Notes under the pieces: model-generated | What the model saw: the letters and a program-made list of their open reading frames with translations, nothing else | Database searches by the model: none | What the model was told of the DNA's origin: nothing | Shown here: piece by piece, positions 1-64,000 of the stretch | Layout: the number at the start of each line of letters is the position of its first letter | How positions within the stretch are numbered: the stretch's first letter is position 1 | NCBI RefSeq assembly: GCF_029846175.1 | Contig: NZ_JARWAC010000015.1 | Span: forward strand, 248,001 to 312,000 | Source of the DNA: Sphaerisporangium sp. TRM90804 | GTDB taxonomy: Bacteria > Actinomycetota > Actinomycetes > Streptosporangiales > Streptosporangiaceae | Direction of reading: 5' to 3' | DNA: 64,000 nucleotides | Position numbers and translations under genes: made by a program

Positions 1-186
1 GGTGTTCTCTACAAGAAGCGAGGTATCGGAATGTTCGTCAGCCCGGACGCCCGGGACACGCTGAGGGCCAAGGCCCGCGAGGGGTTCTTCAGCGACGTGG
101 TCGACCCGATGGTGGCCGAGGCCAAGGCCATCGGCATCCCTCTTGGCGACGTGATCGGCCGTATCAAGGAGCTGGAGGCGCGATGA
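1..186 (+). CDS. GntR-family (YtrA-type) transcriptional regulator, C-terminal fragment
   Basis: The reading frame is open from base 1 and stops at 184-186, so only the last 61 residues are in the window. They begin in the wing of a winged helix (YKKRGIGMFV) and continue into a short helical tail ending IKELEAR. This layout is typical of the short YtrA-type GntR repressors that control ABC exporters in their own operon. The stop overlaps the start of the ABC ATPase (ATGA), so the genes are translationally coupled. The DNA-binding helices lie outside the window, so the assignment rests on the wing, the tail and the context. Confidence 0.75.
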   Translation, partial: GVLYKKRGIGMFVSPDARDTLRAKAREGFFSDVVDPMVAEAKAIGIPLGDVIGRIKELEAR

Positions 187-1049
187 GGGTCGACGCGCAC
201 GACCTTGTGCTGCGCTACGGCGACGTCACGGCGCTCGACCGCATGAGCTTCTCCCTGGAGCCGGGGAAGATCTACGGGCTGCTCGGCCGCAACGGGTCGG
301 GCAAGACGAGCCTGCTGTCGGTCCTCGCCGCCTTCCGCAAGCACTCCGAAGGCACCGTCCGCGTCGACGGCGCGCCGGTGTTCGAGAACCGGGACGTCAC
401 CCGGCGGGTCAGCCTGATCCGCGACACGGGCGAGACCGTCGACATCAGCTCGGCGGAGGACGCCCTGGAGTTCGCCAAGTGGCTGCGCCCCGACTGGGAC
501 GCCGCCCTGGCCGCCTCGCTGATGGACACCTTCGCCATCAACCCGAAGAAGGAGGTCAGCGGCATGTCCAAGGGCCAGCGGTCGGCGCTGGGCGTCATCG
601 TGGGCCTGGCCGGGCGCGCGCCGCTGACCATGTTCGACGAGTCCTACCTCGGCATGGACGCGCCCGCCCGGCACGCCTTCTACGACGCGCTGCTCGCCGA
701 CTACATGGCCCACCCGCGGACGATCATCCTGTCGACCCACCTCATCGAGGAGGTCAGCTCCCTGTTCGAGGAGGTGCTGATCATCGACAGGGGCCGGCTG
801 CTCGTCCAGGAGGAGGCCGAGACGCTGCTGTCCCGGGGGACGTCGGTGACCGGGCCGATCCTTCAGGTGGACGCCTTCACCGAGGGCATGACGGTGCTCG
901 GCGCCAGGGAGCTCGGCCCCACCAAGTCGGCGATGGTGTACGGCCATCTCGACGACGTCCGGCGCAAGAGGGCCGTGGAGTCGGGACTCGACCTCGGGCC
1001 GATCGCCATGCAAGACCTGTTCGTCCACCTGACCGGAGGCCCCCGATGA
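183..1049 (+). CDS. ABC transporter ATP-binding protein
   Basis: A 288-residue nucleotide-binding subunit of an ABC-2-type exporter. Walker A (GRNGSGKT) lies at residues 35-42. The signature region reads SGMSKGQ at about 126-132 instead of LSGGQ. Walker B ends in DE at 152-153, followed by a D-loop (GMD) and the switch histidine in LSTHLIEE. It overlaps the GntR gene upstream and the membrane subunit downstream by four bases each, giving a three-gene regulator-ATPase-permease unit. Such YtrA-type systems often respond to cell-envelope antibiotics, but the substrate cannot be read from the sequence. Confidence 0.9.
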   Translation: MRVDAHDLVLRYGDVTALDRMSFSLEPGKIYGLLGRNGSGKTSLLSVLAAFRKHSEGTVRVDGAPVFENRDVTRRVSLIRDTGETVDISSAEDALEFAKWLRPDWDAALAASLMDTFAINPKKEVSGMSKGQRSALGVIVGLAGRAPLTMFDESYLGMDAPARHAFYDALLADYMAHPRTIILSTHLIEEVSSLFEEVLIIDRGRLLVQEEAETLLSRGTSVTGPILQVDAFTEGMTVLGARELGPTKSAMVYGHLDDVRRKRAVESGLDLGPIAMQDLFVHLTGGPR

Positions 1050-1744
1050 GGTTTCCCAGCCGCCTGCTCGCCGCCAACATGTGGTTCGCCGTCATGCTGT
1101 GGGCCGGCTACCTCGTGCTCGTCACGGTCATCACGCTGGCGGTCGAGCTGTTCGGCGAGCTCAACCAGAGCGCCTGGGAGCAGGCCACCCAGCTCCCCCG
1201 CTGGTACGCGTTCTTCACCGGGGTCACCCTGGTCAGGCAGTTCCTGCCGCTCTACATCGCCCACGGGCAGACGCGCCGCGAGTTCGGCGCGCAGGCGGCG
1301 GTCACCGTGGCGCTGTTCGCGCCGTTCCTGTCCGCCCTGATCACGATCAGCTACCTGCTGGAGACGGCGCTCTACGGCCTTCTGGACCGGCCGCAGGTGA
1401 TCTCCCAGGCCCACCTGTTCACCGAGCCGACCCAGGTGCCGCTCGTCTTCGCCGAGTACCTGCTGGAGTTCCTGGTCTGGATCATCGGGGGCTCGTTCAT
1501 CGGCGCCGGCTTCTACCGGTGGGGGGCGGGCGGCCTGCTGACGATCCCGGTCGGGATCCTGCTGGCCGTGCTGGCCGAGACCGCCACCGGCGGCGAGCTG
1601 CGGCTGCCGCTCCTGCGGGTGATCGACCTGAACCTCTCGCCGTCGGCGGCGATGACCGCCGGGGTGGGGATCGGCGCCTTCGTGCTGGGCCTCGCGCTCA
1701 CCTGGCCGCTGATCCGCGACGTGCCCCTGCGCAACAAGGCCTGA
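1046..1744 (+). CDS. ABC transporter membrane subunit (hypothetical, six predicted helices)
   Basis: A 232-residue integral membrane protein with about six hydrophobic segments, starting with one near residues 10-35 ([14 protein letters not shown]) and ending in a segment before the basic tail VPLRNKA. The start is the ATG overlapping the ATPase stop; longer in-frame starts lie inside the ATPase gene and are unlikely. I recognise no catalytic motif. Position directly after the ATPase makes it the likely membrane partner. A strong hairpin follows the stop. Confidence 0.8.
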
Positions 1745-1761
1745 CCGCGGCCGGGACGCGC

Positions 1762-1793
1762 ACGGCGCCGCACCCACGGGGGCGCGGCGCCGT
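1762..1793. terminator. bidirectional hairpin terminator
   Basis: A perfect 10-bp stem (ACGGCGCCGC with GCGGCGCCGT) around a 12-base loop lies between the convergent ABC permease gene and etfA. There is no T-tract, which is common for high-GC actinomycete terminators. It can serve both strands. Confidence 0.6.
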
Positions 1794-1813
1794 CTAGGGG
1801 CGTGCCGCCTGCG

Positions 1814-2767
1814 CTACCGGCGCTTCTCGATCTCCTCGGTGAGCTGCGGGACGACCTGGTTGAGGTCGCCCACCACCCCGAAGTCCGCCAGCTCGAAGAT
1901 CGGCGCCTCCGGGTCCTTGTTGATCGCGACGATCGTCTTGGCGGTCTGCATGCCGGCCCGGTGCTGGATGGCGCCGGAGATGCCCGCCGCGATGTAGAGC
2001 TGCGGCGAGACCGTCTTGCCCGTCTGGCCCACCTGGAACTGGTGCGGGTACCAGCCGGCGTCGGTCGCGGCGCGGGAGGCGCCGACCGCGGCGCCGAGGC
2101 TGTCTGCCAGCCTCTCGATGACGGAGAAGTTCTCGGCGGAGCCGACCCCGCGACCGCCGGAGACCACGATCGCGGCCTCGGTCAGCTCCGGGCGCGCGCC
2201 CTTCTCCTCCTTGACGCGCTCCACCACCTTGGACACCTTGGCGGCGTCGGACACCGACACCGACACCGGCTCCTCGGCCGCCGCGCCCGTGGACGCCTCG
2301 GGGGTGGTGGCGTTGGGGCGCACCGCGAAGATCGGGGTGCCCCGGCCCACCTTGGACCTGACGTTGACGCCGCCGCCGAAGATCGACTGCTCGGCCACGA
2401 AGCCGTCGCCGAGGCCCACTGCGTCGGTGATGACACCCGAGCCGGTCTTGATCGCCAGGCGCCCGGCGACCTCCTTGCTCTCGGCGGTCGCGGCCACCAG
2501 GACCGCCGCCGGAGCGGCCGAGGAGACGAGCTGGGCCAGCAGCTCGGCCTTCGGCGCCACGAGGTAGTCGTGCAGGTCGGCGGCGTCGGCGACGTAGACC
2601 TTCTCGGCGCCGAACTCGGCCAGCCTGGCCTTGGCCTCGGCGGAGTAGCCGGGGCCGGCCCACACCGCGGACGGGGAGCCGAGCGAGCGCGCGAGCGTCA
2701 GCAGCTCCAGGGTGACCTTCTTGACCTCACCGTCGACGTGTTCGACGAGAACCAGGATCTCAGCCAT
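1814..2767 (-). CDS. etfA: electron transfer flavoprotein subunit alpha
   Basis: A 317-residue ETF alpha subunit. It forms the FAD-binding half of the heterodimer that takes electrons from acyl-CoA dehydrogenases and passes them to the quinone pool. The C-terminal half carries the FAD-domain signature: [12 protein letters not shown], then [18 protein letters not shown] and the segment [12 protein letters not shown]. Length is normal. A good ribosome site (AGGAGGGG) precedes the ATG, and the gene begins 13 bases after etfB ends. It likely serves several acyl-CoA dehydrogenases, possibly including those of the steroid operon near 53 kb. Confidence 0.97.
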
Positions 2768-2780
2768 CGGTCCCCCCTCC

Positions 2781-3560
2781 TTAGATGAACTTCTTCGACA
2801 CGAGGAAGTCGGCGGCCTTGGAGCCGCCGTCGCCCTCGTCCTTGACGACGGTGCCGGCCGCGCGCGCCGGGGCGACGGCGAACTCCGCCACCTCGCTGCT
2901 CGCGCCGCCCAGGCCCACCACGGAGGCGTCGATCTCGGCGTCGGCGATGCCGAAGGTCTGCACCGGCTTCTTCTTGGCGGCCATGATGCCCTTGAAGGAC
3001 GGGTAACGCGGCTCGTTGATCTTCTCGACCACCGAGATCACGGCGGGCAGCGTGGCCTGCACGCGGTCGAAGCCGTAGTCGGTGACCCGCTCGATCGTGA
3101 TCGAGGAGCCGTCGATGTCGACCTTGCGGGCGAAGGTGAGCTGCGGCGTGCCGAGGCGCTCGGCCAGCATGGCGGCGAGCACGCCCATGCGCGCGTCGGT
3201 GGACTCCGAGCCGAGGATGACCAGGTCGAACCCGATCTTCTTCAGCGTCTGGGCCAGCGCGTGCGACGTGGACAGCGCGTCCGACCCGTGCAGGCCGTCG
3301 TCGACGACGTGGACGGCCTTGTCGGCGCCCATCGCCAGGGCCTTGCGGATGGTGTCGGTGGCCTTGGCCGGGCCCATGGTGAGCACCGTCACCTCGCCGC
3401 CGTGGGCCTCCTTGACCTTCAGCGCCTCTTCGACGGCGTATTCGCACAGCTCGTTGATGACGCCGTCGGCGGCGTCACGGTCGAGCGTCTTGTCATCGGA
3501 CCTCAGCTTGCGCTCGGTCGCCGTGTCGGGGACCTGCTTCACGCAGACGACGATGTTCAT
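2781..3560 (-). CDS. etfB: electron transfer flavoprotein subunit beta
   Basis: A 259-residue ETF beta subunit, which binds AMP and forms the recruitment loop for partner dehydrogenases. It opens with the family N-terminus MNIVVCVKQVPDT and contains the ETF-beta segment running from VTDYGFDRVQATLPAV to the conserved INEPRYPSFKGIMAAKKKP. First gene of the etfBA operon; the roughly 340-bp upstream gap should hold the promoter. Confidence 0.97.
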   Translation of the reverse strand: MNIVVCVKQVPDTATERKLRSDDKTLDRDAADGVINELCEYAVEEALKVKEAHGGEVTVLTMGPAKATDTIRKALAMGADKAVHVVDDGLHGSDALSTSHALAQTLKKIGFDLVILGSESTDARMGVLAAMLAERLGTPQLTFARKVDIDGSSITIERVTDYGFDRVQATLPAVISVVEKINEPRYPSFKGIMAAKKKPVQTFGIADAEIDASVVGLGGASSEVAEFAVAPARAAGTVVKDEGDGGSKAADFLVSKKFI

Positions 3561-3901
3561 GGCCGGTGGCCGACCTCCCGTTTCACAGGCGCCACCGCAT
3601 CACTGGGCTGGCGCCGCTTCCTCGGCGCGTGCGCGCGGGGCACGCGCACGCATTGCGGACGGCTCCGGTGACCGGCACCGGGAGCCGCCATCAGACTGTC
3701 ACGCGCCCGGGGGCACGGCGACGATCTGGACGACACGAGGCGGCCTCCGTGTGTCGGCGGCCGGCCCCTTTCCCACACCATTATGTTACCCGCTAGTAGC
3801 TTAGCGGCAAACCACGCGTACGCGGCACGCGAGACCCGCCACTCCTCACCATACAGAACATTGTTCCACTACCGGCCGGCGGGCCGGCGCCCGGCCCGCC
3901 C
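3561..3901. promoter_or_regulatory. etfBA upstream region with promoter candidate and palindrome
   Basis: A 341-bp non-coding stretch between the start of etfB and the end of the next kinase gene. On the minus strand it contains a possible promoter: TTGCCG at 3810-3805, a 16-bp spacer, then TAACAT at 3788-3783. A perfect 5-1-5 palindrome, GAACATTGTTC, lies at 3856-3866. It resembles a LexA half-site pair but has three spacer bases instead of four. No open frame here looks coding. Confidence 0.35.
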
Positions 3902-5119
3902 TCAGCCCGCGAAGGCGATCGTCACCAGGACGATCAGCACGGTGACCAGGGCGAGCAACAGCGTGGAAGGGCTGAACAGCGAGCTCAGCGCCGCGTACAA
4001 CCCGACCGTACCCGCCGCCCCCGCGAGGTCGAACACCACCCGGGCCCGCTCCTTGGCGGCGACGCCGACCCCGGCGTCCACCACGACGCCGACGCCGTAC
4101 GCGCCCAGGACGAGCAGCGTCAGCTCCGGGACGTACCGCTGGACCGCGGCGGCGGTCAGGCCGGTCACGATGCCCGTGCCCGCGACCCACCGCCGGTGCA
4201 CCCGCCGGCGCTGCCGTACCCGGGCGTCCTCGGGCGGGCGTTCCTCGCGCCGGGCCGGGCGGGCCACCTGGGTGGCCTCCCCGTCGCCGTCGGACGGCGG
4301 GCGACGCCGCGGAGCGGGCACGACGGGCAGGTCGGCGCCCAGCCGCACGCACAGCCCCTCCGCCGTCGGGCGGGCGGCGGGGTCGCGGCTCAGGCAGTCG
4401 GGCACCAACGGGACCATCCATGACGGCAGGACGCCGAGGTCGGGCGCGTGGTGCACGACGCGGTAGGCCACCGCGGGCGCCGGCCCCGTGCCGAACGGGT
4501 GGCGTCCCGTCGCGGCGTAGGCGAGCGTGGCGCCCCAGGCGAACACGTCGGCCTCCGGCCCGGTGCGCCCGCCCTCCAGCACCTCCGGTGCCAGGTAGCC
4601 CGGCGTGCCCAGCACCGTGCCCGAGGTGGTCACCGACGCCGAGTCGAGCGCGTAGGCGATGCCGAAGTCGATGACGTTCGGCTCGCCGTCGGCCAGGATG
4701 ACGTTGGCCGGCTTCAGGTCGCGGTGCACGATGCCGGCCGCGTGGATGGTCGCCAGCGCCTCGGCCAGGCCCCGCGCCAGCCGCCAGAGGTCGTCGCCGC
4801 GCAGCGGCCCATCGGCCGCCACCAGCGCGCCGAGCGCCCGGCCCTGCACGTACCGCGTCACCAGGTAGGGGCGGGTGCCCTCCATCGAGGCGTCCAGCAC
4901 CTCGGCGATGTGCGGGCCGCGCACCCGGCGCATCGTCTCGACCTCGCGGGCCAGGCGGGCCAGCGCCGCCTGGTCGGAGGCGACCTGGGGGTGGAGCACC
5001 TTCACCGCCACCGTGCGCCCCTGGGGGTCGAGGGCGAGGTGGACCTCGCCGAACCCCCCGGCGCCCAGACGGGACAGAAGGCGGTAGGGGCCGAGCTGGC
5101 CGGCCGTCGGCACGCTCAT
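3902..5119 (-). CDS. Ser/Thr protein kinase with C-terminal membrane helices
   Basis: A 405-residue Hanks-type kinase. The glycine loop (GAGGFGEV) lies near 19-26, the ATP lysine at 40 (VAVKVL), the catalytic loop HRDLKPAN with Asp134, DFG at 151-153, and the activation loop ends in GTPGYLAPE. After a basic linker rich in Arg (about 270-320) come several hydrophobic helices, the last at the extreme C-terminus. I start it at the ATG at 5119 because GAAGGAG sits five bases upstream; a start at 5146 is possible. It is the last and shortest of three tandem kinases. Confidence 0.93.
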   Translation of the reverse strand: MSVPTAGQLGPYRLLSRLGAGGFGEVHLALDPQGRTVAVKVLHPQVASDQAALARLAREVETMRRVRGPHIAEVLDASMEGTRPYLVTRYVQGRALGALVAADGPLRGDDLWRLARGLAEALATIHAAGIVHRDLKPANVILADGEPNVIDFGIAYALDSASVTTSGTVLGTPGYLAPEVLEGGRTGPEADVFAWGATLAYAATGRHPFGTGPAPAVAYRVVHHAPDLGVLPSWMVPLVPDCLSRDPAARPTAEGLCVRLGADLPVVPAPRRRPPSDGDGEATQVARPARREERPPEDARVRQRRRVHRRWVAGTGIVTGLTAAAVQRYVPELTLLVLGAYGVGVVVDAGVGVAAKERARVVFDLAGAAGTVGLYAALSSLFSPSTLLLALVTVLIVLVTIAFAG

Positions 5120-5217
5120 GCGACTCCTTCCGGCGGTCCCCTCCATCGTGCACTACGAGGGTGCCGCGCGCACCGATCGTGAGGCCGGTGGTGGTGTCGC
5201 GCCGGATGGGCCGCCGG

Positions 5218-7215
5218 TCACCTGCCGAAGGTGAAGAAGCCGAAACCGTGCTTGCCCAGCAGGTCTTGGGCCAGGCCGCCGAGAAGACCGGTGACGCTGT
5301 CGCGCGCCGAGCGGCTGAGCGCGCTGATGGCCTCCGACGGCGGGCGCCACGGCACCCACGACGGCACGGCGTTCATGGCCGTCACCACGGCGAGGAAGGC
5401 GACGGTGCCGACGATGATCGTCACGACCATGCCCGCGCCCGGGCTGCGGATCACCGCGGTGAGCGTGCGCGCCACCGCCTTGCGCGGCGGGCCGCCACCC
5501 GGGAGCACGAACAGCCCGGCGACGAACGCCGCCGCGGCGTACGCGGCGGCGGTGTCGGCCCCCGACGACGACCCGTTGAAGCCGGCGAGGTAGTACAGCA
5601 CTCCCCACACGCACAGCGCGAACATGCCGGCGAGCGGCGTGACCACGAGCGTCATGAGGCCGGCCTTCAACAGCGCCCACGGCGTGCCGAGCACGAGCAG
5701 CAGCGGGTCGCTCGCGCTGTTGCCCCGGATCGAGCGGCGCTGCGCCAGGTCGGCCCAGAGGTACTCCCCGACCCGCAGGCACAGCACGACCACGACCATC
5801 AGCGTGCCGACCAGCACGGGAAGCATGCGCGCGCCGGCCACCGCGACGACCAGCAGCAGCGCCGCCAGCACCGGGTGCCCGGCGCGGTAGCGCGGCCGGT
5901 CGGGCGCGGGCGGCCTGTGCTCCTGGTCGGGAGCGTAGGGACGGGCGTTCGCCGGCGGCCCCGCGACGCCCTGGGGCGGCCCGCTCGGCGGCGGCGGGGG
6001 GTACCCGGCCACCCGCTGGTCGGCGTAGGGCGCGGGCGGGTAGCGCCCGGGAGGCTGCCCGTACGGCGCCGCCGGCTCGCCCGGGCCCGGCTGGTAGGCG
6101 GGCGGCGGCGCGAACGCGGCCGGCTGCGACCGCTGCGCGTCCGCGCGGCGCCTGCGCTCGGGCTCGGCGTACAGCACCGGCGGCAGGATGTCGGAGTAGC
6201 TGTCCTCCGACACCGGCTTGGTGCGCCGGGTCGGCGGCAGGTCGCCGGGCGGCGCCGCCGCGCCGTTCAGCACGTGCGTGCGGTCGGGGCCGGAGTCGCC
6301 GGCGCCGGCCCGGGTGCCGTCGGGGACGCGCCCGTTGCCGTGCGGGGCGTCGAGCCTGCGGGTCTGGCCGCCCTGGTTCGGCGGGGGCGGCAGCTGGGAG
6401 GTCACGCTCGCGTCGAGCCCCCTCGCCATGGCCAGCAGGCCCTGCGCGTTGGGCCGGGCGCCGGGGTTGACGTTCAGGGCGGCGCGCAGCCAGGGGCGCA
6501 GCCAGGCGGGCGCCTTGTCGATGCTGGCCCGGCCCTCCATGATGTTGTAACAGACCATCTCGAAGGAGCCCGTGCCGAACGGCGGCTTGCCGGTGGCCCC
6601 GAAGAACACCGTGGCCGCCAGCGCGTGGACGTCGGCGGCCTGGGTGATCTCCTCGTCCCTGATGATCTCCGGGGCGAGGTAGCCGGGCGTGCCGACGAAC
6701 ATGCCGGTCTGGGTCAGCCGCGTCGCGTTGACCAGGTGCGCGATGCCGAAGTCGATGACCAGCGGGTCGCCGTCCACGATCATCACGTTGGCCGGCTTGA
6801 GGTCGCGGTGCACGACGTCGGCGGCGTGGATGGCGATCAGCGCCTCCGACAGCCCCCGCACCAGCCGTATGACGTCGTTCGCCGGCAGCGGGCCGTCGGT
6901 CAGGACGGTCTCCTCCAGCGTGCGGCCGGGCGCGAACCGCGTCACGATGTACGGCGTCGAGCCGGTGAGCTTGGCGTCCAGCACCTGGGCCACCCGCGGG
7001 CTGCGCACGCGGCGCATGGTCTCGACCTCGCGGGTGAGGCGGTCGCGGGCCTTGAGGTCGGCCGCGACATGGCGGTGGAGCACCTTGACGGCGACCTCCC
7101 TGCCCTCCTCGTCCAGGCCGAGGTGGACGACGCCCATGCCGCCCTCGCCGAGCCGGCGCAAAAGCCGGTAAGGACCGAGTTCGCGCAGCGTGTCGGGCAC
7201 GGTATCCCCCGTCAT
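5218..7215 (-). CDS. Ser/Thr protein kinase with Pro-rich linker and multi-helix membrane domain
   Basis: A 665-residue kinase. The glycine loop GEGGMG is at 23-28, Lys44 in VAVKVL, HRDLKPAN at 136-143 and DFG at 155-157. Residues about 280-440 are a proline-rich disordered linker, followed by a membrane domain of about five or six helices and a short polar tail. It has no PASTA or other extracellular sensor domain, so sensing may occur in the membrane. The ATG at 7215 has a strong site (GGAGGAAGG) and overlaps the stop of the upstream kinase by four bases. Longer in-frame starts lie inside that gene and were rejected. Confidence 0.93.
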   Translation of the reverse strand: MTGDTVPDTLRELGPYRLLRRLGEGGMGVVHLGLDEEGREVAVKVLHRHVAADLKARDRLTREVETMRRVRSPRVAQVLDAKLTGSTPYIVTRFAPGRTLEETVLTDGPLPANDVIRLVRGLSEALIAIHAADVVHRDLKPANVMIVDGDPLVIDFGIAHLVNATRLTQTGMFVGTPGYLAPEIIRDEEITQAADVHALAATVFFGATGKPPFGTGSFEMVCYNIMEGRASIDKAPAWLRPWLRAALNVNPGARPNAQGLLAMARGLDASVTSQLPPPPNQGGQTRRLDAPHGNGRVPDGTRAGAGDSGPDRTHVLNGAAAPPGDLPPTRRTKPVSEDSYSDILPPVLYAEPERRRRADAQRSQPAAFAPPPAYQPGPGEPAAPYGQPPGRYPPAPYADQRVAGYPPPPPSGPPQGVAGPPANARPYAPDQEHRPPAPDRPRYRAGHPVLAALLLVVAVAGARMLPVLVGTLMVVVVLCLRVGEYLWADLAQRRSIRGNSASDPLLLVLGTPWALLKAGLMTLVVTPLAGMFALCVWGVLYYLAGFNGSSSGADTAAAYAAAAFVAGLFVLPGGGPPRKAVARTLTAVIRSPGAGMVVTIIVGTVAFLAVVTAMNAVPSWVPWRPPSEAISALSRSARDSVTGLLGGLAQDLLGKHGFGFFTFGR

Positions 7216-9350
7216 CCTGCCTTCCTCCGAAGGCCTTCCAGTTGTTCGATCCAGTAGCTCACGTCCAGTGGACTCCACACTGCATCGCCCGCGGGCCCGA
7301 CGAGCGTGCTGACCGCGTACAACACGGCCAGCGCCGCCACGAGCCCGATGCTGGCGACGAACGTGAAGGCCATGCCCTTCGACGGTAACGCGGCGGCGAG
7401 GGTCCGGCGCATCTGACGGCCGGGGCCCTCGACGCCGGGCCCGGCACAGACGATCCACAAGGACACGGCGACTCCCCAGCTCAGGGCGGTGCTCGTCGGC
7501 ACCCGATCGACCAGGAAGGTCAGCACCAGCGCCACCGGCACGCCCAGGATGAGCGCGTAGGGCAGCAGCCCCACGGTGACGGCCAGCGACTTCAGCATCG
7601 CCCCGGGGCGCCCCGCCACGCGCAGGACGTCCGAGGCGCGCGGGGCGCCCATGCCGGGGCCGGCGAGGTCGGCGGCCCGCAGCAGCACGACCGCGGGCAG
7701 CACGAGCGCGGCGGTCAGCACCGGCGCCAGAAGGGCCGCGCCGACCGCGACGACCAGCACGAGCGCGCCCGCGACGCCGTACACCGGCGAGCCCTCGGGC
7801 AGCTCCCTGGCGACGGGCGGGGAGTACCCGGGCGTGGCCTCCGGCGGCAGGTGGACGGTGGGCACGTACGGCGGCGCGGCGGGGTGGCGCACGTGCGGGG
7901 TCTTCTCGAAGATCTCGGGGGCCTGCTCGAACAACGCCTGGTTGTGCGGCCGCACCGGCGGCGCCGCGGGGGAGGGGTCGAGCCCGTGCGCGACCGGCGG
8001 CATCGGCGGCGGCGGGGTCGCCGTCCCCGGCTCCGGCCGGGCGGGGGTGGCCCGGTAGAGCTTGGCGTCCCGCTCGACGCCCGCCAGCTCCTCCGGCCTG
8101 ACCCGCCGGGTGGGCACCTCGCCCTGGTCGAGCGGCGCCGGCTCGGCGGCCTTCCACGGCTGGGAGGAGGACGGCGGGGCGTAGCGCGTGGGGATCTCCC
8201 CCTCGGCCGGCGAGGCCGCGGGGCTCTCGGGCGAGGCGGGCGGGGTGTGCCGGGTGGGGATGTCGGCCTCCGGGCGCCCGGCGGCCGGGGTCAGGTCGGA
8301 CGGCGGCACGCGCTCGCGTCCCCCGGCGGCCCGCAGCTCGTCGCCGGTGACCCGCACGGTCGGCCACGGCTCCTCGCCCCCCGCCTTGGGCGGGGCGTCG
8401 CCGAGCAGCGAGACGAACTCCTCCGAGGCGGCGGGTGCGGCGGGGCGGGGCGGCGGCGTGCCGGTGCCCGGGACGTCGGCGACCTCCGGCACGCCGGAGA
8501 CGTCGGGCACCGTCAGGGCCTCGTCGGGCCGCACCGGACGGCCCTGCGCGGTGCGCGAGGGCGGCGCGATGAGGGCCAGCCGCGCGGCGAGCTCGGCCGC
8601 GCTGGGGCGCTTGGCGGGGTCGCGCGAGAAGGCGGCGCGCAGCAGCGGCCGCAGCACCGGCGGCGCGGCGTCGACGTTGGCCCGGCCCGCGGTGATGTTG
8701 TAGAAGACCATCTCCAGCGTGCCCTTGCCGAACGGCGGCAGCCCGGTGGCGGCGAACAGCATGGTGCCGGCCCAGGCGTGCACGTCGACCTCAGGGCCCG
8801 CCTCGTGGCCCTCGATGATCTCGGGCGCGAGGTAGCCGGGGGTGCCGATGAACATGCCGGTCTGGGTCAGGCGGGTGGCGTCCACGGCCTGCGCGATGCC
8901 GAAGTCGATGAGGACGGGCTCCCCGTCGAGCAACAGGACGTTTCCGGGCTTGAGGTCGCGGTGGATCACGCCGGTCGCGTGCACCGCCGCCAGGGCCTCG
9001 GCCACGCCGCGCGCCACCCGCAGCAGGCCCTCGACCCGCAGCGGGCCCTTCTGCTTGACGGTGTCGTCCAGGGGCATGCCCGGGACGTAACGGGTCACGA
9101 TGTAGGGCCGGCTGCCGGTCACGTCGGCGTCGACGACCTCGGCGATGTACCTGCTGCGCACTCGGCGCATGGTCTCGACCTCGCGCGAGAGCCGCCTGCG
9201 CGCGACGTCGTCCCCCGCGACCTCGCCGCGCAGGACCTTGACGGCGACCTGCCTGCCCTGGGAGTCGAGCGCGAGGTGCACCACGCCCATGCCGCCCTCG
9301 CCCAGCCGCCGGAGCAGCCGGTAGGGACCCAATCGGTCGTGCTGGTTCAT
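7212..9350 (-). CDS. Ser/Thr protein kinase with Pro-rich linker and multi-helix membrane domain
   Basis: A 712-residue kinase and the first gene of the kinase run. It has the glycine loop GEGGMG near 18-23, Lys38, catalytic Asp132 in HRDLKPGN, DFG at 149-151 and GTPGYLAPE. A long Pro/Thr-rich linker containing several T-R-Y/H-A/T-P-P units (possible phosphorylation sites) leads to about five or six membrane helices. The kinase half closely resembles that of its downstream neighbour, which suggests tandem duplication followed by divergence of the linker. GGAG lies five bases before the ATG. Confidence 0.93.
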   Translation of the reverse strand: MNQHDRLGPYRLLRRLGEGGMGVVHLALDSQGRQVAVKVLRGEVAGDDVARRRLSREVETMRRVRSRYIAEVVDADVTGSRPYIVTRYVPGMPLDDTVKQKGPLRVEGLLRVARGVAEALAAVHATGVIHRDLKPGNVLLLDGEPVLIDFGIAQAVDATRLTQTGMFIGTPGYLAPEIIEGHEAGPEVDVHAWAGTMLFAATGLPPFGKGTLEMVFYNITAGRANVDAAPPVLRPLLRAAFSRDPAKRPSAAELAARLALIAPPSRTAQGRPVRPDEALTVPDVSGVPEVADVPGTGTPPPRPAAPAASEEFVSLLGDAPPKAGGEEPWPTVRVTGDELRAAGGRERVPPSDLTPAAGRPEADIPTRHTPPASPESPAASPAEGEIPTRYAPPSSSQPWKAAEPAPLDQGEVPTRRVRPEELAGVERDAKLYRATPARPEPGTATPPPPMPPVAHGLDPSPAAPPVRPHNQALFEQAPEIFEKTPHVRHPAAPPYVPTVHLPPEATPGYSPPVARELPEGSPVYGVAGALVLVVAVGAALLAPVLTAALVLPAVVLLRAADLAGPGMGAPRASDVLRVAGRPGAMLKSLAVTVGLLPYALILGVPVALVLTFLVDRVPTSTALSWGVAVSLWIVCAGPGVEGPGRQMRRTLAAALPSKGMAFTFVASIGLVAALAVLYAVSTLVGPAGDAVWSPLDVSYWIEQLEGLRRKAG

Positions 9351-9719
9351 CTGTTCTCCGACGGTGCCCCGGCACTCGTGGCCGGTCGGAAGCGCCTTGC
9401 TCTTATGGTCACATTTCGCTCACTGTGCGCAACGGCCGTGCCGCGCGGAACGGGCCCGGCGATGACGGCTCGGGGAACCTCGCCCGGCATGTCAGGGCGA
9501 CCCCCGTCGCCACCGCGCCCGCCCCCCGGCGGGCCACCGGGCTGCGCGCGACCACGAGAGCGGCACGCGGACGCGCCCGCGATCCTTGACGGCACGTAGC
9601 ACCATACCGGCTTAAACCCCGCCCATGAGTGAACCAAGAGGCCACATTCCCACTCGGTACAACGGTCGAACCCGCCCCAAGGGTTTCCCAAAGGCAGAGG
9701 GTTCGTCGAGCGGCGCACG
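9351..9719. other. intergenic region upstream of the kinase operon
   Basis: A 369-bp gap between the YbaK-like gene and the first kinase, both on the minus strand. It must hold the kinase promoter. On the minus strand TTGCGC is followed about 19 bases later by CATAAG, a weak candidate. Short open frames on both strands have no recognisable product and no ribosome site. Confidence 0.3.
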
Positions 9720-10244
9720 TCACAGCGCCAGGGATACCACCTCGGCGGACTTCAGCCGCGAGAGCGCCTCACCGGCGAGCGCCAACTTGGAGCCCCGGAT
9801 TCCGCTGCCGATCACGACGAACGGCCGGCGGGTCACCTCGGTGTCGACCAGCACCGGCCAGTCGCCCGGCAGGCCGAGCGGGGTGATGCCGCCGTACTCC
9901 ATGCCCGTCGACTCCACGGCCTCCGCCTGCGGGGCGAACGACGCCTTGCGGGCGTCCAGATGGCGGCGGACGACGCCGTTGACGTCCGCGCGCATGGTGG
10001 CCAGCACCAGCACCGCCGCGTGGCGGGTCTCTCCGCCGCGCCTGGCCGCGACGATCACGCAGTTGGCCGAGTCGTCCATGCCGACGCCGTACCGCTCGCA
10101 GAACGCCGCCGTGTCGGCCAGGGCGGGATCGATGGGGGCCACCGCGACGTCCTCGGCCATGGTCTCCAGGGCGCGGGTCACCGGGGCCGCGAGCAGGTCG
10201 GGCCGGCCCTTCGCGGGCTCCCATTCGAGCGTGCCCAGCCTCAT
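9720..10244 (-). CDS. YbaK/aminoacyl-tRNA deacylase-like protein
   Basis: A 174-residue protein resembling the YbaK/ProX editing-domain family, whose members hydrolyse mischarged aminoacyl-tRNA. The fold is suggested by the spacing of the central segment NCVIVAARR, the VRRHLDARK helix, the glycine motif EYGGITPLGLP and the ending PFVVIGSGIRGSKLAL. Last gene of a five-gene operon: its ribosome site (GGAGGGG) overlaps the end of the amine oxidase gene. In this setting it might act on a free aminoacyl product or protect against a non-standard amino acid, but that is inference. Confidence 0.8.
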   Translation of the reverse strand: MRLGTLEWEPAKGRPDLLAAPVTRALETMAEDVAVAPIDPALADTAAFCERYGVGMDDSANCVIVAARRGGETRHAAVLVLATMRADVNGVVRRHLDARKASFAPQAEAVESTGMEYGGITPLGLPGDWPVLVDTEVTRRPFVVIGSGIRGSKLALAGEALSRLKSAEVVSLAL

Positions 10245-10248
10245 GGGG

Positions 10249-11901
10249 TCACCCCTCCTTCAGTACGCGGTGATGGAGCTCGGTCACCACCTTACGGGCG
10301 GACTCGAAGGCGCCCGCCTGCCAGGCGATCAGGTGGGTGAGCCAGTCACCCGCGAAGTACACCCGCCCGGCGGGGCGTTGCAGCACCGAGAACGCCTCCA
10401 TGGACGGCCAGCGCACCCACGCGCCCTCGATGTGCGGCTGCCGCCGCCAGGCCACCGAGGCGCTGGCCACGACCTCCTCGCCGTACCTGGCGCCGTGCAC
10501 CTCGCCTCCCAGGGCCACGGCCCGGCGCACGCGCTCGCGGTGCGACATGACGTCGTACCGCTCGGCCGGCGGGCCGGTGTTGTAGTAGCCGACGATCAGG
10601 CCGCGCTGGGTGTGGTAGCCGTAGGAGGGGTACCAGATGTGGCCGACGTCCAGGTCGGTCTCGGTGGCGCCGCCGTACAGGCGGTCCTCGATCTCCCACC
10701 ACCGGGTGCCGTACTCCAGCCCGAGCTTGCCCGCCGACATCGGGATCGGGGTGGCGAGCGCGGCCGTGACGCCGGCGCCGAGGTTGCCCGGGATCCTGGC
10801 CATCAGGTGCGGCGGCAGGGTGGCCACGCAGTAGTCGGCCTTCAGCGGGGCGCCGCCCTCGATGGCCACCTCCACGCCGCCGGGGCGGTCGGTGATCCCG
10901 GTGACGCGGGTGCCGGTGCGGACGCGCCCGGCGCCCACCTTCCCGACCAGGGCGGTCACGATGGCGTCCATGCCGCCGACCGGCTGGAACATCGGGTTGG
11001 CCTGCTCGTAGCCGGCGTCCATCGTGAGCATCCGGCCGAGCCCGAGGCCGAGGACGTCGCTCAGCGCGGGCGGCGGGCCCAGCTCGGTGCCGGGCGCCAC
11101 CCCGGGGTCGACGCGGAACCCGCGCCGCTCGCCGCCGGTGTAGGAGTGCGCGGCGCCGATGTCCCCGAAGTCGGACAGGAAGTCCAGCAGGAGCGCCTTG
11201 TCGTCGCCGGTGAGGCGCGCGTCGAGCGCCCCGGCGTCGGTGGCCTTGGCCAGCAGCTCGGAGATGTACCCGTGGGCGTCCGCGCGGGCGGTGCGCAGGC
11301 GGGTCCTGGTGCCGGAGGTGTAGACGTAGGCGTTGGCGTTGGAGTTGACGAACACCTCCAGCGGCACGCCCAGCTCGCGGCAGTAGTCGAGCGTCACCAT
11401 CCACTGGGCGATGCGCGCCGGGCCGGCGTTGAAGTACGTGCCGTCGCCGAAGGTCACCCTCTGGGTCTCGCCCGCCGCGGCCGACGGGGTCGCCCCCGCG
11501 CCCGGGGCGCCCAGCTCGGTGACGGTGTCGCCGCCGCGCAGGGTCAGCGTGCGCCCGCCGACCCGGTCGCGGGCCTCCAGCAGCGTGCAGTCGTAACCGG
11601 CCTTGCCCAGCTCGTACGCGACCGCGAGGCCGGTCACGCCCGCCCCGAGCACCAGCACGGTGGCCGGCGCGCCGCCGCCCCCGCCGCCACCGCGCAGGGA
11701 GAAGTCGGAGCGGCTGGGCGGGGCGTACGGCGTCGGCGCCCCGGCCCCGGCCGAGGGCCGCACCGGCGCGGTCTCCCGGGTGGGGGCGAGCCCGAGCACG
11801 CCCATCGCCGCGTACATGGCGCCCGCGCCGCCGGCCGCGCCGATGCCGGCCAGCAGCGACCGGCGTGTGAGCGTGGCGCGCCGCGATGATCCGTCGTCCA
11901 C
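10249..11901 (-). CDS. Tat-exported FAD-dependent amine oxidase
   Basis: A 550-residue flavin amine oxidase (monoamine or L-amino-acid oxidase type). The N-terminus has a twin-arginine signal (TRRSLLAG followed by an Ala/Gly-rich hydrophobic stretch), so the folded flavoprotein should be exported. The Rossmann motif GAGVTGLAVAYELGKAG lies near residues 90-106, followed by LEARDRVGGRT. The C-terminus holds the second FAD segment VYFAGDWLTHL. It starts at a GTG just after the M55 gene with no clear ribosome site, implying translational coupling. The oxidised amine is unknown. Confidence 0.88.
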   Translation of the reverse strand: MDDGSSRRATLTRRSLLAGIGAAGGAGAMYAAMGVLGLAPTRETAPVRPSAGAGAPTPYAPPSRSDFSLRGGGGGGGAPATVLVLGAGVTGLAVAYELGKAGYDCTLLEARDRVGGRTLTLRGGDTVTELGAPGAGATPSAAAGETQRVTFGDGTYFNAGPARIAQWMVTLDYCRELGVPLEVFVNSNANAYVYTSGTRTRLRTARADAHGYISELLAKATDAGALDARLTGDDKALLLDFLSDFGDIGAAHSYTGGERRGFRVDPGVAPGTELGPPPALSDVLGLGLGRMLTMDAGYEQANPMFQPVGGMDAIVTALVGKVGAGRVRTGTRVTGITDRPGGVEVAIEGGAPLKADYCVATLPPHLMARIPGNLGAGVTAALATPIPMSAGKLGLEYGTRWWEIEDRLYGGATETDLDVGHIWYPSYGYHTQRGLIVGYYNTGPPAERYDVMSHRERVRRAVALGGEVHGARYGEEVVASASVAWRRQPHIEGAWVRWPSMEAFSVLQRPAGRVYFAGDWLTHLIAWQAGAFESARKVVTELHHRVLKEG

Positions 11902-11906
11902 GGGCG

Positions 11907-12749
11907 TCAGCCGTAGACGCCCGAGCCGCAGGCCACGTGGCCCGCGATCGTGGCGTAGACGCCGAGCAGGCCCATGATGTCGCGGTAGTCGTCGGTGGTG
12001 AACTCGGTGTGGCGCGGCCCGGCCTGCCGGGTGCCGGGAACCAGGGCGCAGCCGGAGGCGATGGCCGTGGAGTTCCACTCGACGCCCAGGGTGAACGGCG
12101 GCGCGACCTCGTAGGGCCGCAGGTCGGCGAGGCGGTTGAGCGCGCGGGCCGTCCCCTCGCGGATGAGCCGCTGGGCGACGCTCGGCGTCAGCAGCTCGGC
12201 GGCGAAGCGGTCGACGCCCTTCTTGACCGCGACGGTCTCGACGTCGCCCAGCAGCGACCGGGCCTCCTCGCACACGGCCTCGTCGCCGGTGACCAGCGCG
12301 ACCGGCACGCCGTAGAACCCGGCGAACGCGGCCACCAGCCGGGTCTCGCCGCAGACCTCGCCGTTGAGGTAGACGTTCTGGATCTCCTTGCCCATCCACG
12401 TGTGGTTGAGCACGCCGTGCTGGACGCCCGCGCGGGCGTGGTAGCCGGCGAAGACGGCGGCCTGGAAGTCGCCGGACAGCCCCTGGGCCATGCGCATGGG
12501 CTTGCCGGGCCCCCGGATGAGCGACGCGCGCGGGTCGAGCAGGTCGACGCGGAGGTTCTTGGTGGAGCCGTGGGCGTCGTTGACCACCACGGCGGTGCCG
12601 CCCGCCTCGAACGCGCCGGCGATGACGGCGTTGGCGTCGGCGGTCATCAGCTCACAGCCGCGCTCGTAGCCGCGGCCCCCGGCGTGCATCTCCTCGGGGT
12701 CGGTGAGCCCGGTCACGCCCTCCATGTCGACCGACACGTAAATCCTCAT
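11907..12749 (-). CDS. M55-family D-aminopeptidase-like protein
   Basis: A 280-residue protein of the DppA/M55 zinc D-aminopeptidase family. The start MRIYVSVDMEGVTGLT carries the metal-binding D-x-E pair. Further family motifs follow: VVNDAHGS (Asp/His), FAGYHARAG (His) and the LNHTW segment. DppA hydrolyses D-Ala-containing dipeptides. The start overlaps the PP-loop gene by four bases. Its place beside an amine oxidase and a QueC-like ligase suggests handling of a D-amino acid or peptide-like metabolite. Confidence 0.88.
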   Translation of the reverse strand: MRIYVSVDMEGVTGLTDPEEMHAGGRGYERGCELMTADANAVIAGAFEAGGTAVVVNDAHGSTKNLRVDLLDPRASLIRGPGKPMRMAQGLSGDFQAAVFAGYHARAGVQHGVLNHTWMGKEIQNVYLNGEVCGETRLVAAFAGFYGVPVALVTGDEAVCEEARSLLGDVETVAVKKGVDRFAAELLTPSVAQRLIREGTARALNRLADLRPYEVAPPFTLGVEWNSTAIASGCALVPGTRQAGPRHTEFTTDDYRDIMGLLGVYATIAGHVACGSGVYG

Positions 12750-13978
12750 CGACGTCCCCAGCTCTCCACCCGTTCCGTGTCCGCCGCCTCCATGGACCCG
12801 AACGTGCCGGACATGAATGCCTCGATCTCCTTGCGCCAGGGCTCGGGGACCTCCTCGACGGCCGGAGGGTAGCACCGCTCCAGCCACCGGGTTGACTCCG
12901 GCGTCGCCTGGAGGTGCTCGGCCGCCCTGGCGAACGGCGTGGTCTCGATGCCGGGCACGTGCGCGCACCCGTATTCGATCATCTCCTGGCCGCCGTAGGG
13001 CGGGGGCTGCTGCCACTTCGCGGCCACCGGCCGGTCGGCGGTGATCGCGGTTCGCAGGGGGCGCCGTTCGACGGCGGCCTGGATGAGCTCCTTGTACAGG
13101 CATTTGCCGCATCGGCCGCACGGCCCCTGGCCGTCGCCGCGCAGACACCAGCGTACCTGCTCCCTGAGCGGCGAACCGAGCGCCAGCTTCATGGTCATCG
13201 CCTCGCTGATCCCCCCGGCGGGCAGGACGAGCGGCAGGCCGGCGGCGGCGAACAGGCGGCCCCAGCGGCCCGCGCCCGACCACATGGGGTTGTCGGGGGT
13301 GTAGCGGTGGACGTACCGGCCGCCGCCCAGCCAGCGCGAGCCCAGCTCGTAGCCGAGCGCCACGCCGCCGAGGTCCAGCGGGCCGGCCAGCAGGACGGCG
13401 CCGGCCATGACCGCGTGGTGCTCGGGGTACCCCGGCCGCGGGTGGCGCAGCAGGAACTCCAGGTCGGACTGGACGACGGTCACGTCCCTGCCCGTCTGGC
13501 GGGCCAGGGCGGCGAGCACGTCGGAGCGGTAGTGCGTCCACCGGTTGGGAACGCGGGGGTGCGGTGTCCGCTGGAAGTGGACCAGCGGGGCGTCCGGCAG
13601 GATCGTCGCGACGGCGGCCGAGTCGGCGCCGCCGCTGTAGGAGATCGCCAGCCGCCCGCCCGCCCGGGGCGACTCCCCCACCGGCCCGGCGTCCACCCCC
13701 CAGCCGTCGTGGAAGGCGGCGGCCAGCGCGTGCGAGATGGGCCGGTCGAACAGGACGCGGCCCTTGGTCCACGGCGCGGCCACCGTCCAGGCGGCCAGCG
13801 CGAGCAGGTCGGGATGGACCTCGCCCCCGGCCAGGTGCGCCGGCGGCCGGATGTGGCAGGTGTCGGTGGCCAGCTCCACCCGCTGCCCGTCCGTGACGAC
13901 CCCGGTGAGCCCCTCCCCCGCGTCGAGCCGCAGCCGCAGCCGCCAGACCCCGTCCTCCGACGTCCAGGTGATCCTCAT
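12746..13978 (-). CDS. QueC-like PP-loop ATPase of unknown function
   Basis: A 410-residue protein with a PP-loop (SGGADS at 115-120) that would bind ATP and adenylate a carboxyl or amide substrate. Near the C-terminus Cys278, Cys287, Cys290 and Cys293 have the 9-3-3 spacing of the QueC zinc site. The N-terminal 110 residues are an extra domain not found in QueC, and no queuosine genes are nearby. It may belong to a family known only by a DUF number. It overlaps the coiled-coil gene upstream and the M55 gene downstream by four bases each. Substrate unknown. Confidence 0.75.
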   Translation of the reverse strand: MRITWTSEDGVWRLRLRLDAGEGLTGVVTDGQRVELATDTCHIRPPAHLAGGEVHPDLLALAAWTVAAPWTKGRVLFDRPISHALAAAFHDGWGVDAGPVGESPRAGGRLAISYSGGADSAAVATILPDAPLVHFQRTPHPRVPNRWTHYRSDVLAALARQTGRDVTVVQSDLEFLLRHPRPGYPEHHAVMAGAVLLAGPLDLGGVALGYELGSRWLGGGRYVHRYTPDNPMWSGAGRWGRLFAAAGLPLVLPAGGISEAMTMKLALGSPLREQVRWCLRGDGQGPCGRCGKCLYKELIQAAVERRPLRTAITADRPVAAKWQQPPPYGGQEMIEYGCAHVPGIETTPFARAAEHLQATPESTRWLERCYPPAVEEVPEPWRKEIEAFMSGTFGSMEAADTERVESWGRR

Positions 13979-14640
13979 GCCTGCTCGCGCCCGCCCTCGG
14001 CGACCGTCGTGACCCCGGCGTCGGCGATCTCCTCACGCCCGGCGTCGGCGACCTTCTTACGTCCCCCGGCCACCTTGCGCCCACCGGCGGCCTTGGCGGG
14101 CTCGGCGGCCTTGGGACCGGCCGCGACCCTGCGCCCCCGGGTGACCTTGGGCTTACCGGCGACCTTGGGCTCGTCGGCCGCCTTGGGCTCCCCAGCGGTC
14201 TTGAGCTCGTCAGTCGCCTTGGGCTCGTCGGCGGCCGCGTCGCGACCGGACTCGTCGCGACCGGACTCGGCGGCCCGCTCGCCACCGCCCGCCGCCCGCT
14301 CCCGGCCGTCGTCGACGGCCTGCCAGAGCAGGACCTCCGCCTGCAGGAGATGGTCGACGGCCGACGCCGTCTCGGCCGCCAGCCGATGCGCCTCCTCCGC
14401 CTTCGCGCCCACGGCCGGATCCGGCGCCGGCGCCGTCCCGGCCGCCGCGACCCGCCGCCGAAGCTGCTCCACCTCACGCCGCAGCGCCGTCATGTCCCGC
14501 TTGAGTGCCTGAACCTCCCACAGGGCGTCCTTGAGATCACCCCGGTGGTCGCCCCTGGTGACGTACCGAAGGTCGAACCGCTTGAAGAGGGCCTGCCGGA
14601 CGCGCGAGGGCGCCAGCATCCGCATGACCAACCGCGCCAT
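13975..14640 (-). CDS. coiled-coil protein with Lys/Ala/Pro-rich repeat tail
   Basis: A 221-residue protein, first gene of the five-gene operon. Residues about 1-30 are basic and amphipathic (MARLVMRMLAPSRVRQALFK). A predicted coiled coil follows at about 40-66 (alternating LKRDM, LRREVEQLRRRV), then an Ala-rich helix. From about 135 the tail repeats short units such as DEPKAT, GEPKAA, DEPKVA, GKPKVT, reminiscent of histone-H1-like tails. I recognise no enzyme motif. A scaffold or surface-associated role is only a guess. Confidence 0.7.
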   Translation of the reverse strand: MARLVMRMLAPSRVRQALFKRFDLRYVTRGDHRGDLKDALWEVQALKRDMTALRREVEQLRRRVAAAGTAPAPDPAVGAKAEEAHRLAAETASAVDHLLQAEVLLWQAVDDGRERAAGGGERAAESGRDESGRDAAADEPKATDELKTAGEPKAADEPKVAGKPKVTRGRRVAAGPKAAEPAKAAGGRKVAGGRKKVADAGREEIADAGVTTVAEGGREQA

Positions 14641-14995
14641 GAGCGGTCACTTTACCGGGAGAAAGGATCTAACTCTGGCCATAGGGCGATTCCAGGCATG
14701 TCACCTTCCAAACCATCCGCCGGACGCGACGGTGAAGGGCGCCATCCGTCCGGCTGAGCACACGGGGACCCTTCTCCTCCCGAACCTCGGACCTCGGACC
14801 TCCGCCCACGATCTTCGGCAGATCTGAGGGGTGACCTACGGCAGATCGAAAGCGCCCGTGGGCACCCCTCGCGTCAAGATGCGATCGGTCGGGGGTGGGT
14901 GTCAGCCACCGTGGAAGAGCCTGCCGGACGCGCGGGCGCCGGCATCGGCATCGGCATCGGCATCGGCATGACCGGACGCGCCCTGAGCGCTCACC
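14641..14995. other. intergenic region upstream of the five-gene operon
   Basis: A 355-bp gap between the coiled-coil gene start and the SRPBCC gene stop, both on the minus strand. It should hold the promoter of the five-gene operon. It contains a short direct repeat (ACCTCGG, twice near 14784) and the hexamer array listed separately. I found no convincing gene. Confidence 0.4.
14941..14969. repeat. hexanucleotide microsatellite (GGCATC)n
   Basis: Four perfect GGCATC units plus GGCAT of a fifth. The array is non-coding and lies just downstream of the SRPBCC gene. Confidence 0.9.
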
Positions 14996-15505
14996 TCAAC
15001 GCCCCGCCGGGCGATCGGCGGAGCACAGCTCGTCGAGCCGCTCCAGGGTGCTCGTCATGCTCGTGATCCACCAGGCGCGGCCGTCGTGCATCTCGGCGCG
15101 TTTGCCCTCGGGCAGGCGGGATCCGTCGAAGATCTCCGTCACGATCGTCGCCCCGGCGCCGTCGGGGGCCAGGTCGAAGATCCACCGATGCCCCCACCGG
15201 GACTCCGCCGCGGACTCGTCGGGATGGCCGCGACCCGGTTTCGGCTCCCAGCCCACCCGCCGGCCGGCCTCGTACTCCACGACGTGGTTGTTCATCTCGT
15301 AGTCGCCGTGCCGGTCGTTGTGCATCCTCATGACGAAGACGTCGCCGACGGCCGAGACCACCGCGTCGGTGACGGCCCCCCGCAGCATGCCGGAACCATC
15401 GAGGTCGAGATGCCTGCGCGGATCCGTCAGGACCCGGAAGATCTCGGCCGCCGGCGCCTCGACCCGCCGGGACACCGCCACCGGCTCGCCTATCTCGCCC
15501 ACCAT
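14996..15505 (-). CDS. SRPBCC-family (START-like) protein
   Basis: A 169-residue helix-grip protein of the polyketide cyclase/START type. It begins with the family strand VSRRVEAPAAEIFRVLTDP and ends with an amphipathic C-terminal helix (WWITSMTSTLERLDEL) that would close the hydrophobic pocket. Such proteins bind small hydrophobic ligands; the ligand is unknown. I chose the ATG at 15505 because GAGGGG lies five bases upstream; the GTG at 15511 would overlap that site. Confidence 0.82.
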   Translation of the reverse strand: MVGEIGEPVAVSRRVEAPAAEIFRVLTDPRRHLDLDGSGMLRGAVTDAVVSAVGDVFVMRMHNDRHGDYEMNNHVVEYEAGRRVGWEPKPGRGHPDESAAESRWGHRWIFDLAPDGAGATIVTEIFDGSRLPEGKRAEMHDGRAWWITSMTSTLERLDELCSADRPAGR

Positions 15506-15633
15506 CAGCACCCCTCACCTGTCACGCCGCACGACTCGGCACCGTGCCGGATGCTACGCCGAAGGTGCGACAGAACGGCCGCTCCGGCCGGTGATCGGCG
15601 ACGGTCCCCGGCGTCCGCGGGCGCCGTCCTGGG

Positions 15634-16407
15634 TCAGCGGCCGGTGAAGGTGGGCTTGGTCTTCTCGGTGAAGGCCTTCAGGCCGGCCCGGGCGTCCTCG
15701 GTGGCGAAGAGGCCGGAGAAGTGCAGGCGTTCGATCTCCAGGGCGGTGGCGAGGTCGGCGTCGAGGCCGTCGTCGATGGCCCGCTTGGCGGCGCGCAGGG
15801 CCAGGGAGGGGCCCTCGGCGAAGCGGGACGCCAGGGACACGGCCTCCTCGTAGACCTGCTCGTCGGGGACCACGCGGTCGACCAGGCCGATGGCGAGCGC
15901 CTCTGCGGCGTCGACGTGGCGGCCGGTGTAGATCAGGTCCTTGGCGCGGGCGGGGCCGACCAGGCGGGGCAGGCGCTGGGTGCCGCCCGCGCCGGGGATG
16001 ATGCCCAGGGCGATCTCGGGCTGGCCGAGCCGGGCGCCCTCGCCGGCCAGGCGGAAGTCGGCGCACAGGGCCAGCTCGCAGCCGCCGCCCAGGGCGTAGC
16101 CGGTGATCGCGGCGACCACGGGCTTGCCGATCGCGGCCACGGCGGTGAAGCACTCCTGGAGGCGGGCCGAGCGCACCGACATCTCGGCGTACGACATGTC
16201 GGCCATCTCCTTGACGTCCACCCCGGCGGCGAACACCCGCTCCCCGCCGTACAGCACGACGGCCCGCACCCCCGGGTCGGCGTCCACCTCGCGTGCCGCG
16301 GCGAGCAGCTCCTCCTGCACCTGGATGCTGAGCGCGTTCATCTTGGGCCGGTCCAGCCGGACGGTGGCCACCCCGCCGGCGGCCTCGACACGCACGAACT
16401 CCCCCAT
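15634..16407 (-). CDS. enoyl-CoA hydratase/isomerase family protein
   Basis: A 257-residue crotonase-fold enzyme that would hydrate trans-2-enoyl-CoA in beta-oxidation. Residues forming the oxyanion hole are seen in FAAGVDVKEM and GYALGGGCELAL. The catalytic-glutamate region GQPEIALGIIPGAGGTQRLPR is a good match to short-chain hydratases of the EchA8 type. The ATG at 16407 has GAGGAGG at ideal spacing; an upstream GTG would start before that site. It is monocistronic here. Confidence 0.92.
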   Translation of the reverse strand: MGEFVRVEAAGGVATVRLDRPKMNALSIQVQEELLAAAREVDADPGVRAVVLYGGERVFAAGVDVKEMADMSYAEMSVRSARLQECFTAVAAIGKPVVAAITGYALGGGCELALCADFRLAGEGARLGQPEIALGIIPGAGGTQRLPRLVGPARAKDLIYTGRHVDAAEALAIGLVDRVVPDEQVYEEAVSLASRFAEGPSLALRAAKRAIDDGLDADLATALEIERLHFSGLFATEDARAGLKAFTEKTKPTFTGR

Positions 16408-16501
16408 CACGCCCTCCTCGGCTGCCACGACACCGCGATCACCGCGGCGCGGGGACCACCCTAGCGGCCGTGCCGCGCCTCCCTTCGAAGCCCGGGACGC
16501 G

Positions 16502-17590
16502 CTAGCGGGCGGCGCGGTCGAGGAGTTCGCGGATGAGGGAGACGACCTCGGCGGGTGAGAACTCCATGGCGTTCTCGCCGACGCTGACCTCGAAGGCGCA
16601 TCGGGTGGGGTCCGGTGAGGTGCGCAGGCGGGGGAACAGCTGGGTGCCGTGCTCGGCGATCATGGCGGCGCCGGCGCGCTCGACGGCGGCGCGGGGGGCG
16701 GGGAGGTGGACGTGGAACATCGGGGCCTGCGGCGGGTCGGGCCAGGCGAGGGCCGCGCCGTCGGCGTTGATCGCCGCCGCGAGCGCCACGGCGTGGTCGC
16801 GGAACTCCGGCATGCGCGGGACGAGCGTGTCGAGCCCGGTCAGGGCCGCCAGGGCGAGCGGCCACGCGTCGTGGACGTTGCCGCCGAGCCTCGTGCGCCA
16901 CGTCGCCGCCTCGCGGAGCATCGGCACGTCGCCGGCGAGCACCGCGCCTCGGACGCCCTGCAGGCTCTTGTAGAGCGACACGTACACCGAGTCGAACAGC
17001 CCGGCGATCTCCTCCAGCGGGCGCCGGTAGTAGGCCTGCGCCTCGAACACCCGGGCTCCGTCGAGGTGGGCCGCCGCTCCCCCGGCGCGCACCTCGGCGA
17101 CCTGGGCGACCAGGTCGTGCCATTCGGGCAGCAGGCCGCCGATGTCGCGCTGCGGCAGCTCCCACACGACCGCCGCCAGCGGCTCGCCGATGAGGGCCAG
17201 GTCGGCGGCGGTCATCAGCTCGTGCCGGTCGCCGGCGGGGTGGAACCGCAGGCCGTGCACGATCGCGTACCCGCGCCGCTCCCAGACGTCCAGGTGGGTC
17301 TGGGGGTGGGCGGCGAACGCCTCGCGGCCGCGGCGCGCGGCGTGGACGCGCAGGGCGACCTGCTGCGCCATCGTCCCGGTGGGGAAGAACAGCGCGGCCT
17401 GCGTGCCCAGCATCTCGGCGAGCCGCCGCTCCAGCCGCGCCACCGGCCCGCGCGGGCCGTCCGGCGGGGTGCCGGGCTCGACGCGCTCCAGCATCTGGCG
17501 CAGCACGACCTCCGGCATCCGCCGCATCGGCGCGTGCAGGAACAGGGATCGTGTGATCCGGGCGCCGCCGCCGGCGTTCGATGGTGTCAC
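16502..17590 (-). CDS. threonine aldolase / beta-eliminating lyase-family PLP enzyme
   Basis: A 362-residue fold-type I PLP enzyme related to low-specificity threonine aldolases. Expected features are FPTGTMAQQVALR (cofactor phosphate region), HLDGARVFEAQ with the PLP-pyridine aspartate, and SLYKSLQG with the Schiff-base lysine. True threonine aldolases carry a histidine stacking on the PLP ring near residue 80; here HPQTHLDVWE may supply it. The start is uncertain: GTG at 17590 or TTG at 17632, neither with a clear ribosome site. It may act on a beta-hydroxy amino acid other than threonine. Confidence 0.82.
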   Translation of the reverse strand: MTPSNAGGGARITRSLFLHAPMRRMPEVVLRQMLERVEPGTPPDGPRGPVARLERRLAEMLGTQAALFFPTGTMAQQVALRVHAARRGREAFAAHPQTHLDVWERRGYAIVHGLRFHPAGDRHELMTAADLALIGEPLAAVVWELPQRDIGGLLPEWHDLVAQVAEVRAGGAAAHLDGARVFEAQAYYRRPLEEIAGLFDSVYVSLYKSLQGVRGAVLAGDVPMLREAATWRTRLGGNVHDAWPLALAALTGLDTLVPRMPEFRDHAVALAAAINADGAALAWPDPPQAPMFHVHLPAPRAAVERAGAAMIAEHGTQLFPRLRTSPDPTRCAFEVSVGENAMEFSPAEVVSLIRELLDRAAR

Positions 17591-17832
17591 GAGGGCAACA
17601 TGCCATCGCCGCCATTGAGTGGCAAGTGCCAACCACTGGCGGCAACGGCCCGCTCACAGCGAGCGCGAGGGCGCGAGAGCGAGCCGCCGACACGCGGACG
17701 GTGAGGACGGCGCCCGGCGATGGCGAACGGCCGCGGGCCGGCGGCGAGCGCCCGGGCCGGCGTCACCGGCCGGCTCAGAGCGAGCGGTGGCGGGGTGACG
17801 GCACCTGCTCGGTCACGGCGCCACCGGCCGGA
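17591..17832. other. low-complexity intergenic region
   Basis: About 240 bp between two minus-strand genes, holding imperfect repeats such as CGGCTCAGAGCGAGCG near 17770 and CGCTCACAGCGAGCG near 17650. These are self-complementary (CGCTC/GAGCG) and could fold as small hairpins ending the GT4 transcript. I see no gene. Confidence 0.4.
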
Positions 17833-18978
17833 TCACAGGGAGCGCAGGGAGTGGCGGGCGGCGGCGCGGGCGGCGGTCGCGCGGGCGGCGGCGGTGTGGG
17901 CGATGACGCCGCGGTACACCCGCTCGTACCCCGCGGCCATGGCGGCCGCGTCGAAGCAGCGCTCGACGTGGGCGCGGCTGTCGCGGGGGCGCAGGCGCCC
18001 CACCTCCTCGATCGCGGCCGGCAGCTCGGACGGGGCGCGGCGGATGAACCCGGTGACGCCGTCGGCGACCACCTCGGGAACCGAGCCGCGCCCCAGGGCC
18101 ACCACGGGCGTGCCGCAGGCCATCGCCTCGATCATGACCATGCCGAACGGCTCGTGCCAGGTGATCGGGAACACCAGGCACCGCGCGTCGGCCATCAGCT
18201 CCGCCTTGCGCGCCCGGTCGGCCTCGCCCTCGTACCGGGCGTCGGGGCCCAGGCGGGGTCGCACGTACTGCTCGAAGTAGGCGTGCTCGGACGGCTCGAC
18301 GAGCTTGCCCGCCAGCACGATGCGGCGGCCCGCCGCACGGGCGGCGTCGATGGCCAGGTGCGCCCCCTTGTCGGCGGAGAACCTGCCCACCCACAGCACC
18401 CAGTCCTCCTTGCGCTCGCGGAACGGGTACGTCCGGGTGTCGACGGCGTTGTACACCTGCCCCGCCCAGTTCAGGTCGGGCGCGAAGATCCGCTGGGCCA
18501 GCGAGATGGACACCAGCGACACCGCGCCCCCGACGGCCCGGTAGTAGGCGCCCAGCTCGCCGTCGACCGTCCCGTGGCAGGTGGCCACGGTCGGGACGGC
18601 CCTGCCCGCGGCGGTGAGCGGGCCGCAGAGCGTGTGGTCGTGCACGACGTCGACCTCCAGCCCCTCCAGCAGGCGGGACGCCATCGCGGTGTGCAGGGCC
18701 TCGGGCATCGGCTCGCCGATCCGCTCGGACGGCGCCCGCTCGTAGGTGCGCAGGAAGGGCACTCCGGCGGCGGTCCTGCCCGCGCCGATCAGCGTGACGT
18801 GGTGCCCGAGCCGGTCGAGGCCGCCGACCAGGTCGTAGAGCACCGCCTCGATGCCCCCGTAACCGGCCGGCGGGATGTCCGCCCACGGCGGCGCCACCAT
18901 CGCGATGCGCAGCGGGCCGGTGTGCCCGGCGCCGTCGTCCGCGGGCCGCGGCCCGGACAGGTCCACCGAAACGGTCAT
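17833..18978 (-). CDS. GT4-family glycosyltransferase
   Basis: A 381-residue GT-B glycosyltransferase. The N-terminal domain has PPAGYGGIEAVLYDL (acceptor/donor loop) and VVHDHT. The C-terminal domain has VGRFSADKGAHLAI and the nucleotide-sugar motif E-x7-E in EPFGMVMIEAMACGTPVVAL. The ATG at 18978 is chosen because GGAGGTG lies nine bases upstream. It follows a debranching-type enzyme and glycogen phosphorylase in a minus-strand run. A role in glucan synthesis (as in GlgM) or in making another glucoside is possible, but the donor and acceptor are not evident. Confidence 0.9.
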   Translation of the reverse strand: MTVSVDLSGPRPADDGAGHTGPLRIAMVAPPWADIPPAGYGGIEAVLYDLVGGLDRLGHHVTLIGAGRTAAGVPFLRTYERAPSERIGEPMPEALHTAMASRLLEGLEVDVVHDHTLCGPLTAAGRAVPTVATCHGTVDGELGAYYRAVGGAVSLVSISLAQRIFAPDLNWAGQVYNAVDTRTYPFRERKEDWVLWVGRFSADKGAHLAIDAARAAGRRIVLAGKLVEPSEHAYFEQYVRPRLGPDARYEGEADRARKAELMADARCLVFPITWHEPFGMVMIEAMACGTPVVALGRGSVPEVVADGVTGFIRRAPSELPAAIEEVGRLRPRDSRAHVERCFDAAAMAAGYERVYRGVIAHTAAARATAARAAARHSLRSL

Positions 18979-19036
18979 CTCTGCACCCACCTCCGGGCGG
19001 CACGGCGTCCTGGGCCCTTCGGCGGGCCGGTGACGA

Positions 19037-21196
19037 TCATCGGCCCGGCTCCGGAGCCGTGAGGTCGCCCGGCGGGCGCGGTTCGTTGATCACTTCGAGG
19101 CCGGGCGGCAGCCCGTGGACGACCGCCGTGGCGTCCCCGTCCCGGACCTTCACCACGAGCCGGGCCCCGCCCACCGCCAGGTTGGAGATCTGAAGCAGGC
19201 CCATCCCCCTGGGCAGGGCCGGCGCGATCCAGAGCTTGCCGTAGGGCACCCACGGGTCGAAGCGCAGCAGCGAGCGGACGAGCTGGATCGGGGAGGCCGC
19301 GGCCCACGCCTGCGGCGAGCAGGACGTCGGGTAGGGGATGGGGGCGGGGAACTCCCCGCGGTCGAAGCCGCAGAACAGCTCGGGGAGCCGCCCGCCGGAG
19401 GCCTGCGCGGCCTCCAGCAGTCCCTCGGCGACCCGCTGGGCCTCCGCCACGAAGCCATAGCGCATCAGGCCCGCAGCCACCAGGGCGTTGTCGTGCGGCC
19501 ACACCGACCCGTTGTGGTAGCTCATGGGGTTGTAGGCGCCCATGTCGGTGGCCAGGGTGCGCACGCCGTACCCGCTGAACATCTGGGGCGAGAGCAGGTG
19601 CTCGGCCACCCGGGAGGCCCTGTCCTCCTCGACGATGCCGGTCCACAGGCAGTGCCCCATGTTGGAGGCCAGCGAGTCGATGCACCGGCCCTCCCCGTCC
19701 AGGCCCAGCGCGTAGTAGCCGCGGTCGGGGAGCCAGAACCGCTCGTTGAACGCCTCACGCAGGACGGCGGCGCGCTTCTCGCACCGCCGCCAGGTGTGCG
19801 TGTCGCCCAGCTCGTGGGCGAGCTGGGCGCGCGCGATGTAGGCCGCGTAGGCGTAGCCCTGCGCCTCGGCCAGCGCGATCGGAGCCTTGGCCAGGCTGCC
19901 GTCGGCGTAGGTGACGCCGTCGTGGGAGTCCTTCCAGCCCTGGTTGATCAGCCCGCGGTCGGTCTTGCGCCGGTAGGACAGGAAGCCGTCGTTCCGGCTG
20001 CCGTAGTCCTCCATCCACTCCAGAGCCGCGTCGGCGTGCGGCAGCAGGCGGCGCACGTCCTCGTCGGCCAGGCCCCAGCGGCGCAGCTCGCCGAGCAGCA
20101 TGACGAACAGCGGCGTGGAGTCGACCGACCCGTAGTAGGGCTGCCCGCCGGGGAAGAGCGGCGAGGCCGGGTGCACGCCGAACCGCAGCTCGTGCAGGAT
20201 CTTGCCGGGCTCCTCCTCGGTGAGCAGGTTGACCTTGGTGCCCTGCAGTCCGGCCAGGCGGCGCAGCGTGCCCAGAGCCATGGTCTGGTCCAGTGGCAGC
20301 GCCATCCACGAGGTGAGCAGGGAGTCTCGCCCGAACAGCGTCATGAACCACGGGGCGCCGGCGGCGATGCTGGGCAGTTCGCCGGGGCGGTCGGGGTCGA
20401 ACAGGCGCAGGCTGCCGAGGTCGATCCTGGACCGGCGCAGCGTCTGCGCCAGGGCGGCGTCGGTGGTGCTGATGCCCGGGCTGGCGCGCATCCACTCGGC
20501 CAGGCGCATGGCCGGCTCGGCCCGCTCCGGCGGGTGCAGGGTGGAGAACCAGGCCGTGCCCTCCTGGCCGTCCAGGATGGGGTTGATCTGCAGGGTGACC
20601 CGCCACTCGGCGTGCGCGTCCACGACGGTCTCGAAGCTGAGCATCCCGGGCATGGTGGTGAACGTCGCCTCGCCGTGCTCGGCGATGAGCCGCGAGCCCC
20701 GCGACCGGCTCGCCGAGTAGATCCGCAGGCCCGTCCGGTCGAGCACGGTCTCGATGTCCGGGGCGTGCTGGATGCGGTGGGCCTTCACCTCGAACAGGTC
20801 GGCGAGGTCGGTGGCGACCAGCAGGGTCAGCACGCATCCGGCGGCCTCGTCGGCGAGGTTGCGCAAGGTGACGTCCTCGCGGAGCCCTCCCCCGACGTAC
20901 CTGTCCCTGACCACGAGCATGGTGCTGTCGGCCCGGCCCGGGCGCGGCGGGGTGCGGCCCAGGAAGGTGGCGTGGTAGGGCGCGCCCGGGAGGATCTTCA
21001 TGATCTCCATCGGGGCGTCGTCGACGCGCAGCTCCCAGCGCGACATCAGCCGGGTGTCGGCGTAGTAGAGGCCCTGGGCGCCCCCGGTCAGGATGTCGCC
21101 GTTCTCCTCGCAGACGCAGAACGACCCGCCCTCGACCAGCGTCGTGGTGCTCTCCCCGAGCGTGTCGGGCTGCCCCTGGAAGGTCCAGCCACCCAT
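19037..21196 (-). CDS. glycogen-debranching-type amylo-alpha-1,6-glucosidase
   Basis: A 719-residue protein with an N-terminal GDE-N-type beta domain (GLYYADTRLMSRWELRVDD) and a C-terminal (alpha/alpha)6 barrel. In the barrel I see APWFMTLFGRDSLLTSW, the acid-rich KDSHDGVTYADG and the SVWPHDNALVAAGL segment of the catalytic face. Members hydrolyse alpha-1,6 branch points of glycogen or related glucosides. The ATG at 21196 fits the conserved N-terminus; an AGGGGGAG site lies upstream. It sits between glycogen phosphorylase and GT4, which supports glucan remodelling, though a trehalose-like substrate is not excluded. Confidence 0.85.
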   Translation of the reverse strand: MGGWTFQGQPDTLGESTTTLVEGGSFCVCEENGDILTGGAQGLYYADTRLMSRWELRVDDAPMEIMKILPGAPYHATFLGRTPPRPGRADSTMLVVRDRYVGGGLREDVTLRNLADEAAGCVLTLLVATDLADLFEVKAHRIQHAPDIETVLDRTGLRIYSASRSRGSRLIAEHGEATFTTMPGMLSFETVVDAHAEWRVTLQINPILDGQEGTAWFSTLHPPERAEPAMRLAEWMRASPGISTTDAALAQTLRRSRIDLGSLRLFDPDRPGELPSIAAGAPWFMTLFGRDSLLTSWMALPLDQTMALGTLRRLAGLQGTKVNLLTEEEPGKILHELRFGVHPASPLFPGGQPYYGSVDSTPLFVMLLGELRRWGLADEDVRRLLPHADAALEWMEDYGSRNDGFLSYRRKTDRGLINQGWKDSHDGVTYADGSLAKAPIALAEAQGYAYAAYIARAQLAHELGDTHTWRRCEKRAAVLREAFNERFWLPDRGYYALGLDGEGRCIDSLASNMGHCLWTGIVEEDRASRVAEHLLSPQMFSGYGVRTLATDMGAYNPMSYHNGSVWPHDNALVAAGLMRYGFVAEAQRVAEGLLEAAQASGGRLPELFCGFDRGEFPAPIPYPTSCSPQAWAAASPIQLVRSLLRFDPWVPYGKLWIAPALPRGMGLLQISNLAVGGARLVVKVRDGDATAVVHGLPPGLEVINEPRPPGDLTAPEPGR

Positions 21197-21313
21197 GATC
21201 GGATCACGCTCCCCCTGGGATGGATTCTCCCGGGAGCCTTGCCCCGTGGACGGCAGGACCATTCGAGGCACGACGTGGCCATTAGCCGGTTTTGACCTGT
21301 TCGTCGTAACCGC

Positions 21314-21356
21314 CGGGCCCGCCCGCCGCGCGCGAACACCGCGGCGGCCGGGCCCG
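21314..21356. terminator. strong hairpin between glgP and the debranching gene
   Basis: A 17-bp stem with one mismatch (arms 21314-21330 and 21340-21356) around a nine-base loop CGCGAACAC, just after the glgP stop. It may terminate or attenuate read-through into the debranching enzyme gene. Confidence 0.5.
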
Positions 21357-21382
21357 AAGGCGCCGGCCGCCGCGGCCCGGGG

Positions 21383-23983
21383 CTACCGGAGGGTGCCGTT
21401 GGTCATTCCGACGGGCTCCTCGGGGAGCGTGAGCAGGCCCAGCTCGGCGGGCGAGGACATCAGCTCGTGCGAGGGCACCACGCGAACGGTGTATCCGAAC
21501 GCGCCGGTGCGGTCGAGCGGCACGATGCCGGTGTAGACGGCCCGCCCGTCGTCGCCCACCGTGTCGACCGCGAGCGTGAGGTAGGAGGGCCCCACCAGCT
21601 CGTCGTGCAGCCCCACCTTGCCGTAGGCGGCCTGCACGCTGAGGTCGTCCGGCGACAGCTCGCCGAGCGCGATCGTGGCGCGCACCTCGACGGCCGCGCC
21701 GAGCTGCGGGGTGTCCCCGATGCCCGACGCCTCGATGTGCTCGACCCGCACCCCCGGCCACGCGCGGGTGACGCGCAGCTTCCAGGCCGCGAACTCGCGG
21801 GCGCGGGTGTGGTCGGCCTTGGACAGCTCGCGGGCCGAGCCCGCGGCCGGGGCGTAGAGGTCGACGACGTAGTCGCGGAGCATGCGGCCGGCCAGCACCT
21901 TCGGGCCGAGCGAGCTGAGGGTGTGCTTGACCATGTCGAGCCAGCGGCGCGGCAGGTCGCCGTTGCCCGCCCGGTCGTAGAAGCGGTCGGCGACCTCACG
22001 CTCGATGAGGTCGTACAGCGCGGTGGCCTCCAGGTCGTCACGGCGGTCGGGGTCCTCCACGCCGTCGGCGGTGGGGATGGCCCAGCCGTTGTTGCCGTCG
22101 TACCACTCGTCCCACCAGCCGTCCCTGATGGACAGGTTCAGGCCGCCGTTGAGCGCGGCCTTCATGCCGGAGGTGCCGCACGCCTCCAGCGGGCGCAGCG
22201 GGTTGTTCATCCAGACGTCGCAGCCCTGGACCATGAGCTGCCCGAGGTGCATGTCGTAGTCGGGCAGGAAGACGATGCGGTGCCGCACGTCCTCGCGGTC
22301 GGCGAACTTCACGATCTGCTGGATCAGTTTCTTGCCGCCCTCGTCGGCCGGGTGGGCCTTGCCGGCGATCACGATCTGCACGGGCTTGGCGGGGTCGAGC
22401 AGCAGCGACTTCAGCCGGTCGGGGTCCTTCAGCATCAGCGTGAGGCGCTTGTAGGACGGGACGCGGCGGGCGAAGCCGAACGTGAGCACGTTCGGGTCGA
22501 GGGCGTCGTCGATCCAGCCCAGCTCGGCGGTGGAGGCGCCGCGCGCCCGCCACGACTGGCGCAGCCGCTCGCGGGCCCCGTCCACCAGGGCCTGGCGCAG
22601 ACGGCCGCGGATGCCCCAGATGTCCTCGTCGGAGAGCTTCTGGACCCCTTCCCAGCCCTGGGCCTTCTCGATCAGCGAGGGGAGCTCCTTGCCTGCGAGC
22701 TCCATGACCTCGCGCGCCACCCAGGTGGGGGCGTGCACGCCGTTGGTGATCGACCCGATGGGGACGTCGGCCAGGTCGAAGTTGGGCCACAGCCCCTGGA
22801 ACATGCCGCGGCTGACCTCGCCGTGCAGCTCGGAGACGCCGTTGACCCGCTGGGCGAGCCGCATGCCCATGACGGCCATGTTGAAGATCGACCGGTCGCC
22901 GTCGCCGTCGCCCGGCTCGGCGCCGAGCGTGAGGATGCGCTCCACCGGCACGGTCGGCCAGGCGTTCTCGCCGCCGAACTGCCGTTCGATCATCTCGGAC
23001 GGGAAGCGGTCGATGCCCGCGGGCACCGGCGTGTGGGTGGTGAAGACGGTGCCGGCGCGGACGGCCTCCAGCGCCTCGTCGAAGGACAGCCGGTGCTCGG
23101 TGAGCTCCCGGATGCGCTCCAGGCCGAGGAAGCCGGCGTGGCCTTCGTTGGTGTGGAAGACCTCGGGCTCGGCGTGGCCGGTGGCGCGGCAGTAGGCGCG
23201 CAGCGCCCGGACGCCGCCGATGCCGAGCAGCAGCTCCTGCATGAGGCGGTGGTCGGTGCCGCCGCCGTACAGCCGGTCGGTGACGTCGCGCGCGGCGGCG
23301 TCGTTCTCGGCCACGTCGGAGTCCAGCAGCAGCAGCGGGACGCGGCCCACCTGGGCCACCCAGATCTGTGCGTGCAGCGCGCGGCCGCCTGGCAGCGCGA
23401 TGGCGACGCGGGCGGGGCTGCCGTCCTGCTCCTTGAGCAGGCTGAGCGGCAGGCCGCCGGGGTCGAGGCTGGGATAGTGCTCCTGCTGCCAGCCCTCGGC
23501 CGACAGCGACTGGCTGAAGTAGCCGTGGCGGTAGAGCAGGCCGACGCCGAGGATGGGCACGCCGAGGTCGCTGGCGGCCTTCAGGTGGTCGCCGGCGAGG
23601 ATGCCGAGGCCGCCGGAGTACTGCGGCAGGGCGGCGGCGATGCCGTACTCGGGGGAGAAGTAGCCGATGGCGGCGGGGGCGTCGGGCAGCGTCTGGTACC
23701 AGCGGGGCGCGGTCATGTACTCGCGTAGGTCGTCCGCGGCGTCTGCCAGCCTGCGGAGGAACCTGCGATCGCGTGCCAGCTCGGCCAGCCTGTCACCCTC
23801 CACCGCTCCAAGCAGCGCGACCGGGTCGTGCCCGACGCGCTCCCAGGTCTCGGGATCCACCTCTGCGAAGACATCCATGGTCTCCGGATGCCAGGACCAG
23901 CGCAGATTGTGGACGAGCTCGCCGAGCGCGGCCAGCTCCAGGGGAAGGACGGTGCGGACGGTGAACCTGCGGATTGCTCTCAC
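21383..23983 (-). CDS. glgP: alpha-glucan (glycogen/maltodextrin) phosphorylase
   Basis: An 866-residue phosphorylase of the shorter bacterial type, which releases glucose-1-phosphate from alpha-1,4-glucan. It opens with a DUF3417-type N-terminal domain (LVHNLRWSWHPETMDVF), then IGYFSPEYGIAAALPQYSGG. The PLP lysine lies in EACGTSGMKAALNG. Near the C-terminus a beta-sandwich-like region follows. It is divergent from glgE across a 458-bp shared upstream region, so degradation and synthesis could be jointly controlled. Such enzymes may also use maltose-1-phosphate-derived linear glucan. Confidence 0.95.
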   Translation of the reverse strand: MRAIRRFTVRTVLPLELAALGELVHNLRWSWHPETMDVFAEVDPETWERVGHDPVALLGAVEGDRLAELARDRRFLRRLADAADDLREYMTAPRWYQTLPDAPAAIGYFSPEYGIAAALPQYSGGLGILAGDHLKAASDLGVPILGVGLLYRHGYFSQSLSAEGWQQEHYPSLDPGGLPLSLLKEQDGSPARVAIALPGGRALHAQIWVAQVGRVPLLLLDSDVAENDAAARDVTDRLYGGGTDHRLMQELLLGIGGVRALRAYCRATGHAEPEVFHTNEGHAGFLGLERIRELTEHRLSFDEALEAVRAGTVFTTHTPVPAGIDRFPSEMIERQFGGENAWPTVPVERILTLGAEPGDGDGDRSIFNMAVMGMRLAQRVNGVSELHGEVSRGMFQGLWPNFDLADVPIGSITNGVHAPTWVAREVMELAGKELPSLIEKAQGWEGVQKLSDEDIWGIRGRLRQALVDGARERLRQSWRARGASTAELGWIDDALDPNVLTFGFARRVPSYKRLTLMLKDPDRLKSLLLDPAKPVQIVIAGKAHPADEGGKKLIQQIVKFADREDVRHRIVFLPDYDMHLGQLMVQGCDVWMNNPLRPLEACGTSGMKAALNGGLNLSIRDGWWDEWYDGNNGWAIPTADGVEDPDRRDDLEATALYDLIEREVADRFYDRAGNGDLPRRWLDMVKHTLSSLGPKVLAGRMLRDYVVDLYAPAAGSARELSKADHTRAREFAAWKLRVTRAWPGVRVEHIEASGIGDTPQLGAAVEVRATIALGELSPDDLSVQAAYGKVGLHDELVGPSYLTLAVDTVGDDGRAVYTGIVPLDRTGAFGYTVRVVPSHELMSSPAELGLLTLPEEPVGMTNGTLR

Positions 23984-24441
23984 GAGGCCAGACCCTAGTT
24001 ACTCAGCGCCACGACGCGCGACCGAAACACCCTTGAGTACATGTCAGATGTCATGCGATTCGCTCTCACCACTACCAAATCAGCTCAAACATCACTAAAG
24101 CGGACCAGCAACCGTGACCTCAAATTGATCATGTAACGGTTCCGCTCACAGGGCAACTGTCGGCGATGAAAGGTCTCCGCAGTACCCCTAACTTCCCTCG
24201 ATCAGGCTTGAAGAGGGACGATGGGGGCAGTCCCATGTAGGTACCTCACGATCGACTTGCCGCCCAGGTGACGACGACCGTCGCTCCGGGGCGCTCGAAA
24301 ACCACCCTAGGGTGTGTAGTAGTACAACCGCGCCCGCCCGCACGCCGGCCACCGTGCCGGGTTCTACTTGAAAGCAAAGATCGCTTCCTGCCCTCACAAT
24401 CCCCGGCGGCGCCCGGTGCGTCGCCGCTACCTTGAGACGCG
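23984..24441. promoter_or_regulatory. divergent promoter region of glgP and glgE
   Basis: A 458-bp gap, distinctly richer in A/T than its neighbours, between divergently transcribed glgP and glgE. It holds a perfect 12-bp palindrome CACCCTAGGGTG at 24303-24314 and a direct repeat ATGTCAGATGTC near 24034. I find no clear sigma-type promoter pair with good spacing and no coding frame. The region probably carries both promoters and operators. Confidence 0.45.
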
Positions 24442-26469
<2,028 letters not shown>

Positions 26470-26498
26470 GAGCTCTGGCGAGAACGACGAACGTGAGC

Positions 26499-28231
<1,733 letters not shown>

Positions 28232-28235
<4 letters not shown>

Positions 28236-29659
28236 GACATTCTCTCGAAGAGCTGCTTGCCGGCTGGATCACCCGTCAGCGGTGGTTCGCCGGCAAGGGC
28301 CGTGCGATAACCGGCCTGACCGTCGAGGCGGACACCCCGCTTCCCCTTCGTGGTCCTGCAGAAGCCTTCCACAGCGATGTGGAGGGTTCCTCCAGGACCA
28401 CGGAAGGCCTCTCCGGGCCCGAGGCCACACGGGGCGCCACGGTGCGCCACATGGTCATCACCGTCCGTCAGGGCACCCGGACCGACCGCTACCAGCTCCT
28501 GCTGGGCTTCCGGCGTGAGCTGCCGCACCGGCTGAAGCACGTGGCCATCGGTGAGACGTCCGAGGGCGTGGTCTACGACGCCCTGCACGACGCCGACGTG
28601 ACCGGCCTGCTGCTGTCGTCCATCGCCCACGACGCCGACATCGGCCCGCTGCGGTTCCGCCACATGCCGGGCGTGGAGATGGACACCTCGCCGCGCAGCC
28701 TCGTGCTGGGCGCCGAGCAGTCCAACACCTCGCTGGTGTTCGGCGACGCCTACATCTGCAAGCTGTTCCGCAAGATCGTCCCGGGGGTCAACCCCGAGGT
28801 CGAGGTGGTGTCCGCGCTCGCGCGGCGCGGCTCGCGCAACATCGCCAAGCCGTACGGCTGGTTCGAGACCGACCTCGACGGCCAGGCCACCACCCTGGGG
28901 TTCACGCAGGAGTTCCTGCCCACCGCCAGCGACGGCTGGGCCCTGGCGCTCACCAGCGTGCGCGACCTTTACGGCTCGGAGCCCGGGCTGACCGCCGCCG
29001 ACGCCGGCGGCGACTTCACCGCCGAGTCGCACCGCCTCGGCGTGGCCACCGCCCACCTGCACGAGGAGCTGGCCGCCGCCTTCCCCACGAGCACGGTCGA
29101 GCCGCCCGAGGTCAAGCGCATGGTCGAGGGCTTCCGGCGCCGGCTGGAGGCCGCCGTCGCCGAGGTCCCCAAGCTGGCGGACCACGCCGCGGTCGCCTAC
29201 GAGGCGTTCGACCGGCTGGACGCCGTCGGGCGCCCCGTCACCGTGCAGCGGGTCCACGGCGACTTCCACCTCGGCCAGGTGATGCGCACGCCCAGCGAGT
29301 GGGTCGTGCTCGACTTCGAGGGGGAGCCCGGCCAGCCGCTCGACGAGCGCCGCGCCCTGGACTCCCCGCTCAGGGACGTCGCCGGCATGCTGCGGTCGTT
29401 CGACTACGCGGCCCGTCACCTGCTGTTCGACCACCACCAGGCCGACACCCTCGTCGCCAGGGCCGCCGAATGGGCCGAGCGCAACCGCGCGGCCTTCCTC
29501 GCCGGCTACTCGGCCGGCGGCGGCCGAGTATCCGGCGACGACGCCGTCCTCCTGCGCGCCCTGGAGCTCAGCAAGGCGGCCTACGAGGTCGTCTACGAGG
29601 CCCGCAACCGCCCCGCCTGGCTCCCCATCCCCCTGGCCGCCTTCACCCCGGCCCCCTGA
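28232..29659 (+). CDS. mak: maltokinase
   Basis: A 475-residue kinase of the Mak/Pep2 type, making maltose-1-phosphate for GlgE from maltose and ATP. It opens with the cap-domain motif [12 protein letters not shown]. The aminoglycoside-phosphotransferase-like core has [11 protein letters not shown] (catalytic loop) and [13 protein letters not shown] (metal site). The GTG start has GAGGAG upstream and lies on the treS stop. Residues about 39-70 form an unusual insert whose DNA contains a long imperfect palindrome (28345-28407), absent from what I know of the family at this point. Confidence 0.95.
28345..28407. repeat. long imperfect palindrome inside maltokinase gene
   Basis: Left arm 28345-28372 and right arm 28379-28407 are reverse complements except for a few mismatches and one extra base, separated by the six bases AGCGAT. 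The shared core is GTGGTCCTG against CAGGACCAC. The frame stays open through it. It looks like a small palindromic insertion translated as part of the protein. Confidence 0.75.
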
Positions 29660-30135
29660 CCCACCCCCGCGTCCCCTCCCCGAAACGGCGCCTCCGGCAC
29701 AGCCTCCCCAAGCGCGCCCCGCACCCTGCCCCCACCGCCGCGCAAGCACCCACCAAGCAACCGAACCCCTCCCACGCGCACGGCACACCCCCTGCTCCCC
29801 CCGCTACCTCTCCCAGCGCCGAGACGACGTACGGCGAAGGCGCCGCCGTACGTCGCGCGACCTTCCCCCCCGTCAGAGGTGGGGGCGCATAACGAACACC
29901 TCCCACGCGCAAGGCACACCCCCCCGCTACCCCTCCCGGCGCCGAGACAACGTACGGCGAAGACGGCGCCGCCGTACGCCGAGCAACCCATCTCACCCGT
30001 CAGAGGTGAGGGCGCATAACGAACACCTCCCACGCGCACGGCACACCCCCCGCTCCCCCCGCTACCCCTCCCGGCGCCGAGACGGCGGGACGACGTACGG
30101 CGAAGACGGCGCCGCCGTACGCCGCGCAACCCATC
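29660..30135. repeat. three tandem direct repeats of about 130 bp (third copy runs into the next gene)
   Basis: Copies start at 29768 (131 bp), 29899 (127 bp) and 30026 (about 140 bp, running into the end of the next gene). Each begins CCTCCCACGCGCA and contains a GTACGGCG/CGCCGTAC hairpin (29825-29855, 29951-29978, 30094-30121). Each ends with a copy of the last eight or so codons and stop of the gene at 30136 (minus strand). The first 100 bp after mak is C-rich without other features. Unit lengths are not all multiples of three, so no protein is encoded across it. Confidence 0.88.
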
Positions 30136-30708
30136 TCACCCGTCAGGGGTGAGGGCGTACGTCGCCAGGCCTACGGGGATCCGGGCGTCGACGGCCTCGA
30201 CGACCCTGGCGGCGCCTGCGGGAGTGAAGCCGCCGTACAGCTCGATGAGTTGGACGTCCTCCTGTGCCAGGAGGTCCGCGACGGCCTTGGGTGCGGCGGA
30301 CTCGTCCGGGACGGCCACGAACAGGGCGCGCCCGCCCTCGTGCTCGCGAACCGTGTGGCCGATCGCCGGGTCGGCGCCGGCCGTTATGAACAGGAAGGCG
30401 GCCGTCATCGGCTCGCCGGCCTCGGCGCGGGCCTTGTAGGCGGCCACGCTGGTCAGCGACTCCATGCCGAACAGCACCAGCCCGACCGGCACCTCGCCGT
30501 CGATCGCCTCCAGCACCGGCGCCCCGGCCAGCGGGCCGAAGGCCCCGCACAGCTCGATCGACCGGACGCCGTCCGCGACCAGGCTGAGCGCGGCGCGCGC
30601 GGCGGCGTCGCCGTCGGCCACCCCCAGGATCGTCATGCGGTCGGCGCCTTCGACATGGACGACCGGCTCCATCTGATCAAGCGTGATGATCGCTCTGTGG
30701 CTTCCCAC
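30136..30708 (-). CDS. two-repeat hypothetical protein (DUF6506-like)
   Basis: A 190-residue cytoplasmic protein made of two homologous halves. The first has GVRSIELCGAFGPLAGAPVLEAIDGEVPVGLVLFG, the second VQLIELYGGFTPAGAARVVEAVDARIPVGLATYA at its C-terminus. The unit resembles small single-domain proteins I recall under DUF6506, so this would be a fused duplication; I am not certain of the family. The GTG at 30708 has GAAGGGA upstream; a GTG at 30732 would lack a site. Its last codons are duplicated in the adjoining repeats. Function unknown. Confidence 0.65.
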   Translation of the reverse strand: MGSHRAIITLDQMEPVVHVEGADRMTILGVADGDAAARAALSLVADGVRSIELCGAFGPLAGAPVLEAIDGEVPVGLVLFGMESLTSVAAYKARAEAGEPMTAAFLFITAGADPAIGHTVREHEGGRALFVAVPDESAAPKAVADLLAQEDVQLIELYGGFTPAGAARVVEAVDARIPVGLATYALTPDG

Positions 30709-30810
30709 GGTCGGCTTCCCTTCTGTGAGCACGTGTCCGGATGCTCGTACCGATCCTTCCAGGGTGCCCCCGCTTACGATCTTCTGCGCATTCGCTCACT
30801 CGACCCGGCC

Positions 30811-30855
30811 CGAAATCAACCCGCCCGAGATCAACCGGCCCTGGATCAACCGGCC
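30811..30855. repeat. 15-bp tandem repeat, three copies
   Basis: Three abutting 15-mers of the form CNNNATCAACCSGCC in the non-coding gap between the DUF gene and the small membrane-anchored protein. The rest of that 250-bp gap holds the promoters of these divergent genes but no clear motif. Confidence 0.8.
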
Positions 30856-30959
30856 AAGGCGGCGCGGCTGCCACGGCCGCCGCCACCGTGAGGCGTTCGG
30901 GTGCGCGCCCGTCGCTCGGCTACCATGCGTAGCAGTACGGGGACGCTGCGTGAGAGCTG

Positions 30960-31445
30960 GTGGCGAGGGTGGCAGTGAGACGGCTCGCGAGGGCGTTCAC
31001 GGGCGCGGGCACCTCTTCCCTCGCCGTGGGGCTGGGCATCGGGCTGACCGTCGGGGTGGGGCTCGGGCTGGCCGTGGGGCCGGTGTGGCCGGGCGAGGGG
31101 TCGCGTACGGGCGGGGCCTGGAGCGCGTCCGCGCAGCCCTCCCCCAGCGGCCCGCCGGCGCCGAGCCCGGCCCCGGCCCGGTGGGAGGAGGCGTACGCCA
31201 CCGAGATCCTGCTGGCGCACCCGACACTCGGCGGGCTCGTCCGCGAGACCTACGCCGAGACGGCGGGCCGGCGGCTGTCCTCCCCCGGCGACCTCCGCGT
31301 GCACACGCTGATCTTCCGGCGGCACGGCTGCGAGGCGCACCGCTGCCTGCAACTGTTCATCCGCTTCCCCGGCGGCACCTGGCTCGACGTCGGCCGGGTG
31401 ATCGCCGACCTGACCGTCGGAGAGATCCGCGTCCTGCCGTGGTGA
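30960..31445 (+). CDS. hypothetical membrane-anchored or secreted protein
   Basis: A 161-residue protein with a basic N-terminus (RVAVRRLARAFTG), one long Gly/Val/Leu-rich hydrophobic segment at about residues 18-43, a Pro/Ser-rich stretch (about 58-73) and a compact C-terminal domain. That domain contains a cysteine pair (HGCEAHRCLQLFIRF) likely to form a disulfide outside the membrane. Three in-frame GTG codons (30960, 30969, 30975) could start it; the last has GAGGG upstream. I do not recognise the family. It lies alone upstream of glgB on the same strand. Confidence 0.6.
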   Translation: MARVAVRRLARAFTGAGTSSLAVGLGIGLTVGVGLGLAVGPVWPGEGSRTGGAWSASAQPSPSGPPAPSPAPARWEEAYATEILLAHPTLGGLVRETYAETAGRRLSSPGDLRVHTLIFRRHGCEAHRCLQLFIRFPGGTWLDVGRVIADLTVGEIRVLPW

Positions 31446-31580
31446 GGCGGCCGCGGCGGGCGCGCGCAGCACATTCCGCAGTACATGCTGTGATACGTCC
31501 GACAACGTGGGATGCGGCCGCGATCTGGGGCAGGGTTAGCTCGTACACGAAGCACATCGCGAAGGAGCGGTAGCGATCCG

Positions 31581-33872
31581 ATGAACGCGGACCTCGACCT
31601 CGACCTGAACCGGCTCGCGGGCGGCGCGCACCACGATCCGCACGCCCTCCTGGGAGCGCACCCCTCCCCCGAAGGCCTCACCGTCCGGGCGCTCAAACCC
31701 TTGGCCGAGAAGGTCGAGCTGGTGCTCGAGGACTCCGTCCACGAGATGAGCCACCAGGCGTACGGCGTGTTCGCCGTGACGCTCCCGGGTGTGGACAAGG
31801 TCTCGGCCTACCGCCTGCGCACCACCTACGGCGCCGGGGCCCCGCAGGAGTCCGGCGACCCCTACCGGCACTGGCCCACCCTCGGCGAGATCGACCTGCA
31901 CCTGATCAGCGAGGGACGCCACGAGCGCCTCTGGGAGGTCCTGGGCGCGCGGGTCATCCGCCACGACGACGAGGAGGGCACGGCGTTCGCCGTCTGGGCG
32001 CCGAACGCGCGCGGCGTGCGTGTGGAGGGGGGCTTCAACCACTGGAACGGCGCCGCCCACCCCATGCGGTCGCTGGGCCGCTCGGGGGTGTGGGAGCTGT
32101 TCGTCCCGGGCGTCGGCGCGGGCGAGCACTACAAGTTCTCCGTCCTCGGCGCCGACTCCGTCTGGCGGTCCAAGGCCGACCCGATGGCGCGCCGCACCGA
32201 GGAGCCCCCGGCCACCGCCTCCATCGTCGACTCCTCCGCCTACACCTGGAACGACGACGCGTGGATGCGCGAGCGGCCCTCGCGCGACGCCACCCGCGGG
32301 CCGATGACCGCCTACGAGGTGCACCTGGCGTCCTGGCGCCCCGGCCTGTCCTACGACGAGCTGGCCACCCAGCTCGTCGACTACGTGCGCGACATGGGCT
32401 TCTCGCACGTGGAGCTGCTCCCGGTGGCCGAGCACCCGTTCGGCGGGTCCTGGGGTTACCAGGTCACCTCCTACTACGCGCCGACCTCCCGGTTCGGCAC
32501 CCCCGACCAGTTCCGCCACCTGGTCGACCGGCTGCACCAGGCCGGCATCGGCGTCCTGCTCGACTGGGTGCCCGCCCACTTCCCCCGCGACGAGTGGGCG
32601 CTGGCCAGGTTCGACGGCACGCCGCTGTACGAGCACCCCGACCCCCAGCGCGGCGAGCACACCGAGTGGGGCACCTACATCTTCGACTTCGGCCGGCGCG
32701 AGGTGCGCAACTTCCTGGTGGCCAACGCCGTCTACTGGCTCAAGGAGTTCCACATCGACGGGCTGCGCGTGGACGCGGTCGCCTCGATGCTCTACCTCGA
32801 CTACTCCCGCCGTGAAGGCGAGTGGACGCCCAACGAGTACGGCGGACGCGAGAACCTCGACGCGGTGGAGTTCCTCAAGGAGATGAACACGGTCGTCTAC
32901 CGTGAGGCCCCCGGCATCGTCACGATCGCCGAGGAGTCCACCGCGTGGCCGGGGGTCACGCGGCCCGTACACCTGGGCGGCCTGGGGTTCGGGTTCAAGT
33001 GGAACATGGGCTGGATGCACGACACCCTGGCCTACCTGCACCACGAGCCGGTGTTCCGCCAGTATCACCACCACCAGATGACGTTCTCGCTGATGTACGC
33101 CTACTCGGAGAACTTCGTGCTGCCGCTGTCGCACGACGAGGTGGTGCACGGCAAGGGGTCGCTGCTGGGCAAGATGCCCGGCGACGAGTGGCAGCGCTTC
33201 GCCAACCTCAGGACGCTGTTCGCCTTCATGTGGGCGCACCCCGGCAAGAAGCTGCTGTTCATGGGCGGTGAGTTCGGCCAGGGCCTCGAATGGTCCGAGG
33301 AGCGCGGCCTCGACTGGTGGATGCTCGACTTCGAGTCGCACAAGGGCGTCCAGCGGCTGGTGCGCGACCTCAACCGCGTGTACGGCGAGACGCCCGCGCT
33401 CTACTCGCTCGACCACAACCCCAAGGGTTTTCAGTGGATCGACGCCGACGACGCGCAGGGCAACGTGTTCTCCTTCGTGCGCCACGGCGACGACGGCTCG
33501 ATGGTGGCCTGCGTGGCGAACTTCTCCGGGCAGACGCACGACGCGTACGTCCTCGGCCTGCCCGCCGGGGGCCGGTGGGACGAGGTGGTCAACACCGACG
33601 CCTACGACTACTCCGGCAGCGGGGTGGGCAACCTGGGCGCCGTGGAGGCCGTCGAGCGGCCGTGGCACGGCCTGCCGTACTCCGCCAGCCTTCGCGTGCC
33701 GCCCCTGGGCGCGCTGTGGCTGCGGCGGCCCGCACCGGCGCCGCCGAAGGAGGCCCCGCGGGACGCCGTGGCGGCCCCCGCGCCCGAATCCGCCTCCCCG
33801 CCCCCGCCTTCGGACACCGGCGGTGCGAAGACCACCGGAAGCGGCACGCCCGTTCGCCGGATCGTCGCCTAG
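31581..33872 (+). CDS. glgB: 1,4-alpha-glucan branching enzyme
   Basis: A 763-residue GH13_9 enzyme that cuts alpha-1,4 chains and rejoins them by alpha-1,6 links. It has two N-terminal beta domains (the second a CBM48 with [20 protein letters not shown]) and a barrel with [18 protein letters not shown], the nucleophile Asp in [17 protein letters not shown], acid/base Glu in [11 protein letters not shown] and [14 protein letters not shown]. The last 50 residues are a Pro/Ala-rich disordered tail. GAAGGAG lies 13 bases before the ATG. It completes the GlgE pathway though separated from the operon by 1.9 kb. Confidence 0.97.
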
Positions 33873-33881
33873 GGTGGCGCT

Positions 33882-35573
33882 ATGGACGCGACGAAGGCGA
33901 TCATCGACACTGTCGAACGGTTCCGGCAACGGCGCACGGCTCAGCTCATCCTCGAGCTCGACCTCACCGAGGGTCTGACCGAGGGGCCGCCGTCCGATCC
34001 GCTGAGCGCCGTCCTGTCCATGCGGAAGACCCGCCTGGCCGACGTGCTCGACGGGCTGCGCCGCGCGCGCGGCGACTCGCGGGTGAAGGCGCTGATCGTG
34101 AAGATCGGCGGCCGCCCGATCGGGCTCGCCGCGGTGCAGGAGCTGCGGGCGGCGGTGGTCGAGCTCCGGGCCGCGGGCAAGCTCACCGTGGCGTTCGGCG
34201 AGACGTTCGGCGAGTTCGGCGCGGGCACCGTGCCCTACTACCTGGCCAGCGCGTTCGAGCGCGTGCTGCTCCAGCCGTCCGGCGACGTCGGGCTCACCGG
34301 CATCTCCCTTGAGCAGCGCTTCCTGAAGAACGCGCTGGTCAAGGCCGGGGTCGACTACCAGGTGGGGCAGCGGCACGAGTACAAGACCGCCGCCAACACC
34401 TTCACCCAGGACCACATGACCGAGGCGCATCGCGAGTCGATGGCCCGCATCGCCGAGTCGGTCATCGAGCAGGTCGTCGCGGGCGTCGCCGAAGGGCGGG
34501 GCCTGGCGCCCGAGCGGGTGCGCGAGCTCATCGACAAGGGCCCGTTCATCGGGCAGGAGGCCGTCGACGCCGGGCTGGTCGATCGGCTGGCCTACCGCGA
34601 CGAGGTGTACGACGAGGTCCGCGGCGAGGACGACCTGCTGCTGTACGTCGGGCGGTACGCCAAGGGGCCGATCGCCGGCAAGCTGCACAAGCCGGGCGAG
34701 CGGGTGGTCGCGCTGATCCACGGCCACGGCATGATCCGCCTCGGCCGCAGCGGGCGCAGCCCGCTCGGCGGCGGCGGCGCCATGGGGTCCGACACCATCT
34801 GCGCCGCCTTCCGCGCGGCCCGCCGCGACGACAGCGTCCAGGCGATCGTGTTCCGCGTCGACAGCCCCGGCGGCTCCTACGTGGCCTCCGACGCCGTCTG
34901 GCGCGAGGTCGTGCTGGCCCGCAAGGCCGGCAAGCCCGTGATCATCTCGATGGGCGACCTCGCCGCGTCCGGCGGCTACTTCGTCTCCATGGCCGCCGAC
35001 GTGATCGTGGCCCAGCCCGGCACGCTGACCGGCTCCATCGGCGTGTTCGGCGGCAAGCCGGCGCTCGGCGAGCTGCTCGGCCGCATCGGGGTCACCTCCG
35101 ACGCGGTGGACATCGGCGCCAACTCCGGCATGTTCTCCACCAACCGCTCGTGGTCCGAGCCGCAGTGGGAGCGGGTCAACGCCTGGCTCGACCGCATCTA
35201 CGACGACTTCGTGGGCAAGGTCGCCGAGGGCCGGGGCATCGACCGCGAGCGGGCGCACGAGCTGGCGCGCGGTCGTGTCTGGACGGGCGCCGACGCCCAC
35301 GCCCGCGGCCTGGTCGACGAGCTCGGCGGCCTGGAGGACGCGGTCGCCCTGGCCCGTAAGCGGGTCGGCCTGCCCGCCGACGCCCCCGTGCGCACCTTCC
35401 CTCGCCTGCACCCGCTCGAACGCCTGCGTCCCGCCGAGTCCAGTGACGACCGCGCCGCCGCGCTCACCCGGGTCAGCCTGGAGGCCTGGGGCCCGCTGAC
35501 CCAGGCCGCCGCCCACCTCGGCCTGCCCCAGTACGGCCCCCTGATGCTGCCGGGCTGGTGGACCATCCGCTGA
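33882..35573 (+). CDS. sppA: signal peptide peptidase SppA (long, 67K-like type)
   Basis: A 563-residue Ser/Lys protease with two tandem Clp/crotonase-like domains. In the first domain the general-base lysine lies in HEYKTAANTF; in the second the nucleophile serine lies in GDLAASGGYFVSMAAD, preceded by FRVDSPGGS. There is no evident N-terminal membrane segment, unlike E. coli SppA, so it may be soluble or peripherally bound. It begins nine bases after glgB and may be cotranscribed. It digests leftover signal peptides or membrane peptides. Confidence 0.9.
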   Translation: MDATKAIIDTVERFRQRRTAQLILELDLTEGLTEGPPSDPLSAVLSMRKTRLADVLDGLRRARGDSRVKALIVKIGGRPIGLAAVQELRAAVVELRAAGKLTVAFGETFGEFGAGTVPYYLASAFERVLLQPSGDVGLTGISLEQRFLKNALVKAGVDYQVGQRHEYKTAANTFTQDHMTEAHRESMARIAESVIEQVVAGVAEGRGLAPERVRELIDKGPFIGQEAVDAGLVDRLAYRDEVYDEVRGEDDLLLYVGRYAKGPIAGKLHKPGERVVALIHGHGMIRLGRSGRSPLGGGGAMGSDTICAAFRAARRDDSVQAIVFRVDSPGGSYVASDAVWREVVLARKAGKPVIISMGDLAASGGYFVSMAADVIVAQPGTLTGSIGVFGGKPALGELLGRIGVTSDAVDIGANSGMFSTNRSWSEPQWERVNAWLDRIYDDFVGKVAEGRGIDRERAHELARGRVWTGADAHARGLVDELGGLEDAVALARKRVGLPADAPVRTFPRLHPLERLRPAESSDDRAAALTRVSLEAWGPLTQAAAHLGLPQYGPLMLPGWWTIR

Positions 35574-35574
35574 C

Positions 35575-35623
35575 GACGCCCGGGCGGCCCGGCGCCGCCG
35601 GGCGGGCGCCCGCCCGGGGCGTC
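35575..35623. terminator. bidirectional hairpin terminator
   Basis: Between convergent sppA and the cupin gene. The inner core is a perfect 20-bp palindrome at 35598-35617 (CCGGGCGGGC and its complement). An alternative longer hairpin pairs GACGCCCGGGCGG at 35575 with the sequence ending at 35623. Confidence 0.65.
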
Positions 35624-35624
35624 C

Positions 35625-36038
35625 CTAGACCACCCAGGCGGGGACGAGCTTGTCGCCGTCCCTGACGGCGCACTCCGGCGCGACGTCGATCGGCCCGGCC
35701 ACCGCGTACGCCCGGCCGCCGGCCGGGGCCGCGACGATCGCGCCGAGGCCGGTCTGCGGATCGCTGCGCAGCCGCCGCCGGGCGTCCGCGGGCATGACGA
35801 CGGTGTCGCCGGGGCCGACGGTGAAGGTCTCGCCGCCGAGTTCGACGGTCGCCCCTCCCGACAGGACGGTCCACACCTGGTCGACGTCGAAGGCGTGCGG
35901 CGGCCCGGCCTGGCCCGGGCGCATGTCGACGCCCCACACCGACAGCGTCGCACCGCCCTGCGTGGGCGAGGCGAGCGTGGTCATCACGGCGTTGGGCGTC
36001 TCGGTCCTGCGGTTCTGCTGGTGACGGATGACAGGCAC
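35625..36038 (-). CDS. cupin-domain protein
   Basis: A 137-residue single-domain cupin. The barrel shows GPPHAFDVDQVWTVLSG (first cupin motif, His and Gln in place of some usual metal ligands), the glycine turn GGETFTVGPGDTVVMPAD and a C-terminal strand. Such proteins bind or modify small molecules. The GTG at 36038 has GGAG seven bases upstream. It is divergent from a MarR regulator with a palindromic operator between them, so it is probably the main target. The metal site appears degenerate, so it may not be an enzyme. Confidence 0.85.
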   Translation of the reverse strand: MPVIRHQQNRRTETPNAVMTTLASPTQGGATLSVWGVDMRPGQAGPPHAFDVDQVWTVLSGGATVELGGETFTVGPGDTVVMPADARRRLRSDPQTGLGAIVAAPAGGRAYAVAGPIDVAPECAVRDGDKLVPAWVV

Positions 36039-36056
36039 GGGAGGTCTCCTACAATG

Positions 36057-36071
36057 GACAACATGGTTGTC
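36057..36071. promoter_or_regulatory. MarR-type operator palindrome
   Basis: A perfect 6-3-6 inverted repeat GACAAC-ATG-GTTGTC in the 58-bp gap between divergent cupin and MarR genes. A second palindrome GGTTAACC lies at 36077-36084 and a half-site GGTTGTCC at 36087-36094. MarR dimers usually bind such sites over divergent promoters. Confidence 0.7.
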
Positions 36072-36096
36072 TATATGGTTAACCGGGTTGTCCGTC

Positions 36097-36570
36097 GTGT
36101 CAACTGATCCGCCCGGTTTCGAGCTGCCGCTCCGGCTGTTCATGGGCTTCCGCGTCCTCATCGACGAGCTGCACGCCGAGCTGGCCCGCCAGGGCCACCC
36201 CGACATGCGGCCGATGCACGGTTTCGTGCTCCAGGCCATCGGCACCCAGGGGATCACGGCGGCCGAGCTGGGCCGCAGGCTCGGGGTGTCGAAGCAGGCC
36301 GCCGGCAAGACGATCGACACGATCGAGCGCATCGGCTACGTCGAGCGCGGCACCGACCCGCACGACGCGCGCCGCAAGGTCGTCCGGCTCACCGAACGCG
36401 GCTTCGACTGCCTGGCCAGGTCGGCCCGCATCTTCGACGACCTGCGTGCCGCCTGGGCCGCGACCCTGGGTGAGGACCGCCTCCGCGCCCTGGAGGCCGA
36501 CCTTCGCACCATGACCCCGTCCGACGTGTTCCGCATCGACGTCCCCGGCTGGTTCGGCGGCTACCAGTGA
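36097..36570 (+). CDS. MarR-family transcriptional regulator
   Basis: A 157-residue winged-helix regulator. The recognition region reads GITAAELGRRLGVSKQAAGKTIDTIERIGYVERG, followed by the wing DPHDARRKVVRLTERG. N- and C-terminal helices would form the dimer. I start it at the GTG at 36097; it lacks a strong ribosome site, and a TTG at 36088 is possible. It probably represses itself and the divergent cupin through the palindrome at 36057. The ligand is unknown. Confidence 0.88.
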   Translation: MSTDPPGFELPLRLFMGFRVLIDELHAELARQGHPDMRPMHGFVLQAIGTQGITAAELGRRLGVSKQAAGKTIDTIERIGYVERGTDPHDARRKVVRLTERGFDCLARSARIFDDLRAAWAATLGEDRLRALEADLRTMTPSDVFRIDVPGWFGGYQ

Positions 36571-36617
36571 GCGAACCGAACCGTGCGGGCCGGAGTCGGC
36601 GACCGGGGTCCCCGCGC

Positions 36618-37523
36618 TCAGGCGGGGCCGGACGCGGGCTGCGGAAGCGGCCGCGCGCGGGCCCGCGCGTTGGCGGGCAGGCGCACGGTGCGCAGGAAGA
36701 CGGGCAGGAGCCAGGGGCGGCGGCCCCAGACGACCAGCTTGCCGGTGAGGGCGGCGCGGGGCTTGCTCACCCGGCCGAACAGCATCAGGTTGAGGGTCGC
36801 CGGGTCGAAGCCCACGTGCGCGTCCACGCCCGGGCCGGGGTCCTCGACCCACACCCGGCCGCCGCGCAGCACCAGGGTGGCCGGGGCGGTGTGCCGGGAG
36901 TGGAACCGCACGGCGACGCGCCGGTCGCGGGCGGGCTGGCCGTGGTCCAGCAGGTGGCCGACGTCGTGGCGCATCATGCCGACCAGGAAGAGGTCGAAGA
37001 ACAGGGCGGCCTCGTGCGGCGGCATCGGCCACGGGGCCCGGGCGGCGCGGGCGATGTCCCAGCCGTGCACCAGCAACTCGTTGACCAGGTGGGCGAGCAC
37101 GCCGGCCAGCGGCACCCGGGAGTCGCCGAGCCAGGTGATCGGCAGGGCCGGGTCGAGGTTCTCGGTGGCGCGCAGCACCTCGCCGATGTGGGCGCGCAGC
37201 AGCTCGGCCAGCACCCGGGGGTCGCGCTCGGGGAACTGCTCCATGGCCAGCTCGTTCAGCGCGGCGACGCCGTCCACGGTCACGGCCGAGATGGGCCCCG
37301 CGAGGCCCGGGAACGGGCTGGGGGTGTCGTCGCCCCGCGCGACGGCGGTGTACAGCCAGGCGATGGCGGTCACGTGCGCGGCCGACTCGGCGATCGTCCA
37401 CTCCCGCGTCGCCATGGCGTCCGGGTAGGGCGCGTCGCCGACCATCGCGGCGAACCGCTCCCCGGCGTCCCTGAGTGCCCGGCGCACCGTGTCCCACCGA
37501 GCGTGCTCGATCGATCCGGCCAT
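36618..37523 (-). CDS. maleylpyruvate isomerase/DinB-like protein (mycothiol-dependent type)
   Basis: A 301-residue protein. The N-terminal four-helix DinB-like domain has the metal-binding histidines in ESAAHVTAIAW and in LAHLVNELLVHGWDIARA. The C-terminal part (VRFHSRHTAPATLVLRGG) is an SCP2-like alpha/beta domain. Related actinobacterial enzymes use mycothiol for isomerisation or thiol transfer; the substrate is unknown. The ATG at 37523 has GGAGGGA upstream. It stands alone. Confidence 0.82.
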   Translation of the reverse strand: MAGSIEHARWDTVRRALRDAGERFAAMVGDAPYPDAMATREWTIAESAAHVTAIAWLYTAVARGDDTPSPFPGLAGPISAVTVDGVAALNELAMEQFPERDPRVLAELLRAHIGEVLRATENLDPALPITWLGDSRVPLAGVLAHLVNELLVHGWDIARAARAPWPMPPHEAALFFDLFLVGMMRHDVGHLLDHGQPARDRRVAVRFHSRHTAPATLVLRGGRVWVEDPGPGVDAHVGFDPATLNLMLFGRVSKPRAALTGKLVVWGRRPWLLPVFLRTVRLPANARARARPLPQPASGPA

Positions 37524-37708
37524 GTTCCCTCCACCGGTCCGTCCCGCCCCGCCGGGCCCACGGCCGCGACCGCCGGCCGCCACGGGAGGCTCCCGCCCCC
37601 GTCAGCGGGCGCACGCCGGGATCCGGCCACGCTAACGCCCTCACCAGGCGCCCGGCTTCTCCTGCCTTGCGCTCCCCGGACACAGGCGGCCCCGCGCCGG
37701 AGGGACGG

Positions 37709-38188
37709 CTACGCGACCGGACGGTAGCGGCCGCGCAACCGCGCCAGCGGCGGCAGGGACGGGTCGACGTAGTCGACGTCGAGGACCTGCGCGAGGAACA
37801 GGGTGTGGTCGCCCCCGGGGATGACGCGGATGGTCTCGGCCTCCAGCGCCGCGACGCCGCCGCCGATGATGAACGCCTCGGTGCGCGGGCCCCGGTGGTG
37901 CGGCGTGCCGGCCAGCAGCAGGCGGGCGCTGGGGCGTCCCGGAGTGGCGAACCGGCTGGCCATCACCGCCTGGCCGCCGGACAGCAGGCTCGCCGCCCAC
38001 CGGTCCTGCCGCAGCAGCACCTCGCAGAGGTAGCCGGAGGAGGCGAGGCTGAGCAGCACCATCGGAGGGTCCGCGGACAGAGACGTGAACGTGGTGACCG
38101 TCGTGCCGATGTCGTCGCGCTCGTCGCGCACCGTGACGACGACCACGCCCGCGACAAGCTGCCGCATCGCCTCCGTGAACTGGTTCAT
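37709..38188 (-). CDS. flavin reductase-family protein
   Basis: A 159-residue split-barrel FMN protein of the flavin reductase type, which supplies reduced flavin to a two-component monooxygenase. The motif GTTVTTFTSLSADPPMVLLSLA is typical of the family, and the C-terminal histidine-containing segment GDHTLFLAQVLDVDY is as expected. The ATG at 38188 has a good GGAG site. No monooxygenase partner is adjacent. The in-frame start at 38242 is rejected for lack of a site. Confidence 0.88.
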   Translation of the reverse strand: MNQFTEAMRQLVAGVVVVTVRDERDDIGTTVTTFTSLSADPPMVLLSLASSGYLCEVLLRQDRWAASLLSGGQAVMASRFATPGRPSARLLLAGTPHHRGPRTEAFIIGGGVAALEAETIRVIPGGDHTLFLAQVLDVDYVDPSLPPLARLRGRYRPVA

Positions 38189-38346
38189 GGTCCCCACTCC
38201 TACCACTGTTCGCCGCACGGCCCATTCCGCATCGAGCCACACAAGCCCGTCAGGGGCAACCCGCGAGCCCGTTCACCCGGCCCGGCCGCAGCCGGCCACC
38301 GTGGACGGACGGACGGACGAACCGGCGCCGGAACCCGCACGACCGT

Positions 38347-39090
38347 TCACCTCCCCCGGCCACCGGCCGCCATGGCCAGGCGGACGAGGCCGGCGTTGCC
38401 CGGGGCCCGCCGCCCGTCCGGGGTGAGCAGGGTGTCCTCCAGGCCGATCCTGGTCGCCAGGCCCAGCCGGGCGGCCTCGGCGATGAGCGGCCAGGTCGCG
38501 GTGCCCTCGCCGTGCAGGAGGCGCTCGCCGGGCAGGGCCAGGTCGTCCAGCTTGTGGAGGATCGCGGCGGCGCGGGGCAGCGCCTCGTCCGGCGGCGGGT
38601 CGATCACCTCCACGAGGATCCGCAGAACCCGGTCGGCCAGGCCCGACTCCGCGAGCGCGACGGCGTCCTCGGGCGACCACACGCCCGCCTCGACGGCGAC
38701 GCCGGCCTCCAGCAGCGTGCGGGCCAGGTCGTGGAAGCCCGGCTCCGACAGGTTCACCGACGCGAAGCCGGGACGGGCGTCCTCCGGCAGCCGGGCCCAG
38801 GCCCCGACCGCCTCCCTGCGGCGCACGACGTCCCCGCCGGTGATCCACAACCCGGTCGAGACCCCCACCGGAAGCCCCGGCGACGCGGCGCGAACGGCCG
38901 CCACCACGGCGCCGACGTCCTCGGCGGCCAGGGACTCGCGCCCACCGGAGTCCCGCGGGTGGACGTGCACGGCCCCCGCCCCGGCCGCACGCACGGCGAC
39001 GGCGTCGGCGGCCGCCTCCTCGGGCGTCAGGGGCAGAAGCGGATGCTCGCCGGGCCTCCGACTGCCGTTGAGACACGCTTTCAGCAGCAT
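38347..39090 (-). CDS. BKACE-family (beta-keto acid cleavage) enzyme
   Basis: A 247-residue TIM-barrel protein of the 3-keto-5-aminohexanoate cleavage (Kce/BKACE) family, which splits beta-keto acids using acetyl-CoA. The zinc motif HVHPRD lies near residue 43, the substrate loop is GVSTGLWITGG, and VNLSEPGF and the acidic GLEDTL segment follow. It is shorter than the usual 270-310 residues and lacks part of the C-terminal region, so the substrate pocket may differ. Neighbours give no pathway clue. Confidence 0.82.
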   Translation of the reverse strand: MLLKACLNGSRRPGEHPLLPLTPEEAAADAVAVRAAGAGAVHVHPRDSGGRESLAAEDVGAVVAAVRAASPGLPVGVSTGLWITGGDVVRRREAVGAWARLPEDARPGFASVNLSEPGFHDLARTLLEAGVAVEAGVWSPEDAVALAESGLADRVLRILVEVIDPPPDEALPRAAAILHKLDDLALPGERLLHGEGTATWPLIAEAARLGLATRIGLEDTLLTPDGRRAPGNAGLVRLAMAAGGRGR

Positions 39091-39538
39091 CCGGGCACGC
39101 TACCGCTTCGCGACCCCACCCGGGAGGCCTCCCGCGCCGGGCATGCCACAGGTGCTCGACCTGGTCGGCCCGCGCCTCGCCGCCACCGGTGAGTTCCGCG
39201 ATGTCGGCACGTCCGCCGGAGGGGGCGGCATGCCGAAGGCATGGCTGAGCGCGCCGGCCGCACCGCCGCCCGGCGGCTGCCACGCGTGCAGTCTCGGCGA
39301 TCGGAGCTGGTCGAGAAGGTCGGCGACGGGTAGCGAAGCGTCCCGCGCGGCCACGGTGCCGGAAAGCACGGTGAAGTCGCCGCCGGCCGCGGCCCGCGGA
39401 GAAGATGATCGCCGCCGAGACGCGCCCCGTGCGGGTGGGGCGAGTGCGGGTGGGGCGAATATCGGGCGGTGGTCGAGCAGGCCGAGGCGGTGGCCGGAGC
39501 CCCCGCCCGGCCACAGGCCCCCCGGGGAAATCGGCCGC
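39091..39538. other. gene-free stretch with possible cyclodeaminase-like remnant
   Basis: A 448-bp stretch between two minus-strand genes. On the minus strand at about 39330-39225 one frame reads VADLLDQLRSPRLHAW then PPGGGAAGALSHAFG. This resembles the N-terminus of cyclodeaminase/cyclohydrolase proteins, but the rest of the domain is missing. It may be a decayed remnant or chance. No ribosome site or complete gene is visible. Confidence 0.25.
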
Positions 39539-40774
39539 TCAGGTGATCGCGTCGAGGCTCTCACGGCGACGGCGCAGGAAGGCCTGCTCGGCGGCGTTGC
39601 CGGTGCGGGCGATCGCGGCGTCGTACGCGCGCGCCGCCTCGGCGGTGCGGTGCAGGCGGCGCAGGAGGTCGGCGCGTACGGCGTGGAACAGGTGGTGGGC
39701 GTCGAGGTCGAGGGCGTCGACGAGGGCGAGCGCCGCGTCCGGCCCCTCGACCTCGGCGACCGCGACCGCGCGGTTGAGCGCCACGACCGGGGTCGGGGTG
39801 AACACGAGGAGCTGGTCGTACAACCGCAGGATCTGCGACCAGTCGGTGGCGGCCGGGTGCGGCGCGTCGCTGTGCACGGCGTTGATCGCCGCCTGGATCT
39901 GGTACGGGCCCGGCCGGTCGCGCCGCAGGCAGGCCCTGACCAGCGCCTGGCCTTCGGCGATTAGCGCGCGGTCCCAGCGTCGCCGGTCCTGCTCGGGCAG
40001 CGGCACGAGGCCGCCGTCCGGGGTGGTGCGGGCGGCCCGGCGCGACTCGGTGAGCAGCATGAGGGCGAGCAGCCCGATAGCCTCCGGCTCGTCGGGCATG
40101 AGCTCGGTCAGCAGCCTGCCGAGACGGATCGCCTCCGCGCACAGGTCCTCGCGGACGAGCCGGTCGCCCGAGCTGGCCGTGTAGCCCTCGTTGAAGACCA
40201 GGTAGACGACGGCCAGGACGGAGCGCAGCCGGTCGGGCAGGTCGGCGTCCCGGGGGACCCGGTACGGGATCCCGGCGTCGCGGATCTTTCCCTTGGCCCG
40301 GACCAGCCGCTGCGCCATGGTCGGCTCGGGCACCAGGAAGGCGTGCGCGATCTCGGCGGTGGTGAGCCCGCCCAGCAGCCGCAGCGTCAGGGCGACCCGC
40401 GCGCCGGTGCCGAGCGCCGGGTGACAGCAGGTGAAGATCAGGCGCAGGCGCTCGTCGTGCACGGGGCCCTCCTCGGCCGGTCCGCTGTCGTCCCCGCGGG
40501 CGTGCAACAGGGCCGCCTGGGCGTGCCGGTCGTCGCGAGACGCCTCCCGGCGAAGGCGGTCGATCGCCCGGTTGCGGGCGGTCGTGATGATCCACCCCGC
40601 GGGGCTCGGCGGCAGCCCGGCGGACGGCCACCGCCGCACCGCCTCGGTGAACGCGTCCTGGACCGCCTCTTCGGCGATGTCGATGTCGCCGAAGACGCGG
40701 ACCAGGACGGCCACCGCGCGCCCGTACTCCCGCCGGAACACCCGCTCGACCTCGGAGGTGGACGAGTCAGACAC
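39539..40774 (-). CDS. ECF-type RNA polymerase sigma factor (ECF42-like, with C-terminal TPR-like domain)
   Basis: A 411-residue sigma factor. Region 2 includes [13 protein letters not shown] sequence ([16 protein letters not shown]) and region 4 reads [31 protein letters not shown]. The long C-terminal half (DUF6596/TPR-like: [32 protein letters not shown]) marks the ECF42 group, normally encoded with DGPF/YciI proteins rather than anti-sigma factors. It starts eight bases after its YciI partner ends. It may bind that partner through the C-terminal domain. Confidence 0.93.
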
Positions 40775-40782
40775 GCGGCACG

Positions 40783-41154
40783 TCAGCCTTGCGGGGCGTC
40801 ACAGCTCTCCGACCCGTCCTCCAGCGGCCTGACCTCGATCGGCAGGGTGACCGCCCGAGCGAGCTTGCCGCCCCATTCGAGCGCCGAGTCCAGGTCGGGC
40901 GCCTGGATGACCGTGAACCCGCCGACGTGCTCCTTGCCCTCCAGGTACGGCCCGTCGGTGGTGAGCACGTCCCCGTCCTTGACCTGGAGCACGGTCGCCG
41001 TGCTCGGCGCGTGCAGCCCGCCGTTGAACACCCACACCCCGGCCGCCCGCATCTCCTGCCCCACCGCGGCCACATCGCGCATGATCGGCTCCAGCACCTC
41101 GGGCGGCGGCGCCTCACCGTCCGGCTGGTAAATGCTGAGCAGGTACTGCTTCAC
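40783..41154 (-). CDS. YciI/DGPF-domain protein
   Basis: A 123-residue YciI-like ferredoxin-fold protein with the family block [21 protein letters not shown] (DGPY for DGPF) and the following [11 protein letters not shown] helix. Such proteins are cotranscribed with ECF42 sigma factors and are thought to act with them. The GTG at 41154 has GAGGAG six bases upstream; the longer frame from 41196 is rejected. Promoter elements must lie in the 254-bp upstream gap. Confidence 0.9.
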
Positions 41155-41302
41155 ACGAGCCTCCTCACAACCCCACCGGCACCCTGCCGGCCTCACCCTC
41201 TACACGAACGCCCTCCCCCCGAATCGACACCGACCACCCGCCAACCTCAGTCAACCCCCACCACGCCCGCAGACGCCAAGCGACCGGCCGCGACGCCGAC
41301 GG

Positions 41303-41374
41303 GAACGGTTCCACGCGCCGGCCTACTCGTGCCGGCTGCGAGCAGCGTGTCCGAGGAAGCGCTGAGAACGGTTC
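41303..41374. promoter_or_regulatory. twin GAACGGTTC palindromes
   Basis: GAACGGTTC occurs at 41303-41311 (extended to GGAACGGTTCC) and again at 41366-41374. The centres are 63 bp apart, six helical turns. Both lie between the divergent YciI-sigma operon and the membrane protein gene. They could be operators bridged by a looping regulator. Confidence 0.4.
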
Positions 41375-41408
41375 GGGACACGTTCCCGGCGGGTGACATG
41401 CTCCGTGA

Positions 41409-42446
41409 ATGATCCACGAATCAGTGGGCGTGAGCGCACGGTGGAGCGCTGTGCGCAGGATCGCGGGCTACAGCGCCGCGTCGACGTTGTCCCTCTATCT
41501 GGTCGTCAAGGCGATCTGGATCGTCGCGTTACTCTCGGGCAACGGGTCGCCGGAGATCAGGACCGACACGGCCGACTGGGTGGTGCTCAACGCGGTCACC
41601 GTGGGGATGTCGCTGATCGGTGTCGTCCTGGGGCTGGCGCTGGCCCAGCCATGGGGCCGCCGCCTCCCCGCGGCCGCGTTGATCTTCGTCGCCTGGGCGG
41701 GGGTGGGTTTCCTCATTCCCATGCTGCCGTACATGCTGGTGACCGCCGTTCTGGGCGCGGCCGGAGCCGGTACCGGTACCGGTACCGAAGCCACCAGTGC
41801 GGAAGGCGGCGTGGTGATGCACGACTGGGACACGGCCCTCATCTCCATCGGATTCGCCGGAATGGCGATGGGGCTGGCGGTCGGCCTTCCGATCTACATG
41901 TGGGAGCGCTGGCCGCATGCCTTCGTCGGCCGTCTCGATGACGCCTCGCCCGCTGCGGCTCTGCCCCGTTCACCGTGGAACCTGCACATGGTACGAACCA
42001 CCATGGTGGTCGCATGCGCACTGGGGATCCTGTGGCTGTACTGGGCGGTCGGCGGGACACTCGGCCTGGACCCCGCCCGCCTCGACCCCATGGACCTGAA
42101 CGGACGGCTGCTGAGCGGCAACTCGGCTATCTGGGCGTTCATCGGCGCCTGGAGCGTACGGCTGATCGCCGGCCGTCGGTCGGCCTCACGGTTGCCGTTC
42201 TGGATTCCCATGGCATTGGCGTTCACCGCGTCGGGATCGCTGTTCGCATGGAGCGGCTGGAAACTTACCATGACGCTGCTGCGGCCAGGTGGCTACGTCC
42301 CGGCGGAAGATCTGGTCGTGGCGGTGGTCCAGCACGCGGCGGCCATCGGCGCCGGTCTCGCCATCATGGCCGTGCTCGTGCAGGGCTACCGTGCACGTGC
42401 GCTCATGCATTCCTCAGGACTGCCCGGCCCTCTGCCCCAAGCCTGA
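41409..42446 (+). CDS. hypothetical multi-pass membrane protein
   Basis: A 345-residue protein with about seven or eight hydrophobic segments, among them SLYLVVKAIWIVALL, AALIFVAWAGVGFLIPML and ALISIGFAGMAMGLAVGL. An external or internal loop near 118-126 holds a Gly-Thr repeat encoded by a GGTACC triplet repeat (41769-41786). I recognise no family motif. It is divergent from the ECF/YciI pair and could be a member of its regulon, but this is inference. Codon use is slightly less biased than in neighbouring genes. Confidence 0.75.
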   Translation: MIHESVGVSARWSAVRRIAGYSAASTLSLYLVVKAIWIVALLSGNGSPEIRTDTADWVVLNAVTVGMSLIGVVLGLALAQPWGRRLPAAALIFVAWAGVGFLIPMLPYMLVTAVLGAAGAGTGTGTEATSAEGGVVMHDWDTALISIGFAGMAMGLAVGLPIYMWERWPHAFVGRLDDASPAAALPRSPWNLHMVRTTMVVACALGILWLYWAVGGTLGLDPARLDPMDLNGRLLSGNSAIWAFIGAWSVRLIAGRRSASRLPFWIPMALAFTASGSLFAWSGWKLTMTLLRPGGYVPAEDLVVAVVQHAAAIGAGLAIMAVLVQGYRARALMHSSGLPGPLPQA

Positions 42447-42563
42447 GCCGCGCCGTCGCACCATGCGCGGACGCGAAGTGGCCACCATTGGACACAGGGG
42501 GTTGCTGATCAATCACTCGGGAACGCAGGCGTGGCATGCCACAAACCGCCGCGAAAGGACGCC

Positions 42564-42854
42564 ATGCCCTCCCTCCGCGCCCCCCTCACCCGAACCGCCG
42601 TCGTGCTCGGCCTGCTCGCCGCGCCACTGATCGCCCCTGCCGCGGCGCACGCGGACGCTTCCTACACCTGCAGCAGCGGGTACGCGATCCTGTCACCCAT
42701 CCCGATACTCGGCCCCTACGAGATCAACGCCACCGGCTGCACCGGCTCCGGCGGCTACGAGCCGGGAGTCATCACCATCCCCTCCGGCACCTACGACTGC
42801 GGCCGGGTGTGGCTGCTCCCCAACGGGCTCCTCAGAGGCATCCAGTGTGAGTGA
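42564..42854 (+). CDS. small secreted cysteine-containing protein
   Basis: A 96-residue protein with a clear Sec signal peptide (TAVVLGLLAAPLIAPAAAHA, cleavage likely after about residue 30). The mature part is about 66 residues, with four cysteines able to form two disulfides and a Gly/Ser/Tyr-rich middle (GCTGSGGYEPG). GAAAGGAC precedes the ATG. I do not recognise the family. The gene runs directly into a regulator pseudogene. Confidence 0.75.
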   Translation: MPSLRAPLTRTAVVLGLLAAPLIAPAAAHADASYTCSSGYAILSPIPILGPYEINATGCTGSGGYEPGVITIPSGTYDCGRVWLLPNGLLRGIQCE

Positions 42855-42876
42855 AAACGGGCACGGCACACGACGA

Positions 42877-43464
42877 GGGGTGCTGGAGTCGCGCCAGGGG
42901 TCGGGACGTTCATCCGGCGACGGCCGCCGGTGCGGCGGGTCTCGATGGATCGGTACCGGGCCGACGCTGGATCGCAGGCCAGGCCTCAGACCTCCTTCAC
43001 GGCGGATCAGGGAATCACCTGGAGCCGGTACGGGCTGGACAGGCCTTCCAGTGGATCGAGGCCGATGAGCGCCTGGCGAGGTTGTTCGGGGTCGAGATCT
43101 GTGCCGGGGTCCTGGAGAGACGGTTCGTCTTCTATGCCGACGGCGCCCCGGGTCAGATGTGTCCCGCTCCTGTCTGCTTCGAGCCGACGTCGAGGACACA
43201 CCCGTCGCGGATCCCGGCAACGAGCCCTGGCCCGGCGGCAACATCGCGCAGTTGCGCGCGCTCGGCCTCCACGTCGACGACATCGTCGAGGAGACGGCCG
43301 CACGCATGCCGACACCCGAGGAAGCCGCGCTTCTGGACATCGGGGCGGGTGCCGGTGTTCGTGATCACGCGGCGGATGTACGCGAACGGCAGGGTGGTGG
43401 AGGTGCCGACCCGATCGCGGTTCCGGGCGATCGCGCCGTGCGGGTCGACCGGATCGTCCTGTAG
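42877..43464 (+). pseudogene. frameshifted GntR-family regulator with UTRA domain
   Basis: Pieces of one GntR/HutC-type regulator appear in succession but in different frames. They are GVLESRQGSG (end of the winged helix, 42877), RRVSMDRYRADAG, then WIEADERLARLFG and VLERRFVFYADGAPGQM, then (new frame, 43159) MSRSCLL through NEPWPGGNIAQL and ARMPTPEEAALLDI, then VPVFVITRRMYANGRVVEV, then ADPIAV to DRIVL and a stop. At least three or four frameshifts break it, and the N-terminal DNA-binding half is missing. UTRA normally binds a small ligand. Clearly non-functional. Confidence 0.85.
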
Positions 43465-43512
43465 TCCCGCGCCGGGCCGGGGAGCACGAGGGGCGGGAGG
43501 CCCCTCGCCGGG

Positions 43513-43536
43513 TTCTTGGGGGCTTGCCCCCAAGAA
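43513..43536. terminator. hairpin terminator candidate
   Basis: A perfect 10-bp stem (TTCTTGGGGG with CCCCCAAGAA) and a four-base loop CTTG, between the GntR pseudogene and the convergent RidA gene. No T-tract follows. Confidence 0.55.
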
Positions 43537-43651
43537 GACACAGCCCCTCGCTCTGACGCGCGGAGCGCGGCTGGGCGAGGGACCATGCCGTGGACTGGGC
43601 GTCTCCACTCCTCGTTGTGAGGTCGTCGGAGGTTCGTCCTCGGCCGGGAGG

Positions 43652-44053
43652 TCAGGCGGGCGGGGCCGCTATGGCTTCTATCTCCAGGAGGATGTCGGGG
43701 CGGAAGAGGCCGGCCACCTGGATGAGTGTGCTGGTGGGTGGGTTGTCCACGTTGACGAACTCGTCTCGCACGGCGCGGAGGGCGGGAAGGGCCGAGGTGT
43801 CGACGACGTAGATGTTGAGCTTGATCACGTCGGCCCAGGTGGCGCCGCCGGCTTCCAGGGCGGCTCCGAGGTTCTGATACGCCTGACGGGCCTGGGCCTC
43901 CCAGTCGCCCGCCGGTGCCACGGTGCCGTCGGGGGCGATGGGAACCTGGCCTGCCGTCCAGACGAGCCTGGTGCCGGGCGGGACGCTGGCGACGTGGCTG
44001 TATCCGGGGGTGGGGTGCAGCGTCGCGGGGGTGGCGAAATCGATGTGCGTCAT
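43652..44053 (-). CDS. RidA/YjgF-family protein
   Basis: A 133-residue Rid protein. RidA hydrolyses reactive enamine/imine intermediates produced by PLP enzymes. The family pattern is present: GYSHVASVPPGTRLVWTAGQVP, QARQAYQNLGAALEAGGA, and the C-terminal VAGLFRPDILLEIEAIA. The catalytic arginine of true RidA (in NPPxR) is replaced: the segment reads NPPTSTLIQV. It may therefore belong to a non-deaminase Rid subgroup. The ATG at 44053 has AAGGG upstream. Confidence 0.9.
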   Translation of the reverse strand: MTHIDFATPATLHPTPGYSHVASVPPGTRLVWTAGQVPIAPDGTVAPAGDWEAQARQAYQNLGAALEAGGATWADVIKLNIYVVDTSALPALRAVRDEFVNVDNPPTSTLIQVAGLFRPDILLEIEAIAAPPA

Positions 44054-44217
44054 GGTGACCCTTCTGGATGCGGCGCGGCCGGAAACATCGGGAGCACATG
44101 AGACTGTGCCATGTCGGACGGGCCGCCCGCCGCCCACGGCGGCCCTGTACCCGTGATCGCCTCCAGCACCTCGGGCAGCGGCGCGTCACACCGCCGGGAG
44201 CGGGCGCGGGCATGGTG

Positions 44218-44265
44218 AGGGCCACCCCGGGGGCCTCGCTTGGGCGGGGCGGGCGGGGTGGCCCT
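44218..44265. terminator. hairpin, 11-bp perfect stem
   Basis: AGGGCCACCCC at 44218-44228 pairs perfectly with GGGGTGGCCCT at 44255-44265. It lies downstream of the osmoprotectant transporter operon and upstream of the RidA gene, in a 260-bp gap without genes. Confidence 0.5.
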
Positions 44266-44289
44266 TGGTTGGTCGGCGGCTTGCCGCCT

Positions 44290-44308
44290 CACCTGCCGGG
44301 GGCAGGTG
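44290..44308. terminator. hairpin terminator of the osmoprotectant ABC operon
   Basis: A perfect 8-bp stem, CACCTGCC and GGCAGGTG, with a three-base loop, five bases after the substrate-binding protein stop. A second small hairpin (GGCGGC/GCCGCC) adjoins it at about 44275. Confidence 0.6.
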
Positions 44309-44313
44309 GTGGG

Positions 44314-45228
44314 TCAGGCCAGGCCGTTCTGGGTGAGCCAGTCCTTCGCGACGGCGGGCGGGTCGTCCTTGTCGACGGCCACGCGCTTCATCAGGTCGGT
44401 CAGTGTGGCGGTGTCGAGCTTGGCGGAGACCGCGTTGAGGGTGGTGCGGACGGTGTCGTTGACGCCGGCCTTGTTGACCAGCGGCGTGACGTTCTGGGCG
44501 CTGAAGACGTTCTTGGGGTCCTGCAGCGGCACCAGGCCGTTGATGAGGATCTTGGGGTCGGTGGTGAACACGTTGCCCACCTGGACGGTGCCGCTCTTGA
44601 TGGCGTCCGCGGTGGTCTCGCCGGTGGGCTTCCACTCCTTGAACGTCAGGCCGTACACGTCCTTGAACTGCGCCTCACGGCGCTTCTTGAACTCCGGCGG
44701 GCCGCCGACCACGAAGTCCTTGGAGACCTTCGCCAGGTCCTCGATCGTGGTGAGGCTGTTCTTGGTGGCGGTCTCCTTGGAGACCGTCAGGGAGTCCTTG
44801 TCCTCCGCCGGGGAGGATTCGAGGATCTCCAGCTCAGGCGGCAGCTTGGAGGCCAGCGCGCTGTTGACCTCCTCGGTGCTCGCGACGGTGCTGGAGGGGT
44901 CGATGAAGCTCAGCAGGCCGCCGTTGTACTCGGGAAGCACCGTCAGCGCGCCCCCCTTGACCTGGTCGTAGATGACCTCGCGGCTGCCGATGTTGAACTT
45001 CTCCTCCACCTGCACGCCCTTGGCGCTGAGCGCCTGGGAGTAGATGGACGCGAGCAGGACGTTCTCCGGGAAGTTCGCGGAGCCGATGACGACCTTGCCG
45101 CCCGCCGAGGAGCCGGTGGTGGCCGGGGCCGCGGTGGTCTCGCTGAGCGGGTCCCCGCCGCCGCCGCACGCGCCCAGGGTGAGCGCGGCGGTCAGGGCGA
45201 CCGCCGCGGTGGTGAATATTCGCCTCAT
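44314..45228 (-). CDS. glycine betaine/choline-type ABC transporter substrate-binding lipoprotein
   Basis: A 304-residue lipoprotein: a signal peptide ending in the lipobox LGAC with Cys21, then a short Gly/Thr/Ser linker and an OpuAC/ProX-type binding domain beginning VVIGSANFPENVLLASIYSQAL. That opening is typical of OsmoF/OpuCC-like binding proteins for betaine, choline or ergothioneine. Last gene of a four-gene operon in order ATPase, permease, permease, binding protein. The ATG has GAAAGGG upstream. Ligand residues (aromatic box) cannot be fixed from sequence alone. Confidence 0.92.
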   Translation of the reverse strand: MRRIFTTAAVALTAALTLGACGGGGDPLSETTAAPATTGSSAGGKVVIGSANFPENVLLASIYSQALSAKGVQVEEKFNIGSREVIYDQVKGGALTVLPEYNGGLLSFIDPSSTVASTEEVNSALASKLPPELEILESSPAEDKDSLTVSKETATKNSLTTIEDLAKVSKDFVVGGPPEFKKRREAQFKDVYGLTFKEWKPTGETTADAIKSGTVQVGNVFTTDPKILINGLVPLQDPKNVFSAQNVTPLVNKAGVNDTVRTTLNAVSAKLDTATLTDLMKRVAVDKDDPPAVAKDWLTQNGLA

Positions 45229-45261
45229 GGAATTCCCTTTCAGAACGAACGGTATTGAAGA

Positions 45262-45933
45262 CTAGCGGGCCTGGGCGCGCCCGCTGACCCCGGGCGAGAC
45301 GACGAGGCGCTGCAGCAGCGCGAACCCCAGCTGGACCACCAGCGCCAGCGCGGCGACCAGCACCGCTCCCCCGATCGTGCTCGGGAAGTCCTTGGTCGCC
45401 AGCCCGTCGATGATGAACCGGCCGAGACCCCCCAGCCCGACGTACGCCGCGACGGTCGCCGTCGCCACCACCTGGATGGCCGCGATGCGCAACCCGAGCA
45501 GGATCAGCGGCAGCGCCACCGGCACGAGCACCCGCAGGAGCACCTGGCGGCCGCGCAGGCCCATGCCGTACGCGGCGTCGCGCAGGTCGTCGTCGACGCC
45601 GCGGATGCCCTCGTAGGTGTTGACCAGGATCGGCGGGACGGCCAGCGCGACCAGCGGCACCAGCACGGGCCAGGTGGTGCCCACGCCCACCAGCAGCACG
45701 ATCAGCACCACCAGGCCGAGGGTGGGCAGGGCGCGGGCGGCGTTGGCCGCGACCACGACCACGACCGCCCCCCGGCCGGTGTGCCCGATCAGCAGGCCCA
45801 GCGGGATCGCGATGAGCATCGCGAACAGCAGCGCGATGACGGAGAACTCCACGTGCTCCAGCACCCGGACCGGGATGCCCCCGGACCCCGACCAGTTGGC
45901 CGCGTCGCCGAAGAAGTCGAACAGCCAGTTCAC
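45262..45933 (-). CDS. osmoprotectant ABC transporter permease
   Basis: A 223-residue inner-membrane permease of the OpuCB/OpuCD type with about six helices. The cytoplasmic EAA loop reads RDAAYGMGLRGRQVLLRVLVPVALP. The GTG start at 45933 has GAGGAGG upstream and overlaps the previous permease by four bases. It forms the heterodimeric channel with its neighbour. Typical length for the family. Confidence 0.92.
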   Translation of the reverse strand: MNWLFDFFGDAANWSGSGGIPVRVLEHVEFSVIALLFAMLIAIPLGLLIGHTGRGAVVVVVAANAARALPTLGLVVLIVLLVGVGTTWPVLVPLVALAVPPILVNTYEGIRGVDDDLRDAAYGMGLRGRQVLLRVLVPVALPLILLGLRIAAIQVVATATVAAYVGLGGLGRFIIDGLATKDFPSTIGGAVLVAALALVVQLGFALLQRLVVSPGVSGRAQAR

Positions 45934-46595
45934 GCGGTCCTCCTCGCCCGGGCCCACGGCGTCAGCAGGCGCTGCGCGAGGACGAGCAGCCCGTCCGCCA
46001 GCACGGCCAGCACGACCACCAGCACGATGCCCACGAGGATGGGCGTGGAGAACTGGCGTTGCCAGCCGTCGATGAACAGGTATCCCAGGCCGCCACGCCC
46101 GATCAGCGCGCCCACGCTGACCAGGCTGATGCTGGAGACCGTGGCCACCCGCAGCCCGGCCAGCACGACCGGGACGGCGATGGGCAGGTCGACCTGGATC
46201 AGCCGCCGCATCGGCCCGAAGCCCATGGCGACCGCCGACTGGCTCACATGGGCGGGCACCGACCCCAGCCCGTCGACCACGGCGGGGATCAGCACCGCCA
46301 GGGAGTAGAAGGTGAGCGGGATGATGACGGTCGCGCGGTTCGCCAGCCCGGTGAGCGGGATGAGCACGATGAACACCGCCAGGGACGGCAGCGAGTACAC
46401 GACGTTCATCAGGCTGACGGTCGGCTGGTACAGGACGCGCCAGCGGGCGCTGGCCAGGCCGAGCGGCAGCGCGACCAGCAGCCCGAGCAGCACCGGCAGG
46501 ATCGCCATGATCACGTGGTCGACCAGGAGGCCCTGGATGTCGGGCCAGTTCCTGCCGATCCAGTCCCAGCGGACCAGCGGCTCGGCGTCACCCAT
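45930..46595 (-). CDS. osmoprotectant ABC transporter permease
   Basis: A 221-residue permease paralogous to the next gene, with about six helices and the EAA loop VSQSAVAMGFGPMRRLIQVDLPIAVP. It overlaps the ATPase gene by eight bases and the second permease by four, so the three are tightly coupled. Confidence 0.92.
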   Translation of the reverse strand: MGDAEPLVRWDWIGRNWPDIQGLLVDHVIMAILPVLLGLLVALPLGLASARWRVLYQPTVSLMNVVYSLPSLAVFIVLIPLTGLANRATVIIPLTFYSLAVLIPAVVDGLGSVPAHVSQSAVAMGFGPMRRLIQVDLPIAVPVVLAGLRVATVSSISLVSVGALIGRGGLGYLFIDGWQRQFSTPILVGIVLVVVLAVLADGLLVLAQRLLTPWARARRTA

Positions 46596-47751
46596 CGGCC
46601 GGCCCCGTCGCGCGGGCGAGCGCCGCGTCCAGCGCCTCGCGGGTGACGATGCCGGTGAACCGCCCCTCGCCGTCCACCGCGATCGCGCACCCGGACGGGG
46701 CGAGCAGCGCCGCGTCGAGCGCGGCCCGCAGGGAGTCCTTGTTCAGGTCGACCGTGCCGAAGGGCTGAAGCCCGGCCGCGGCGGCGCGGGTGCGCGCCTC
46801 TCCGGCGGGGGGCCGCTCGGGACGCGTACCGTTCAGGACGGGCCCCTCCAGGGGATCGCCCTCCTTGGCCGGCGAGTCGTAGCCGTTGCCCTCGGACGGA
46901 CGGCCGCCCTCCGCGCGCCAGCCGAGCGGGCGGCGGTCGTCGTCCAGTACGACCGACCAGCCGGGGATGCCCTGCTCCGACCGCACCGCGAGCCCACCGG
47001 CCGGGACGAAGGAGAGCCGCCGGATGCCGCGGTCCTTGCCGAGGAAGCCCTCGACGAAGTCGTCGGCGGGCTCGGCGAGCAGGGTGGGCGGGTCGTCGAT
47101 CTGCGCCAGGCGCCCGCCGACGCGCATGACCGCGACGGTGTCGCCGAGCTTGATGGCCTCGTCGATGTCGTGGGTGACGAAGACGATGGTCTTCTGCAGC
47201 TCGGCCTGCAGCCGGAGCAGTTCGTCCTGCAGGCTGGTGCGCACGACCGGGTCGACGGCGCTGAACGGCTCGTCCATGAGCAGCACGGGCGGGTCGGCCG
47301 CGAGGGCGCGGGCCACGCCGACCCGCTGCTGCTGGCCGCCGGAGAGCTGGAACGGGTAGCGCTCGGCCAGCTTGGTGTCGAGCCCGACGCGCTCCATCAG
47401 CTCCATCGCACGCGCGCGGGCCTTCTTCTTGTCCCATCCGAGCAGGTAGGGCACGGTGGCCACGTTGTCGACGATCTTGCGGTGCGGGAAGAGCCCCGCC
47501 GCCTGGATGACGTAGCCGATGCCCCGCCGCAGGGCGGGCGGGTCGATCTTCCGGATGTCCTCCCCGTCGAGCAGGATGCGGCCCTCGGTGGGGTCGATCA
47601 TGCGATTGATCATGCGTAGCGACGTGGTCTTCCCGCACCCGGACGGGCCGACGAATACGGTGACGGCCCCCGTGGGGACCTGCAGGTTCAGGTTGTCGAC
47701 GGCGACCGTGCCGTCGCCGAAGCGCTTGGTGACGCCTTCGAAAGTGATCAC
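46588..47751 (-). CDS. osmoprotectant ABC transporter ATP-binding protein with CBS-like C-terminus
   Basis: A 387-residue ATPase of the ProV/OpuCA type. Walker A (GPSGCGKT) is at 35-42, followed by the Q-loop YVIQAAGLFPH, signature LSGGQQQRV near 140, Walker B LLMDEPFSAVD and the switch FVTHDIDEA. The C-terminal region has one recognisable CBS motif (AIAVDGEGRFTGIVTREALDAAL), which in this family senses ionic strength; the first CBS unit seems eroded and replaced by a linker. First gene of the operon, starting at a GTG. It is divergent from the sigma-like gene. Confidence 0.92.
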   Translation of the reverse strand: MITFEGVTKRFGDGTVAVDNLNLQVPTGAVTVFVGPSGCGKTTSLRMINRMIDPTEGRILLDGEDIRKIDPPALRRGIGYVIQAAGLFPHRKIVDNVATVPYLLGWDKKKARARAMELMERVGLDTKLAERYPFQLSGGQQQRVGVARALAADPPVLLMDEPFSAVDPVVRTSLQDELLRLQAELQKTIVFVTHDIDEAIKLGDTVAVMRVGGRLAQIDDPPTLLAEPADDFVEGFLGKDRGIRRLSFVPAGGLAVRSEQGIPGWSVVLDDDRRPLGWRAEGGRPSEGNGYDSPAKEGDPLEGPVLNGTRPERPPAGEARTRAAAAGLQPFGTVDLNKDSLRAALDAALLAPSGCAIAVDGEGRFTGIVTREALDAALARATGPADG

Positions 47752-48157
47752 GCACGACCTCGTGCTTGTCGGCCGGGACCGCCTGGCCCGGGATCATCGA
47801 GTCGGCTGCTGACGGCTACCACCCGCTGGGCAGCCCCCACGGTAGGTGACGGCCCGGCCGCGGGTCCACTTGGAATTCCCCCGGCACAGCCTAAGGTGAT
47901 CGCCACCGGGCAGACTAGGGTGATCACTCTTGAACCATGTCGAGGACCGCCGAACCTACTCGCCGGTAGATATTCATGATCGAAACTCCCGGCATTTCGA
48001 CCACCGCTCACCAGTGCTGATGCGATATCTATCAAAGTCGCATCGTTGGCTGCGGCCCATGGCACCGCCTTGGCATGATTGGGCACCCGAGCCCCCGTCC
48101 GTCCCCGCACCCCCCGTCGAACCACACGCCCCGCACGAGAATTCCAGAGGACCGGCT
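47752..48157. promoter_or_regulatory. divergent promoter region with tandem -10-like repeats
   Basis: A 406-bp gap between the osmoprotectant operon and the sigma-like gene. On the plus strand TTGGAA (47870-47875), a 16-bp spacer and TAAGGT (47892-47897) form a plausible promoter. CTARGGTGATC is repeated at 47891 and 47915, 24 bp apart. If used, the leader of the sigma-like gene is about 260 bases. The frame running in from 47930 has no ribosome site and low coding character. Confidence 0.4.
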
Positions 48158-49990
48158 GTGACCACTTCGCTCATCGACCACCGCCCGCGCGGCGAGCTGG
48201 TCGCCGAGCTCTACGACCGTCACGCCGCCGGGCTGTTCGCGTACTGCCACGACCAGCTCGGTGACACCACCTCCGCCGCCAACGCCCTGGTCGCCGTCCT
48301 CACCAACGTGCCGGCCGTCGAGCCTCCCCGCGCCGCGCTGTACGCGCACGCCCGCCGCGAGGTCTACCGGCGTGACGTCGCCTACGTGCTGCCCTCGGTC
48401 GATCCCGTCGCCGACCCCGCCGGGGCGCTGGTCGAGCGGGTGACCCGCGAGATCCGCCCGCACCAGCGCGAGGTGCTGCTGCTGTCGGCCGTGTGCGGCC
48501 TGGACGCCGTGGAGCTCGCCTGGGTGCTCGACGTCGCCGCCGACACCGCCGAGCAGCTCGAGATGACGGCCCTGCGGCGCTTCACCCACTCGCTCACCGC
48601 CGCGGTGAGCGCCGCCGTGTCGGGCCGCCCGCTTCCGCCGCCGGCGGCCGAGGCGATCAGCGCCCTCGGGGCCGCCACGGCCGAGGGCGCGCTGGCCCGG
48701 CTGCCGTGGCGCTCGCCCCCGATGTCGCTGCGCTCACGCGTGCTCGACTCCATCCCCGAGGACGCGGCCCCGGTCGCCCCGGCGCAGGCCCCGGCCAGGC
48801 GCCTGTGGCCCACCTCGCCCCGCTGGCCGCTGCCGCTCGCCGAGCCCAACCCGGTGACCAACGCCGGAGTCTTCCCCGCCAAGGAGCCGGCGCCACCGCG
48901 CTCCGGCCGCAGGTCCAGGCACGAGGCCACGACCGAGCCGATGCCCAAGATCGCCCGCTCGGCGGGCGCCCGGGGCGGCGGGCCGGGCGGCACCAAGTCA
49001 CTGTTCGGCGACGCTCTCGCCGGCGGGCAGTGGCCCACCCTCCAGCGCACCTTCAGCGTCGGCCGTCCCCCCTCCGGCGGCGAGGGCAGGCCCGCCCGCG
49101 AGCCCGCCCCCGAGACCGAGACCGAGACCGAGACCGCTCGGACGGCCGCCGAGCCGCCGGTCCGCCCGCCCGCCCCGGGTCTCCTGCTGGCCGCCCCGGT
49201 CGGTGACGTCCTGGAGGCGCCGGTCGCCGGAGTTCCCCCGGCGCCCGAGCCGCCGCCGGTCCCGGCCGCCCCGCCCGCTCCCGTCACGCACGCCCCGGCG
49301 CGGGCGTCCGCCGGCGCGCCGCCCGCCGAAACGGCCAGGCCGGAGCCTGAGGCCTCCGAAGGCATCCCGAGCCAGGTCAGCGGCCGTCTCGCCCGGCTGT
49401 TCGCCCCGCGCCGCCCGCCCAGGCGGCGCCCGGCCGACCGGCCCGAGCCGGACTCCGCCGTGACCGGCCCCGCCACGGCGGTCCCCGAGGCACCCTCCAC
49501 GGCCACGGCCGTCCATGAGTCGGCCGACCCCGAGGCCACCCTCCCCGAAGGCGCCGTCTTCGGGACGGCCGCCCCCGAGGCGACGCCGTCCCCGGCGGTC
49601 GAGGCCGTCTCCGCGGCGGACGCGGCCCCCGTGACGGCACCGGCCGCCGAGCGCGCTGGCACCGAGCGCGCGGTCACCGACGTCAAGGTCTTCGGCGTCG
49701 CGACGTCCGCGGTGGAATCGCCCTCGACGGACGCCACGGCCACCGGCCCGCTCCCCGCGGTGACGTCCGGCCCGGCCACCGGCCCGCTGCCCGCGGTGAC
49801 GTCCGGCGCCGCCGCGCCCGTGCGGGGCGCCGAGCGGGCGTCCGCGCGGCCGAGGCGGCACGACCGCCCGAAGCCGATCAAGATGGGCGAGCATCACTTC
49901 GACTGGCTGTGGGAGCTGGTCGGCTTCGTCATCTGCGTGGCCATCGCGCTGGCGGTGTTCTTCGCCGTGCCGACCATCGTCACCCCCTGA
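48158..49990 (+). CDS. sigma-like protein with disordered linker and C-terminal membrane anchor
   Basis: A 610-residue protein. Residues about 1-170 resemble ECF sigma regions 2 and 4: AELYDRHAAGLFAYCHDQLGD, later IRPHQREVLLLSAVCGLDAVELAWVLDVAADTAEQLE. The residues normally contacting DNA look weak. Residues about 190-570 are a Pro/Ala/Glu/Thr-rich linker with an ETETETET tract and a 12-residue tandem repeat. The end holds KPIKMGEHHFDWLWEL and one membrane helix reaching almost to the C-terminus, so the sigma-like domain faces the cytoplasm. The GTG at 48158 has AGAGG upstream. Function unknown. Confidence 0.8.
   Translation: MTTSLIDHRPRGELVAELYDRHAAGLFAYCHDQLGDTTSAANALVAVLTNVPAVEPPRAALYAHARREVYRRDVAYVLPSVDPVADPAGALVERVTREIRPHQREVLLLSAVCGLDAVELAWVLDVAADTAEQLEMTALRRFTHSLTAAVSAAVSGRPLPPPAAEAISALGAATAEGALARLPWRSPPMSLRSRVLDSIPEDAAPVAPAQAPARRLWPTSPRWPLPLAEPNPVTNAGVFPAKEPAPPRSGRRSRHEATTEPMPKIARSAGARGGGPGGTKSLFGDALAGGQWPTLQRTFSVGRPPSGGEGRPAREPAPETETETETARTAAEPPVRPPAPGLLLAAPVGDVLEAPVAGVPPAPEPPPVPAAPPAPVTHAPARASAGAPPAETARPEPEASEGIPSQVSGRLARLFAPRRPPRRRPADRPEPDSAVTGPATAVPEAPSTATAVHESADPEATLPEGAVFGTAAPEATPSPAVEAVSAADAAPVTAPAAERAGTERAVTDVKVFGVATSAVESPSTDATATGPLPAVTSGPATGPLPAVTSGAAAPVRGAERASARPRRHDRPKPIKMGEHHFDWLWELVGFVICVAIALAVFFAVPTIVTP
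49112..49135. repeat. hexanucleotide repeat (GAGACC)4
   Basis: Four perfect GAGACC units in the linker of the sigma-like gene, encoding alternating Glu-Thr. It could change length in frame by slippage. Confidence 0.85.
49741..49812. repeat. 36-bp tandem duplication in the linker of the sigma-like gene
   Basis: Two near-identical 36-mers (49741-49776 and 49777-49812) encode the unit TGPLPAVTSGPA twice. It is an in-frame tandem duplication. Confidence 0.85.
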
Positions 49991-50002
49991 GCGGGGCGGG
50001 CC

Positions 50003-51175
50003 TCACTCGCGCGAGAGCACCAGCCCGCTGGTCGGGACTCCGGTCCCCGCCGTCACCAGCACGTTGCGCACGCCCGCGACCTGGTTGACGGCGGTGCCCC
50101 TGATCTGGCGCACGGCCTCGGTGATGCCGTTCATGCCGTGGATGTAGGCCTCACCGAGCTGGCCGCCGTGCGGGTTGACGGGCAGGCGCCCGTCGATCTC
50201 GATGCCGCCGTCCGCGACGAAGTCCTTGGCCTCTCCCCTGCCGCAGAACCCGAGCTCTTCGAGCTGGCTCAGCACGAACGGGGTGAAGTGGTCGTAGAGG
50301 ATGGCCGTCTGGATGTCCTTGGGCGACAGGCCGGACATCGACCAGAGCGCTGAGGCGACCACCCCCATCTCGGGAAGGCCGGACATGTCGTCCCGGTAGA
50401 AGCTGGTCATCATCATCTGCCCGCGCCCCGCCCCCTGGGCCGCCGCCGTGACGACCGCCGGCGACCTGCGCAGATGCCTGGCCCGGTCGGCCGAGGTCAC
50501 CACCAGGGCGACCGCGCCGTCGCTCTCCTGGCAGCAGTCGAGCAGGTGCAGCGGCTCCACGATCCACCGCGACCGCTGGTGCTCCTCCAGGGTGATCGGC
50601 CTGCCGTGGAACCACGCGGCCGGGTTGGTGGCCGCGTGCCGTCGCATGGCCACGGCGACGCGGCCGAAGTCCTCGGACGTGGCGCCGAAGGCGTGCATGT
50701 AGCGGCGGGCGAACATGGCCACCCAGCCGGCGGGCGTCATCAGCCCGTACGGCACGTGCCAGCTCATCTCGACGCCCTGGGACGACGGCTGCCCGCCGAG
50801 CCGGGGGTCCGGCTGGCCGAACCTGCGCCCGGACCGCTCGTTGAACGCGCGGTAGCAGACGACGGTGGACGCCGCCCCGGTGGCGACCGCCATGGCCGCG
50901 TGCAGCACCGTTCCGCAGGCCGCGCCGCCGCCGTACTCGACCCGTGAGAAGAACGTGAGGTCGCCGATGCCGACCTCCCGGGCGACGGCGATCTCCTGGT
51001 TGGCGTCCTGGGTGAAGGTCACCAGGCCGTCGACCTCGGCCGGGGACAGGCCCGCGTCGTCCACGGCCGCGAACACGGCCTCCGCGGCGAGCTGGAGCTC
51101 CGACCGCCCGGACTCCTTGGAGAACTCGGTGGCGCCGATGCCCGCGATGGCCGTGCGACCGGAGAGCGAGTACAC
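50003..51175 (-). CDS. ltp2: Ltp2-type steroid aldolase (thiolase-like lipid-transfer protein)
   Basis: A 390-residue thiolase-fold protein of the SCP-x/Ltp2 type. In mycobacteria Ltp2 with the ChsH2 C-terminal domain cleaves the C17 side chain of a pregnene-carboxyl-CoA to androstenedione and propionyl-CoA. Features are the opening TAIAGIGATEFSKESG, YGGGAACGTVLHAA, LLDCCQESDGAVALV and the VNPHGGQLGEAYIHGMNG loop. Last gene of the chsE1-chsE2-chsH2-chsH1-ltp2 order known from the mycobacterial igr operon. It starts 23 bases after chsH1 ends. Confidence 0.93.
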   Translation of the reverse strand: MYSLSGRTAIAGIGATEFSKESGRSELQLAAEAVFAAVDDAGLSPAEVDGLVTFTQDANQEIAVAREVGIGDLTFFSRVEYGGGAACGTVLHAAMAVATGAASTVVCYRAFNERSGRRFGQPDPRLGGQPSSQGVEMSWHVPYGLMTPAGWVAMFARRYMHAFGATSEDFGRVAVAMRRHAATNPAAWFHGRPITLEEHQRSRWIVEPLHLLDCCQESDGAVALVVTSADRARHLRRSPAVVTAAAQGAGRGQMMMTSFYRDDMSGLPEMGVVASALWSMSGLSPKDIQTAILYDHFTPFVLSQLEELGFCGRGEAKDFVADGGIEIDGRLPVNPHGGQLGEAYIHGMNGITEAVRQIRGTAVNQVAGVRNVLVTAGTGVPTSGLVLSRE

Positions 51176-51198
51176 GTGGGGGGTGCCTTTCTGGCCGG

Positions 51199-51606
51199 TC
51201 AGCGGGGAAGGAGCAGGCGCACGGTGCCGGTGACGTGGTCGCCCAGGCTCACCGTCCCGCGCACCTCGACGGTCACCTCGTCGCCCTCGCGGCCGGCCAC
51301 CCTGCCGCCGAGGATGAGCGCGTCGCCGGCGTAGGCGGGGACGCCGAGCCTGACGTTGATGCCGCGGACCAGCGCGTCCGGCCCGGCCCAGTCGGTGACG
51401 TAACGCTCGACCAGGCCCATCGTCGTCAGGATGTTGAGGAAGATGTCCTTGGACCCCTGCGCCGTGGCCTTCTCGACGTCGTGGTGCACGGGCGTGAAGT
51501 CCATGGTGGCCAGCGCGGTGGAGACGACCGTGGTGGGGGTCAGCTCGATGCGCAGTTCGGGGAGCGCCGCACCGGCCCGGGTCTCCTGTTCGGTGGGTGT
51601 GCGCAT
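51199..51606 (-). CDS. chsH1: MaoC-like hydratase subunit ChsH1
   Basis: A 135-residue single hot-dog domain. The hydratase motif is seen in TMDFTPVHHDVEKATAQG with the Asp/His pair. In the mycobacterial system ChsH1 pairs with the MaoC domain of ChsH2 to hydrate the steroid enoyl-CoA with a C3 side chain. Start and upstream stop overlap as TGATG, so translation is coupled. Size and order match Rv3541c. Confidence 0.92.
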   Translation of the reverse strand: MRTPTEQETRAGAALPELRIELTPTTVVSTALATMDFTPVHHDVEKATAQGSKDIFLNILTTMGLVERYVTDWAGPDALVRGINVRLGVPAYAGDALILGGRVAGREGDEVTVEVRGTVSLGDHVTGTVRLLLPR

Positions 51607-52559
51607 CACGACTCCCGTGGTATCCACATCGGCAGGATCAGTTCGTCGTCCATCTCCCGGTACACCACGCGTACCGGCATACCGATACCCACCTTCTCTG
51701 CCGCGCATTCCACAATGTTCCCGACAATGCGGACACCTTCCGGCAATGCGATTACGGCTACCACAAACGGTATTTCCCGCCCGGGAACCGGCGGATTGTG
51801 ATGCACCACGTAGCTGTACACCTCGCCGACGCCGGCGGCGAGCGTGTACGTGCGGTTCAGCGACCGGCAGGTGGGGCAGACCGGGCCGGGCGGGTGGCGC
51901 GGCTCGCCGCAGTCCCCGCACTTCTGGATGCGCAGCTCGCCCTGGCGGGCGCCCTCCCAGAAGAACGCGGTGTCCCGGTTGACGGCCGGGGCGAGCGGAT
52001 AGGGATCGTGTTTCGCGGGCTCCGGATTCCGCTCGACGGGCCGGAACTTGAGCACCCGGAACATCATTTCCGCCACCGGCTCGTCGTCGGAATACCACGT
52101 GACCACCCACGTCACGAAATAACCGACACCTAGCGCGGTGGTCTTCGGCCCCGACAGCCCGCTCATCCGGGTCGCCGCGACCGGCCGCTCCCCCAGCCGC
52201 AGGTAGCGGTGGTAGGTCTGCTCGCAGTTGGTGGCGACGACGCCGGTGAACCCGCTCTCGTCCAGCGCGGCCAGCATGACCGCCACCGGCCCCACCGTGT
52301 CGCCGCCGTCCAGCCCGGCCATCGTCCACACCTGGATCATCGCCGGCGGCGCCACGATCGCGCCGTGCGCGCTGCCGGCGGCGAACTCCTCGTCGGTGTA
52401 GACGGGGTTGGCGTCGCCCATCGCGGCGGCCCAGTGGCGGATCATCGGCAGGTTGACCGGGTCGGCGGCGGGGGCGCCCCGCACCTCCCCCGCCGCGATC
52501 TGCCGCTCGGCGAGGTCGGCGAGCCGCTGGTGCACGCCGGATTCGGCCGTCGTGGTCAA
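51606..52559 (-). CDS. chsH2: ChsH2: MaoC domain fused to DUF35 (zinc ribbon/OB fold)
   Basis: A 317-residue two-domain protein. Residues about 1-180 are a MaoC-like hot-dog domain, and about 200-317 a DUF35 domain with a zinc ribbon (CGDCGEPRHPPGPVCPTC) and an OB fold (SYVVHHNPP). In mycobacteria the first half hydrates with ChsH1 and the DUF35 part is needed by Ltp2. The four ribbon cysteines are intact. It lies 25 bases after chsE2 and overlaps chsH1 by one base. Confidence 0.93.
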   Translation of the reverse strand: MTTTAESGVHQRLADLAERQIAAGEVRGAPAADPVNLPMIRHWAAAMGDANPVYTDEEFAAGSAHGAIVAPPAMIQVWTMAGLDGGDTVGPVAVMLAALDESGFTGVVATNCEQTYHRYLRLGERPVAATRMSGLSGPKTTALGVGYFVTWVVTWYSDDEPVAEMMFRVLKFRPVERNPEPAKHDPYPLAPAVNRDTAFFWEGARQGELRIQKCGDCGEPRHPPGPVCPTCRSLNRTYTLAAGVGEVYSYVVHHNPPVPGREIPFVVAVIALPEGVRIVGNIVECAAEKVGIGMPVRVVYREMDDELILPMWIPRES

Positions 52560-52584
52560 TGTCCCTCCTCGGAGCGGTACGGCG

Positions 52585-53739
52585 TCATCGGGGCGGGCGC
52601 GGGAGCTTGAGGCCGAGCATCGCGATCAGCTCGCGCTGCACCTCGTTCACGCCTCCGCCGAAGGTCAGCACCACCGCCCCCTTCACCGCGTGGTCGAGGC
52701 TCTCGACGAAGGCGGCGGTCCACGGGTCGGACGGGTCGCCGTACCGCGCGAGCACCTCGCCCACGATCCGGCCCACGTCCTGCATGCGCTCCGAGCCGTA
52801 GATCTTGGTGGCGGAGGCGTCGGGCGCCCCGAGCCAGCCGAGGTCCATGCTCGCCGCGACCTGCCAGTTCAGCAGCTCGTTGGTGCGGTAGTAGGCGTAG
52901 ACGCGCCCGAGCGCCCGCCGCACGGCCGGCTCCTCGGCGGCGCCGGTGCGTTCGGCCCACTCGGCGAACCGGTCGTACACGCGGGCGAGGTTGCCCGCCG
53001 GGCCGAGCGTCAGCCGTTCGTGGTTGAGCTGGCTGACGATGAGGTCCCAGCCCTTGTTCTCCTCACCCACCAGCATGTCGACCGGCACCCGCACGTCGGC
53101 GTAGTAGGTGGAGTTGGTGTGGTGGCGGCCGTCCATCGTGATGATCGGCGTCCAGGAGTAGCCGGGGTCGGTCGTGTCGGCGATCATCATCGAGATCCCG
53201 CGGTGCTTGCCCGCGCCGGGGTCGGTGCGCGCGGCCAGCCAGATGTACTGGGCGTAGTGGGCGCCGGAGGTGAAGACCTTCTGGCCGTTCACCACGTAGT
53301 GGTCGCCGTCGCGGACGGCCGTGGTGCGCAGCGAGGCGAGGTCGGTGCCCGCCTCGGGCTCGCTGTAGCCGATCGCGAAGTGGCACTCGCCTGCGAGGAT
53401 GCCCGGCAGGAAGAACTCCTTCTGCCGGGCCGTGCCGTAGCGCATCAGCGTGGGCCCGACCGTCTGCAGCGTGATGATCGGGTACGGGACGTCGGCGCGC
53501 GCGATCTCGTTGGCGAAGATCTGCTGCTCCATCGGCCCCAGGCCCGCCCCGCCGTACTCCTCGGGCCAGCCGAGGCCGAGCTTGCCGTCGCGCCCCAGCC
53601 TGCGGCAGTGCTCGATGTAGGACTCCCCGAACGGGTCCTGTGCGATCTTGGCGCGGTCCTCCGAGGTCAGGCAGGCCTGGAAGTACTCGCGCAGCTCGGC
53701 GCGGAGCCGCTTCTGCTCGGCGGTGAGGTCGACCAGCAT
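52585..53739 (-). CDS. chsE2: acyl-CoA dehydrogenase subunit ChsE2 (FadE29-like)
   Basis: A 384-residue FAD-dependent acyl-CoA dehydrogenase. The family block GYSEPEAGTDLASLRTTAVRDGDHYVVNGQKVFTSGAHYAQYIWLAART is complete. With its partner it would form the alpha2beta2 dehydrogenase acting on the three-carbon steroid side chain. The ATG at 53739 shares a base with the stop of chsE1. Length and position match FadE29 of the igr operon. Electrons probably go to ETF, encoded at 1.8-3.6 kb. Confidence 0.93.
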   Translation of the reverse strand: MLVDLTAEQKRLRAELREYFQACLTSEDRAKIAQDPFGESYIEHCRRLGRDGKLGLGWPEEYGGAGLGPMEQQIFANEIARADVPYPIITLQTVGPTLMRYGTARQKEFFLPGILAGECHFAIGYSEPEAGTDLASLRTTAVRDGDHYVVNGQKVFTSGAHYAQYIWLAARTDPGAGKHRGISMMIADTTDPGYSWTPIITMDGRHHTNSTYYADVRVPVDMLVGEENKGWDLIVSQLNHERLTLGPAGNLARVYDRFAEWAERTGAAEEPAVRRALGRVYAYYRTNELLNWQVAASMDLGWLGAPDASATKIYGSERMQDVGRIVGEVLARYGDPSDPWTAAFVESLDHAVKGAVVLTFGGGVNEVQRELIAMLGLKLPRPPR

Positions 53740-54827
53740 CAGACCAGCGCTCCCAACGTGTCCAACCGGGCCTCCACGCCGCCGAGCAGGTGGGCCCGGT
53801 GCTTGCCCCAGGCGAAGTAGCGGTGCAGCGGGTAGGTGACGTCGAGCCCTATCCCGCCGTGCAGGTGCTGGCAGGTGTAGAGGGCGGCCAAGGCGGTGTC
53901 GGTCACCGTGTGGGCGGCCACGCACAGGTCGAGCTCCGCCTCGGCGTCCAGACCCTGGGCAACGCGCCACGCCCCCGACCAGACCGCCACGTCCAGCGCC
54001 CGGCCGGCGATGTACACGTCCGCGATCTGCACGGTGACCGCCTGGAACTCCGCGAGCGCCCGGTCGAACTGGCGCCGGGTGCGGATGTGGGCGGTGGTGA
54101 GCTCCAGCGCCCCCGCCAGCACGCCGGAGGCGCAGGCGGTGATCGCGGTCAGGCAGAGCAGGCGCAGCGCGGCGACGGCGGCGCCGTCGGCCGGGCCGAC
54201 CGGCTCGCCGGGGGTGGCGTCGAGGATCAGGACGGCGGCGGGCTCGCCCGTGGCGGTGGGGGCGGGCCGGACGTCCGCCGCCGCGGGGTCGACCAGGAAC
54301 AGCCCGGCCCCCTCGCCGGTGTCGGCCGGGACGAGGACCGCCGCGGCCTGGGAGGCGTGGGAGACCATCGTCTTGCGTCCCGTCAGCGTCCAGCCCGCGG
54401 GCGAGCGCCGCGCGGTCGTGCGAGGCGGCGCCCCCAGTTCACGGCCGGGCTCCAGCGGCGCGGCCGTCAGCACGATCTCGCCCTCGGCCAGGCGGGCCAG
54501 GAGCGCGCGCTGCTCCGGCGAGCCGTACCGCCCGAGCACCATGGCGGCGGGCAGGGCGTCCTGCAACGGCACGGGCGCCACGTGGGCGCCGGCCTCGCGC
54601 AGGATGACGGCCATCTCGACGGCTCCGAGCCCGGCGCCGCCCGTGTCCTCTGGCAGGCACGCGCCGATGAGCCCCGCCTGGGCCGCCGCGCGCCACAGCG
54701 CGTCGTCGTACGGCCGGCCGCCGCGCTCGTGCGCGGCCAGGCGGTCCGGGGTGGCCTCCCGGGCGAACACCCCCGCGGCCAGCGTCCTCAGCTCCGCCTG
54801 CGTCTCGTCCAGGGTGAAGTCCATCAC
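53739..54827 (-). CDS. chsE1: acyl-CoA dehydrogenase subunit ChsE1 (FadE28-like)
   Basis: A 362-residue acyl-CoA dehydrogenase-fold subunit, shorter and more divergent than ChsE2. It has the N-terminal helical domain (FTLDETQAELRTLAAGVFARE), GLGAVEMAVILREAGAHVAPVP and the C-terminal HGGIGLDVTYPLHRYFAWGK. The middle block lacks the usual FAD/substrate motif, as in the obligate heteromeric steroid dehydrogenases. First gene of the operon, with a KstR-type box 50 bp upstream of the start. Confidence 0.9.
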   Translation of the reverse strand: MMDFTLDETQAELRTLAAGVFAREATPDRLAAHERGGRPYDDALWRAAAQAGLIGACLPEDTGGAGLGAVEMAVILREAGAHVAPVPLQDALPAAMVLGRYGSPEQRALLARLAEGEIVLTAAPLEPGRELGAPPRTTARRSPAGWTLTGRKTMVSHASQAAAVLVPADTGEGAGLFLVDPAAADVRPAPTATGEPAAVLILDATPGEPVGPADGAAVAALRLLCLTAITACASGVLAGALELTTAHIRTRRQFDRALAEFQAVTVQIADVYIAGRALDVAVWSGAWRVAQGLDAEAELDLCVAAHTVTDTALAALYTCQHLHGGIGLDVTYPLHRYFAWGKHRAHLLGGVEARLDTLGALV

Positions 54828-54876
54828 CGCTCCCCTGCCCGGTGCCGTCGCCCCCTTAGGCGCGTCAGGCGCAAAC

Positions 54877-54890
54877 TAGAACAGATTCTA
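54877..54890. promoter_or_regulatory. KstR-type operator upstream of chsE1
   Basis: TAGAACAGATTCTA matches the mycobacterial KstR motif TnnAACnnGTTnnA except for G to A in the right half, and is itself a TAGAA/TTCTA inverted repeat. It lies 50 bp before chsE1 and 134 bp before kstR, in their divergent gap. Confidence 0.75.
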
Positions 54891-55023
54891 ATCCGTGTCC
54901 AGAGCCATTTTCCGTGTGCGGTTTCCTCCATACGGACTTAACACAAACGTCATGCAAGACCGGCCCGCATTATGACCGGCCCGCAACCGGCCCTACCTGC
55001 GGGTAACCCGGTAACGTGTTCTC

Positions 55024-57004
<1,981 letters not shown>

Positions 57005-57050
57005 GAGGCGCGATAGTCCGCGAACCGCCGCTGTGAGCGCCTACACTCTT

Positions 57051-57065
57051 AGACATCGGATGTCT
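57051..57065. promoter_or_regulatory. GntR/FadR operator palindrome
   Basis: AGACATC-G-GATGTCT is a perfect 7-1-7 palindrome 38 bp before the GntR gene. It overlaps a TACACT element at 57042 that could be a -10 box. FadR-type regulators bind ATC-N-GAT-centred sites, so this is probably an autoregulatory operator. Confidence 0.75.
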
Positions 57066-57102
57066 GGGCGCGACAGCGCGTAACCCTAGGGATGGTGTCT
57101 GC

Positions 57103-57774
57103 GTGGCGGTCACGGACGCTGCGATCGACCGTATCAAGGGCATGATCGTCTCGGGTGAGCTGGCGCCGGGCGCGCGGCTGCCCAAGGAGGCCGATCTCGC
57201 CGAGCGCCTCGGGCTCTCCCGCAACTCCCTGCGCGAGGCCGTCCGGGCCCTGTCCCTGATCAACGTGCTCGACGTGCGGCAGGGCGACGGCACCTACGTC
57301 ACCAGCCTGGAGCCCCGGCTTCTGCTCGACGCCCTCTCGTTCGTCGTCGACTTCCACCGCGACGACACCGTGCTGGAGTTCTTCCAGGTCCGCCGCATCC
57401 TGGAGCCCGAGGCCGCCGCCATGGCGGCCACGGCCATGGCGCCGCCCGACATCGAGGAGCTGCGCGCGATCCTGGACGCCCTGCCCGACGACCCCAGCGT
57501 CGAGGAGCTGGTGGCCAACGACCTGGAGTTCCACCAGCGCATCGCCACCGGCTCGGGCAACACCGTGCTGTCGTCCCTGATCGAGAGCCTCTCCGGCCCC
57601 ACGCTGCGAGCCCGCATCTGGCGCGGCCTCACCCAGGAGGGCGCCACCGCCAAGACCAGGGAGCAGCACACCGCCATCTACGAGGCCATCGCCACCGGCC
57701 GCCCCGACGTGGCCCGGGCCTGGGCCACCGTCCACGTGGCCGGCGTCGAGGAGTGGCTCCGCCGGGCCCTGTGA
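57103..57774 (+). CDS. FadR/FCD-type GntR transcriptional regulator
   Basis: A 223-residue regulator. The N-terminal winged helix reads LPKEADLAERLGLSRNSLREAVRALSLINVLDVRQGDGTYV. The C-terminal FCD domain has the metal-ligand histidines in NDLEFHQRIATGSGN, REQHTAIYEAIA and VHVAG. Such regulators sense sugar acids or other carboxylates. The GTG start lies 38 bp after the palindrome. It is not clearly cotranscribed with a target; the sugar operon at 60-64 kb is a plausible but unproven candidate. Confidence 0.9.
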   Translation: MAVTDAAIDRIKGMIVSGELAPGARLPKEADLAERLGLSRNSLREAVRALSLINVLDVRQGDGTYVTSLEPRLLLDALSFVVDFHRDDTVLEFFQVRRILEPEAAAMAATAMAPPDIEELRAILDALPDDPSVEELVANDLEFHQRIATGSGNTVLSSLIESLSGPTLRARIWRGLTQEGATAKTREQHTAIYEAIATGRPDVARAWATVHVAGVEEWLRRAL

Positions 57775-57794
57775 CCGGGCGGAACGGCTCTCCG

Positions 57795-57813
57795 GCCGCC
57801 CGGCCCGGGCGGC
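57795..57813. terminator. hairpin terminator after the GntR gene
   Basis: A 7-bp stem (GCCGCCC with GGGCGGC) and a five-base loop, 21 bases after the GntR stop and before the kinase gene. Confidence 0.45.
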
Positions 57814-57888
57814 GCCGGCGGGCCGTCGGCACGTGCGCGTGATCACGTCGGCGCACGGCGTGGGCGGCGCCGTGGTAGGCATGGGCCT

Positions 57889-59493
57889 ATGTCCACGTCC
57901 GGCCCTCTTCGTGCCGTAGACCCCGAGCGGCTCGGCGCGTACCGCCTGGTGCGCCGGCTCGGGCAGGGCGGGCAGGGGACCGTGTACCTCGCGACCGCGC
58001 CCGGGGGCGCCCCGGTCGCGGTCAAGCTGATGCACTCCCGCCTGGACGACGAGGTGGCGCGCCGCCGGTTCGCGGGCGAGGTCGAGGCGGTGCGGCGGGT
58101 GGCGCCCTTCTGCACCGCCCAGGTGCTCGACGCCGACCTGCACGGCGACCAGCCCTACATCGTCAGCGAGTACGTGGACGGGATCTCGCTCCAGCAGCAC
58201 GTGAACGCCGAGGGGCCGCGCACGGGCGGGTCGCTCGACCGGATCGCGGTCGGCACCGCGACGGCGCTCGCCGCGATCCACGGGTCGGGTGTGGTCCACC
58301 GGGACTTCAAGCCGGGCAACGTGCTGCTCGGGCACGACGGGCCGCGGGTGATCGACTTCGGCATCTCCCGGGTGATCGACACCGCGACCACCACCGGCCG
58401 GGCTCCGGTCGGCACGCCCGCCTACATCTCGCCCGAGCAGCTCAAGGGCGAGCGGGCCGGCACGGCCGCCGACATCTTCGGGTGGGGGCTCACGGTCGCC
58501 TTCGCCGCCGGCGGGCGGCACGCCTACGCCGCCGAGTTCTACGAGGCCGTGCTCGGGCGCATCCTGTTCGGCAAGCCCGACCTCGACCCCCTGTCGGGGA
58601 CGCTGCGCACGATCGTGGAGGCCTGCCTGCACGAGGACCCCGCCCGGAGGCCGAGCGCCGAGGAGGTGCTGCGCCGCCTCATCGGCCGCAACACGGTGCC
58701 GTTCCCCGCTCTGTCGCCGGGCGGGTTCGCCGAGGCGGGCGGCCTCCCGGAGGTCGCCCGGGCCGTGGCGGCCGACCGGGATCCCCGGGAGGCCTGGCGG
58801 GGCGCCGAGCCCGGCCGGGCCCCGGACGACGCCCCGGTGGCGCACGAGGCGGTGCCGGAGGACGACCGCGCCGCCGGCCCCGGCGTCCCCCCGCGCGCCG
58901 CCGAGCCGGGCGCGCACGTCCCGGTGGGCGGGCGCGACGACCGGCCGACGGCGGGCGGCCACGGCTCCGGCGAGAGGGCCGCGGGGGACGGCGGCGTCCT
59001 GGACACCCTGATCACCCCCGCGGTGTCGACGAGCCCGCTTGAGCCCGCGCCCGCCGCGTTCGTGCCGCGCTCGCGCCTGCCCCTGCTCGCGGCGCTCTTC
59101 CTGGCGCTGCTGACCGGGGTGGCCGGGGCGGCGCTCTGGATGGGCATGTCCGAACAGGACGACTCCGGCCTGTCGTACACGGGCAGGTGGTCGGGCAGCG
59201 CCGTGCATCCGACGGCGGGCCGGGTGTTCCCGGTGGAGATCGACCTGCCCCAGGGGGCCGCCGGGCCGGGCACCATGCGATGGGGCTCCGACCTGCACTG
59301 CTCGGGCCGCCTGGTCAGGGCGGGCGGGAGGGCCTCGGCGCCGGACTTCCGGCTCGCCGACGTGCGCGGCGCCCAGTGTCACACGAGCACGGTGGAGCTG
59401 TCGTGGAAGGGCCCCGGCCGTATGGCCTTCGAGGTGACCCGGCCCGGCGAGCGGACCCCCCGGTACTCCGGCACGGCCGTCGCCGCCCCCTGA
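57889..59493 (+). CDS. Ser/Thr protein kinase with one membrane helix and small external domain
   Basis: A 534-residue kinase of different architecture from the three at 4-9 kb. The glycine loop GQGGQGTV is near 25-32, Lys46, HRDFKPGN (Phe for the usual Leu) with Asp139, DFG at 156-158 and GTPAYISPEQ. A Pro/Gly/Asp-rich linker (about 285-385) leads to a single helix LPLLAALFLALLTGVAGAALW. The last 120 residues would be outside the cell and contain two cysteines (DLHCSGRL, AQCHTST), probably a disulfide-bonded ligand or wall-sensing domain. Confidence 0.92.
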   Translation: MSTSGPLRAVDPERLGAYRLVRRLGQGGQGTVYLATAPGGAPVAVKLMHSRLDDEVARRRFAGEVEAVRRVAPFCTAQVLDADLHGDQPYIVSEYVDGISLQQHVNAEGPRTGGSLDRIAVGTATALAAIHGSGVVHRDFKPGNVLLGHDGPRVIDFGISRVIDTATTTGRAPVGTPAYISPEQLKGERAGTAADIFGWGLTVAFAAGGRHAYAAEFYEAVLGRILFGKPDLDPLSGTLRTIVEACLHEDPARRPSAEEVLRRLIGRNTVPFPALSPGGFAEAGGLPEVARAVAADRDPREAWRGAEPGRAPDDAPVAHEAVPEDDRAAGPGVPPRAAEPGAHVPVGGRDDRPTAGGHGSGERAAGDGGVLDTLITPAVSTSPLEPAPAAFVPRSRLPLLAALFLALLTGVAGAALWMGMSEQDDSGLSYTGRWSGSAVHPTAGRVFPVEIDLPQGAAGPGTMRWGSDLHCSGRLVRAGGRASAPDFRLADVRGAQCHTSTVELSWKGPGRMAFEVTRPGERTPRYSGTAVAAP

Positions 59494-59512
59494 CGCCCGC
59501 CGGGTCCTCGTG

Positions 59513-60097
59513 TCAGAAGGCGACGTCGAGGCAGGCGACGCGGGCGCCCGCCGTGCCGGCCTTGCCGGGCTCGGTGTGGGTGTGGTCGGCGTGGACGACC
59601 ACCGACTGGGCCTGACGGTCGGAGAACTGCCAGTCGACGAGCGCCCTGCCGAGGCCGTTGCCGCGCGCGTCGGTGGTGAAGTCGAGCCAGATCTCGTTGC
59701 GGGAGTTGGCGTACTTGGGGTCGGTGGACGGGGTGACGGGGTCCTTGGAGTTCTGGTAGTGCGGCCCGGCGTCCTCGCCCTTGGCGCCGCAGCGGTTGAC
59801 GTGCGCGTGCGCGCCGTAGCGGCGGTTGGCGACGAGCCCGTGCGTGCGCAGCATCACGTTCATCTTGCCGTCGTGGGTGGGGACGTAGGTGACGGCCGCG
59901 AGGGCGCCCGAGGGGGCGAGCTTCGGGTCGTAGGTGACCGCCGTGCGGCCGGCCGCGTACGGCTGGAACTGCCCGACCGCGAGCGCCGTGCTCTTGTTGT
60001 CGTCGGCTCGCGGCGCCGCCGACTCCGCGGACACGGCGCCCGTGTTGAGCAGGACCATCGGCATCAGCATGGCCATGACCCCGGTGCGCACCGCCAT
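59513..60097 (-). CDS. secreted Cu/Zn superoxide dismutase-like protein
   Basis: A 194-residue protein with a Sec signal peptide (MAVRTGVMAMLMPMVLL, cleavage near AVSA). Metal-binding histidines typical of Cu/Zn SOD are in GAHAHVNRCG, in AGPHYQN and in VVVHADHTH, and two cysteines (NRCG and VACLD) can form the conserved disulfide. A segment KDPVTPSTDPKYANSRNEIW replaces part of the zinc loop, so enzyme activity is not certain. The ATG at 60097 has GGGGGAG five bases upstream. The upstream region is unusually A/T-rich. Confidence 0.82.
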   Translation of the reverse strand: MAVRTGVMAMLMPMVLLNTGAVSAESAAPRADDNKSTALAVGQFQPYAAGRTAVTYDPKLAPSGALAAVTYVPTHDGKMNVMLRTHGLVANRRYGAHAHVNRCGAKGEDAGPHYQNSKDPVTPSTDPKYANSRNEIWLDFTTDARGNGLGRALVDWQFSDRQAQSVVVHADHTHTEPGKAGTAGARVACLDVAF

Positions 60098-60114
60098 AAT
60101 GCTCCCCCTAGTTC

Positions 60115-60170
60115 GACTTATCGCAGCTTTGAGCAACAAATATTCATATGCCCGAACGGCCGGATAAGTC
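60115..60170. promoter_or_regulatory. inverted repeat upstream of the SOD-like gene
   Basis: GACTTATC at 60115-60122 and its exact complement GATAAGTC at 60163-60170 flank 40 A/T-rich bases in the 216-bp gap. They lie where the SOD promoter should be and could be operator halves. Confidence 0.4.
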
Positions 60171-60313
60171 AGGCAGGTGTCGAGTGAAGAATTCGGCAAA
60201 TAACCCTGGCACGAGGGTTCGCGTTCCCGCAGCCGAACCGCCGCGCACCAGGGGTTCGCGCGTTCCACCCCGCCGCCGGGGCGCGTTACCCCGGCCGGCG
60301 TTAGCCCGCTATT

Positions 60314-61159
60314 TCAGGAAAAAAGGTTATATACCGTTCGGGCGTTGCCGCCGAAAACCTGCTCCCTCTCCCCCTCGGACAGCCCCGCCGTCAGGCGCCG
60401 GGCCAGGTCGAGCACGCGGTCGTAGGTGGCGGCCAGCTCGCACACCGGCCAGTCGGAGCCGAACATCACCCGGCCGGGCCCGAAGCACGCCAGGATGTGG
60501 TCGGCGTACGGCGCGATGCCCGCGACGTCCCAGCCCGACCAGTCGGCCTCGGTGACCAGCCCGGACAGCTTGCAGGTCACGTTGGGCGAGGCCGACAGCT
60601 CCCCGATGTCGCCCGCCCACGGCTCCAGCGCGCCGGTGGAGATCAGCGGCTTGGCGCCGTGGTCGAGCACGAACCGCATCTCGGGCAGGTGCCGTACCAG
60701 CTCGGTGGCGGCCGGGAGCTGGTGGGCCAGCACGAGCAGGTCGTACGCCAGCCCGGCCTCGCCCACCGCGCGCACGCCCGCGCGCACGTCGGGACGCGCC
60801 AGCCAGTCGGCGTCCTCGTCCTGCACCTGGTGGCGGATCCCCACCAGCAGCTCGCCGCCGGGGCCCGAGCGCAGCCGCGCGATCCGCTCCGCCACGTCCG
60901 GGGCGGTCAGGTCGAGCCACCCGACGACCCCGGCGACCAGCCCGCCGGAGGCGGCGGCCGTCGCCAGGAACTCCTCGGTCTCCTCATCGGACGCGGTCGT
61001 CTGGACCAGCACCGTGTGGGCGACCCCCGCGGCGGTCGTCTCGGCGCGCAGGTCGTCGAGCAGGTACGGCCGTCGCAGCGGGGCGAGCTCCTCGGCCGCC
61101 ATCCAGGGGTACTCCCGCCTGGTGGTGTCCCACAGGTGGTGGTGGGCATCGATGATCAT
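60314..61159 (-). CDS. amidohydrolase-2 family lactonase (L-fuconolactonase-like)
   Basis: A 281-residue TIM-barrel hydrolase. Metal-site motifs are DAHHHLWD at the N-terminus, VLDHGAKP in the middle and FGSDWPVCEL near the C-terminus. Many homologues hydrolyse sugar lactones such as L-fucono-1,5-lactone. Last gene of the sugar operon, after an aldo/keto reductase that could make the lactone. GCAGGAG precedes the ATG. The exact sugar is inferred from context only. Confidence 0.85.
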   Translation of the reverse strand: MIIDAHHHLWDTTRREYPWMAAEELAPLRRPYLLDDLRAETTAAGVAHTVLVQTTASDEETEEFLATAAASGGLVAGVVGWLDLTAPDVAERIARLRSGPGGELLVGIRHQVQDEDADWLARPDVRAGVRAVGEAGLAYDLLVLAHQLPAATELVRHLPEMRFVLDHGAKPLISTGALEPWAGDIGELSASPNVTCKLSGLVTEADWSGWDVAGIAPYADHILACFGPGRVMFGSDWPVCELAATYDRVLDLARRLTAGLSEGEREQVFGGNARTVYNLFS

Positions 61160-61198
61160 CGGCTCTCCTGCGTCGTGATCGGGCGGGCGGGGCCGGGC

Positions 61199-62152
61199 TC
61201 AGGCGACCGGCGCCTCGGCGTCCAGAGCCTCCCACAGCTCGACGGGCACCGGAGCCGCGGCGAGGGCGGCGTTGCGCCGCACCTCCTCGGCGGAGCGCGC
61301 GCCGACGAGCACGGACGTCACCGCCGGATGCCGCAGTGGGAAGTGCAGTGCCGCCTGCGGGAGGGTCACGCCGTACCGCTCGCAGATCGCCGCGTAACGG
61401 CGCGCCAGCTCCACGGCGGGACGCGGCGCGGGCCCGTAGTCGTAGGTGCCCGCGGCGTCGTGCGTGGCCAGCAGACCGCTGTTGAAGACGCCCGCGGCGA
61501 GCACCGCGACGCCGCGGTCGAGGCACAGCGGCAACAGCTGGGCCGCGCCCGAACGGTCCAGGAGCGTGTACCGCCCGGCGAGCAGCACCGCGTCGACGTC
61601 GGTCGCCTGGACGAAGGCGGCGAGCATCCGCCACTGGTTCATGCCGACCCCGATCGCCTTGACCACACCCTGGTCGCGCAGCTCGGCCAGCGCCGGGTAC
61701 GCCTCGCCGACCGCCTGCTCCCAGTGGTCGTCGGGGTCGTGGATCAGCACCATGTCGACCGAGTCGTGCCCGAGCCGCACCAGGCTCTCCTCGATCGACC
61801 GCCGTACCCCGTCGCGGGAGAAGTCCCACACCCGGTGGCGGTCGGCGGGCACGTCGAAGCCCTGGTCGTCGCGCCCGCCCGACGAGGACGGCACGAGCAG
61901 CCGCCCCACCTTGGTGGACAGCGTGTACTGCTCGCGCGGGCGGTGCCGCAGCGCGGCGCCGAGGCGCCGCTCCGACAGCCCCAGCCCGTAGTGCGGGGCC
62001 GTGTCGAACAGGCGCACCCCGGCCGCCCACGCCGCACCGACCGCCTCGACGGCCTGCTCGTCGCTGACGGCCGAGAACAGGTTGCCGATCGGCGCGCCGC
62101 CGAACCCGAAGCGCGTCACCCGCGCCCCGCGGCCCACGATGGCGTCTTGCAC
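61199..62152 (-). CDS. aldo/keto reductase (aldose 1-dehydrogenase-like)
   Basis: A 317-residue AKR barrel. The opening RFGFGGAPIGNLFSAVSDEQA and FDTAPHYGLGLSERRLG give the catalytic Asp and Tyr; LSTKVGRL supplies the Lys and VLIHDPDDHW the His region. This subgroup contains D-threo-aldose (L-fucose) dehydrogenases that oxidise the sugar to its lactone. The GTG at 62152 has GAGGAG upstream. It stands between the lactonase and a mutarotase, consistent with mutarotation, oxidation and lactone hydrolysis in series. Confidence 0.87.
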   Translation of the reverse strand: MQDAIVGRGARVTRFGFGGAPIGNLFSAVSDEQAVEAVGAAWAAGVRLFDTAPHYGLGLSERRLGAALRHRPREQYTLSTKVGRLLVPSSSGGRDDQGFDVPADRHRVWDFSRDGVRRSIEESLVRLGHDSVDMVLIHDPDDHWEQAVGEAYPALAELRDQGVVKAIGVGMNQWRMLAAFVQATDVDAVLLAGRYTLLDRSGAAQLLPLCLDRGVAVLAAGVFNSGLLATHDAAGTYDYGPAPRPAVELARRYAAICERYGVTLPQAALHFPLRHPAVTSVLVGARSAEEVRRNAALAAAPVPVELWEALDAEAPVA

Positions 62153-62205
62153 TGTCGTCTCCTCATGTCTCGGTGATCGCGGCGGCCCGCGCCGCCCCGA
62201 CCCGC

Positions 62206-62508
62206 CTACATCTTCCAGACCTCCCGCAGGCGGATCGCCGAGGGGTCGAAGTCTCTGTCCAGGAAGCGGTTCATGCGACTCTGCCAGGCCTGGTCGGCGG
62301 CGCTGTCGCGCATCCGCTCCTGCATGGCCGCCCAGTCGTCCACCTCGACGACGTGGAACAGGTCGAGCCCGTCGCGCCAGATGGTCCACGAGCGCACTCC
62401 GGCCTCGCGCATGTCGGCCTCGAGCTCGGCCGGGATGGTCGCGTGCTCGCGCTCGTAGGCCTCCTCGGCCCCGGGCTTGAGCCGGGTGCGCAGGGCGATC
62501 CGCGGCAT
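62206..62508 (-). CDS. RhaM-type L-rhamnose mutarotase family protein
   Basis: A 100-residue dimeric ferredoxin-like protein of the RhaM (DUF718) family: MPRIALRTRLKPGAEEAYEREH, GVRSWTIWRDGLDLFHVVEVDD and the ending RLREVWKM. Family members speed the alpha/beta conversion of 6-deoxysugars. It supports a deoxysugar such as L-rhamnose or L-fucose as substrate of this operon. Confidence 0.9.
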   Translation of the reverse strand: MPRIALRTRLKPGAEEAYEREHATIPAELEADMREAGVRSWTIWRDGLDLFHVVEVDDWAAMQERMRDSAADQAWQSRMNRFLDRDFDPSAIRLREVWKM

Positions 62509-62561
62509 CAGCGACCGCCTCCCGCGTGCGCGGGATGCGGGGAACATAGGTGACTCATCAG

Positions 62562-63602
62562 CTACTCCTGTGCCTTTCCACTGGTCAGACGGGCGAGCAT
62601 CAGCGCGATGAGGATGATGCCTCCGTAGATGGCCTGGATCCACTGGGCGGACACGCCGGCCAGGGTGAGGATGTTGTTGATCAGCCCGAGGACGAGCACG
62701 CCGCACAGGGCGCCGAACAGCGTTCCCTTGCCGCCGTCCAGCACGACGCCGCCGATGACCGCAGCCGCGAACACGGTGAAGATCATGCCGTCGCCCTGCC
62801 CCGCCGCGACCGAGCCCAGCCGGCCGGTCATGAGCAGGCCCGCGAGCGCGGCCAGCAGGCCGCCGATGACGAACACCGTCCACAGCACGCGGTCGGTGCG
62901 CACGCCCGCCGCGCGGGCCGCGTCGACGTTGCCGCCGATCGCGTAGATCGACCGGCCGTGCCGGAAGTACCCCAGGGTGACGATGCCGACGGCGTAGGCG
63001 ACCGCGCAGATCCAGATGGACGCCGGCAGGCCGAGCCAGCGGGCGTTGCCCAGGTAGAGGAACGACTCGGGCAGCGCGAACAGGTTCTGGCCGCCGGTGA
63101 GGCCGATCTGCAGGCCGCGCAGCACGATCAGCATGCCGAGCGTCACGATGAACGCCGACAGCTTGAACCGCAGGATCAGCAGCCCGTTGAACGCCCCGAC
63201 GGCCGCCCCGATGAGCAGGCAGAGCGGGATGCCCAGGGCCGCGGGCCACTCGAAGCCGAGCCCGCCGGCCGAGACCGGGATGAGCAGCCCGACGGCCAGC
63301 GCGGGCGCCAGGCCGACGGTGGACTCCAGCGACAGGTCGAACTTGCCGGCGATCAGGATCAGCGCCTCGGCCAGCACCAGCAGCGACAGCTCGGTCTGCT
63401 GCTGGAGCACGTTGGTCAGGTTGTCGCCGCTGAGGAACGCCGGTTCGATCAGCGCGCCCACGATGACGAGCAGCACGATCGCGGGGACGAGGGCCAGGTC
63501 GCGGAAGCGCGCCAGCCGTACCGCCCCGCCGCCGGAGGTCCGGCCCTTCGGCGATCCGGGTGAGCCCGGGGAGCCCGGGGACGTCACTGTGGTCTGAGTC
63601 AT
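62562..63602 (-). CDS. sugar ABC transporter permease (RbsC type)
   Basis: A 346-residue permease with about nine or ten helices and the family signature AVIGGVVLDGGKGTLFGALCGVLVLGLINNIL. Typical of ribose/rhamnose/fucose importers. The N-terminus carries a cytoplasmic Gly/Ser/Pro stretch. It overlaps the ATPase gene by four bases. The binding protein gene is not in the window. Confidence 0.92.
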   Translation of the reverse strand: MTQTTVTSPGSPGSPGSPKGRTSGGGAVRLARFRDLALVPAIVLLVIVGALIEPAFLSGDNLTNVLQQQTELSLLVLAEALILIAGKFDLSLESTVGLAPALAVGLLIPVSAGGLGFEWPAALGIPLCLLIGAAVGAFNGLLILRFKLSAFIVTLGMLIVLRGLQIGLTGGQNLFALPESFLYLGNARWLGLPASIWICAVAYAVGIVTLGYFRHGRSIYAIGGNVDAARAAGVRTDRVLWTVFVIGGLLAALAGLLMTGRLGSVAAGQGDGMIFTVFAAAVIGGVVLDGGKGTLFGALCGVLVLGLINNILTLAGVSAQWIQAIYGGIILIALMLARLTSGKAQE

Positions 63603-64000
63603 CGCGCGTCGACACCTTCCATGACCGCCACGAGGTCGGCGTCCGACCAGCCGCGTGGCACCTCCTTCACGACCTGACCGTGGAACATCACCAGCACGCG
63701 GTCGCAGATGCGCAGGTCGTCCAGCTCGTCGGAGACGAGCACGGCTCCCGCGCCGCGTTCGGCGGCGTCCTCGACGGCTCCCAGCAGTGCTTGCTTGGCC
63801 CGCACGTCCACCCCGGCGGTGGGGTCGATCACGACCAGCGCGCGGGGCTCGTCGGCCAGGGCGCGGGCCATGACGACCTTCTGCGCGTTGCCGCCGGACA
63901 GGTCGCCGACCGGCTGCGCCGGCCCGGTGGTCGCGATGGCCAGCTCCTCGATCATCCGCTCGCCCTTGGCGCGCCGCAGGGAGGGGGACACCGCCCCGAA
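63599..64000 (-). CDS. sugar ABC transporter ATP-binding protein, C-terminal fragment
   Basis: The last 133 residues of an RbsA-type double ATPase; the rest lies past base 64,000. The second nucleotide domain has the signature LSGGNAQKVVMARAL. Walker B reads VVIDPTAGVDV: the usual Asp-Glu is shifted to Ile-Asp, so this half may not hydrolyse ATP well. The switch region is LVSDELDDL. It lies upstream of the permease in the operon. Confidence 0.9.
   Translation of the reverse strand, partial: FGAVSPSLRRAKGERMIEELAIATTGPAQPVGDLSGGNAQKVVMARALADEPRALVVIDPTAGVDVRAKQALLGAVEDAAERGAGAVLVSDELDDLRICDRVLVMFHGQVVKEVPRGWSDADLVAVMEGVDAR

Follow-up and report, generated by a model that had tools for sequence, protein, structure and literature searches.

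The window, a stretch of 64,000 nucleotides from Sphaerisporangium sp. TRM90804, carries five minus-strand genes that overlap or nearly touch, all of them present as the first-pass annotation had described. They encode a helical or coiled-coil protein (CC), a PP-loop ATPase (PPL), an M55 D-aminopeptidase-like protein (M55), an L-amino-acid-oxidase-like protein (LAAO) and a YbaK-like protein (ybaK). The CC/PPL and PPL/M55 junctions are overlaps of 4 bp each, and gaps of 5 bp and 4 bp separate M55 from LAAO and LAAO from ybaK, respectively. The genes, two motifs of PPL and the bordering genes are as follows.

13975..14640, minus strand: CC, helical/coiled-coil protein, 221 aa
12746..13978, minus strand: PPL, DUF6395 PP-loop ATPase, QueC/QatC-like, 410 aa
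13619..13636, minus strand: SGGADS pyrophosphate-binding loop, PPL residues 115-120, conservation assessed in 59 close homologues
13100..13147, minus strand: C(x)8CxxCxxC zinc-site motif, PPL Cys278/287/290/293, invariant in 59/59 close and 24/24 distant DUF6395 proteins
11907..12749, minus strand: M55 D-aminopeptidase-like protein, 280 aa (PF04951, 1e-94)
10249..11901, minus strand: LAAO, flavoprotein resembling L-amino-acid oxidases, 550 aa, translated from GTG, Tat-type signal present
9720..10244, minus strand: YbaK-like aminoacyl-tRNA editing-domain protein, 174 aa (PF04073, 2e-19)
15634..16428, minus strand: enoyl-CoA hydratase, upstream border of the presumed insertion site (PF00378, 1e-73)
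7212..9350, minus strand: AfsK-like Ser/Thr protein kinase, downstream border region (PF00069, 1e-40)

A profile scan gives Pfam support for four of the five genes and upholds the identities first proposed for them, namely DUF6395 (PF19932; E 1.6e-67, 227 bits, above the curated cut-off of 25) for PPL, Peptidase_M55, Amino_oxidase (3e-41) and tRNA_edit; CC has no Pfam family over cut-off. The kinase matches the AfsK model below its cut-off.

The family, the fold match and the conserved residues place PPL in DUF6395 and give it a fold of the QueC/QatC kind. A QueC-type zinc and PP-loop enzyme had been proposed from the SGGADS loop and four cysteines of 9-3-3 spacing, and both fold and motifs bear this out: S115, G117, A118, D119 and S120 are found in 59/59 close homologues and G116 in 57/59, and the four cysteines are invariant in the close and the distant set alike. 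The first-pass annotation also held that the system could not be named. This stands insofar as the family is uncharacterised, and needs amending insofar as the family has a name, DUF6395, which had gone unrecognised. The closest named homologues among those listed (120 of 170 matches) belong to Sphaerisporangium, at 76-83% identity.

Searches of the PDB with the PPL sequence gave nothing at E 1, and Foldseek of the PPL model against the PDB gave nothing at E 0.001, the best rows being argininosuccinate synthase and TrmU/MnmA. When VIA-align was run on Foldseek's own candidate set, QatC ranked as the best structural match to the model. The first-pass annotation had named a structure lacking the QueC zinc site as a refutation; checked at the level of sequence and predicted fold, the protein carries the zinc motif and its model is QueC-like. 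The hhalign probability of the PPL-QatC alignment is only 62%; A5 against A4 aligned the cysteine region alone, with a probability of 10%, yet above all 40 column shuffles. Four weak matches of profile A2 in the PDB (best E 0.044) were taken as chance.

According to the available text of two papers (PMC13329287, PMC13279940), QueC converts a carboxylate into an amide, and then a nitrile, using ATP and ammonia, and Cap9 couples a carboxylate to the N-terminus of a protein; the former, in the same available text, gives SGGxDS and C(x)8CxxCxxC as QueC motifs. PPL shares both motifs but differs from QueC (PDB 3bl5, 2pg3) by N- and C-terminal extensions and by the absence of the substrate motifs YxQxHxxE, VPxRN and YPDC, in place of which an HPR/NRW region, YPEHH and TPDN are seen by eye. 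D229 (56/59) alone fits the Asp of the QueC YPDC motif, in a stretch of uncertain register. PPL does not match PF06508 (QueC) at E 0.1 and its genome has no match at E 0.001; the same search was positive in 12 of 14 control genomes. QueD (PF01242) is likewise absent from the genome (9/14 control genomes positive), and the genome match to QueE (TIGR03365) scores just 35 bits where 206 are required, an absence that weighs less because only 1/14 controls passes. Two viral DUF6395 members match PF06508 just below cut-off, a link between DUF6395 and QueC that does not depend on the structural model.

With QatC of the qatABCD anti-phage system (PDB 9y01/9y02; NF041925), PPL shares the modelled fold together with an N-terminal extension, although NF041925 gives no PPL match at E 0.1 and none in the genome (G000) at E 0.001. 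The zinc spacing of QatC is C(x)19CGxCxxRR in contrast to C(x)8CxxCxxC in PPL, which has CxxKE at the place of CxxRR. QatC has a Thr pair near the substrate, where PPL reads T/S-P-D-N (position 227: T 53, S 5, Y 1 of 59; D at 229 in 56). Within the N-terminal extension the invariant Asp57 aligns with an Asp that is invariant in 8 QatC proteins; judged by how far it lies from the D(x)4R motif, the latter should be QatC D63, which the available text of PMC13329287 describes as catalytic. Taken together, the common fold, the PP-loop, the zinc site motif and Asp57 support the view that PPL activates a carboxylate with ATP. The family scans for queuosine and Qat partners covered ten genes of the window and found none among them, in line with the first-pass annotation, so that the locus lies outside the known QueC, CBASS and Qat systems as far as scanned.

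For comparison of gene neighbourhoods we used the best 80 of 99 loci found, in named genomes. This set is biased to close relatives, includes one solo PPL copy and contains some loci cut by contig ends; the placement of the relatives in Streptosporangiaceae, beyond their record titles, is our assumption. The gene order CC-PPL-M55-LAAO is kept across the family (80 loci), and the genes are often together in other genomes, the opposite of the outcome (genes rarely together) that the first-pass annotation had named as a refutation. Beside PPL, M55 is found in 71/80 loci, LAAO in 77/80 and ybaK in 70/80. PPL, a close M55 clade (at least 77% identity) and strong CC matches occur in the same 8 of 197 class genomes, and profile A2 finds no match beyond these 8 among the 197. 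In a larger draw of 394 genomes, DUF6395 exceeds its cut-off in 15, every one of them from the window's own family group; one further genome, of another family, has a sub-cut-off match with internal stops. The co-occurrence of the cassette genes rests on a single clade.

CC adjoins PPL in 79/80 loci at E 1e-5 (78/80 at E 1e-8), with a junction of at most 20 bp in 74/78. Because of this near-constant adjacency and overlap, CC is a likely dedicated partner of PPL, which it would bind and with which it is apparently co-translated, and we regard the CC-PPL pair as the core of the cassette. The conserved core of CC spans roughly residues 1-118 and a Lys/Ala/Pro-rich tail follows from about residue 120 (alignment A3), mostly absent in the remaining 20 aligned rows; the AF2 model has three helices at low confidence (pLDDT 67.5, pTM 0.38). 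Profile A3 retrieves 171 proteins at E 0.001, and the named ones among the 120 listed come from the same genera as PPL. One locus of the set (L047) is the solo PPL copy, with CC, M55 and LAAO all absent within 10 kb. A weak CC-like match in another genome without PPL (G041, E 3.7e-5), about 4.5 kb from an M55 gene, was rejected as chance; its neighbours, read by eye, we take to be M20-like peptidase, prolyl-oligopeptidase-like and LD-carboxypeptidase-like genes.

More distant members of DUF6395 provide a lead, rather than a result, on the substrate. A plasmid search found a full-length DUF6395 protein, 25% identical to PPL, in Priestia megaterium, where its neighbours are glycosyltransferases, two nucleotide-sugar dehydrogenases, galU, a pyruvyl transferase and spore coat genes. 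A search with this protein retrieved 561 proteins at E 0.001. PF19932 is present in every one of the 120 listed; where these are named, most come from Bacillota and one from Microbulbifer (Gammaproteobacteria, we presume). In one protein (P0168) DUF6395 is fused to the glycosyltransferase domain PF13524. DUF6395 proteins are also encoded on viral contigs, of which seventeen loci were collected, and in one of these (L253) a GT2 gene precedes and a UDP-sugar-dehydrogenase gene follows DUF6395. The protein and some neighbours were scanned in 11 of the 17 viral loci: L250, L254, L255 and L258 were omitted as apparent copies or near copies of L249, L253, L248 and L257, L260 was outside the scan, and the L262 protein has no DUF6395 match. 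A glycosyltransferase is among the scanned neighbours in 7/11 viral loci. The link to glycans is just a lead because glycosyltransferases make up 9/36 near genes versus 3/20 distal ones in 10 of these loci, which is no clear enrichment, and L252, L256 and L257, where a phage portal or capsid gene lies no more than about 4 kb away, speak against a simple glycan rule. Three queries for DUF6395 in a phage collection gave no match.

The distant proteins (Bacillota, Microbulbifer, viral) belong to the same Pfam family, and 15 residues do not vary in any of the 59 close or 24 distant sequences, but the distant proteins are only about 25% identical to the PPL clade, show 20 two-state sites and carry the pocket motif GFPVD where the PPL clade has YPEHH. 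With 15 invariant residues but 20 two-state sites, the Streptosporangiaceae clade may have switched substrate. CC, M55 and LAAO had no tblastn match at E 0.001 in 19 distant loci (L244-L262).

Enzymes of the QueC family adenylate a carboxylate and then form an amide. By analogy, PPL would use ATP to adenylate a carboxylate and would then transfer this to ammonia or an amine, so forming an amide, with CC as its dedicated partner in the reaction. The most likely substrate would be the carboxylate of a cell-envelope building block, e.g., a uronate or the carboxylate of a D-amino acid, and related amino compounds would be trimmed or recycled by M55, which would act on D-aminoacyl peptides in the cytosol, and by the exported oxidase. 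An amide-forming, carboxylate-activating enzyme of QueC/QatC fold, acting with CC on an envelope building block, is the interpretation towards which we tentatively lean, at somewhat less than an even chance. We count in favour of the envelope link the fusion in P0168, the Priestia glycan locus and the viral locus L253, and against it that the link is drawn from relatives of about 25% identity whose pocket differs.

A search of an open library for DUF6395 and PF19932 found no paper naming the family, and the available text of a PF06508 survey (PMC13329287) does not describe it; DUF6395 is already a named Pfam family, and for the cassette no description was found in the open-library searches. 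The distant search indicates that DUF6395 is a large QueC/QatC-related family, and a simple conserved CC-PPL pair in culturable actinomycetes offers a tractable route to the function of a member other than QueC.

M55 and LAAO are retained less strictly than the core pair. The Pfam match of M55 begins at residue 1, leaving no space for a signal peptide, and the protein aligns over residues 1-256 with DppA (1hi9, E 6e-52), the Bacillus subtilis D-aminopeptidase of family M55. D8, E10, H60, H104, H116 and E135, which we take to be the metal and nucleophile positions of DppA, are invariant in an 87-row alignment of the window and locus copies, in which some species are present twice. Unlike DppA, the cassette M55 belongs to a clade of its own (the next best M55 in the class sample is 41% identical), and dpp transport genes are not among the ten window genes scanned. 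The closest solved chain to the oxidase is the L-amino acid oxidase 2jae (E 1.7e-123, query residues 81-549), presumably from Rhodococcus, from which it differs by its Tat-type signal and its cassette context. A TRRx(L/F) motif, present by pattern match in 73 of the 76 orthologues of the oxidase that are longer than 480 aa, agrees with the Tat export suggested at first pass. As the catalytic residues of DppA and the Tat-type signal are kept, M55 is probably cytosolic and the oxidase probably exported.

M55 is gone from seven CC-PPL genomes (L024, L043, L046, L049, L053, L059, L065), which are draft or otherwise unchecked assemblies; four of them have paralogues of 39-42% identity and three none at E 1e-20. 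Four control genomes with M55 nearby or displaced each gave a copy of 78-90% in the same search, and L021 (S. album) has an 88% copy elsewhere in its genome. In L012 and L013 no LAAO gene separates M55 from ybaK, and the genomes of these two loci (G016 and G161) have no LAAO match at E 1e-60. Close LAAO copies (at least 62%) occur in 6 of the 8 cassette genomes, one cassette genome has a second copy of 59%, and weaker relatives (38-56%) are spread in cassette-free genomes. The absence of M55 from seven pair-bearing genomes and of the oxidase from two sampled loci makes both look accessory, and a single linear pathway for the two is not required.

We also have to consider that CC and PPL cooperate while M55 and the oxidase function separately and are their neighbours through shared descent alone, in a region where rearrangement is slow; this we regard as possible though doubtful. 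The losses just described and the LAAO relatives of cassette-free genomes are consistent with it, as is the synteny of the surrounding region itself (alpha-glucan phosphorylase, enoyl-CoA hydratase, kinases and ETF-like genes). It is opposed by the occurrence of the four genes as one block at one site, by the confinement of the M55 clade of at least 77% identity to 8 PPL genomes of 197, and by the conservation of M55, which is the highest in the cassette (median 79% identity) and is accompanied by a PPL-M55 junction of at most 20 bp in 50/71 loci. The corresponding figure for the M55-LAAO junction is 28/70.

The available text of PMC13279940 reports that QueC-type enzymes were recently found joining small molecules to proteins in phage defence, describes QatB as the helical partner of QatC and treats the QatC reaction as still unresolved. 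A QatBC-like pair put to a use other than defence, in which PPL would attach a small carboxylic acid to CC itself, as Cap9 does to CD-NTases, would accord with QatC as the best structural match, with the N-terminal extension in common, and with a small, helical protein encoded directly upstream and overlapping. We consider it unlikely, as none of the 21 aligned CC rows, with starts as assigned by us, has the Gly2 of the QatB/CD-NTase type, CC shows the lowest conservation among the four cassette proteins (median 51% identity), and the genome is without a QueC or QueD match and has QueE below cut-off. A broader proposition, which we hold to be distinctly unlikely, would make DUF6395 a further functional branch of QueC/QatC that serves in Streptosporangiaceae, with CC as its own coupled partner, as a housekeeping protein- or envelope-conjugating enzyme for a carboxylate other than a deazaguanine, in bacteria free of the deazaguanine pathway, M55 and the exported oxidase processing the amino-acid side of the product.

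The amide-forming reading that we favour leaves out ybaK, which the first-pass annotation had counted as a member of the system; relatives of this gene occur class-wide, and four relatives have it beside enoyl-CoA hydratase without the cassette. In these (L129, L133, L138, L263) the alpha-glucan phosphorylase gene is followed by enoyl-CoA hydratase, ybaK, kinase and two ETF-like genes; the spacing from enoyl-CoA hydratase to ybaK is about -3 to 71 bp, whereas cassette-bearing loci have CC-PPL-M55-LAAO at this place. The other 19 of 23 outgroup loci have ybaK without the cassette and without this synteny, and ybaK is thus not confined to the company of the other four genes. Relatives are found in 132 of 197 class genomes at E 1e-3, many at 50-67% identity; TIGR00011 (Cys-tRNA(Pro) deacylase YbaK) is matched at 45 bits versus a cut-off of 153, just the general editing domain PF04073 being matched. 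Because of the four cassette-free sites and the wide spread in the class, ybaK looks older than the block and is probably just an older neighbour. The cassette most likely entered between enoyl-CoA hydratase and ybaK in the ancestor of Streptosporangiaceae sensu stricto and was then vertically inherited; we infer insertion rather than loss from the distributions, since PPL is narrowly distributed and ybaK widely. The analysis thereby argues ybaK out of the system and sets the borders of the block. Among the outer genes, the alpha-glucan family phosphorylase (glgP-like) is over its cut-off and the ETF-like names are below theirs; 'glgE-like' for another is a label of our own assumption, and NCBIfam at E 1e-20 returned nothing for the tested 'glgE-like', debranching-like and GT4 pieces. 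A gene similar to the AfsK-like kinase is found in 76 of the 80 loci. That all five genes belong to a single pathway whose metabolite is an unusual amino acid or peptide compound, as the first reading had it, is improbable in view of the class-wide relatives and the four cassette-free sites, although all lie within 5 bp of one another in this genome and ybaK follows LAAO in 70/80 loci (with a junction of at most 20 bp in 22/70).

An anti-phage system related to Qat, to which the predicted QatC-like fold and the DUF6395 homologues on contigs with phage structural genes might point, is highly improbable, as the cassette, unlike Qat, occupies a fixed chromosomal locus, neither QatA nor QatD is among the ten window genes scanned, and PADLOC, run on the five genes only, is silent for PPL, CC, M55 and ybaK. 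The sole PADLOC match is that of the oxidase to the candidate model PDLC01086, annotated as 'C-3?,4? desaturase' (E 2.4e-26).

The DUF6395 proteins of two viral contigs (L256:1727-2848 and L259:9764-10846), distant relatives of the PP-loop ATPase, additionally match the QueC family PF06508 with scores of 19-21 bits, just below the cut-off. It is possible that these two proteins are bridges linking the DUF6395 and QueC PF06508 families. Where QueC has its YPDC pair, the distant DUF6395 proteins display an aromatic-x-Asp arrangement: as far as the uncertain register of their alignment (n=24) allows the positions to be equated, position 227 is Tyr or Phe in all 24 sequences and position 229 is Asp in 19 of them. 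The substrate of the wider DUF6395 family may possibly be nucleobase-like. On a further viral contig, two DUF6395 genes lie in tandem (L252:4329-6722), with a terminase-like gene on one side and a phage portal gene on the other; no glycosyltransferases occur among the neighbour genes scanned.

A second copy of the PP-loop ATPase gene in Streptosporangiaceae bacterium NEAU-GS5 (L047:10001-11218) is solitary, without, within 10 kb, the genes for the coiled-coil protein, the M55 D-aminopeptidase-like protein and the exported L-amino-acid-oxidase-like protein.

For two genes next to the enoyl-CoA hydratase gene of the window, a search at E 1e-8 of 80 further loci (the best 80 of 99) gave no counterpart:

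14996-15511, SRPBCC/AHSA1-like gene, between the enoyl-CoA hydratase and coiled-coil protein genes
16502-17632, GntG/threonine-aldolase-like PLP enzyme, adjoining the enoyl-CoA hydratase gene

The C-terminal part of the coiled-coil protein (13975-14280) is mostly absent from the 20 other sequences of its alignment, and forms a repetitive tail of about 100 residues, rich in Lys, Ala, Glu and Pro.
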